Below, piece after piece: positions 1 to 33,061 of a stretch of 33,061 bases of DNA. Origin of the DNA: a virus; IMG/VR virus record IMGVR_UViG_3300044629_000549, positions 1-33,061 of that record; one strand, given 5' to 3'. A program made the position numbers and the translations under genes. The notes beneath the pieces are model-generated. The model was given only the letters and a program-made list of their open reading frames with translations, had not been told where the DNA came from and ran no database searches. Numbering within the stretch: position 1 is the stretch's first letter; every line of letters starts with the position of its first letter.

Positions 1-1119
1 CTTGAGGAACGACCCGTCAGGCAGGAACACCTCATTCCTGTCCTGCACGTAGACGCACCCTTTGAACAGTTCAACCTGCTCCTGGGGCGTCAGAATCTCC
101 CCCACGAACGACGCGGCGTGATCGAAGATGTTGAATCCGGTGCTCTGCATCGCCACCTGCTGCACCACAACGGGGGCAGCCGCCGCACCTCTGAACGTCT
201 TCTTGGTGGGTCGGGCGAGCGCCTTGAGGATCGTCCTGTTCCGATAGTTGAACCTGGATTCCTCCCACCGCTCCTCACGAAACAGACCAGAGCGCCGGAA
301 AATCCGATCCATGCGATCCGGGTCGTCGCCAGTGAAGTCAGCTATGGCATTCATGAGGCTGAGATCAGCAGCGGACCAATCCCATGCTCGCCCACCGTCG
401 TCGGGGAAGCGTTCAGCGAGCACCGCTTCATTCTTGTTCCAGAGGTCGGGAATGCTAACCGTGCGGTTGAAGTTGTAAACCACGTCCGACATCATCATCT
501 GGATCAGCACGTCATCATCAGTCGGTCCATCATACCCAGCGACCGGCCCGCATCCCCACGCTATTGCACTTGGACCTTCCTCACCGCCCTTAGACCTCAA
601 GAATATGGCGCAGACATTCGCCAGAGCATTCGTCTGATCCGTCATCCCTTCCCATGACCCGGTGATGGTGTTGAAGGTCATGGCGATGAAACGACCAGAG
701 TCGTAAATCTCGATCTTGCGGTCAGCCGACTTGCTGCCCACACCGGGCGGCTTTGCTCCTATCCCGAAGATGTGGACACCCTTCCCCGACACGGACCATT
801 CCATATAGACGCCCGAGGGGAACATGCTCGTCACGACTTGCGCCACAGGGTCCCATGTCCCGGTCGCAGGGTCGTACACATTGTCCAGGTCGATGCACCA
901 GAAGGGGTTATTGTCGAGGGTAAAGCCGATACCAGCCGCCTCACCACGGGCGTGGTCCCAGGCATGGCGCACCTCAGCCCACGACCCCCATGTGGCCGAA
1001 TTGGTGCTCGACGCCATGCCGCCCGTGCGCGGATCGAGGGGATACTTCTCGTGCTTCCCCTTCGCCCCGTTCCAGACCAGCTTGTAGAAAATCCAGTTGT
1101 TATACGACAGCATGTTCAT
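1..1119 (-). CDS. Primase-polymerase (AEP-type), C-terminus cut by window edge
   Basis: The frame is open without a stop from an ATG at 1119 down to base 1, giving 373 codons with the C-terminus outside the window. A second ATG at 1113 is an equally possible start. Residues 74-80 read WCIDLDN, with D77 and D79 placed like the metal-binding acidic pair of archaeo-eukaryotic-type primases. Further on come SGKGVHIF and RKIEIYDSGRFI, the serine/histidine strand and the following strand seen in phage primase-polymerases such as the NrS-1 type and P4-type primases. The last visible part (TPQEQVELFKGCVYV) resembles the linker before a helicase domain in such proteins, but that domain is not visible. 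The likely role is primer synthesis at the phage fork. It is transcribed leftward after the nuclease and the TetR-like gene. Subfamily assignment is inference; the primase-like call is firm. Confidence 0.82.
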   Translation of the reverse strand, partial: MNMLSYNNWIFYKLVWNGAKGKHEKYPLDPRTGGMASSTNSATWGSWAEVRHAWDHARGEAAGIGFTLDNNPFWCIDLDNVYDPATGTWDPVAQVVTSMFPSGVYMEWSVSGKGVHIFGIGAKPPGVGSKSADRKIEIYDSGRFIAMTFNTITGSWEGMTDQTNALANVCAIFLRSKGGEEGPSAIAWGCGPVAGYDGPTDDDVLIQMMMSDVVYNFNRTVSIPDLWNKNEAVLAERFPDDGGRAWDWSAADLSLMNAIADFTGDDPDRMDRIFRRSGLFREERWEESRFNYRNRTILKALARPTKKTFRGAAAAPVVVQQVAMQSTGFNIFDHAASFVGEILTPQEQVELFKGCVYVQDRNEVFLPDGSFLK

Positions 1120-1148
1120 GATTCAATCTACCCTGGTATTTCTACGTG

Positions 1149-1343
1149 TTACTTGGTCAGTTCATACTCAGCACGCCGCTTCACCTCGTCGATCCCGCCG
1201 AAATGGTACACGATGGTGCCACGGGCGCATTTGCACCGCTTGGCGAGTGCCTTGCACGTCACGTCCTGACCAGCCTTGAGCATGACGACAGCCTCAGCCA
1301 CCACCATAGCCTTGCGCTGCGCCGCCGACAACCGAACGATCAT
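1149..1343 (-). CDS. Mini TetR-like HTH protein (64 aa)
   Basis: The ATG at 1343 is preceded at a 9-nt gap by AGGAG (1353-1357 on this strand), so I prefer it to the upstream TTG at 1352. Residues about 33-58 (ALAKRCKCARGTIVYHFGGIDEV) have the spacing of a TetR-type helix-turn-helix: a small-residue first helix, a GT-Y-HF recognition helix and a following acidic helix. The usual ligand-binding C-terminal domain of about 130 residues is absent, so this is only the DNA-binding head. The gene overlaps the end of the VRR-NUC gene by 50 nt and lies just ahead of the primase gene. It could be a small repressor of the divergent promoters at 1705-1791 or simply a DNA-binding accessory protein. The target is unknown. 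Confidence 0.6.
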   Translation of the reverse strand: MIVRLSAAQRKAMVVAEAVVMLKAGQDVTCKALAKRCKCARGTIVYHFGGIDEVKRRAEYELTK

Positions 1344-1704
1344 AGTCTTCAACTCCTGTCACAAATCCTGCCAGACCACCCTTCTCCCGCACGACGCGGA
1401 TGAACTCAGCCTGTGCCCTTTCCCGGTCATTCCCTGGACCACGCCACCCTGGATGTTTCATCTCCACGGCGGTGAACACGCCCATGACCAGTCCGACGTG
1501 ATGTGGTAACACCACCATCGGGGTAATGCCGATCAAATCGCTGCTTTTGAGGCGCTTGTTGAGTTGCGCCGAGTCGTTTGCAAGACCATAGCGGATCAAT
1601 CGACCCGTATCGTCATAGCACGCACCGCTCTGGTTCCGCCACAGGGTGATCCCCCGTTGCGATGCCATGAGACGGACCTGACTCTGTGCGGCAGCTTCAT
1701 TCAT
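1294..1704 (-). CDS. VRR-NUC domain nuclease
   Basis: This 136-aa protein matches the small stand-alone VRR-NUC type of the PD-(D/E)XK superfamily. An N-terminal helix is followed by SSDLIGITP, where D56 is the first metal ligand, then by EMKHPG, where E81 and K83 form the E-x-K motif. The helix after that (ERAQAEFIRVVREKGG) is the usual continuation of the fold. The family cuts branched or structured DNA, and stand-alone phage copies are commonly next to replication genes, as here. The ATG at 1704 has only a poor ribosome binding site (GGTGGGGC). It is first in a leftward operon with the TetR-like and primase genes. The C-terminal glycine run is unremarkable. Confidence 0.85.
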   Translation of the reverse strand: MNEAAAQSQVRLMASQRGITLWRNQSGACYDDTGRLIRYGLANDSAQLNKRLKSSDLIGITPMVVLPHHVGLVMGVFTAVEMKHPGWRGPGNDRERAQAEFIRVVREKGGLAGFVTGVEDYDRSVVGGAAQGYGGG

Positions 1705-1710
1705 GCCCCA

Positions 1711-1739
1711 CCTATATCAGAGCGGTTCGCTGTTGACAA
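1711..1739 (-). promoter_or_regulatory. Putative divergent leftward promoter overlapping the rightward one
   Basis: On the minus strand TTGTCA (1734-1739) and TATAGG (1711-1716) are 17 nt apart. The -35 shares bases with the rightward -35 because GTTGACAAC is nearly palindromic. The predicted start site falls on or next to the ATG at 1704, so the nuclease mRNA would be almost leaderless. The evidence is weak motif matching. Confidence 0.28.
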
Positions 1740-1761
1740 CCTCTACTGACACTCTTATTGT
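1733..1761 (+). promoter_or_regulatory. Putative rightward sigma70 promoter
   Basis: TTGACA at 1733-1738 and TATTGT at 1756-1761 are separated by exactly 17 nt. This places a start site about 24 nt ahead of the first rightward gene at 1792, leaving room for its AGAGGT ribosome binding site. The call rests on motif match and position only. Confidence 0.5.
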
Positions 1762-1791
1762 CACCCCACTGAATGACACAAGAGGTACGTC

Positions 1792-1986
1792 ATGAAAACC
1801 TGTGAGACTTGCATCTGGTGGCGCACCGGAGCGAACCGGACCTTCCCGTTCCCCGGCAAGAGCGAATGCCACATCAACCCACCCGCTGCTTTGGTTGGAC
1901 CGGATGGGCGCTATCTGTCCATCTTCCCCGTCACTCGTGGTGATGATTTCTGCGGCCTGCATGAGACTGACGATGGGCAAGCGTAG
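1792..1986 (+). CDS. Small cysteine-rich (CxxC) protein
   Basis: This 64-aa protein starts with MKTCETCIWWR and has later cysteines at about residues 26 and 54 (DFCG), giving C-x2-C-x-W ... C ... C. That is the pattern of small phage zinc-ribbon-like proteins of unknown role. The start is well supported by AGAGGT eight bases upstream. It is the first gene of the rightward operon and overlaps the methyltransferase start by 14 nt. A protein of the same design is encoded at 2633-2815. I cannot assign a function; DNA or RNA binding through a zinc knuckle is a guess. Confidence 0.72.
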   Translation: MKTCETCIWWRTGANRTFPFPGKSECHINPPAALVGPDGRYLSIFPVTRGDDFCGLHETDDGQA

Positions 1987-2488
1987 CACCTTCCCCCGCT
2001 CCCCCCGCGACTTCTACCCGACGCCGTATGAGGCGGTGGTGCCGCTGCTGCCTCATCTCGTCGAGCGCACATTCTTCCACGAACCGTGCTGCGGCAACGG
2101 GCAACTCATTGGGCATCTTGAGGCGCATGGGCACCGCTGCCTGGGATCGTCGGACATCGAGCCTCACCCGTGCGTCGGGTTCAAGCAAGACGCCATGACG
2201 CTGACCCACTGCATCGGCACCATGTTCATCACAAACCCTCCATGGGCGTGGTCGATCCTCAACCCGATGATCACCCACCTGTCAACCCTGGCACCGACTT
2301 GGCTGCTGCTGAATGCTGATCAAATGCACAACAAGCGCATGGGTCCGCACCTCAAGCGTTGCACCAAGATTGTCAGCATCGGTCGCGTCAAGTGGATGCC
2401 CGACAGCACTTCGACCGGCATGGAGAACTCCGCGTGGTTCCTGTTCGATCAGAACCACGATGGTCCGACTGTGTTTGTGGGTCGTTGA
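1973..2488 (+). CDS. SAM-dependent DNA methyltransferase
   Basis: The 171-aa protein opens with RDFYPTPYEAV, an N-terminal signature of small phage DNA methyltransferases. It continues with HEPCCGNGQ (about residues 36-44), the SAM-binding motif I, and NPPW at residues 88-91, the catalytic motif IV of N6-adenine or N4-cytosine enzymes. The order (motif I before motif IV) fits a compact gamma/epsilon-type layout with no visible target recognition domain. The ATG at 1973 is chosen; the ATG at 1961 in the same frame would add four residues. It overlaps the preceding small gene and ends at the -35 of a candidate promoter. The likely job is protecting phage DNA from host restriction or marking it. 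Sequence specificity cannot be read from the sequence. Confidence 0.83.
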   Translation: MGKRSTFPRSPRDFYPTPYEAVVPLLPHLVERTFFHEPCCGNGQLIGHLEAHGHRCLGSSDIEPHPCVGFKQDAMTLTHCIGTMFITNPPWAWSILNPMITHLSTLAPTWLLLNADQMHNKRMGPHLKRCTKIVSIGRVKWMPDSTSTGMENSAWFLFDQNHDGPTVFVGR

Positions 2489-2514
2489 CAAGCAGGTGTG
2501 GCTGCGCATATCTT
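2485..2514 (+). promoter_or_regulatory. Putative promoter of the helicase operon
   Basis: TTGACA at 2485-2490 overlaps the stop codon of the methyltransferase gene, and TATCTT at 2509-2514 follows after 18 nt. A start site near 2521 would give a leader of about 112 nt before the ATG at 2633, which coincides with the folded region described next. Motif-based only. Confidence 0.45.
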
Positions 2515-2522
2515 TGCTTCGT

Positions 2523-2632
2523 GGGTTTGACGACCCGAGAGCACCTCATAGCAGGGCATACGGTGGTTTCTTCGGAAACACCGGTTACTCCCCGGTCGTC
2601 AACGCCGTATGTCCCGCTATGAGGTGCTTCAA
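2523..2632 (+). promoter_or_regulatory. Structured 5' leader with 24-position inverted repeat and pseudoknot
   Basis: Bases 2540-2563 pair with 2605-2628: 22 Watson-Crick pairs, one G-U (2556/2612) and one A/C mismatch (2553/2615). Inside this stem lie a GTTTC-TTCG-GAAAC hairpin (2566-2579), which is the very stable C(UUCG)G tetraloop, and a CCGG/CCGG hairpin (2581-2595). Upstream, GGGT/ACCC (2523-2526/2533-2536) forms a small hairpin. Its loop and 3' arm, TTGACGACC (2527-2535), are exactly complementary to GGTCGTCAA (2594-2602), and this pairing crosses the long stem as a pseudoknot. The 3' arm contains GAGGTG (2621-2626), the ribosome binding site of the gene at 2633, so the folded RNA would hide it. 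No uridine run follows, which argues for translational control rather than termination. A DNA role such as an origin is an alternative. Confidence 0.68.
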
Positions 2633-2815
2633 ATGAGCAAAACCCCTCCTCCCAATTACAAAGTCGCTAAGTGTTGCGGATCGTGCAAGCATTGGAACAT
2701 CGACGCTGAGACATCACTGGGTGATGGTATGTGCCGCAAGCACCCCCGTGGCGATGGCGACTTCGTGGTCGAGTTCATCAACCACATCTGCGACAACTGG
2801 GAAATTTTCGAGTGA
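2633..2815 (+). CDS. Small cysteine-rich (CxxC) protein, leader gene of the helicase operon
   Basis: This 60-aa protein has CCGSCKHW near the N-terminus, then a cysteine in GMCRKHP and a last one in HICDNW, giving C-x2-C-x2-W ... C ... C. It shares this layout with the product of 1792-1986, so the two are probably distant paralogues of a zinc-binding fold. The ATG at 2633 has GAGGTG seven bases upstream, and that site is buried in the 3' arm of the leader stem. The stop TGA overlaps the GTG start of the helicase (GTGA), so helicase translation is probably coupled to this gene. No function is known to me. Confidence 0.75.
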   Translation: MSKTPPPNYKVAKCCGSCKHWNIDAETSLGDGMCRKHPRGDGDFVVEFINHICDNWEIFE

Positions 2816-5520
2816 CCATCCCAACGCTTCGCCCGTACCAGCGCGACCTGTACGACCGCGTGCATCAATCGTGGAACCAGGGTGCTCGTAACACCATGGT
2901 CGTACTGAGCACCGGATTGGGAAAGACCGTGCTGCTCTCTCAGGTCATCAAGGACCACCAGGGGCTGTCCTGCGTTATGGCGCATCGTCAGGAACTGGTG
3001 AGCCAGTTGAGCATGTCGCTCGCCCGGTTCGAGGTGATGCACCGGATCATCGCACCGAAGAACGTGATCGCCAGCATCGTGCGGGAGCATCAGATCGAGT
3101 TCGGGCGCACCTATTACAACGCCAACGCCCCGGCAGCCGTGGCTGGTGTGAACACCCTCGTCTCCCGCCAGGATGCACTCTCACGATGGGCGCAACAGGT
3201 GACGCTCTGGGTAGGAGATGAAATCCATCACTACCTGAAGAAAAACCTATTCGGCACGGCGGCGAGTATGTTCCCCCACGCCCGTGGTCTCGGCGTGACC
3301 GCCACACCGCAACGAGCGGATGGTAAGGGCTTGGGTGCTCACAGTGACGGTCTGTTTCACGTCATGCTCGAAGGTCCGCCGATGAGCGCAGCCATGCAAA
3401 TGGGCAATCTATGCCGCTACCGCATCGTAGCGCCGCCCGGTGACTTTGACGCTGACCACATCAAGATCACAGCGAGCGGTGACTTCAGCGGCAAGGAGAT
3501 GCGTGAGGCGGCGCGGAAGTCCCACATCGTCGGCGATGTGGTCGAGCATTATTTGCGGTTCGCGGCGGGCAAGACGGGTATCACGTTCGCCACGGACGTG
3601 GAGACCGCCAATGAGATTGCCGAGCAATATCGACAGGCTGGTGTGCCGTGTCAGGCCGTGAGCGCCGAGACACCGGAGCATGTGCGCAATGACTTCGTGC
3701 GCCGCTTCAAACGGGGCGATCTGCTGCAACTGGTCAATGTCGATCTGTTCGGTGAAGGCTTCGATCTGCCCAATCTCGAAGTGGTCAGTATGGCGCGTCC
3801 CACCATGTCTCTAGCTGTCTACATGCAGCAATGCCTTGACTCAGAAACCGAGGTGTTGACCAACAGGGGGTGGGTAGGTCGTCAGGACATTCGTTATGAC
3901 GATATGGTCGCTGCTGTCGATGTTGTAGATATGTCAGCACATTGGTGTGGGGTTGAGGGAATTGTAGACAGGGAGATTGATCAAAGCGAGAGGATGTTCT
4001 CGATCAAATCGCCCCATCTTGATATTCGTGTTACAGGCGGTCACGATATGATCGTTAAAGGGATATCAGGTACATGTATCAAGTGGCATAAACAGATCGC
4101 CGCAGATGTTGCCTGTCGTAAAGGCATGTTCCGTGTCCCTATTTCGGCAGAACTTCAAATCCCCGATGCCGATATCTCTGATAATGATCTCAGAGTGATT
4201 GGGTGGTTTCTATCCGATGGTGTCGTGAATAAGAGAACAAATGCTCTTATGATTTCCCAGGCATCTCATAAGAAATCACACTGCAATTCAATACGCAGTG
4301 TTCTCAGATCTGCCAACTTCCGAGTTGGTGAATGTACGATTCGTCGTACTGGTGATCTTGCCAAGTACGAACCGTTGTTGATGTTTTCGGTGTCGCACGG
4401 AAATCCTCGCAAGGTCGTGGATCGACACATGACCGGTTGGGCGAGACTTGAGAAATGGTTCGACAAGAGTCTGCCTGGAATATACGACACTTTAAGCGCA
4501 CGCCAACTCGGTGTAATGCTTGAAACTCTAAACCTCGGCGACGGAGTGAATAACCACAAGGGCTGTCGTTGGAACCGTCAGACAATGACAATCACCTGCG
4601 GTGATAATAAGGTGATGGCTGAAAGGCTCCAAGCACTGCTTGTCGTCAGAGGGTTCAAGTGCAATCTAGCTACTCAACATTATCCCGGCAGGAATCGTTG
4701 GTACATTCTTCACATTAAGAAATCGTCCACAGCAACAATTGCTGGGATCGGTGTGTCAGATGGTAACATCGGCGATAAGACTTATGTCAGATCAAGGTTC
4801 TCTAGTGTTGAACACACTCCAGGCGAACGGGTCTGGTGTGTGACAAATCGACTGGGAACATTAATCACCCGCCGCAATGGTAAGGTCTCGATCTTGGGTA
4901 ACTGCGGTCGCGCCCTTCGCCCCTCGCCCGGTAAGGACCGTGCGCTGATCATCGACCATGTGGGGAACGTGAAGCGGCACGGTCTGCCCGACATTCCCCG
5001 ACGTTGGACCCTGGACGCCAGGGAGAAGCGCAGCAGCAAGGCGGCTGACCCTGATGTGATTCCGCTGACCACATGCCTGTCGTGCTACGAGGTCTATGAG
5101 CGAATCAAGGCAGCCTGCCCCCATTGTGGTTACAAGCATCAGCCCGACGCCCGTCGCCGCCCGGATCAGGTCGATGGTGATCTGGCGATGCTCGACGACG
5201 ACGTGCTCGAGGCATTGCGCCAAGCAGCGATTCAAGCGATGGAGACCCCCGAGAGCATGGCTGATCGCGTCGGGTTCGTCGCTGGTCCTATTGCTGGCAG
5301 AGGTGCCGCCAATCGCCAGCGCGAAAAGATCGAAGCGCAACTGGCTTTGCGGGAGACAATTGCTCTTTGGGCAGGTCAACAACGGTCACTCAACCGTCCC
5401 GATGAGGAGAGTTACCGCAGGTTCTTCTTGACATTCGGAATTGACGTACTTTCGGCCCAAGCTCTGGGTCGCAATGAAGCTGAAAAATTGACTGTTGACA
5501 TCCAAAAAGCCCTCGGATAG
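2812..5520 (+). CDS. SF2 DNA helicase interrupted by an intein
   Basis: The 902-aa precursor starts at GTG 2812, overlapping the previous stop; the conserved RPYQRDL (Q-motif-like) begins at residue 6, so the longer open frame upstream is not used. N-extein motifs are STGLGKT (K38, Walker A), DEIH (136-139, Walker B), TATP (about 163-166) and GEGFDLP (from 314). Motif VI would read QQCGRALR, but it is split after QQ by a 357-residue intein (residues 341-697). The C-extein (698-902) carries C755-x2-C758-x10-C769-x2-C772, a probable zinc finger. The spliced protein would be 545 aa, an ATP-driven duplex-unwinding enzyme of the RAD25/XPB or DEAD-like phage type. Because motif VI is needed for ATP hydrolysis, the precursor should be inactive until splicing. 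The operon continues with the hypothetical gene at 5554. Confidence 0.93.
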   Translation: MTIPTLRPYQRDLYDRVHQSWNQGARNTMVVLSTGLGKTVLLSQVIKDHQGLSCVMAHRQELVSQLSMSLARFEVMHRIIAPKNVIASIVREHQIEFGRTYYNANAPAAVAGVNTLVSRQDALSRWAQQVTLWVGDEIHHYLKKNLFGTAASMFPHARGLGVTATPQRADGKGLGAHSDGLFHVMLEGPPMSAAMQMGNLCRYRIVAPPGDFDADHIKITASGDFSGKEMREAARKSHIVGDVVEHYLRFAAGKTGITFATDVETANEIAEQYRQAGVPCQAVSAETPEHVRNDFVRRFKRGDLLQLVNVDLFGEGFDLPNLEVVSMARPTMSLAVYMQQCLDSETEVLTNRGWVGRQDIRYDDMVAAVDVVDMSAHWCGVEGIVDREIDQSERMFSIKSPHLDIRVTGGHDMIVKGISGTCIKWHKQIAADVACRKGMFRVPISAELQIPDADISDNDLRVIGWFLSDGVVNKRTNALMISQASHKKSHCNSIRSVLRSANFRVGECTIRRTGDLAKYEPLLMFSVSHGNPRKVVDRHMTGWARLEKWFDKSLPGIYDTLSARQLGVMLETLNLGDGVNNHKGCRWNRQTMTITCGDNKVMAERLQALLVVRGFKCNLATQHYPGRNRWYILHIKKSSTATIAGIGVSDGNIGDKTYVRSRFSSVEHTPGERVWCVTNRLGTLITRRNGKVSILGNCGRALRPSPGKDRALIIDHVGNVKRHGLPDIPRRWTLDAREKRSSKAADPDVIPLTTCLSCYEVYERIKAACPHCGYKHQPDARRRPDQVDGDLAMLDDDVLEALRQAAIQAMETPESMADRVGFVAGPIAGRGAANRQREKIEAQLALRETIALWAGQQRSLNRPDEESYRRFFLTFGIDVLSAQALGRNEAEKLTVDIQKALG
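3832..4902 (+). mobile_element. Intein with LAGLIDADG (DOD) homing endonuclease domain
   Basis: The element starts at Cys (CLDSETEVLTNRGW, splicing block A) and ends at Asn before Cys of the C-extein. Block B is T68-G-G-H71. The C-terminal blocks read VWCVTN and RRNGKVSILGN. Two LAGLIDADG-like helices are present: VIGWFLSDG with D129 and MLETLNLGDG with D237, the usual acidic pair about 108 residues apart. The penultimate residue is Gly rather than the common His. Sampled 60-base blocks are 42-50% GC inside the intein and 62-63% in the exteins, a sign of separate origin. Insertion sits inside helicase motif VI. Splicing chemistry residues (Cys1, block-B His, terminal Asn, Cys+1) are intact, so it should splice; endonuclease activity is inferred from the two acidic residues. 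Confidence 0.93.
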
Positions 5521-5523
5521 TGT
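5495..5523 (+). promoter_or_regulatory. Possible internal promoter before the gene at 5554
   Basis: TTGACA at 5495-5500 and TAGTGT at 5518-5523 are 17 nt apart, at the very end of the helicase gene. The -10 is poor. It could let the nuclease/SSB genes be expressed apart from the helicase. Motif-based only. Confidence 0.27.
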
Positions 5524-5553
5524 CAACAGTGTTATGTAACTGAGGAAAACATC

Positions 5554-6087
5554 ATGATCACTCTTACCATCCAAGCCAACAATTTTCAGGAATTGATCGC
5601 CATGCTGCGTGACGTTCCGATGGGTGCCGTTACCCCCGTCACGCGGACCACCGAGACCACTGAGGAGGTTGCTGTGCACATCACTGTGCCAGAACTGACT
5701 CCGGCTGTCGTCCTCCCCGGCGCTGAGACCGACTCGTCTGGCACCGTCTGGAACGCCGAGATTCATTCCAGCAGCAAGGCGAAGAACAAGGACGGCACTT
5801 GGCGTCGGAAGCGCGGTATCGACGACGACGCCTCCGCCGCCCCGGTGCAGCAGGGCATCCCGCCCGTGCAGCCCATCCCGGCTGCCCCCGTCGCTACCCC
5901 CGTCACCGCGCCCACCATCGACTACAACACCCTGATGAACCTCGTCGGCGCGAAGATGATGGAGGGTAAGTTGAGCAATGCTTCGCTCGGTACCATCATG
6001 GTCGAGTATGGGATCACCAACTTCCAGGAACTGATCCCGCGCCCCGATCTGATCCCGACGATCTACGCCAAGGTCTACGCGCTTTGA
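5554..6087 (+). CDS. Hypothetical replication-operon protein
   Basis: This 177-aa protein has a clear ribosome binding site (GAGGAAAA, 8 bases before the ATG). The N-terminal 25 residues form a strand-helix unit (TIQANNFQELIAMLRDV). The middle is rich in proline, alanine and valine (residues about 90-130) and looks like a flexible linker with a basic patch (KRGIDDD). The C-terminal 45 residues form a compact helical domain ending in ITNFQELIPRPDLIPTIYAKV. The motif NFQEL occurs in both the first and last segments, which may be chance. I do not recognise a family. Its position between a helicase and a RecB-like nuclease, with a 4-nt overlap to the latter, suggests a replication or recombination accessory role. 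Confidence 0.75.
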   Translation: MITLTIQANNFQELIAMLRDVPMGAVTPVTRTTETTEEVAVHITVPELTPAVVLPGAETDSSGTVWNAEIHSSSKAKNKDGTWRRKRGIDDDASAAPVQQGIPPVQPIPAAPVATPVTAPTIDYNTLMNLVGAKMMEGKLSNASLGTIMVEYGITNFQELIPRPDLIPTIYAKVYAL

Positions 6088-7178
6088 CGGTAATCCGTCC
6101 GTCATCCAGCGCACGCATGGTCGCGTGTCCTGGCTCTCTGGGGATGGAGCGCAATGCTCCTCCCCGTCAGGAGAGTGATGACGCCCGCGAAGGAACAGCC
6201 GCCCATTGGGTTGCGGAGATGGTGCTGAAGGGTCAGGCCCCCGACACCGTTTCGCTCGTTGATCGGTTCGCGCCGAACAAGGTCTGCATCACCGCCGAGA
6301 TGGCGGAATATGTGGACACCTACGTGAACCACATCAGGGGTCGGGGCAAGAGTTTCTGGGTCGAACAACCCATCTCGTACAATCTGACCCAGGGCATTGA
6401 TGTCAACGGCACGATGGATTGCTGTACGGTTGACGGCGACACCCTGTACGTCGATGATCTGAAGTACGGGTATCGGCTCGTCGATCCGGTCAATAACTGG
6501 CAACTCCTCGCCTACGCTTTCGGTGCTGCCATTGCGTTCAAGGTGGTCCCGGAACGGATCGTGATGACCATCGTGCAGCCGAGGCCCTATGCTCCCGGTG
6601 GCCCGATCCGGTCCTGGACGATTGATCGCGCTGAAGCCAACGCCCGCTTTGAAGCACTCCAGGCGGCTGCGGTGAGGGCGACCAGTCCTGACGCGCCGTT
6701 GACCACGGGGAGTCAGTGCCAATACTGCGGCGCGTTCCTCGAATGCCCCGCTGCGCAACGTGCGGGTATGAATGCCGTCGATGTGGTGATGGCGGGGAGC
6801 AATGATGTGTTGTCGCCCCAGGCCACATCCATGGAACTGACCAATCTGTACCGTGCCAAGGCGGTCATCGACGCCCGTCTCGCCGGTATGGAGGAAGCGA
6901 CCAAGGAGAAGATCAGGGGTGGTACGACCATTCCCGGTTGGACGGTCGAGCGGTCGCTGGGTAACACCAAATGGAACGAGGGTGTCGATCCGACAATGCT
7001 GGAGATGATGTTCGGGATTTCGCTCACCGAACCCAAGATGATCACCCCCGCCGCTGCGAAGCGGAAGGGTCTGAGCGACGAGACTGTGAAGGCGTTTACC
7101 CATCGCCCCGACAATGGGTTCAAACTCATCCCGATCGATGTTGATCGGAAAGCCAAGGAGTTATTCGGAAATGGTTGA
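6084..7178 (+). CDS. DUF2800-like RecB-type nuclease
   Basis: The 364-aa frame starts with TTG at 6084 overlapping the previous stop (TTGA). This start keeps the conserved N-terminus RPSSSARMVACPGS; the next ATG would remove half of it. EGTAAHWVAE follows as in DUF2800 and other RecB-like PD-(D/E)XK nucleases. The active-site pattern is D112 (GTMDCC) and D125-L-K127 (VDDLKYG). A C-x2-C-x5-C cluster (CQYCGAFLEC) lies near residue 215 and may be part of an iron-sulfur or zinc site as in Cas4/AddB relatives. DUF2800 and DUF2815 genes are regularly adjacent in phage replication modules, and the next gene fits DUF2815. The predicted role is processing DNA ends during phage recombination or replication. 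Confidence 0.86.
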   Translation: MTVIRPSSSARMVACPGSLGMERNAPPRQESDDAREGTAAHWVAEMVLKGQAPDTVSLVDRFAPNKVCITAEMAEYVDTYVNHIRGRGKSFWVEQPISYNLTQGIDVNGTMDCCTVDGDTLYVDDLKYGYRLVDPVNNWQLLAYAFGAAIAFKVVPERIVMTIVQPRPYAPGGPIRSWTIDRAEANARFEALQAAAVRATSPDAPLTTGSQCQYCGAFLECPAAQRAGMNAVDVVMAGSNDVLSPQATSMELTNLYRAKAVIDARLAGMEEATKEKIRGGTTIPGWTVERSLGNTKWNEGVDPTMLEMMFGISLTEPKMITPAAAKRKGLSDETVKAFTHRPDNGFKLIPIDVDRKAKELFGNG

Positions 7179-8058
7179 TCTTGTCACGCCCGTTGGGCGC
7201 ATCGTGTGGGGCAACCCCCTGGTGGCGAAGCAGCGCCGCGACGATAACAACAAGCCGAAGCTGAAGGACGACGGCACGCCGGATATGGTGTATTCGTTCG
7301 GCCTCGCCATCCAGAAAGCTCACGCCGCCCCCATCTTCGCTGCCATGCAGCAGGAAGCCATGGGTGTGTTCCCGAGTGGTCAGTTCCCGGCTGACTTCGC
7401 CTGGAAGTTCGTGGACGGCGACACCATGGACCGTAAGGGTCAGCCCTATGCGCGGCGTACCGGCTATGCTGGTCACATCGTGCTCGCCATCGAGTCCAGC
7501 TTCCCGATCAAGACCGTCCAGTTGAACGGCGGTGTCTATCAGGACATGACGCAGGGTGTGAAGACCGGCGACTATGTGATGGTCGGTCTGGGGATCATCG
7601 GTCATGGTCAGAAGCCCGGTGTGCGCATGAGCAAGCCCGGTCTCTACATCAACCCCAAGATGGTTCGCTTCGTCGGCTACGGTGAGGAGATCAACAACGG
7701 GCCGGATGCCGCCGATATGTTCGGTACGGGTGAAGTCGCCCTCCCGCCCGGTGCCAGCGCCATGCCCACCGCCCCCGCTGCTCCCATGCCTGGGTTCCCC
7801 GCTCCCGCCCCTGGGTTCCCGGCCCCCGCTCCGGGTTTCCCCGCTCCTGGGTTCCCTGCCCCCGCTGCTCCCATGCCTGGGTTCCCCGCCCCCGCGCCCC
7901 AGCAGGGCTTCCCCGCTCCTGGGTTCCCGGCCCCCGCTCCGGGTTTCCCTCCGCAGCCCGGTGTCGCCCCGGCGCACGACTTCGTGACCAATGCTGGCGC
8001 TGCACCCGGTTCGATCCCTGGCTTTCCGACTGCATTCCCTGGTAACGGAGGTCAGTGA
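7171..8058 (+). CDS. DUF2815-like single-strand DNA-binding protein with proline-rich repeats
   Basis: The ATG at 7171 is chosen because AAGGAG lies 10 bases upstream and the upstream extension has no conserved look; it overlaps the nuclease stop by 8 nt. The protein is 295 aa. Residues 1-195 form a beta-rich domain (GRIVWGNPLVAKQ ... GLYINPKMVRFVGYGEE) like phage DUF2815 ssDNA-binding proteins. Residues about 204-267 are a low-complexity tract built from PGFPAPA units, probably a flexible tail as in other SSBs, although it lacks the acidic tip that often recruits partners. It follows the RecB-like nuclease and precedes a GapR-like gene, all consistent with coating unwound DNA at the fork. 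The fold assignment is by recognition of motifs and context. Confidence 0.78.
   Translation: MVDLVTPVGRIVWGNPLVAKQRRDDNNKPKLKDDGTPDMVYSFGLAIQKAHAAPIFAAMQQEAMGVFPSGQFPADFAWKFVDGDTMDRKGQPYARRTGYAGHIVLAIESSFPIKTVQLNGGVYQDMTQGVKTGDYVMVGLGIIGHGQKPGVRMSKPGLYINPKMVRFVGYGEEINNGPDAADMFGTGEVALPPGASAMPTAPAAPMPGFPAPAPGFPAPAPGFPAPGFPAPAAPMPGFPAPAPQQGFPAPGFPAPAPGFPPQPGVAPAHDFVTNAGAAPGSIPGFPTAFPGNGGQ
7783..7974 (+). repeat. Direct repeats encoding PGFPAPA units
   Basis: Units of about 18-24 bases around CCTGGGTTCCCCGCTCCC repeat through this stretch, and larger blocks (the APMPGFPAPAP segments near 7785 and 7870, and the GFPAPGFPAPAPGF segments near 7835 and 7910) recur almost identically. Such near-identical repeats can change copy number by slippage or recombination, so the SSB tail length may vary between relatives. 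Confidence 0.8.
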
Positions 8059-8315
8059 TGGAACGCGAAGAAATCGAAGCGATTGGCGCGAACGCTGCCA
8101 AGGTTCTCCGTGATCTGATCGAGCGTTTCGAGAAGATGGAGGAGGAGAAGAAGGACATCGCTGAAGGTCAGAAGAACGTGATGCACCAGTTGAAAGCCGC
8201 TGGCTTCGACACCAAGGTGGTTCGCAAGATTCTCGCCCTCCGCAAGATGGACCCCGAGGAGCGCAATCAACTGGAGGAACTTCTGGACCTCTATCGCCAC
8301 GCGCTCGACATGTAG
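8058..8315 (+). CDS. GapR/DUF2312-like nucleoid-associated protein
   Basis: The 85-aa protein has a long N-terminal helix (ERFEKMEEEKKDIAEGQKNV) followed by AAGFDTKVVRKILALRKMD and a C-terminal helix ending LYRHALDM. This is the whole layout of the DUF2312 family, whose Caulobacter member GapR binds overtwisted AT-rich DNA as a multimer. ATG 8058 overlaps the SSB stop and is preceded by GGAGGT; GTG at 8055 is a possible alternative. The family is concentrated in alphaproteobacteria and their phages, which is a main clue to the host. In a phage replication operon it may manage supercoiling ahead of the fork. Confidence 0.9.
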   Translation: MEREEIEAIGANAAKVLRDLIERFEKMEEEKKDIAEGQKNVMHQLKAAGFDTKVVRKILALRKMDPEERNQLEELLDLYRHALDM

Positions 8316-8322
8316 AAAGGAG

Positions 8323-8346
8323 TGGGGAGGTGTAACAGCCTCCCCA
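8323..8346 (+). other. GC-rich hairpin between ribosome binding site and start codon
   Basis: TGGGGAGG (8323-8330) pairs perfectly with CCTCCCCA (8339-8346) around an 8-nt loop. It may be a terminator, but no T run follows. AAAGGAG lies immediately 5' (8316-8322) and the GTG at 8356 comes 9 bases after the hairpin, so folding would bring the ribosome binding site to normal distance from that start. Confidence 0.6.
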
Positions 8347-8355
8347 TTAACCCTC

Positions 8356-8592
8356 GTGGATCACACACTGCTGGCAGTCCGTGACTGGTGTCGCAATCCC
8401 GATGACGGTTTTCCGTACAGCGGAACCGATTCGGTGGCACAGTTTAGACTTAGGTTCAACAATCATTTTGGGGTTGATGTCCCTGACACGACAGCCACCG
8501 AAGCGATCCGAATGATGGTAGGGGTAATCACAAACCATGAAACCACATCACAGAACACTGATCAACCGGGTCGAGAAGATGGGTGCGACTGA
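8356..8592 (+). CDS. Hypothetical protein (GTG start)
   Basis: This 78-aa frame begins at GTG 8356. No ribosome binding site lies at the usual linear distance, but AAAGGAG at 8316-8322 would be 9 bases away once the intervening hairpin is folded. The product (DHTLLAVRDWCRNPDDGFPY, then RFNNHFGVDVPDTTATEAIRMM) looks like a small helical globular protein with reasonable amino-acid balance, but I recognise no family. The last 56 bases overlap the next gene. It could be spurious; the composition and the matching hairpin geometry make it somewhat more likely real. Confidence 0.48.
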   Translation: MDHTLLAVRDWCRNPDDGFPYSGTDSVAQFRLRFNNHFGVDVPDTTATEAIRMMVGVITNHETTSQNTDQPGREDGCD

Positions 8593-8758
8593 TGTGCGCA
8601 TTCAACTGGAGAAGTGCGGCAAACACCCACGACTGCACTTCACGATGAACGACAAGCCGTATCGTATCGTCATCTCGTTCTCGCCGTCATGTCACAGGTC
8701 GCTGCTCAACACCCTGCGCGACATCCGGCACATCACTGGAGAGGTTCAATCATGCTGA
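8537..8758 (+). CDS. Small HicA-like/dsRBD-fold hypothetical protein
   Basis: The 73-aa product has a helix (HHRTLINRVEKMGA), then strands (DVRIQLEKCGKHPRLHFTMNDKPYRIVISFS) and a final helix (SLLNTLRDIRHITG). The order helix-strand-strand-strand-helix with a central K-H-x-R/K-L-x-F segment resembles short HicA-like phage proteins, but no catalytic His in the HicA position is certain. The weak ribosome binding site GGGG is 12 bases upstream of ATG 8537. It overlaps the methyltransferase start (ATG 8752) by 7 nt, suggesting coupled translation. The role is unknown. Confidence 0.6.
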   Translation: MKPHHRTLINRVEKMGATDVRIQLEKCGKHPRLHFTMNDKPYRIVISFSPSCHRSLLNTLRDIRHITGEVQSC

Positions 8759-9207
8759 ATGAAAGCGTCTTCATGTCGAATAAGTCCGATTGGGAGACGC
8801 CGCCGGAGTTATTCCAACGACTCAACCGTGAGTTTGGTTTCACACTCGACGTATGCGCTTCGCAAGTGAACACGAAGTGTGAACGGTTCTTCACTATCCA
8901 AGAAGACGGTCTCGCACAACCGTGGTCAGGGAGTGTTTGGATGAACCCTCCATATGGGCGCGATATATCCAGATGGGTTGACAAGGCGCTACGGAGTTCC
9001 GAGGGCGGCGCTACGGTGGTTTGTCTGATTCCCGTCAGGTCTGATTCAAGATGGTGGCATCGGTCGGTGATGCGAAGCTCTGAAATACGACTTCTCACGA
9101 GACGCCTATCCTTCGTCGGATCGAATAACAAAGCACCCATGCCGTGTTGCGTCGTAGTGTTTAGACAAAGCATCAATCACCCAATCATCTGCTCATATGA
9201 GGTTTGA
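8752..9207 (+). CDS. Phage DNA N6-adenine methyltransferase (Dam-like)
   Basis: The 151-aa protein fits the short phage Dam family (DNA_N-6-adenine-Mtase). It has WETPPELFQRLNREFGFTLDVCAS near the N-terminus, then WMNPPYGRDI with the catalytic N65-P-P-Y, then VVCLIPVRSDSRWWH, the strand and basic loop typical of this group. The start ATG 8752 is preferred; ATG 8773 would begin at SNKSDWETP and is possible. It is one of two methyltransferases in the operon; the one at 1973 has a different N-terminal signature, so they probably mark different sites. It would methylate adenines in phage DNA to avoid restriction. Confidence 0.9.
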   Translation: MLNESVFMSNKSDWETPPELFQRLNREFGFTLDVCASQVNTKCERFFTIQEDGLAQPWSGSVWMNPPYGRDISRWVDKALRSSEGGATVVCLIPVRSDSRWWHRSVMRSSEIRLLTRRLSFVGSNNKAPMPCCVVVFRQSINHPIICSYEV

Positions 9208-9210
9208 ATC

Positions 9211-9441
9211 ATGCTGACATGGAACGACATCCTCGATATCGAATTGCGCAACAAGGACAACCCCGACGTGGCGCTGCTGATTGACGCTATCCGTGCGGGT
9301 GACTTTGATGACGTGTTCCGCAATGCCGTGACCGATTGCGTTGAAGACATCGACGCATCTGGATACGAACACATTCAGAGCGGTCGGTTGCTTGAAGATG
9401 ATCTTCGCTGGGAAAAGCTGGTGTCGCTATGCAATCAGTAG
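9211..9441 (+). CDS. Hypothetical acidic protein
   Basis: This 76-aa acidic protein (WNDILDIELRNKDNPDVALLIDAIRAGDFDDVFRNAV) appears all-helical. It starts four bases after the methyltransferase stop, with AGG about 8 bases before the ATG, and overlaps the polymerase start by 13 nt. No family is recognised. The tight spacing supports it being translated, and its place directly before the polymerase suggests co-expression. Confidence 0.65.
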   Translation: MLTWNDILDIELRNKDNPDVALLIDAIRAGDFDDVFRNAVTDCVEDIDASGYEHIQSGRLLEDDLRWEKLVSLCNQ

Positions 9442-11405
9442 TTTTCGACATTGAAACTTATCCCAACACCTTCACCCTCTGCGCCCTCGATGCGGAGAGT
9501 GACAGCGGGGGCGTGTTCGAGATCAGTCCCAGGCGCGACGACCGGGAAGCGATGTTTCGCTGGTTGTTCTGGTTGTCACAGAACCGCATCGAGATGATCG
9601 GTTTCAACAACATCGGGTTTGATTATCCGGTGATCCACGCAATGATGAACAACCCGACAGGTGCTACGGCTGACTTCGCCTACCGCAAAGCCATGTCGAT
9701 CATTCAAGGGCAGAACAACGACCGCTTCGGGTCCATCATCTGGCCCAACGAGCGGTACATCCCGCAGATCGACCTGTTCAAGATCATGCACTTCGATAAC
9801 AAGGCACGTTCCACCAGCCTCAAGAGTCTGGAATTTGCCATGCGGTCGGCCAGTGTGGAAGACCTCCCGTTTCCGGTCGGAACGATGCTCACCGCCGAGC
9901 AGATCGACACCCTGATCGCTTACAACGGACATGACGTGACCGAGACGAAGGCGTTCTATCACAAGGTCAAGGATAAGATCGAGTTCCGGCGCACGCTGAC
10001 AGCCAAGTACGAACGCGACTTCATGAACCACAACGACACCAAGATCGGCAAAGACTACTTCATCATGCAGCTTGGTGACGATGTGTGCTTCACCAGGGAC
10101 GCCAACGGCAAGCGTGCCCCCAAGCAGACCCCTCGCCCCAGCATCGCACTTGGTGAGGTGATCTTCCCCTACGTTCGGTTCGCCCACCCCGAGTTCAACC
10201 GCATCCTCGACTGGTTCCGCGCTCAGGTCATCACCGAGACGAAGGGTGTGTTCGAGGATGTGAATTGCGTGGTCGATGGGTTCCGCTTCGACTTCGGCAC
10301 CGGGGGTCTCCACGGATCGCTGACCAATGTGGTGGTCGAGGAAGACGAGGACCACATGATCCTCGACGCCGACGTGACCTCGATGTACCCCAGCCTCGGC
10401 ATCGTGAATCGCATCTACCCCGAGCACCTGGGTGAGCGGTTCTGCGACATTTACACCGACATCAAGAACCAGCGAGTCAGCTTTGCCAAAGGCACCCCCG
10501 AGAACGAAATGCTCAAGCTGGCCCTCAATGGTGTTTACGGGGACAGCAACAACAAATACAGCCCGTTCTATGATCCGAAATACACGATGGCGATCACCAT
10601 CAACGGGCAATTGTCGATCTGCATGTTGGCCGAGCAATTGATGGCGATTCCCGGTCTCCAATTGATCCAGGTCAATACCGATGGCCTGACGTGCCGCTTC
10701 CCGCGCAAGATGGAACCCATGGTGCGTTACGTCTATGCGTCCTGGGAGAAGCAAACGGGTCTGGACCTGGAATATGCCCAGTACCGGAAAATGGTTATCA
10801 AGGATGTAAATAACTACGTCGCGGTAACGACCAAGAACAAAGCCAAGTGCATTGGTACATATGTTCCTTACGATTCGAGCGGGCTTGCTGAACATCAGAA
10901 AAACGCCAAAGGATGGCATCAAGATCAATCTGCAATGATCATCCCGAAAGCCGCTGTCGAGCATATTGTCCACGGTGCTGATCCCGAGCAGTTCATTCGG
11001 TCCCACACCGACCCGTTTGACTTCATGTGCCGCGCCAAGGCCCCGCGTGGGTCGGAACTGTTCGTCGGCGGGAACAAGGTGTCGCGGACGATCCGCTATT
11101 ACATCGCCCGCCAGGGTGGTCCGCTACTCAAGGTGTCGCCCGCCAAGGAAGGTGAGGTCGAAGGCTGGTACAAGCGCCGCAATGGTGTCAGCGTGGCGGA
11201 TTATCAGGCGTGGCACGCTGCTTGGGGGAACACCTGGAACCCTGAAATCCACACCGGCAACAAGTCGATCTACGAGACCCGGCATCTCGGCCTGGAGACA
11301 GGGTGGAACGTCGCGCTCTGCAATCGGGCGGAACACTTCGTGTGGTCGAATGTCAACTACGATTATTATGTGAACGAGGTGAAAAAGTTATTGACCATGC
11401 TGTGA
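9429..11405 (+). CDS. DNA polymerase, family B-like, with 3'-5' exonuclease
   Basis: The 658-aa protein begins with the proofreading domain: DIE (D7, E9; Exo I), FNNIGFDYP (D65; Exo II) and YNGHDVTE (D169; Exo III). The polymerase half has D315-VTSMYPSL (motif A, the D-x-x-S-L/M-Y-P-S form), K363-LALN-GVYG (motif B, K-x3-N-x2-YG) and VNTDGLT with D418 (motif C). The first acidic residue of the usual DTD motif C is Asn here. The length is compact for family B, so the thumb and palm insertions may be reduced. It is probably the replicative polymerase, working with the primase-polymerase at the left edge, the helicase and the SSB. The start ATG 9429 lies within the previous gene. Confidence 0.92.
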   Translation: MQSVVFDIETYPNTFTLCALDAESDSGGVFEISPRRDDREAMFRWLFWLSQNRIEMIGFNNIGFDYPVIHAMMNNPTGATADFAYRKAMSIIQGQNNDRFGSIIWPNERYIPQIDLFKIMHFDNKARSTSLKSLEFAMRSASVEDLPFPVGTMLTAEQIDTLIAYNGHDVTETKAFYHKVKDKIEFRRTLTAKYERDFMNHNDTKIGKDYFIMQLGDDVCFTRDANGKRAPKQTPRPSIALGEVIFPYVRFAHPEFNRILDWFRAQVITETKGVFEDVNCVVDGFRFDFGTGGLHGSLTNVVVEEDEDHMILDADVTSMYPSLGIVNRIYPEHLGERFCDIYTDIKNQRVSFAKGTPENEMLKLALNGVYGDSNNKYSPFYDPKYTMAITINGQLSICMLAEQLMAIPGLQLIQVNTDGLTCRFPRKMEPMVRYVYASWEKQTGLDLEYAQYRKMVIKDVNNYVAVTTKNKAKCIGTYVPYDSSGLAEHQKNAKGWHQDQSAMIIPKAAVEHIVHGADPEQFIRSHTDPFDFMCRAKAPRGSELFVGGNKVSRTIRYYIARQGGPLLKVSPAKEGEVEGWYKRRNGVSVADYQAWHAAWGNTWNPEIHTGNKSIYETRHLGLETGWNVALCNRAEHFVWSNVNYDYYVNEVKKLLTML

Positions 11406-11447
11406 GTGAGGGGCATGATCCGGGGGTGTCAACAAGAGGTAAGGATC

Positions 11448-11801
11448 ATGAGGAACCAATGCAACTGTCGCCGTCAGGCTACGATCTGCCCCGCATGGAA
11501 GCGGATCAGGCGGGACTCCGTGATGCAGATGTATCTGGAAGGTGCACGCATGTCTGCGATTTGCAAGCACTGGAATCTGGGTCACAATACCTCAGTCACC
11601 AATCTGATCGGTAAACAGAACCTGCGTCACGCCCCTGGTCTTCGTCGCGGCATCCAAGCCATTGACGCCAATGGTGCGGTTGCGTGGTCATTCTTCCCGA
11701 TCAAATCGTGTGTTGAACACGGTTTCGCTGTCAGCAGCGTCATGAACGCGCTGAAGACCGGCAAGCCCCATAAGGGTTTCACCTGGAGGTACTGCACCTG
11801 A
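11448..11801 (+). CDS. Stand-alone NUMOD1-like DNA-binding protein
   Basis: The ATG at 11448 follows AGAGGTAAGG and is preferred to the longer frame from 11406. The 117-aa protein has an N-terminal HTH-like part (SVMQMYLEGARMSAICKHW) and a C-terminal segment, AWSFFPIKSCVEHGFAVSS then VMNALKTGKPHKGFTWRY. That segment has the pattern of NUMOD1: a strand with F-x-S/P-I, a helix, G-x-S-x-S-x-V, then K-x-x-K-G-F/Y-x-W-R-Y. NUMOD1 is the DNA-binding tail of GIY-YIG and HNH homing endonucleases, but no nuclease motif is visible here. It may be an endonuclease remnant or an adapted regulator. It overlaps the next gene by 1 nt. Confidence 0.66.
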   Translation: MRNQCNCRRQATICPAWKRIRRDSVMQMYLEGARMSAICKHWNLGHNTSVTNLIGKQNLRHAPGLRRGIQAIDANGAVAWSFFPIKSCVEHGFAVSSVMNALKTGKPHKGFTWRYCT

Positions 11802-11932
11802 TGCAACACGTCTCCATGCCCCGTGGCCGCACGCCAACCGGCCTGCTGATCGCCCGCCTGCTCCTGGCCGCGCTGTTCGCCACCGCCTTCATCGGCGGCA
11901 ACGCCTACATCATCGTGAGGCTGCTGAAATGA
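11801..11932 (+). CDS. Small single-pass membrane protein (43 aa)
   Basis: ATG 11801 shares its A with the preceding TGA, and GGAGG lies 10 bases upstream. The 43-residue product has a basic N-terminus (MPRGRTP), a hydrophobic helix at about residues 14-39 and a short tail ending RLLK. The stop overlaps the next ATG (ATGA). The size and layout suit an inner-membrane micropeptide of the accessory operon. Its role is unknown; a membrane-acting host-takeover function is only a guess. Confidence 0.62.
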   Translation: MQHVSMPRGRTPTGLLIARLLLAALFATAFIGGNAYIIVRLLK

Positions 11933-12096
11933 CCTACGCCGAAGCCTTCGCCCGCGCCGTTGACGCGAACCGCGAGACGCGCCGCACCGTCTACGTCATC
12001 AAGTACCTGATCGACGACTGCTACACCCCGTCGTGGTCGCCCCGTTATCCCAACGCCGTGCTGATCGGCGAAGTGAGAAGGATGACGCCGCGATGA
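11929..12096 (+). CDS. Small hypothetical protein (55 aa)
   Basis: The frame runs from the ATG overlapping the previous stop (ATGA) to a TGA that itself overlaps the next ATG. The 55-aa product (TYAEAFARAVDANRETRRTVYVIKYLIDDCY) is probably helix then strand, with no recognisable motif. The unbroken chain of 4-nt overlaps on both sides is the main evidence for translation. Confidence 0.6.
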   Translation: MTYAEAFARAVDANRETRRTVYVIKYLIDDCYTPSWSPRYPNAVLIGEVRRMTPR

Positions 12097-12296
12097 CCGA
12101 TTTCAACGTCTGCATCGTGGAATCCGCCGACTGCCACAAGACCGCAATCTGCTGGAACCACTACAGCCACCATCTCGACTGCTGCCACGTCGGCTACCGC
12201 ACCGTTCCGGTCGGCGATAGCTGCGTGATCTTCGAGCCGTTCCCGGAAGCGGACGGGTGGTCCACGGTCTATTCGAGCCAGGGGGCGCTGTCATGA
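12093..12296 (+). CDS. Small Cys/His-rich hypothetical protein (67 aa)
   Basis: The ATG at 12093 overlaps the previous stop; the longer frame from 12033 would lie inside the upstream gene. The protein has Cys at residues 7, 14, 20, 30, 31 and 44 and several His residues (CHKTAICWNHYSHHLDCCHVG), which suggests a metal-binding fold. No known family is recognised. It overlaps the next gene by 4 nt. Confidence 0.6.
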   Translation: MTDFNVCIVESADCHKTAICWNHYSHHLDCCHVGYRTVPVGDSCVIFEPFPEADGWSTVYSSQGALS

Positions 12297-12508
12297 AATT
12301 CTTTCTCGCCTTCATGATGTGCGTATCTGGCTCGCCCGATGGGGAGTGCCGCTGGATGAGCATGGAACTTCCCGACCTCCGCGCCTGCGCCGCCATGAAG
12401 CGGCTGGTCATTCAAGAGGCGCGGGACGAAGGATTCCGCGTTCACGCCATCTGCGCACCAATCGATCAAGAAAGCGGGGCCACAGCTTCACCGCAATTCC
12501 CCCGGTGA
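12293..12508 (+). CDS. Small hypothetical protein with hydrophobic N-terminus (71 aa)
   Basis: The product begins MKFFLAFMMCVSGSP, a short hydrophobic start that could be a signal or simply a buried strand, then GECRWMSMELPDLRACAAMKR and a final strand with HAICAP. Paired cysteines may form disulfides if it is exported. No classical lipobox is seen. It is the last gene before a 94-nt gap with a hairpin, so it closes the 11801-12508 mini-operon. Confidence 0.58.
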   Translation: MKFFLAFMMCVSGSPDGECRWMSMELPDLRACAAMKRLVIQEARDEGFRVHAICAPIDQESGATASPQFPR

Positions 12509-12524
12509 CGCTCCCCTCCCCGCT

Positions 12525-12553
12525 GCCCCCGGTTCCTTGGCCGGGCCGGGGGC
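12525..12553 (+). terminator. GC-rich hairpin, possible terminator
   Basis: GCCCCCGG (12525-12532) pairs with CCGGGGGC (12546-12553) around a 13-nt loop. It lies 17 nt after the stop of the previous gene. No good T run follows (AACCACTCTTGTT), so termination may be partial. Confidence 0.5.
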
Positions 12554-12563
12554 AACCACTCTT

Positions 12564-12596
12564 GTTAGACGGATGTTAGACGGATGTTAGACGGAG
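12564..12596 (+). repeat. Three tandem 11-bp repeats upstream of an XRE gene
   Basis: GTTAGACGGAT occurs at 12564-12574 and 12575-12585, then GTTAGACGGAG at 12586-12596. The last copy contains the GGAG ribosome binding site of the XRE gene at 12603. The 11-bp period puts the copies on one face of the helix. This suits an operator array for the adjacent regulator, but binding is inferred. Confidence 0.75.
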
Positions 12597-12602
12597 AATA
12601 AA

Positions 12603-12842
12603 ATGGGCGAAGTGATCCATCTGATTAACACGGTTATCGGCCACAACATTCAGTACAGGATGCGCGAACAGCGCCTTACCCTGACCGAATTGGCCCGCCG
12701 CTCGAACATGCGCAAGGGCCAGCTTTCCGAGATAGCCAACGGCAAGAACGGCCACCCGTCCGTCTGGACGATGGCGAAGATCGCATCTGGCCTTGGATGC
12801 GCGGTGGACGACCTCATTACGATCGGGTCGTGGGATGACTGA
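12603..12842 (+). CDS. XRE/Cro-family HTH regulator, copy 1
   Basis: This 79-aa protein consists of little more than one HTH_XRE domain: GHNIQYRMREQRLTLTELARRSNMRKGQLSEIANGKNG, then HPSVWTMAKIASGLGCAVDDL. Helices 2 and 3 (LTELARRSN / RKGQLSEIANGK) form the recognition unit. It resembles the product of 13074-13310 in its second half. Start ATG 12603 has GGAG six bases upstream within the 11-bp repeats. A small Cro-like repressor of this operon is the simplest reading. It overlaps the next gene by 8 nt. Confidence 0.9.
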   Translation: MGEVIHLINTVIGHNIQYRMREQRLTLTELARRSNMRKGQLSEIANGKNGHPSVWTMAKIASGLGCAVDDLITIGSWDD

Positions 12843-13077
12843 CCGCCCCACCCGCTGGCCCGAGACGCCAGACATTGTGACCCGCCTCCGCGCTCGCCGA
12901 GAGGCTTGGACGTGCATTCGGGAGGAAGCAGCCAGCGAGATCGAGAGGCTGCGTAAAGAGAACGACGTGCTGCGAGCCGTCACTGAAGCCGCAGTCCTCT
13001 ACTGCACCACAGGACAAGACCGAGGCGGCGAGAAGCTGCTGGATGCGGTCGCCGCTTATAAGGAGATGCTGAAATGA
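12835..13077 (+). CDS. Hypothetical coiled-coil protein (80 aa)
   Basis: ATG 12835 lies 8 nt inside the XRE stop. The product has a proline-rich start (MTDRPTRWPETPDIVTRLRARR), a helix with heptad-like pattern (EEAASEIERLRKENDVLRAVTEA) and a C-terminal helix ending AAYKEMLK. It resembles the short coiled-coil proteins of the Ead/Ea22 type in phage early regions. The stop overlaps the next ATG (ATGA). The function is unknown. Confidence 0.65.
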   Translation: MTDRPTRWPETPDIVTRLRARREAWTCIREEAASEIERLRKENDVLRAVTEAAVLYCTTGQDRGGEKLLDAVAAYKEMLK

Positions 13078-13310
13078 CTGATGACAAGATTAAGCTGACC
13101 AGCGTCATCGGCGCGAATATCTGCCGCAAGCTACATGCTCAGGGCCTGCGACAGAAGGATATCGTGAGCCGCACCGGCATGTGCAAAAGTCACGTGTCCG
13201 AAATCATCAACGGCCACAACCGCCACCCGTCTGTCTGGACAGCACAGCGGATTGCCGACGCCCTTGGGTGCCGAGTCGATGACCTCCTGAATGTAAAGGT
13301 GCCGGTATGA
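13074..13310 (+). CDS. XRE/Cro-family HTH regulator, copy 2
   Basis: This 78-aa single-domain HTH protein reads GANICRKLHAQGLRQKDIVSRTGMCKSHVSEIINGHNR, then HPSVWTAQRIADALGCRVDDLL. It shares with copy 1 the segments SEI-NG, HPSVWT, RIA-like and LGC-VDDL, so the two are paralogues that have diverged mainly in the recognition helix. That suggests different operators or a regulator/antagonist pair. It overlaps both neighbours by 4 nt. Confidence 0.88.
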   Translation: MTDDKIKLTSVIGANICRKLHAQGLRQKDIVSRTGMCKSHVSEIINGHNRHPSVWTAQRIADALGCRVDDLLNVKVPV

Positions 13311-14092
13311 TCGACTGGACCCAACCCATCGAAACCACCGAGACGCCGCCGCGCCCTGTGCGGGTGCTGGCGACTGATCTGGCTGGGCTTTACCCCGTCG
13401 CCGGTATTATCCACGACAGCACGGGATCTGATTTCGTTTGGCGCTTCACCGCTGACGGACGCACCACAGCTACGCGGCAACTGGTGGAAGGAGATGTGCA
13501 CCTCCGCAACGTCGCGCCGCCCAAGCCCAAGCCCAAGCCGGTGCTGAGGGAGGCGTGGGTGGCGTGGGACAGCGACGGCATGGAAACCGTCTGGAGCAGC
13601 GAGAAGGGTGCCGCTGATCGGGCGAGGCATCTCCGGGGCGTCTACACAAGAGCCGCCACGATGTCCGACGGCAGCCCGGTGCCTGGGGAAGACGATTACG
13701 TTGGGATGATGGGCAAGATCGCCATGCTTGAGCAGCAGCGTGACAGCCTCAAGGCCGAGATTGCTCACCGAGAACGCTGGTTGGGTGATGCCCGTGCGGA
13801 GGTGCTTCGTATGAAGCCCGTGGTGGACGCTGTGGTGGCGTGGTTCGACAGCTTCCCGCTATGGATGATGGAGGGTCGCGAGGGCAGGCTTGCTGATGTC
13901 GTCCGCGTCTACCAGAACACCCAACCCGCCACCAGCGAAAGCCATGAGGCGATGGCCGAGGAAGCCGTTGCCAACGTGGCGGCGATGATGGGGCCGTTGA
14001 AGACGTGCAACAACTGCAAGCACAATGGACCGACGGGCTGCGGCGCGTGGCATAGGTGCCCGTCTTTCCAGATGTGGGAGCCGAAGCAATGA
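13307..14092 (+). CDS. Hypothetical modular protein with C-terminal Cys cluster
   Basis: The 261-aa protein starts in a 4-nt overlap. The N-terminal part (about 1-65) is strand-rich (PVRVLATDLAGLYPVAGII), followed by a PKPKPKP linker and a segment (EAWVAWDSDGMETVWSSEKGA) typical of short phage beta units. Residues about 130-165 form a coiled coil (AMLEQQRDSLKAEIAHRER). The C-terminal 30 residues hold KTCNNCKHNG then GCGAWHRCP, a C-x2-C ... C ... C module like those of the small proteins at 1792 and 2633. This looks like an assembly of swapped modules. It overlaps the next start. Confidence 0.72.
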   Translation: MIDWTQPIETTETPPRPVRVLATDLAGLYPVAGIIHDSTGSDFVWRFTADGRTTATRQLVEGDVHLRNVAPPKPKPKPVLREAWVAWDSDGMETVWSSEKGAADRARHLRGVYTRAATMSDGSPVPGEDDYVGMMGKIAMLEQQRDSLKAEIAHRERWLGDARAEVLRMKPVVDAVVAWFDSFPLWMMEGREGRLADVVRVYQNTQPATSESHEAMAEEAVANVAAMMGPLKTCNNCKHNGPTGCGAWHRCPSFQMWEPKQ

Positions 14093-14646
14093 CTGACGAC
14101 CTGATTAAGCGGCTGAGAGGCATCCTGTCGTCTCCTCGGAATGCGTGGGATACGTTCTCAGATACTCGTCAAGTTCCCGTCGCTGTGCTGACCGAAGCCG
14201 CCGACGCCTTGGAGGCCCAGGCCGAGCGCATCGCGGAGTTGGAGTGGCAACGCGACAACAACATCCGTGGCTGCCAGTGCAGCGAAGACGAGGCTTGCGC
14301 CCATGTGCGCCGTGCCGAGAAGGCCGAAGCCGACCTCGCCGCCGCGCAAGCCACTGCCCTCTTCACGGCCAAGGAGAAGGCTCATGTGTATGAGCGCACT
14401 CTGACCGCCCTCGTCGCGGCACGGGAGGCGCTGAAAGCAGCCATGGGGTGGGTGCCGCTCGGCGTCGGCTTCCACATAGGCCACGCTGACGCCATCGCAG
14501 CGGCACGGGGCGAGAGGGAGAAAACCGTCCAGGTCAAGAGGATTTGCGAGACGTGTCGATGGAATGACTCCAGAACAGTCTGCAGAGACCGAGCCTGCGG
14601 TGGGCGGATAGGCGGATATCGCGAATGGGAGGGAAGCAATGACTGA
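14089..14646 (+). CDS. Coiled-coil accessory protein, Ead/Ea22-like, copy 1
   Basis: The ATG at 14089 overlaps the previous stop. The 185-aa protein begins MTDDLIKRLRGI, shared with the next gene at both protein and DNA level. It continues with EAADALEAQAERIAELEW, a coiled coil with alanine-rich heptads, an Ala/Glu-rich repeat (RAEKAEADLAAAQA), then ICETCRWND, another CxxC-x-W module, and EWEG. The order helix, coiled coil, zinc-like end is typical of variable phage early proteins. The function is unknown. It ends in an 8-nt overlap with its partial duplicate. Confidence 0.7.
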   Translation: MTDDLIKRLRGILSSPRNAWDTFSDTRQVPVAVLTEAADALEAQAERIAELEWQRDNNIRGCQCSEDEACAHVRRAEKAEADLAAAQATALFTAKEKAHVYERTLTALVAAREALKAAMGWVPLGVGFHIGHADAIAAARGEREKTVQVKRICETCRWNDSRTVCRDRACGGRIGGYREWEGSND

Positions 14647-15304
14647 CTGCCTGATTAAGCGGCTGCGCACGTTCGGGCACGAGGGCTTTCCGATTGCGTA
14701 TGAAGCCGCCGCCGCCCTGGAGGCCAAGGACAAGCGCATCTCAGAGTTGGAGGCGTCTGCCGAGAAGGCCGCAGCGGCTATCAGAGCCGCGCTGGATGGG
14801 CGTCTTGCCCTTTCCGCAGAGCGCATCGCGGAGTTGGAGGTTGAGGCTGTAGAGCGCGACCGCGCCTATATCGTATATGCAAGCGGCTATCGTGACCGCG
14901 CCGAGAAGGCCGAAGCTACTCTCGAAAGTTTGAAGAATACCCATCTCGACGAGCGGACGAAGGTGGTCGAGAAATTTCGGCGTGACGAAGCCGACCTCGC
15001 CGCCGCACGGGCTTGTATCAGTCACGCCGTCCCAATAATCAAGTGGGCGCTACCAGAAGCCACATATTGGGCAGAGCACCACGCCCCCGCCATCGCAGCG
15101 GCGCGGGGCGAGAAGTCTAGCGATGTTCCTGTCGAGAAGCGGCTTGGCCAACCCACCGGGTCGGGACATGGGGTGGCACGGGGCGAGCAGCCCGAGTCCG
15201 ACGTGTGCCCGACGTGCGATGGCGTGGGCTGGGTAGAAGTCAAGGTTGACGGAGGCGTGCAATGCCCCGACTGCAGCGGCACCGGCAGGAAGGAGACGAA
15301 GTGA
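14639..15304 (+). CDS. Coiled-coil accessory protein, copy 2, with DnaJ-type zinc motif
   Basis: The 221-aa protein opens MTDCLIKRLRTF and repeats blocks of copy 1 (ERIAELE, AEKAEA, EADLAAARA, PAIAAARGE). Its C-terminal end differs: CPTCDGVGWVEV then QCPDCSGTG, two C-x2-C-x-G-x-G motifs as in DnaJ-type zinc-binding folds. The central stretch is a long coiled coil. This is a duplication of the upstream gene with an exchanged tail. It overlaps the next ATG by 1 nt. The role is unknown. Confidence 0.7.
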   Translation: MTDCLIKRLRTFGHEGFPIAYEAAAALEAKDKRISELEASAEKAAAAIRAALDGRLALSAERIAELEVEAVERDRAYIVYASGYRDRAEKAEATLESLKNTHLDERTKVVEKFRRDEADLAAARACISHAVPIIKWALPEATYWAEHHAPAIAAARGEKSSDVPVEKRLGQPTGSGHGVARGEQPESDVCPTCDGVGWVEVKVDGGVQCPDCSGTGRKETK

Positions 15305-15819
15305 TGGAACTCGAACAACTCCAATCCCTCCGCGACCGCGTGGCGAATGCTCCGGGACCGGATCGGGAGATTGATGCCGATGTCGCAGTCGCCACGGGCC
15401 TCTTCGATTACCTCCTTATGTACGGCTTTGAGAACTGTTGCATCCTCCGTGGAAAGTACCGTGACGATGATTGCTTGGAGGTAATCGTCCGGCACCCTGA
15501 TCGCCCCGATGGCGGGTTGTCGTATCAGGAAAAGTACCAACACCTCACCTCCTCCATCGACGCCGCCCTGGTATGGGTGGGGCGGGTGCTGCCCGAGTTA
15601 CATCTCTATGGAATATCTATCGTCGCTGGGAATCCAGTTTCCGGTGACTGGTATCTGTATCATCAAGGACATGAACTTCGTGGCTTTATATCCGGGCAGA
15701 CACTCCCCCTCGCCATCATCCTGGCCGGGCTGGACGCGCTGATTGCGAAGGAGAAGACCGATATCCTGCGAGGCGTGCATCATTGCGGAGACAATCCGCG
15801 CCGAGAAGGGATGGGGTGA
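15304..15819 (+). CDS. Phage ABA-sandwich domain protein
   Basis: The 171-aa product begins MELEQLQSLRDRVANAPGPDREIDADVAVATG, the hallmark opening of phage ABA-sandwich proteins in alphaproteobacterial prophages. It continues with a YQHLTSSIDAALVWVGRVLPEL segment and ends with a helix (LAIILAGLDALIAKE). The middle (residues about 45-75) holds an extra block with CCILRGKYRDDDC. ATG 15304 is preferred over GTG 15301. The family has no established function; its presence is a further host clue. Confidence 0.72.
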   Translation: MELEQLQSLRDRVANAPGPDREIDADVAVATGLFDYLLMYGFENCCILRGKYRDDDCLEVIVRHPDRPDGGLSYQEKYQHLTSSIDAALVWVGRVLPELHLYGISIVAGNPVSGDWYLYHQGHELRGFISGQTLPLAIILAGLDALIAKEKTDILRGVHHCGDNPRREGMG

Positions 15820-16055
15820 TGACCAACATCGTCGAACTGCCTCGCAGCAATCTCCACGACATACCGGCTCTGCTGGAGGCGGTAGCCCGTCAAATCAGAG
15901 ACGGCGATCACGGTGAAGTCACCTGTGGTGCTGGTATCTTCCTGGCCGGTGATGACGTGATCGTCTGTGGCTGGGGCCAGACGGATGGCGTCCATTCCAT
16001 CGGGCTTTTCAACATCGGGGCCTCGTGGCTCTGCAACAGGATGGTCGAGAGATGA
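15819..16055 (+). CDS. Hypothetical small protein (78 aa)
   Basis: The ATG at 15819 overlaps the previous TGA. The protein has an N-terminal helix (IPALLEAVARQIRDGDHG) followed by strands (EVTCGAGIFLAGDDVIVCGWG) and a final segment with GLFNIGASWL. It looks like a compact alpha-beta unit, a layout common in small phage early genes. No family is assigned. It overlaps the next gene by 4 nt. Confidence 0.68.
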   Translation: MTNIVELPRSNLHDIPALLEAVARQIRDGDHGEVTCGAGIFLAGDDVIVCGWGQTDGVHSIGLFNIGASWLCNRMVER

Positions 16056-16456
16056 ACACCGACGAACTGCGCAAACTGGCCGAGGCTGCCATCTCCAATT
16101 GGAAGCACATGGTGGCCGCAGGTACCGCCTCTAGCTGCTGTGATACTGAGATGGCAGAGCGTGCTTTCCGCGCCGCAGCCAGCCCCGCCCGTTTCCTCGC
16201 CCTGCTGGACAGGATCGAGGAACTGGATGAGGGCCGGAAGCATCTCATGGCGGAAGTCGAAAAGTGGCAACAGACTGCAGAGCAGAACATGCTCGACTAT
16301 CAGGAGATGTACAGAGAGCGCGACGCAGCCCGAGCCGCCGTCAAGCGGCTGGCGGGAGAGTTGCGCCGTCTGTCAGAACTTGTCTGTGATATAGATGGCA
16401 CACTGATTGACGACGCTCTGTCCACCCCTGTGGTCAGGCGCATCGTGGAGGAATAG
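16052..16456 (+). CDS. Ead/Ea22-like coiled-coil protein, last gene of the accessory operon
   Basis: The 134-aa protein begins MNTDELRKLAEAAISNWKHM, contains ASPARFLALLDRIEELDEGRKHLM, and continues as coiled coil to about residue 115. The first half resembles the Ead/Ea22-like early proteins of lambdoid and related phages, whose function is poorly known. It starts in a 4-nt overlap and is followed by the convergent terminator region. Composition is rich in Ala, Glu and Arg like its neighbours. Confidence 0.7.
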   Translation: MNTDELRKLAEAAISNWKHMVAAGTASSCCDTEMAERAFRAAASPARFLALLDRIEELDEGRKHLMAEVEKWQQTAEQNMLDYQEMYRERDAARAAVKRLAGELRRLSELVCDIDGTLIDDALSTPVVRRIVEE

Positions 16457-16567
16457 CCCGCCAGTGACAGCCTGCAAAGCGCCCGCTGACAGACACTGCC
16501 CGAGCCTCCGCTAAGGCAGCCTGACGACCCCAGCGGGGACAAGCCCAGGAGCGTATGACGGGTGATG

Positions 16568-16589
16568 GGGGAGGGTTTCGGCCCTCCCC
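16568..16589. terminator. Hairpin terminator at the convergent junction
   Basis: GGGGAGGG (16568-16575) pairs with CCCTCCCC (16582-16589) around TTTCGG, followed on the plus strand by TTTCTTA. It ends the rightward operon and sits just beyond the stop of the leftward holin gene, so it probably stops both. The preceding 16457-16560 has only small potential hairpins (such as CCCC-AGC-GGGG near 16528) and no gene I can support. Confidence 0.78.
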
Positions 16590-16593
16590 TTTC

Positions 16594-16980
16594 TTACTTA
16601 GCCACGCCCTTGATCTTCTCAAAGGTGCGAAGACCACCCAAGCCCAGCATACCGAACAGCGTGGACATGATGAGGTTGGTGTCCATCGGGATGACGACCG
16701 CCTGCCCGCCATTCGCCACGATGACGAAATTCAGCAGCGGGAGGACAACCACATTGAGCGCGAACGACGCGCCGCAGGTCCACCCGACAAACGGGCGCCA
16801 CCCGGCAACGAAGATGCTGGAGCTTTTCGCCTCTTCAACATTGACGCTTGCCTGCATCTGATCCCAGGCCAGCAGCGCCCCGCGAAGCTCTCCCTCTGCC
16901 TTGGCCTTCTCAGCCGGATCAGGAATGAACTTGTCCAGGATTTTCAGCCCAGCCGCGATAGCGTCATCAATCCCGAACAT
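16594..16980 (-). CDS. Holin, 3TM gene-transfer-agent type
   Basis: The 128-aa product starts with an amphipathic helix (IAAGLKILDKFIPDPAEKAKAEGELR). It then has hydrophobic spans at about residues 55-92 (VAGWRPFVGWTCGASFALN onward) and 100-118, ending in a basic tail (KIKGVAK). The segment SSIFVAGWRPFVGW is the signature of the 3TM holin family named after gene-transfer-agent release. It follows the endolysin by 3 bases, with GGAGGT before its ATG. It would permeabilise the inner membrane so that the endolysin reaches the cell wall. It is the last gene of the late strand. Confidence 0.9.
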   Translation of the reverse strand: MFGIDDAIAAGLKILDKFIPDPAEKAKAEGELRGALLAWDQMQASVNVEEAKSSSIFVAGWRPFVGWTCGASFALNVVVLPLLNFVIVANGGQAVVIPMDTNLIMSTLFGMLGLGGLRTFEKIKGVAK

Positions 16981-16983
16981 GGC

Positions 16984-17409
16984 TCAAACCTCCGTCAGAA
17001 ACAGCCGACGCTCGGCATCGCGGCGAGCCACCAGTCCCGGCAGGATCTTGCCATTCGCCTTATTCCAGCGAGGGAATTGCTCGGCAGCCCCGGCAATGTC
17101 CCCGGCATTGAACAGCTTCAGCAACGTCGATTCCCGCAAATTGTGGGTGCCGACGTTGTAGGCGAAGCTCACCAAGGCAGCGAGTTGATTGGGCGTTGGG
17201 TCGAGAAACAGCAGCCGCTTTACCCTCGTCTCGAATATGGAGAGGTCTTCCGCAAGCCGCTGGTCAGCTTCTTCCTGCGTCCACTCCGTGCCCTCAGTGA
17301 CGCCTTCTGTGGTGCCCCACCCGCACGTAAGCACGCCAGCAGGGCAGCGGTACGCCTTGAGCCGACAGCCCTCGAAATACTTCACGAGCGATATGCATGC
17401 GTCGTTCAT
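16984..17409 (-). CDS. Endolysin, GH24 lysozyme
   Basis: The 141-aa protein has the phage lysozyme layout: VKYFEGCRLKAYRCPAG with catalytic E13, then C22 and T28, the E-8-C/D-5-T triad spacing with Cys in the second position as in R21/P22-like enzymes. CGWGTTEGV follows. The later NQLAALVSFAYNVG and GLVARRDAERRLFL segments are the usual substrate-binding and closing helices. There is no signal-anchor helix at the N-terminus, so export depends on the holin gene just downstream. It shares 1 nt with its upstream neighbour (TGATG). Confidence 0.95.
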   Translation of the reverse strand: MNDACISLVKYFEGCRLKAYRCPAGVLTCGWGTTEGVTEGTEWTQEEADQRLAEDLSIFETRVKRLLFLDPTPNQLAALVSFAYNVGTHNLRESTLLKLFNAGDIAGAAEQFPRWNKANGKILPGLVARRDAERRLFLTEV

Positions 17410-17777
17410 CAGATACCTCCCGTAATAGACTCAAAATACCGATGGAGGTGGTGGGTCAGCCATACTGAATAGACGGACAGAAACAGCGCCGTCCCAGCGC
17501 CGACGCCGCCAGCGACGAGGCACCACAGTATCCAGCGGATACGGCGGGTGTTCAGCGACAGCCTTCCGGCAATCTTCTCGATGCAGGCGTGCAAATCACC
17601 GTGGTCAAGGATGGCAAGCTCCCTGATCTGATAGGCGACGTGCGTAGCCTGCTCCTGCATGATCTTCTCCTCGCGCTCCATATGATTCATGAGCGCCGAT
17701 TGGAGGCGGTCGAAGGCAGTCATCAGGGCCTGACAGGTCTCCTCCATGCTGGCGATCCGCTCATGTGTGCTTTTCAT
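17409..17777 (-). CDS. Membrane-anchored coiled-coil protein of the lysis cassette
   Basis: The 122-aa protein has a helical coiled-coil N-terminal half (about residues 5-45) and one transmembrane segment at about 82-106 (WILWCLVAGGVGAGTALFL), with a short His-rich tail. It lies directly before the endolysin. The layout (cytoplasmic helix then membrane) suits an accessory lysis or holin-regulating protein, but no family is recognised. Its stop shares a base with the endolysin ATG, and its own start directly follows the stop of the upstream gene (TAGATG). Confidence 0.7.
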   Translation of the reverse strand: MKSTHERIASMEETCQALMTAFDRLQSALMNHMEREEKIMQEQATHVAYQIRELAILDHGDLHACIEKIAGRLSLNTRRIRWILWCLVAGGVGAGTALFLSVYSVWLTHHLHRYFESITGGI

Positions 17778-18239
17778 CTACCACCCCAGCTTCACCGCCA
17801 TCTCGGGTCTGGCGGTGACGAGAAGCTTTTCCATAGCTGTAATCTCCGCACGCATCCGCTCGTTCTCGGCGGACAGCGCCCTGTACTTGTTCTCCACGTC
17901 GGTCAGCAGCGTGCGGACAGCGCCCTTTTCCTGCTCGACATGGGCCAGCTTCGTTTCAAGTACCTGAATCTGCCCGGACAACCGGGCCGCCTCCTGAAGC
18001 GCGATGTTGCGCTCCTCGGCAAACTTGTCGGCGCGGGCCTCAAGCTCCTTGATGCGCTCCTCAAGATTGCTCAGGTAGCTATGCTCACGCTCTGCCTGCC
18101 GCTCCTCCCCCTTGTCATTCCGCAGGAGCTTCTTGATCTGAAAGAAAGCCCAGACAAGGCCGGGAACGCCCACGCCGCCAAGCGCAAGCCAGCCGGTGGA
18201 TACGCCGCTGTCGATATTGCTCGGATCAGGAACGCCCAT
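17778..18239 (-). CDS. Candidate inner-membrane spanin-like protein
   Basis: I choose ATG 18239, with GGGGGA upstream on this strand, over the longer frame from 18332. The 153-aa product has one transmembrane helix (about residues 15-34, TGWLALGGVGVPGLVWAFF) followed by a long charged coiled coil (about 45-145). An N-terminal membrane anchor plus periplasmic coiled coil is the i-spanin (Rz) layout. No nested lipoprotein o-spanin is evident, so the call is tentative. A structural coiled-coil protein is the alternative. Confidence 0.55.
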   Translation of the reverse strand: MGVPDPSNIDSGVSTGWLALGGVGVPGLVWAFFQIKKLLRNDKGEERQAEREHSYLSNLEERIKELEARADKFAEERNIALQEAARLSGQIQVLETKLAHVEQEKGAVRTLLTDVENKYRALSAENERMRAEITAMEKLLVTARPEMAVKLGW

Positions 18240-18672
18240 AGAAACAATCCCCCGGAGGGCAAGTGCCGCCGATGGGGCAGCCGTGGCAGGGGCGGATGCG
18301 AACAAGGTCGATCCATGCGAATAACGCGACAACGAGCGTGTCGGACATGGCAGCAGCTAGGGGCCATTGAGCAATCATGCACGCAAGTCCGACGAACACC
18401 CACAGGATTGCAGCCACCAGCTTGAGCGCGAACTCATAGGGGAAGGTCTTGCGATTGCTGCGGCACACCATCCGCCAAAGCTGAAGGGTCGCCACGGTCA
18501 AAAAAATGGCAGTCCATGCCCCTTCGCTTCCAACTTCAGCCATATGGCGGTACGTCGGGCGGGCGGTGGTGTCGCCCGGTGCCAGCAGGGCAAAGCCCCA
18601 CAGGTAGCCGCTCATGATGCTGGCAAGCGTCCAGGGATTTGACAGCAGAGCCGAGCGGAGCGCACGCATCAT
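18226..18672 (-). CDS. Polytopic membrane protein (about 4 TM)
   Basis: The 148-aa protein has hydrophobic spans near residues 19-33, 52-69, 82-103 and 105-123 and a Cys-rich tail (PCHGCPIGGTCPPGDC). It starts at ATG 18672 in an ATGA overlap with the preceding 31-aa gene; a second ATG follows directly. The tail with four cysteines is unusual for a phage membrane protein. It could be an additional holin, but no family is recognised. Confidence 0.62.
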   Translation of the reverse strand: MMRALRSALLSNPWTLASIMSGYLWGFALLAPGDTTARPTYRHMAEVGSEGAWTAIFLTVATLQLWRMVCRSNRKTFPYEFALKLVAAILWVFVGLACMIAQWPLAAAMSDTLVVALFAWIDLVRIRPCHGCPIGGTCPPGDCFYGRS

Positions 18673-18764
18673 CGCATGTCCCGATCAAAGCGCCCCATCA
18701 GGTACGCGCCGATTCCAATGAGCAGCACAACCACGATTGCGACGGGGAGGATAATGAAGTTCAT
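18669..18764 (-). CDS. Tiny membrane protein (31 aa)
   Basis: ATG 18764 overlaps the previous stop (ATGA), and the stop overlaps the next ATG in the same way. The product is one transmembrane helix (IILPVAIVVVLLIGIGAYL) followed by MGRFDRDMR. The position between two membrane genes of the lysis cassette supports it as a real micropeptide. The longer frame upstream lies inside the neighbouring gene. Confidence 0.62.
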   Translation of the reverse strand: MNFIILPVAIVVVLLIGIGAYLMGRFDRDMR

Positions 18765-19198
18765 CACGTCACCCAAAACCAGAGGATGCCGACCGAACCC
18801 CAGAAGCTGGCCCCGAGAAGTATCTCGCCGACGGCGTTGGACCCGTCGATGAAACCACCACGGTTCCACTCGTCACGCCAAAAGCGATGCGCCCAGACAT
18901 AACCGAGGCCGAACGGGCCGTATTTCAACAGCACGTCGCGGTCGTCAACGAACTTGCCGCCGGGATAGAGGCTGACCACGAAGAACAGCAGGCAGGCAGC
19001 GGTTGTGACGATTGACGCGAGACACGCCACCCAGAGCGGCCAAGTAGTCTGTGCCAGGAATATCACCACGGGAGCCATCAGCGGGGCCATAAGGGCGTAG
19101 CAGATGCTGCGAGGCAGGCCGGTGTAGCCGCCGAAGACACGCCGCCACAGCCCGCCCAGGACGGCCCAGATGACCATGAGAGCGGCTGCGGCGGTCAC
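18764..19198 (-). CDS. Polytopic membrane protein
   Basis: This 144-aa product has hydrophobic segments near residues 4-19, 33-51, 54-76 and 124-143, with a charged central loop (VDDRDVLLKYGPFGLGYVWAHRFWRDEW). No family is recognised. It begins four bases into the end of the upstream gene (19195-19692). Several membrane genes side by side between tail fibres and endolysin suggest a role in lysis or superinfection exclusion, which is inference. Confidence 0.65.
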   Translation of the reverse strand: MTAAAALMVIWAVLGGLWRRVFGGYTGLPRSICYALMAPLMAPVVIFLAQTTWPLWVACLASIVTTAACLLFFVVSLYPGGKFVDDRDVLLKYGPFGLGYVWAHRFWRDEWNRGGFIDGSNAVGEILLGASFWGSVGILWFWVT

Positions 19199-19692
19199 AG
19201 GCCAGCCCTCAGAGCCGCGATGGCGTCATTGACCCAGGCAATGTACTGGGTCGCCGTCTTGCCGTGGCGCGGGTCAGCGGCGTCGTCCACCAGATCGCCG
19301 TTCTCGTCGCGCTTCTTCACCACCATCAGCGCAGCGCTGCCCACAGCGTCCTCACGCCACATGCGGTCGGTGATGCTGCGCTCCAGGCGGTCGATTTCGG
19401 CTAGGATCAGCGCATCGGCATTCGCCTTCTTGAGCGCGGCCACTTCATCGGGATCACGCGGGGTTCCGACCCAACCAATTGCAGCGCCGTTGCGGTGCTC
19501 GCTGATGATGTATTCGGTTCCGTCGAATGGGCACGCCTCGAAGGTGCAGATCGTAGCGCCATCGAGTGTGGAGCGGGCCAGATACCAGCGGGGATACTGA
19601 ACCTCGTTGAGGACGAACCCCTCGGAGGAGTCAACATATTCGGTCGGAGTGCCGTCAGGGAAGCTCGCGCCGGGAATGAAATAGAGAGCCAT
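19195..19692 (-). CDS. Tail-fibre-associated hypothetical protein
   Basis: I start at ATG 19692, which shares a base with the upstream stop (TAATG). The 165-aa product is strand-rich at first (MALYFIPGASFPDGTPTEYV, then NEVQYPRWYLARS) and helical after about residue 85 (ALKKANADALILAEIDRLERS). It ends with a loop and helix (TQYIAWVNDAIAALRAGL). Position immediately after a fibre gene and the helical C-terminal half suggest a tail-fibre assembly chaperone, but sequence similarity to known chaperones is not evident to me. Confidence 0.6.
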   Translation of the reverse strand: MALYFIPGASFPDGTPTEYVDSSEGFVLNEVQYPRWYLARSTLDGATICTFEACPFDGTEYIISEHRNGAAIGWVGTPRDPDEVAALKKANADALILAEIDRLERSITDRMWREDAVGSAALMVVKKRDENGDLVDDAADPRHGKTATQYIAWVNDAIAALRAGL

Positions 19693-21188
19693 TACGGGTT
19701 CCCCTGTGCAGTGTTGATGGATGTGGCGGAGTAGACGAACCGCTTGCCAGCCGTGGCCGTCCAAGTGTTCGAGCCGCTGGTGTTGTAGGAAGCCGAAGAC
19801 GAGCGCAGCTTGAAGCCGCCAGCCGTCTTGTCCGCGTGGGTGCCGAAGGTGACGGCGTTGCCGTTGATGGTCAGCGTGGCCGGGTTGCCGTTCGTCCAGA
19901 TGACGGGGCCGTCGGCGTTGGCGTTGCCGATGAACGTGCCGCTGGTGGTGACGGCAGTGCTTGCCAAATTCGCCGTATTCAAGGATTTGAACCCGGTCGG
20001 CGGGGTGTAGGCGAATGCGGTCGCGCCGAAGTTGGCGGTGTTCTTATCGCCGCCAGCATTGGTATTAACCATCACAACAGGGCTGATGGTCATGCCCGCT
20101 GAGAAGGTGATCGTGGGTGCCGTACCTGACGCCGGAACACCGCTGGATATCCAAGTTCCGTTAAGTCCGTACCAGAGCTTCTGGTTGTCCATATCTAGCG
20201 CGAACATGACGATATCGCCCTGCTTTGGAACATCCGACGATGTGCCAATCGTAGTCGCGGCGGCGTTGTTGTAATACTTCAGGGCAGGGCCGACAACCCC
20301 CGTGAACCCCCAACTTGTGGTGCTTTTACCACAGTAGGAATTGTTGCTTGCCAGTGTTCCGGTATTGTCGAGAACGCTGTGAACGCCACCAACCCAGTTG
20401 TTCACACCATTTGCGGCCCCAACATCTATCTTGACCTCCCAATACCACTTGCCCTGCGATACGGCCTGAGAGCTTAGTGCCACGCTCATGTAACCGCTGC
20501 CGTCTGTGGTCAGGCTGAGGGAGCCATTAGAGATACTTCCGACATTGGCGATGATCAGGTTTGATAGCAGCGTGCAGTAGTTGCACGTCGGCGTATCGGC
20601 GGTCTGCACCGGGGATCCAGAAACACTCCACGAGTTCCCGTTCCCCGAGGTGTCTGTGCCGAGAGCGCCGCTTGTGCCGAAGGCCAGGAACGAATACCCG
20701 GCAGACGGACGCTTTGCCGCCCACACCCCATTGGCATCGGTAGCGCCACCCTGGAGACTGGCAGACGTGCCATTCCAGAATGCGAAGTTGGACAGGTAGC
20801 CGCTGAAGTAATTGGTGCCGTCATAGCCGAGGCGAGGATTGGTGACGGACGCAGCGGTGTAGGTTCCAGAGCCGGTGACGAGCGTTCCATTGACGTAGAC
20901 GCCCGTGCCGTTCCAGAAGATATGCAGCCACGCGGACGGGTCACGGTAAAGCGCCGTGCTGGTCAGGCCGAAGGCATACAACGCGTCACCACTGGTGAAA
21001 TACACCTTGTTGTCAAAGATCGGGGAGACGGCACCCAGTTTCGACCGCTTGACCCAGACAGACCCGGAGGTGGTCGCGCTGGTGGTCAGCGTCCTGCTGA
21101 GATAGTCGCTGGTGCCGTTCAGCCTGATGCTGTTGGTGATGCTGTAGCTTCCACTTGCGCCGCCGAAGCCTACGGGCAGCACGCTCAT
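19692..21188 (-). CDS. Tail fibre / receptor-binding protein with LamG and SPRY domains
   Basis: The 498-aa protein has an N-terminal LamG-like jelly roll (about residues 20-150; SIRLNGTSDYLSRTL, then GYLSNFAFWNGT). A SPRY-type domain lies at about 215-410 (GKWYWEVKI, WGFTG, MFALDMDNQKLWYGLNG, PVVMV). A Gly/Thr-rich end with further strands follows. Both folds bind sugars or proteins, so host recognition is likely. It is coupled to the preceding fibre gene by a 4-nt overlap. Confidence 0.8.
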   Translation of the reverse strand: MSVLPVGFGGASGSYSITNSIRLNGTSDYLSRTLTTSATTSGSVWVKRSKLGAVSPIFDNKVYFTSGDALYAFGLTSTALYRDPSAWLHIFWNGTGVYVNGTLVTGSGTYTAASVTNPRLGYDGTNYFSGYLSNFAFWNGTSASLQGGATDANGVWAAKRPSAGYSFLAFGTSGALGTDTSGNGNSWSVSGSPVQTADTPTCNYCTLLSNLIIANVGSISNGSLSLTTDGSGYMSVALSSQAVSQGKWYWEVKIDVGAANGVNNWVGGVHSVLDNTGTLASNNSYCGKSTTSWGFTGVVGPALKYYNNAAATTIGTSSDVPKQGDIVMFALDMDNQKLWYGLNGTWISSGVPASGTAPTITFSAGMTISPVVMVNTNAGGDKNTANFGATAFAYTPPTGFKSLNTANLASTAVTTSGTFIGNANADGPVIWTNGNPATLTINGNAVTFGTHADKTAGGFKLRSSSASYNTSGSNTWTATAGKRFVYSATSINTAQGNP

Positions 21189-22099
21189 GACAGCAGTTCC
21201 TTGCTGACCACCACGTAGGCGTTCGTCCCGTTGTCCAGGTAGGACAGCAGATACGTCCCGGTGGCGCTGATGGTCGTCAGGTCGGCGGAATTGATCTTGG
21301 TGCTGCTGGCAGCCGTGATCGCGTAGTTGCTGCCGTTGACCAGCAGGACGAAGCCGCTTTGCCCCGCTGTGTGGTTGGTGAAGGTCAGGGTGCCCCCAGC
21401 CGAGGGTGTGCAGAAGAAGTTGTTGGTGACGGACTGGTCAAACGACAGGTCGTTGTCGGTCGTGACGGTGCCGCGTTGGGGGGCGGTCCAAGTCTGGGCG
21501 GCATTGGCGTAAGCCGCCATAGCAGCAGCACGCATGTACGCAGCGCAGAACCAGTTGCCGGAACCGAGTGAGATGAAGACCGCAACGTCACCAGCAGCGG
21601 TGGTGATGTTGGCAGCGCCGGGGAGAATGAGGCTGGTGCCGTTGTGCGTCAGGGTCAGCACGTCAGCGAATCGGACAGTGCGGCGAGTGCCGACCTGGAC
21701 CGTGCCGAGAGCAGTGATCGTGGTCGTGCCGGTCACGCTGACGTAGTTGCCTGCCGCCGCACCGATGTCGCACGTCGAGGCCGAAGCAACCGTAGCACCC
21801 GCCTCGTTGATGGCAGCGGTCATCGCAATGGTGCTGCTGGTGCTTGCCGCATTGCTGGCGTTGAATGCGTTGGTTGAAGCGTTGACCGTACCGACGCTGA
21901 TGTCGTCAGCGCCGTCGTACATCTTCAGCACCCACGGAGTCGCGGTGGTGTCGAGCCAGAGCGTGCCAGCAACAGCGTAAGACGGGCGAGACGTACCGCT
22001 ATGGTTGGTGAGAGCAGCGGCGTACCGGTCATTGTCCTGGGTGCGATACTGCGTGCCAGTCTGACCAGTTGCGATTGATGCGTTAGTCGCCTGTGCCAT
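21185..22099 (-). CDS. Tail fibre protein
   Basis: The 304-aa protein is rich in Thr, Ala, Ser and Asn with short repeated strands (TQYRTQDNDRYAAALTN, AGTLWLDTTATPWVLKMYDG). The segment WLDTT-x4-LKMYDG is common in proteins at the tip of siphovirus tails that carry fibres. The middle (LPGAANITTAAGDVAVFISLGSGNWFCAA) looks like a repetitive beta-structure. It follows the J-like gene and precedes the SPRY fibre, so it is likely part of the adsorption apparatus. ATG 22099 has GGAGTGAG upstream. Confidence 0.76.
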   Translation of the reverse strand: MAQATNASIATGQTGTQYRTQDNDRYAAALTNHSGTSRPSYAVAGTLWLDTTATPWVLKMYDGADDISVGTVNASTNAFNASNAASTSSTIAMTAAINEAGATVASASTCDIGAAAGNYVSVTGTTTITALGTVQVGTRRTVRFADVLTLTHNGTSLILPGAANITTAAGDVAVFISLGSGNWFCAAYMRAAAMAAYANAAQTWTAPQRGTVTTDNDLSFDQSVTNNFFCTPSAGGTLTFTNHTAGQSGFVLLVNGSNYAITAASSTKINSADLTTISATGTYLLSYLDNGTNAYVVVSKELLS

Positions 22100-22128
22100 G
22101 TCTCATCTCACTCCGTGCGGATGGCGCA

Positions 22129-25100
22129 CTATGCCACGTAACCGTATCCCCGCGCAACCCAATCAAACGTGCGTTGAACGGGAGAACCACCCGCATTGAA
22201 GTATTGGATGGTGAAGCCGGAAGCAGTCGCAGCGGTGATGGTCTTATAGTCACCTGTCGCCATGTTTTGATCGGCAACGGCGATGGCGGGCTGTACTTTG
22301 AATGCCGGTGAAAATGTTACTGTCAGACCAGCAACGGGGCACACGACATCGTTATCCGAAGCCAGACGATCAGGCATGTCCACGCTCACCGACAGAGCGG
22401 TGATGCTCGGTGTCACACCTTGAGCAGTGCTGGTAAGAATGACCCGCCATTGGAAGGCACGGGCGGAATAGTCACCAATGACGAAGGTCTGCCAAGCCCC
22501 CCATGTGGTGTAATCGTCGCTCGTCCTGACCTGGAGTTCGATGTTCCATCCCGTGGCGTCCGTGCCATCCCAGTTGGTGACAGCATCCACGTCGGTCCAA
22601 CCGTCAACCAACTGGATGTAATTCATCCCCGCGACGGTGACGGACGCGGTGAGGCGCGACGTATAGACGGCGGTCAGGTCCAGGTCATTGGCGAAATAAT
22701 ACGTGCCGCTCGCCTGAACATCGTCGCCCATCAGGTCCCAATTGCCCACAGTGTCGATGTTGGTGATGTCGTCCACCGTCAGGAGACTGTCGAGTTCCAG
22801 CGCACCGGAGTTCACCACGACGTTGCTCTTGGTCCCGCTGAACGTCGGGTCTTCCGTCACCGTAACCACGGCGTTCATGTTGAGCACACCGGAGACGTTG
22901 TTCGTCACCAGCGACTCGGCGGCGCTCTCGGACCCGGAGTAATCCACCGCCTTGATGAGATACGTGCCGGTGAGCGCCGGGACAGTCACGCTCGTACCGT
23001 CAACGCGAGGAACGAGAACCTGAGCCGACGCCCAATCCGATCCACCCCACTTGACGACATAATGCGACAGATCAACGTCACCGACGGGGTTCCACGACAG
23101 ATAAGCCGTGGTGTCGAGCACCGAGATGCTGAACCCTGTCACGTCCTCGGGGGGAGCCGCCAGACCGAGGCTGGTGAACGTGGTCGTCACCCAACCTGAC
23201 ACCTGCCCGTACTTGCTCACTGACCGAGCGCGAATCTCATATGACTGACCACCCTCAAGACCGTCGATGATGACATCACGTCCAAGCACCGCACCAACCA
23301 CCACACTCCAGGTGGTCGCGCCGACGATGCGATACTGAACATCGACACCAACAGCCGGGACGGTGGCGCTCAACGGAACGGTCAGAGACACATAGGTGCG
23401 TGACACCACGGAGCCGCGCTCAAGCACCTCGTCGTCACGCACTTCGTTGATGACAGGATTGGGCGGAGTCTGCTGTTCGACCGGAGCCACCTGGGTGATG
23501 TTGGACACAAAGGTGGGGATCGACCCGGTGTAGCTCGTGTGAACAGCGGGTGCCTCATCCACCAGAGTCAACTTGGCGGACAGATCGGGACCGCGATTGA
23601 CCGACTTGACGATGAGCCGCACCGACTCCTCGTTGGTCTCACCGAATAGCACCAGATCATCAACAGCGGGGACATCAGCGACGGGAATGGGTGTGGTGAA
23701 GGTCAGGGTCGACTGCTCACCGACGACAGTGTTGACCGCGACCAGGAGCGACCCATTGTCCGACGTGCGGCGGATACGGGTCACATAGGTCTTCCCCGTC
23801 TCCATGGTCACGGTGCTGTCCAAGGTGATGCTAGTCGCTTCACCACCGCCATTGAACGTCATGCTCTCGATGCGGGACTGCCATTGCCCCCACATGGGTA
23901 CGTCATAGGCGACATAGACCAGATCACCCGGCTGACAGGCGAAGTTCTCCACGTCGGTGTTGAGTTCGTAGGTGGCGGGGCGCAACCGGGCCGCAGCCAT
24001 GTGGTAGCGACCCTCGCGCCACGCCTGCTTCTGGTTGGTGCAATACATCATGTCGATCTGCTCGAACAGAGACGCATTGCTCGCGCTGTAACCATCAGCG
24101 TAGACGATCACCTCGTCTTCCTGCCAACCCTCATCGGGGTTGATGAACCGCACCTTCAGACCGTGAGGATGTTCGACGAAGGTCTTGACGCTGCGGAAGC
24201 CGAATGAGTTGCGAGGGGTGAAATGCTGGAAGGCGGTGCTCTGCGCAACGTCACGCAGCACCGATTCCTTGCCGTCGCGTCGGGTGTACCGAGCACGCCC
24301 CGCAGCCGCAATGTCACGCAGCATCTGGTCAATGGTGGTTGCTTTGTCGTGGACAGCATCATACTGCCATATCGGACCCTCACCCTGCGGTGACGTTGCG
24401 TCACAGGCATTGGCCCAATCGAGGATACCCGCAAGGTCGATATCGTCATCATCGGTAGGGCGGTTGTTGGCGGCACCACGCAGAACGTCGCACCATGCCC
24501 ACGCCGGGTTGCGGGTAGCGGTCGGGGCGCTCCAGGTTGATCCGTTCCAGATGGGAAGCAGCGAGGTGCAGACGGCGTTCAGCGTCTCGATAGCACCGTT
24601 CAACTGCTCGGTTGCTTTGATGCGCACCGCCAGCAGCGCCAACCCGGTCATATTGATCGGATATTCAGAGGTGATCGAGCGCAACGTGGACCAGTACGTG
24701 GCGTTGATGATGGTGTCGTCGGTGCTGTCGGCAGTGTCGCGCTTGATGCGGACATCGTACTGACCGTTGGTAACGGTCCACCGCAGCGTCCCGCGAACCG
24801 CGCTGGTGCTGTTGTCGGTGAGCGCGATGGTCCCGGCGCTTGTCCAGGAACCGGCACCCACGGGACTGTATTCAACCGAGAGCGATACGGATTGCTCGGA
24901 ACGCCCGCCACCCGAGTTGAACTTGGTCAGACCACGGGGGAGGTTCACATCGACGGTGATCTCGTCGCAATTGGCCCGCGTGGTGCGGGTTGCCCAACTA
25001 CCTACCTGTGTCAAATGGATGTTGAGCGAATCTTCACCTACCGACTTGGTGAACAGCGTGGTTTGCGCGTCGTTGTCGTAGCCCTGGCGAACCTCGTATT

Positions 25101-25962
25101 CCACATCGGTGAAGTCGTCGATGCTGGTCTCACCGATCTTGATGTCGGTGATGTCGAGAGGTCCGTACCCGAAGCAGAACAGAGCGCGGAAATATTGATC
25201 CGACCCCTGTGTCTCGGTGTAGGTGTTCGCAGCCAGCATCGGATAGACGCGACGACGACCATAAATCTTGGGCACCACACCGAACGGATTCGCCCGATTG
25301 CGCACACCCATGATGCTATACGTGGGGGACGACAACGACGTTCCGTATGACCCGCTTGAGTCGTTGGAACGATCCGCCGCGCTGCTGGTGGGGATGACGG
25401 CGTTGATCAGCGCATTACCGACCATGGTGATAGCGCCACCAATCAGGGCGCTGGCGACAGTACCAAACGTGGTCAGATAGCCTGCGGCACCCGCCAGTGT
25501 CGGCCCAGCAGCCATGGCTCCAGGTAGCATTCCAGCAAGAACTGGCGCAGCATAAGCGGCTACCACGACGACGGCCAGCATGGCGATCATCTTCAGGGGA
25601 GACTTACCGCCCCCACCACCCCCGCCACCCATGGGCACGGCGTGAACACGCAGCGAGCAGCCCGCCTTGGGGCGCACATGCCGCCACTGCGCGTAAGGGA
25701 TGAACGTCTCACGCTTGGTCTTCTCGGACCAGAGCGAGACGCGGAGTGCCGGGATGATGCCGGGGTGAATCGCGTGTTCGACGACCATCTGACCGATGAT
25801 CTGGTCCACGGTCCAACCGCAGGGGATTGATCCGGTGATACGCTCGTCCCGGAACATGCGGGGATGACAGATGACGTTAACGGAGCCTGTAGAAGCCCTC
25901 GATACGACGCTTCCACGGTCCTGAGTGATATCGCTCAACACAGGAGTTGCATCCCCGTTCAC
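22129..25962 (-). CDS. Tail tip / host specificity protein, lambda J-like
   Basis: The frame spans 1277 codons. A GTG at 25962 gives the longest form, but it overlaps the NlpC gene by 86 nt; an in-frame GTG at 25941, with GGGGA upstream, is also plausible, so the exact start is uncertain. The conserved part begins at VNVICHP. There is a glycine run (PMGGGGGGGGK) followed by a hydrophobic stretch (about residues 118-170). The central part holds the J-type fold (FRALFCFGYGPLDITDIKIGE, then IDQMLRDIAAAGRARYTRRDG), and a fibronectin type III-like unit occurs near residue 935 (PEDVTGFSISVLDTTAYLSW). It forms the tail tip and carries the fibres. Its position after NlpC/P60 matches the lambda order. 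Confidence 0.9.
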   Translation of the reverse strand: MNGDATPVLSDITQDRGSVVSRASTGSVNVICHPRMFRDERITGSIPCGWTVDQIIGQMVVEHAIHPGIIPALRVSLWSEKTKRETFIPYAQWRHVRPKAGCSLRVHAVPMGGGGGGGGKSPLKMIAMLAVVVVAAYAAPVLAGMLPGAMAAGPTLAGAAGYLTTFGTVASALIGGAITMVGNALINAVIPTSSAADRSNDSSGSYGTSLSSPTYSIMGVRNRANPFGVVPKIYGRRRVYPMLAANTYTETQGSDQYFRALFCFGYGPLDITDIKIGETSIDDFTDVEYEVRQGYDNDAQTTLFTKSVGEDSLNIHLTQVGSWATRTTRANCDEITVDVNLPRGLTKFNSGGGRSEQSVSLSVEYSPVGAGSWTSAGTIALTDNSTSAVRGTLRWTVTNGQYDVRIKRDTADSTDDTIINATYWSTLRSITSEYPINMTGLALLAVRIKATEQLNGAIETLNAVCTSLLPIWNGSTWSAPTATRNPAWAWCDVLRGAANNRPTDDDDIDLAGILDWANACDATSPQGEGPIWQYDAVHDKATTIDQMLRDIAAAGRARYTRRDGKESVLRDVAQSTAFQHFTPRNSFGFRSVKTFVEHPHGLKVRFINPDEGWQEDEVIVYADGYSASNASLFEQIDMMYCTNQKQAWREGRYHMAAARLRPATYELNTDVENFACQPGDLVYVAYDVPMWGQWQSRIESMTFNGGGEATSITLDSTVTMETGKTYVTRIRRTSDNGSLLVAVNTVVGEQSTLTFTTPIPVADVPAVDDLVLFGETNEESVRLIVKSVNRGPDLSAKLTLVDEAPAVHTSYTGSIPTFVSNITQVAPVEQQTPPNPVINEVRDDEVLERGSVVSRTYVSLTVPLSATVPAVGVDVQYRIVGATTWSVVVGAVLGRDVIIDGLEGGQSYEIRARSVSKYGQVSGWVTTTFTSLGLAAPPEDVTGFSISVLDTTAYLSWNPVGDVDLSHYVVKWGGSDWASAQVLVPRVDGTSVTVPALTGTYLIKAVDYSGSESAAESLVTNNVSGVLNMNAVVTVTEDPTFSGTKSNVVVNSGALELDSLLTVDDITNIDTVGNWDLMGDDVQASGTYYFANDLDLTAVYTSRLTASVTVAGMNYIQLVDGWTDVDAVTNWDGTDATGWNIELQVRTSDDYTTWGAWQTFVIGDYSARAFQWRVILTSTAQGVTPSITALSVSVDMPDRLASDNDVVCPVAGLTVTFSPAFKVQPAIAVADQNMATGDYKTITAATASGFTIQYFNAGGSPVQRTFDWVARGYGYVA

Positions 25963-26290
25963 AGTGTAGGAAGAGTCCCGGAGCGCATACTACCCCAACG
26001 TGGATGGGATAGCCAAGCATGTTGAACAGGATGCAGTCGCCGGGTTGCGCATCATCAGGATCAATGCGCTTCCACGTCTCATCCTTGTGTTCCGCCATGA
26101 AGCGAGCGATGCGTTCCCTGTCATCTTCCGTCACATACGACGTACCTACATATGTAGGCACATCTTTACCGAACTGACCCTTCATCACCATGCACAGGAA
26201 ATACCAGCAATCAGCAGCGGTCTCGGAATGCCCGTGCGGTTCGTACCTGATGCCGATGTATTTGTTGGCCCATTCGGGAGGAATGCTCAT
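25877..26290 (-). CDS. Tail NlpC/P60-family peptidase (lambda K-like)
   Basis: The start ATG 26290 overlaps the previous stop (TAATG); the longer frame adds a tail of no apparent homology. The 137-aa protein has TAADCWYFL with catalytic C28, GYPIHVGVV with H97, and FLHCERG whose H109 is a candidate third polar residue. These fit the NlpC/P60 cysteine peptidase fold of phage tail proteins, which cut cell-wall peptides at the tail tip. It follows DUF1833 and precedes J, as usual for siphoviruses with this tail type. Confidence 0.92.
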   Translation of the reverse strand: MSIPPEWANKYIGIRYEPHGHSETAADCWYFLCMVMKGQFGKDVPTYVGTSYVTEDDRERIARFMAEHKDETWKRIDPDDAQPGDCILFNMLGYPIHVGVVCAPGLFLHCERGCNSCVERYHSGPWKRRIEGFYRLR

Positions 26291-26757
26291 TACCACAGTC
26301 CCGGAAAGCGAGCGGGGTTGACGACAGCACCGGGCCATGACTCGCGACTGTACTGCAACGGGGTCAAGTCGCCCTCCAGCACCATCTCATCGGCGGTCAC
26401 TTGGTTGAGGTACAGCCGCCCGGTCTGGTACTCGATCACATCGGGCTGGCTGCTGAGGCACACGCTGATCGTCACAGTGGGAGACGGATCGAGCGCCCAA
26501 ACCTCCTGGTAGACGAGACGGCTGATATTGTCGATGCGCAACATGGCCTTCTGAGGGTTCTCACCATCAGCGTCGGGAAGCACGATCTCGAACGGAAAAC
26601 TGCTGTACGTGTTGCCGTTACTGACCACATCAGATTGCGAATTGACGAACCTCATCGGTCCCGTCAGCGCAGTATGCTCGATGTCGAGCAGGATGTACCA
26701 AGCAACCTGTGAATGCTCGGCGAAAGCTTCGTGGATAGCTGTGGCAGAGAGGGTCAT
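26290..26757 (-). CDS. DUF1833-like minor tail protein
   Basis: The 155-aa product has HEAFAEHSQVAWYILLDIEHTAL, then PMRFVNS and SSFPFEIVLPDADGENPQKAMLRIDNI, the recognised opening of DUF1833 minor tail proteins. It ends with WPGAVVNPARFPGLW, another feature of this family. It occupies the place of lambda L in the gene order. A 4-nt overlap with the preceding gene and a 1-nt overlap with the peptidase gene suggest coupled translation. It likely helps form the tail baseplate hub. Confidence 0.85.
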   Translation of the reverse strand: MTLSATAIHEAFAEHSQVAWYILLDIEHTALTGPMRFVNSQSDVVSNGNTYSSFPFEIVLPDADGENPQKAMLRIDNISRLVYQEVWALDPSPTVTISVCLSSQPDVIEYQTGRLYLNQVTADEMVLEGDLTPLQYSRESWPGAVVNPARFPGLW

Positions 26758-27473
26758 AGCGTCACCAGTTCCAGACTGAGCGTAAACAGACCAGCACCCA
26801 ACCCGCTGAACTTAGGTGGGGCAAGCATAACGTAGCGCCCACTGCCGAGACCAGTATGCGTGAACGGTAATGACCCAAGCACCAGATCGTCTTCGTACCA
26901 AGCCTCGAACGTCGCCTTCTGAGCGAGCGTGATCATCATGGACAGGCTGTAACGCTTCTCGGTGAACGACCCCCTCGCCCGCCCCGTCTTACCCGTCATC
27001 AGACCGGAACGCAGCGCGTAACCGTTCCACGTCTCTTTCCATCCAGAGACGTTCGCGTAGAGCGGCAGCGCACCCGGCCAGGATGCTGCTGCGGGAACGA
27101 TTGTGGTGTCGATGACGCGCTGGGGTTCCGCGTCGATGAGTTTGAGCGATACGTGCCACACACCGTTGATGACGGGGGTGATGTCGGGATCACTCAGCAT
27201 CTTGTACGAGTGAGCGGTCACACCGTCGTCGAACTTCACCCAGTCAAAGGCATCAGTCCCGTTATGCAGCGTCGTAGACCAGAAGCCGAACACGGTGTCT
27301 TTACCATCGTCGTCCACGGGGACTTTGATATTGTAGGTCTTGAGCACAGACGGGTCACGCAGGCGATTCTTACGCCCCACCGACATACCGGAATGGATCG
27401 CGCTCTCCAGATACGTCTCCTCGTATCCGCTGGCGACGGGTTGCTGAATGAGTGTGACAGGCCAGACAGCCAT
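26754..27473 (-). CDS. Minor tail protein (DUF2460/lambda M-like position)
   Basis: The 239-aa product has two similar halves, each with an F-x-x-W-x-x-x-L ... F-x-W/F ... L-S-L pattern (FGFWSTTLHNGTDAFDWVKF and later FEAWYEDDLVLGSLPF). That indicates a duplicated beta-sandwich of the distal-tail type. It sits between the tape measure and DUF1833 genes, where lambda has M. The family assignment is a position-supported inference; being a minor tail protein is likely. Confidence 0.75.
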   Translation of the reverse strand: MAVWPVTLIQQPVASGYEETYLESAIHSGMSVGRKNRLRDPSVLKTYNIKVPVDDDGKDTVFGFWSTTLHNGTDAFDWVKFDDGVTAHSYKMLSDPDITPVINGVWHVSLKLIDAEPQRVIDTTIVPAAASWPGALPLYANVSGWKETWNGYALRSGLMTGKTGRARGSFTEKRYSLSMMITLAQKATFEAWYEDDLVLGSLPFTHTGLGSGRYVMLAPPKFSGLGAGLFTLSLELVTL

Positions 27474-27477
27474 GCCC

Positions 27478-30400
27478 TTAACCCCTGTTTACAGCAGGCT
27501 GACGCAGGTTGTAATCCTGCCTCAACTGGTTCGTCAACCCACCACCCTTCGCATATCCGGCAACCGCCTTGTTCGCTTCGTCACGGGCGATGATGCGCAC
27601 GATGGGACCGAACGCACCCATCTGAGTCTCAACGTCAATGGGTGCAGCACCCGCCCCACGCTGGTCGATCACCTCGACCTTGACCTGGGCACCACCACCA
27701 GAGCTACGAATGCCCAGGTCACCCTGTGGCGTGCGCGTGAGTGGGACAATCGCCTCGGGACCAGCCTCACCCATGATACCCGACATCGCCCCACCCTGGC
27801 CGAAGCGGAACGGGGTCAGACCATTGACCACACCACCCTTGGCGAAAGGAAACACATTGCCGTGGGCGTTGGCGAGAGGGGTCATGGTGACCTGACCAAC
27901 AGGTGCGGCTGACGGCATCGGGGGTTCAGAACCACCGAACAGACCACTGAACATGCCGCCAAACCCACCCATCTCCTGCATCGCATTCTTGAGCGGGATC
28001 ATAATGCTCATCTGAATCTGCATCCGAACGAGATCGGCAATGATGCTATTGATCATCTTCTCGACGGACAATTCACCCGTCATGGCAAACTCGACCATGG
28101 CATCTTCCATGGTCTTGAATGCGTTGGTCATGACGCGCTCGGTCTGATCGGCCACAGTACCCACGGACTGACCGTACTTCAACCACGCCCGTTCAGCACC
28201 AGACGCCCAATCCGTCTCAAGTTCCTTACGAGCGATGACGTTCTGCTCGTAGGTCTTGCGGATTTCTTCCAGCTTGGTGGTGTAATCAGCACCAGACGCG
28301 CCCGACGCCTGGAGGTCAGCAATGGCGTTGCTCCTGACCAGTTCAGGATTCATCTGCTTGCGAAGGTCAGCAGCATATTGGGCGTTGCTCAGACGACGCT
28401 GATCAGCGGCGTTGCCGACCTCGATATCGCGCCGGGTGACATCAATAACCCCCGCTGCTTCCCGAGCCTTGGCGAGACGGACTGCCTGCTGATACGCACG
28501 CTCCGACGCGGACAGGTTATCATTCTCAGCCGAGAGCATGTCTAACTGCACCGCGACGGAGCGTTGGTTCTCCTCATTGAGACGACGCTGTGCTTGCGCC
28601 TGGAGTGCCTGCAGCTTGATGTATTTCTCAGCACTTTCGATCAGACCGTACTTGACCTTCATCTCCACGGTGGCTTGATCCAGGCCGACCTGCTTGGCAC
28701 GCGCAGCAGTCTCCTCAACAACAGCAGCGGCCTGCAACTCGGTATTCAGTTGCTGCATCGCCGCGCTGCGGTCTTTCTCCAGAGATGCTGTGTAGGCGAG
28801 GGTCTTATTTTGACCCTGAGCCTCAGCCTCACGATAAGCAGCCTCGGCACGGGCGATGGACATGGCCTTGGCACCACTGAGGGCGGCGGCGGCGAGTTCC
28901 CGTTCGGCTTTGACTTGTCGGGACAATGCGTTGGCCGCATCACCCACAGCGGCGAAACGCTGCACCTCTGCCGTCTGGAACGCAATATCGCCTTCCTGAC
29001 CCGCCGTGGGACGATCAGCGGCTGCGCGGAACGCTGACATACGCGCTCTCGCGGAGGCACGTTGCGACTGCGGCAGTGCGGCAATAGATTTCTCATCACC
29101 AAGAGTCTGCTGGACACGCTCAAGAGGTGTCATGACATTGGCGAGTTGGGCGCTCAGTTTCGACAATTTGTCAATGTACTCGTCGAGACCAATTGCCTTC
29201 TTGTCGAACGCCTCGACAACCAGACCAATCGAATTGCGCAATCCGCGCTCAGACTCGGCGGTCTGATCAAGGGATGTCCTGAGAGCGGCGAGTCTCGTGA
29301 TGTCAAATGACGATCCACTCGCGGCGGCGCTTCCACCACCGGCACCACCAGCAGTGCTGGTGGGGATTGAAATCCCGTTGGACGACCGAAGATCAGCGAG
29401 TTCCTTCGACAGTTTAGCGATACGCAGTTGAGTCGAATCGAGCAATTTACCAGACGGCTGACCAGCAAGAACCTTGTTCTCACGTTCCAACTGCATCTCA
29501 AGACCCTTGATGTTTTTCATCGGGTCATTCGACATAGCATTTGCAGCCATCGCGACCAAGTTCATCGCGTCAGCCAGACCATTCAAGGTCGAACTGGCTG
29601 CTGAGATTGCGCCGGTGTTCGCAATGGAATCGGCAAAATCATTCCACGACTCGGAAAGACCGTGCATGTCTTTCTGCAAAGTCGAGATCGAACGACTGTG
29701 TTCACCCGCGAACCGTTTCGTCAGAGAATCCAGCAACAGACCCGCTGCGTCGGAAGACCTACCTTGAGCGTCAAGGTCTTTGATGAGTTGTTGAGTTGCA
29801 GGGGACATGCTCCCCCGGTAAGTCTTGGCAACCTCGTCAGCAGCACCACTGACATTATTCAGCAGCGACACGAGCTTTTCGGACGATTTCGCAACGTCAC
29901 CGCCGAACGCAGCACTGAAGTCAACTGACAACTTCGCGGCGCGTTCAAGATTGGTGGTATCAAGACCGGCTACCTTCATCAGCGCCTGCACAGCGTCCAA
30001 GCTCTCACCGCGAGACGCACCCATCTCGCGCATCGCTTCCGACAACTTGAACATCTGACCGGCAGTCTCATCGGAGGATCGACCCATGACCCGGATGGAC
30101 GACTCGAATTGACGGGTACGAGCTTCAACGTCCATTGCACGCATCAACCCGATGATCACGGGAGAGAGGGCGAGAACAGCGGCACCGAGACCGATCATCA
30201 GACCAATGTTCTCACCCACCACAGCGCCCAGGATTTGCATACCTTGGGTCATTGCCACGGTGGACGCCGACATGCCGGATGCAAGCGACTCAGCGGTGTT
30301 ACGAGCCGCAGCGGTGAACTGCACCAACTGGTTCGTGCTATACCTGCCCTTGATGGACACCTCATTGAGATGTCCCGCCTGTGCCATGAGAGCCTTGTTC

Positions 30401-31563
30401 ATGCGCTCTGCTGTGGCGAGGTCATAGGCACCGGCACCAACACCGGCCATGATCTGAGCGGAACGGGCGTCACGCTGCTGCACGGCGAACTGAGGGTCGT
30501 ACTGCCTCATCAGCGCCTGGAATGGCGCTTTGGCATCGACAGGCTTGTTGAGTTCCCTCAACTGAGCGTTCAGGTCAACGAACCGCCGATGTAGCGCCTG
30601 AGCCTGCTGATCAGTCGCCTTGAACTCGTCAGGCAAATTCGACTTGAATGTCTGAAGATCACGAAGCTGCTGCTTCAGTTTCTCCACAGGGGTCAAGGTC
30701 TGCTGGACGATCTGCTCGAAACGCTTCTGAGCCTCCGTCAGCTTATCCGTGGCACTCGTCGCAACAACACCAGCCTGATCCGCACGCAGCTTCTGGATAG
30801 CCTCGGAGGTGGAGCGAATGGCGCGAGTGTAAGCGGTAGCCTCATCGGTCGAACGGATGTAAGTGGACATGGCGGAGAGTTCACGCATCTTGCGCTGCAA
30901 ACTCTCCATCGGCGTCTCGGTCTGACGGATGAGATCGGCAAACTTCTTGATTGCCGACTCGGGGCGATCAAACACGGCGGCGACCGCAGGGCTGGCGGCG
31001 ATGGCCTGCTCTTTGAGTTTCTGCACCGCATTGGAGATCGCCACATACTGCTCGGCAGAGATGCCTTTCACGAACGTCTCGCGGCTGATTCCAGCGAGTC
31101 TCGCGACCTCGACGTTGATCTGACCGTACTTCTGAGCGATTGAAGACAGACGGGTCTCATAAGCCTGGATTTCGGCGGGTGACGTTGCGTCCCTCATCTG
31201 CTTGGTGACGCGAGACACCTCGGACTGATACTTAGCGAATTGTGAGGTGTTGATGTCCTGACCCAGCATCTGAGCAAAGGACGTACCCCTGCCAAGATCG
31301 CGACCCGACCTCAGGGCGTTGTTCAACTCCTCCTGAGCAGCGTTCCGACCCTTGATGGCAACGACTGCCTTGTTAGCGGCATCCTCGGCTGCCCTGGCCT
31401 CTGCTGCCTGAGCACGGGCACTTTCTTTTCGAGCGGCGGCATACTCTTTCTCGAACTGCTTGATCTCCTGCTGGGTCTTACCGGCAGCACGCATTTGAGT
31501 GATGTACGCATCAAGACCGACCGACTCGATGACCATACGGGTGATGAAGGTATTGTCAGCCAT
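27478..31563 (-). CDS. Tail tape measure protein, lambda family
   Basis: The 1361-aa protein starts at ATG 31563, two bases after the T frame stop. It is mostly coiled coil with Ala/Gln-rich repeats (about residues 20-430). A hydrophobic region follows at about 430-475 (GAAVLALSPVIIGLM), next a conserved segment (SRGESLDAVQALMKVAGLD) typical of the prophage tail-length family. The lambda-type C-terminal unit comes last (AWLKYGQSVGTVADQTERV, then MVEFAMTGELSVEKMINSI) with a Gly-rich end. At the usual 0.15 nm per residue it would set a tail of about 200 nm, which is an estimate. It is downstream of the G/T chaperones as expected. Confidence 0.95.
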   Translation of the reverse strand: MADNTFITRMVIESVGLDAYITQMRAAGKTQQEIKQFEKEYAAARKESARAQAAEARAAEDAANKAVVAIKGRNAAQEELNNALRSGRDLGRGTSFAQMLGQDINTSQFAKYQSEVSRVTKQMRDATSPAEIQAYETRLSSIAQKYGQINVEVARLAGISRETFVKGISAEQYVAISNAVQKLKEQAIAASPAVAAVFDRPESAIKKFADLIRQTETPMESLQRKMRELSAMSTYIRSTDEATAYTRAIRSTSEAIQKLRADQAGVVATSATDKLTEAQKRFEQIVQQTLTPVEKLKQQLRDLQTFKSNLPDEFKATDQQAQALHRRFVDLNAQLRELNKPVDAKAPFQALMRQYDPQFAVQQRDARSAQIMAGVGAGAYDLATAERMNKALMAQAGHLNEVSIKGRYSTNQLVQFTAAARNTAESLASGMSASTVAMTQGMQILGAVVGENIGLMIGLGAAVLALSPVIIGLMRAMDVEARTRQFESSIRVMGRSSDETAGQMFKLSEAMREMGASRGESLDAVQALMKVAGLDTTNLERAAKLSVDFSAAFGGDVAKSSEKLVSLLNNVSGAADEVAKTYRGSMSPATQQLIKDLDAQGRSSDAAGLLLDSLTKRFAGEHSRSISTLQKDMHGLSESWNDFADSIANTGAISAASSTLNGLADAMNLVAMAANAMSNDPMKNIKGLEMQLERENKVLAGQPSGKLLDSTQLRIAKLSKELADLRSSNGISIPTSTAGGAGGGSAAASGSSFDITRLAALRTSLDQTAESERGLRNSIGLVVEAFDKKAIGLDEYIDKLSKLSAQLANVMTPLERVQQTLGDEKSIAALPQSQRASARARMSAFRAAADRPTAGQEGDIAFQTAEVQRFAAVGDAANALSRQVKAERELAAAALSGAKAMSIARAEAAYREAEAQGQNKTLAYTASLEKDRSAAMQQLNTELQAAAVVEETAARAKQVGLDQATVEMKVKYGLIESAEKYIKLQALQAQAQRRLNEENQRSVAVQLDMLSAENDNLSASERAYQQAVRLAKAREAAGVIDVTRRDIEVGNAADQRRLSNAQYAADLRKQMNPELVRSNAIADLQASGASGADYTTKLEEIRKTYEQNVIARKELETDWASGAERAWLKYGQSVGTVADQTERVMTNAFKTMEDAMVEFAMTGELSVEKMINSIIADLVRMQIQMSIMIPLKNAMQEMGGFGGMFSGLFGGSEPPMPSAAPVGQVTMTPLANAHGNVFPFAKGGVVNGLTPFRFGQGGAMSGIMGEAGPEAIVPLTRTPQGDLGIRSSGGGAQVKVEVIDQRGAGAAPIDVETQMGAFGPIVRIIARDEANKAVAGYAKGGGLTNQLRQDYNLRQPAVNRG

Positions 31564-31565
31564 GG

Positions 31566-31946
31566 TCAGGCACCTTGCGGCTTCGGGCGGTTCGCGTAAG
31601 CAGTCAGATAGAGACCATCGAGACCACGCAGAACCTCCACATCAAACGGGGAGAGCGGAGTCGCGGTCAAGATAGACCAATCCCGCATTTCAGTCCACCC
31701 TATTGGGTTTGGACCAAAACCATTACCCGTCCTGCCCATTCCCAACTCTGTGTACCATCGCCACCAATGCTCCGCACATTGTGGACACTCTGGCCCGAGT
31801 AGACGAGGTTGCGGAATATTCTGACGAGCGGCAGATTCTAAGTGCGCACGAAGCGTAGCCCCGTCACCTTGCGGAGTATCCAGCGCGAACTGGTTCTCCG
31901 CAAAGGCAAACAGGGCGGAAATCAGTCCCGGAGGTAGTTGCCCCGG
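31566..31946 (-). CDS. Tail assembly chaperone T part, reached by frameshift from G
   Basis: This frame is open from 31946 to a TGA at 31566-31568 (126 codons) but has no usable start near its beginning; the first in-frame ATG is deep inside, at 31738. The sequence is clearly protein-like: PPGLISALFAFAENQFALD, CPQCAEHWWRWYTELGMG and TEMRDWSILTATPLSPFDVE. It is in the -1 frame relative to the end of gene G, as in lambda G/GT. A fusion would have about 122 residues from G plus 126 from this frame, close to lambda gpGT in length. The C-x2-C-x3-HWW part may bind the tape measure protein. It ends two bases before the tape measure ATG. Confidence 0.82.
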   Translation of the reverse strand, partial: PGQLPPGLISALFAFAENQFALDTPQGDGATLRAHLESAARQNIPQPRLLGPECPQCAEHWWRWYTELGMGRTGNGFGPNPIGWTEMRDWSILTATPLSPFDVEVLRGLDGLYLTAYANRPKPQGA

Positions 31947-31949
31947 TCA
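31922..31949 (-). other. Predicted programmed frameshift window between G and T
   Basis: G ends at TGA 31922-31924, and the T frame opens after its own upstream stop at 31947-31949, so slipping must occur in the 25 nt shared by both frames. No canonical X-XXY-YYZ heptamer like the lambda GGGAAAG is present. The best candidates are the G run CCGGGGC (31940-31946) and CCGGGAC near the G stop. Confidence 0.6.
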
Positions 31950-32311
31950 GAAATGAACTGTTCGGCCTGCTCGCGCACGGTGGGGAACTTCTCGTACATG
32001 CTGCGAACCGTGGCACGGTCGAACGGCAGCTCAAGACCATCCAGCACCATGCCACCCCAGCCGAGCGTGCATTCCACGAGGACGCCGATCTGCTCCAGTT
32101 CGATCTCCTCGATGGTGATGCGGGCGGAGCTCTTGCGGTTGATGCGAGCATTGGCGATCTTGTGCTGCGCCTGCTTATACGAGGTGCTGTCCATACCAGC
32201 CAGGATCAGGTGGGCAGTGGTATCCTCGCCGGTGGACGGGTCACGGATAATACATTTCGCACCTTCATTAGCGCGAGTGACCACATCAAGTTTGTTCAGA
32301 TCAAAAGTCAT
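31922..32311 (-). CDS. Tail assembly chaperone G-like protein
   Basis: The 129-aa protein starts at ATG 32311, with GGGAG in a hairpin loop upstream. It reads MTFDLNKLDVVTRANEGAKC, then a strand with IIRDPSTGEDT, a helix (DSTSYKQAQHKIANARINR), and GVLVECTLGWGG. The ending FISDRGNYLRD matches the conserved end of phage G-type chaperones. It is followed by the frameshifted T and the tape measure gene, as in lambda. It would coat the tape measure protein before tail tube assembly. Confidence 0.88.
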   Translation of the reverse strand: MTFDLNKLDVVTRANEGAKCIIRDPSTGEDTTAHLILAGMDSTSYKQAQHKIANARINRKSSARITIEEIELEQIGVLVECTLGWGGMVLDGLELPFDRATVRSMYEKFPTVREQAEQFISDRGNYLRD

Positions 32312-32314
32312 CGT

Positions 32315-32356
32315 ATTGCTCCCTAAGCAATGTTGAGTGTCAATAGATACCTCAAC
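32315..32356 (-). promoter_or_regulatory. Two hairpins in the leader of chaperone G
   Basis: On the minus strand ATTGCT and AGCAAT (32326-32331 and 32315-32320) form a 6-bp stem with TAGGG in the loop, holding much of the ribosome binding site. GTTGAG/CTCAAC (32351-32356 and 32332-32337) form another stem at the end of the upstream gene. Both could tune the G-to-upstream protein ratio. Seen by pairing only. Confidence 0.4.
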
Positions 32357-33023
32357 GTGGAGTGATGATCAATGCAGGATATCGGATAGATCGAGACTGA
32401 TCGCTCTTGGTTGCCGTCTTACCTGCGGCAAACCCCGGCATGTCCACGAAGGTGAATTTGATGTTGATGAAGTTGCTGTATCGCTTCAGTTCGGCAGCAG
32501 TGAGTTCATAGGTGTGGTATGGGGCGCGGAATGATGTGCCGCCCGACTTACCCCAACCACGAAGCTCAACCATGCGAGCGTAGGGCATGAGGTTGGTGAT
32601 GATCACTTCACCGGCAGTGTCCGGGATTAAACTGGGGTCATCGTACATCTGACCGTCGATGAATATGATGTGGGAGTCCCGGTAGACGTATCGATCCGGC
32701 GTGGTCCCCCATGCTTTCGTCGGACCTCGGTGAATCGGACTGTTCGCACGCAGGCGCTTATGGGCATCCAGCACGATGCTCTTGAGGTAGTCGAACTGAT
32801 ATTCGATCTTCTCGCCCGGCTTTACGGTATGCTCATCGGCACCTTCACGACCACCGACAAACACTTTCACCTTGCTGGGGCGCTTCACAGGGCGCTTCAT
32901 CACCCTGTTCTTCTCAGACACGGCAAAATCTGCGTGCGCCTTCGTCAAATCATTCACAATATCAATGAGCACGTTGTCAAACGTGTAGGTCTCACTGATC
33001 TGTTTGATCCGACGAATCGCCAT
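32352..33023 (-). CDS. Tail-completion/neck-like protein (gp10-like)
   Basis: The 223-aa protein begins MAIRRIKQISETYTFDNVL, has a basic patch (MKRPVKRPSKVKVFVGG), then DAHKRLRANSPIHRGPTKAW and VIITNLMPYARMVELRGWG. The combination helix, LRANSP-x-x-G, and N-x-x-PYA-x-x-x-E near the end is reminiscent of HK97 gp10-type tail-completion proteins. Against that, it sits directly ahead of chaperone G, where a major tail protein would be expected. The call is tentative. The start ATG 33023 lacks a clear ribosome binding site nearby; a stem-loop lies just upstream. Confidence 0.5.
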   Translation of the reverse strand: MAIRRIKQISETYTFDNVLIDIVNDLTKAHADFAVSEKNRVMKRPVKRPSKVKVFVGGREGADEHTVKPGEKIEYQFDYLKSIVLDAHKRLRANSPIHRGPTKAWGTTPDRYVYRDSHIIFIDGQMYDDPSLIPDTAGEVIITNLMPYARMVELRGWGKSGGTSFRAPYHTYELTAAELKRYSNFINIKFTFVDMPGFAAGKTATKSDQSRSIRYPALIITPR

Positions 33024-33032
33024 GAAGGATTC

Positions 33033-33056
33033 GGGGCGAGCCTTGCGACCCGCCCC
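33033..33056 (-). other. Stem-loop at right window edge
   Basis: GGGGCG and CGCCCC (33033-33038 and 33051-33056) can pair around a 12-nt loop, 10 bases upstream of the ATG at 33023. It may be an intergenic terminator or RNA-processing site in the late operon. The upstream gene is outside the window, so this cannot be judged. Confidence 0.4.
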
Positions 33057-33061
33057 CTCCG

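Follow-up and report, generated by a model that had tools for sequence, protein, structure and literature searches.

What is the large structured element in front of the helicase operon of this virus, and does it act as an RNA on the genes that follow it? The window analyzed here is a virus record of 33,061 bases, and the leader in question lies at positions 2489–2632. An earlier note, prepared from the letters alone, had described it as a pseudoknotted RNA structure burying the ribosome binding site (RBS) of the operon, and had proposed either a translational switch under ligand or protein control or a replication origin.

Fold of the leader

The 152-nt leader is predicted to fold on the plus strand with a free energy of −73.7 kcal/mol and a z-score of −7.0, equaled by none of 200 shuffled sequences; the minus strand folds less well (z −5.7). 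It is the top plus-strand fold of the 33-kb record and its strongest 120-nt window for strand and for GC content. The main stem (2540–2563/2605–2628) consists of 22 Watson-Crick pairs, one G-U pair (2556–2612) and one mismatch (2553–2615), exactly as had been described, and flanking pairs at 2539–2629 (G-U), 2564–2604 (G-U) and 2565–2603 lengthen it to 26 pairs. The stem score of 44.5 compares with 27 for the runner-up in the window and with maxima of 26.5–32 in six shuffled windows. Both hairpins reported inside the stem, C(UUCG)G and CCGG, are present in the fold, and the 9-nt complementarity between TTGACGACC (2527–2535) and GGTCGTCAA (2594–2602) is exact; it arises in approximately 0.4% of shuffles of both segments. 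The fold and stem statistics thus bear out the view that these pairings exceed chance. An intrinsic terminator or attenuator (GC stem with U run) is absent from the leader, and related phage and genome DNA totaling approximately 2.1 Mb yielded no second long stem over a Shine-Dalgarno (SD) sequence.

Transcription would proceed from a promoter-like element at 2485–2514 (plus strand, as are all features of the leader and operon given below), which has the form TTGACA-18-TATCTT with 10 of 12 consensus matches, a predicted start near 2521, and an end at 2514 in agreement with the earlier description. The consensus scan yielded five promoter-like sites in the region against 2.2 expected, so a single site is not significant by itself.

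Similarity to C4 antisense RNA

The earlier note knew of no described RNA class with this layout. That statement does not hold, since the C4 antisense RNA (RF01695) matches the leader over the full model. An Rfam scan of the window at the gathering threshold gave no match; when the short stretch was searched permissively, RF01695 aligned end to end (model positions 1–87 of 87) with 2544–2619 at 40.7 bits, which falls short of the curated cut-off of 45 bits. In the record, the match has an E-value of 3.2e-8, a quantity that depends on Rfam's model. The miRNA families in the permissive list scored far under their own cut-offs and were set aside as hairpin look-alikes. In RF01695 surveys of 369 and 385 genomes (754 altogether), nearly every match exceeded 45 bits, and the scarcity of lower matches indicates that a 40-bit background is rare. 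No match to RF01695 was found in 48 related phage records at an E-value of 0.01.

The C4-like core contains the closing stem (2549–2565/2603–2619), the P2 and P3 hairpins and the conserved junction sequence of C4. It resembles the C4 RNAs of P1 and P7 in its three-helix layout, the UUCG loop of P2, the CCGG hairpin of P3 (2580–2596) and the GUCAAC junction, in which the a' sequence lies. The UUCG loop, an RNA-type feature, is present in 16 of 36 C4 family members. A sequence motif built from 36 C4 RNAs gave the window a score of 13.9, compared with a mean of −21.3 for 20,000 random versions in which the pairing was kept, none of which reached this value. Our own C4 alignment yielded a covariance model whose consensus structure was poor (17 pairs), and this model was left unused. 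We call the leader a C4-derived variant rather than a C4 member, because its score lies below the curated cut-off and several defining features of the family are missing. A further sub-threshold C4-like RNA of 37.8 bits was observed at L285 (G050:C55:210800-210881, minus strand), and the same assembly has helicase-relative contigs.

Complementarity of a1 and a'

The annotated target sites of C4 in P1 lie upstream (a1/b1) and downstream (a2/b2) of the RNA, and a1 and a2, both TTGACAG, pair with CTGTCAA of C4. The a'-type antisense sequence of the window (2594–2602), formed by the 3' side of P3 and the junction, aligns with this P1 a' sequence and with the C4 family junction CGGTCTGTCAACC. Among 38 other C4 loci, an upstream a' complement of at least 7 nt is present in 82%, compared with 7% of mismatched pairs, and a downstream a' complement in 82%, compared with 6%; b' complements are found upstream in 66% and downstream in 84% of C4 loci. 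The upstream a' complement of the window, at 2527–2535, is 9 nt long, a length attained by no mismatched pair, and constitutes an a1-type site. It is located 8 nt from the C4 core, whereas 49–128 nt is usual in C4 loci.

The 9-nt strand that had been assigned to a pseudoknot is better read as C4 a1/a' complementarity, that is, as a competing helix. There is no support for a static pseudoknot in which this helix and the full stem exist side by side; from the geometry, the two could hardly form together, because the linkers of 4 nt (2536–2539) and 2 nt (2603–2604) face a stem of 24 bp. When folding of the growing transcript was predicted with a nested model, which scores the two helices as alternatives only, pairing of the 9-nt helix was approximately 1.0 for 3' ends at 2602–2612 and 0 once the 3' arm had been made, with the closing stem formed from 2616 onward. 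Competition between the a1 helix and the stem is thus probable while the RNA is being transcribed; the helix may be a relic, or it may delay or prevent stem closure.

Departures from C4 and a possible trans action

Sites corresponding to a2, b1 and b2 were not found in the window, where the longest complements are 4 nt each. The GG of the C4 RNase P site is replaced by AG (TGG is present in 34 of 40 loci), and the CCACC-like 3' tail of C4 is missing, with CGCTATG in its place. The closing stem extends 10 bp further outward, over the SD; extra pairs are absent from 38 of 39 other loci, and the remaining one has four. The distance from the core to the start of the open reading frame (ORF) is 14 nt, compared with approximately 45–58 nt for clear downstream ORFs in the C4 family. 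The downstream genes identified in that family are of the AntA, pRha, Bro-N and GemA types, and the effector, which is an antirepressor in P1 and P7, is a helicase in the window.

In P1, C4 undergoes RNase P cleavage and prevents translation of icd/ant in trans (PMC5320573, PMC12197685, PMC8198154). A working trans-acting C4 could likewise be released from the leader and silence an mRNA of this phage, of its host or of a phage that competes with it, as in P1/P7 immunity, in which case the overlap with the RBS would be incidental. The core, a' and a1 are all in place for such a role, and the P1/P7 RNA provides the precedent (PMC5320573, PMC12197685). We nevertheless consider it unlikely: the absence of the target sites and of RNase P-type ends makes classic trans action less likely, the closing stem runs beyond the usual processing point, and the loop-pairing candidates in the window are weak, with none above the 1% background level. 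The sequence TTGACGGAGG (15243–15262), directly before a start at 15262, is a potential pairing partner of the C4-like a' sequence; the match may be due to chance. The C4-like sRNAs of Acinetobacter baumannii also represent reuse of the C4 core outside P1/P7; unlike the leader, they are processed, have GGW ends and have no stem RBS described (PMC5320573).

Predicted sequestration of the ribosome binding site

The SD sequence GAGGTG (2621–2626), the RBS for the start at 2633, lies in the 3' arm of the outward stem extension (2620–2628), whose 5' arm (2540–2548) contains the anti-SD sequence GCACCTC. The predicted cost of opening the SD of the first ORF is 21.9 kcal/mol, the highest among 31 starts, and falls to a normal level of 6.7 kcal/mol for RNAs whose 5' end lies at 2550 or beyond. 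These predicted costs support the proposed burial of the helicase-operon RBS, and the SD is held in a helix as in T4-type leaders. An alternative in-frame start, an ATG at 2609, has no SD.

The first ORF (2633–2815) encodes a Cys-rich protein of 60 residues; its coding score of 0.25 bits per codon is within the range of phage genes, and no Pfam or PHROG family was found for it. It overlaps by GTGA with the gene for a ResIII/RadD-like helicase (2812–5520; Pfam PF04851 and PF00271), which is followed by exonuclease, single-strand-binding and polymerase genes. The helicase contains an intein-like insert at approximately 3832–4902, where its relatives are continuous. The first residue of this insert is Cys, a GN end precedes a Cys, and the GC3 of 0.48 is below that of the flanking gene. 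The small Cys-rich ORFs at 1793–1987 and 2633–2815 are each the first gene behind a promoter-like element.

Burial of the RBS, and its release in RNAs that start at or after 2550, would also be expected of a strong sequestering hairpin that is unrelated to C4 and merely resembles it, with translation from internal starts or after RNase III cleavage. Duplexes of more than 22 bp suit RNase III, and the stem length fits. The T4 e, soc, 49 and I-TevI leaders are a precedent, with an SD held in a helix that requires the 5' arm to be present in the RNA (PMC3014915). In contrast to these leaders (PMC3014915), the window has no promoter found in the 5' arm, a far longer stem, and C4-type sequence together with an a1 site. 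A sigma70-like promoter inside the stem is absent by consensus scan, the late-promoter sequence TATAAATA is absent from 2489–2632 by direct reading, and these two approaches revealed no T4-type late promoter within the 5' arm. As the sequence match to C4 goes beyond structure and is accompanied by the a1 site, an unrelated hairpin seems quite unlikely.

A leader peptide was rejected: coding scores of the open frames range from −0.16 to −0.41 bits per codon, compared with 0.38 for genes, and no convincing relative of a 46-aa leader frame was found. The IncI-alpha and IncL/M rep leaders require a translated leader peptide, whereas the leader of the window has no coding signal. These rep leaders resemble the window in placing the RBS of a replication gene under competing helices; their activating pseudoknots are cited in PMC10724649.

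Relatives of the leader and readings without C4

A search of IMG/VR found no close relatives of the leader, so the extended stem is represented by one example without covariation. No homologous leader emerged from scans based on the 60-aa ORF, on the helicase or on the exonuclease alone, an arm-pattern search of IMG/VR gave no match, and DNA searches of phages and plasmids returned chance matches only. Relatives of the methyltransferase are not syntenic with the window, and helicase relatives at 50–58% identity lack both the Cys-rich ORF and the leader hairpin.

A DNA element without an RNA role (a replication origin, operator or cruciform) would suit the proximity to the start of the replication operon and the strong folding of the DNA strand, and inverted TTGAC repeats do occur upstream of the helicase in relatives. 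In 53 of 96 helicase relatives, but in none of 98 control stretches, TTGAC faces GTCAA 34–39 nt apart at this location. With −10 hexamers in both directions, these elements (L083–L178, e.g. L097, L121, L151 and L178) are interlocked divergent promoters, which are different from the leader structure, and the window has no such element. The RNA family match, the UUCG loop and the stronger fold of the transcribed strand all argue for an RNA, nothing positive was found for the replication origin suggested earlier, and a DNA element is very improbable. Two related phages have long inverted repeats of 34 and 17 bp (L020, 1967–2086, and L113, 416–473, respectively) with promoter-like TTGACA in the arms.

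The buried RBS and the competing helices would also suit a new class of ligand-controlled riboswitch containing a stable pseudoknot, but such a riboswitch is very improbable given the match to a known class, the absence of a conserved aptamer in relatives and pseudoknot linkers too short for the full stem. An HDV-like ribozyme topology was rejected, as P4 and J4/2 are absent and no Rfam match was found.

A proposed cis-acting lock derived from C4

Of the translational switch proposed earlier, translational control in cis is retained as the best reading, and ligand control has no positive evidence. The leader is probably a divergent derivative of a phage C4 RNA that has been fused to the downstream gene as a cis-acting translational lock for the small ORF and the helicase; the data suggest that a normally trans-acting RNA has been turned into a lock on its own message. 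In P1 and P7, the order is promoter, a1/b1, C4, a2/b2 over the RBS, icd and ant with a 4-nt overlap, and C4 is excised and binds a2/b2 in trans. The window has the P1 arrangement of promoter (here a promoter-like element), a1-type site, C4-like RNA, small ORF and effector gene, here the helicase, with its 4-nt overlap; a2/b2 are absent and would have been lost if the leader descends from C4. The stem is extended outward by 10 bp such that GCACCUC of the 5' arm pairs with the SD in GAGGUGC. Through this pairing, the full leader would be poorly translated in cis, with the small ORF locked directly and the helicase by translational coupling.

During transcription, the a1 helix (2527–2535/2594–2602) would form first and would then be displaced by the closing stem. 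A 26-bp lock of such strength should be hard to open; the RBS would be exposed if the a1 helix were held or if the 5' arm lost its first 10 nt, and candidates for opening the lock in the cell are cleavage by an RNase, an RNA acting in trans, or a protein that keeps the a1 helix in place. A more elaborate version of the cis-acting lock, which we advance only tentatively and regard as doubtful, is that a phage antisense RNA which formerly acted in trans now forms a self-contained switch in cis, in which a1/a' and the extended stem are mutually exclusive and the order of folding, or a factor holding a1, sets translation of the helicase operon.

Among antisense RNAs, C4 is a textbook case from phage immunity, and in several of the loci examined the downstream genes are of antirepressor type (AntA, pRha, Bro-N). 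If the cis-acting lock is real, a C4 relative that has merged with an RBS and guards a replication helicase would demonstrate how an antisense RNA that acts in trans can become a cis-acting leader, and would provide a compact test system for folding competition during transcription. The finding also suggests that sub-threshold relatives of C4 have gone unnoticed in the leaders of other phages.
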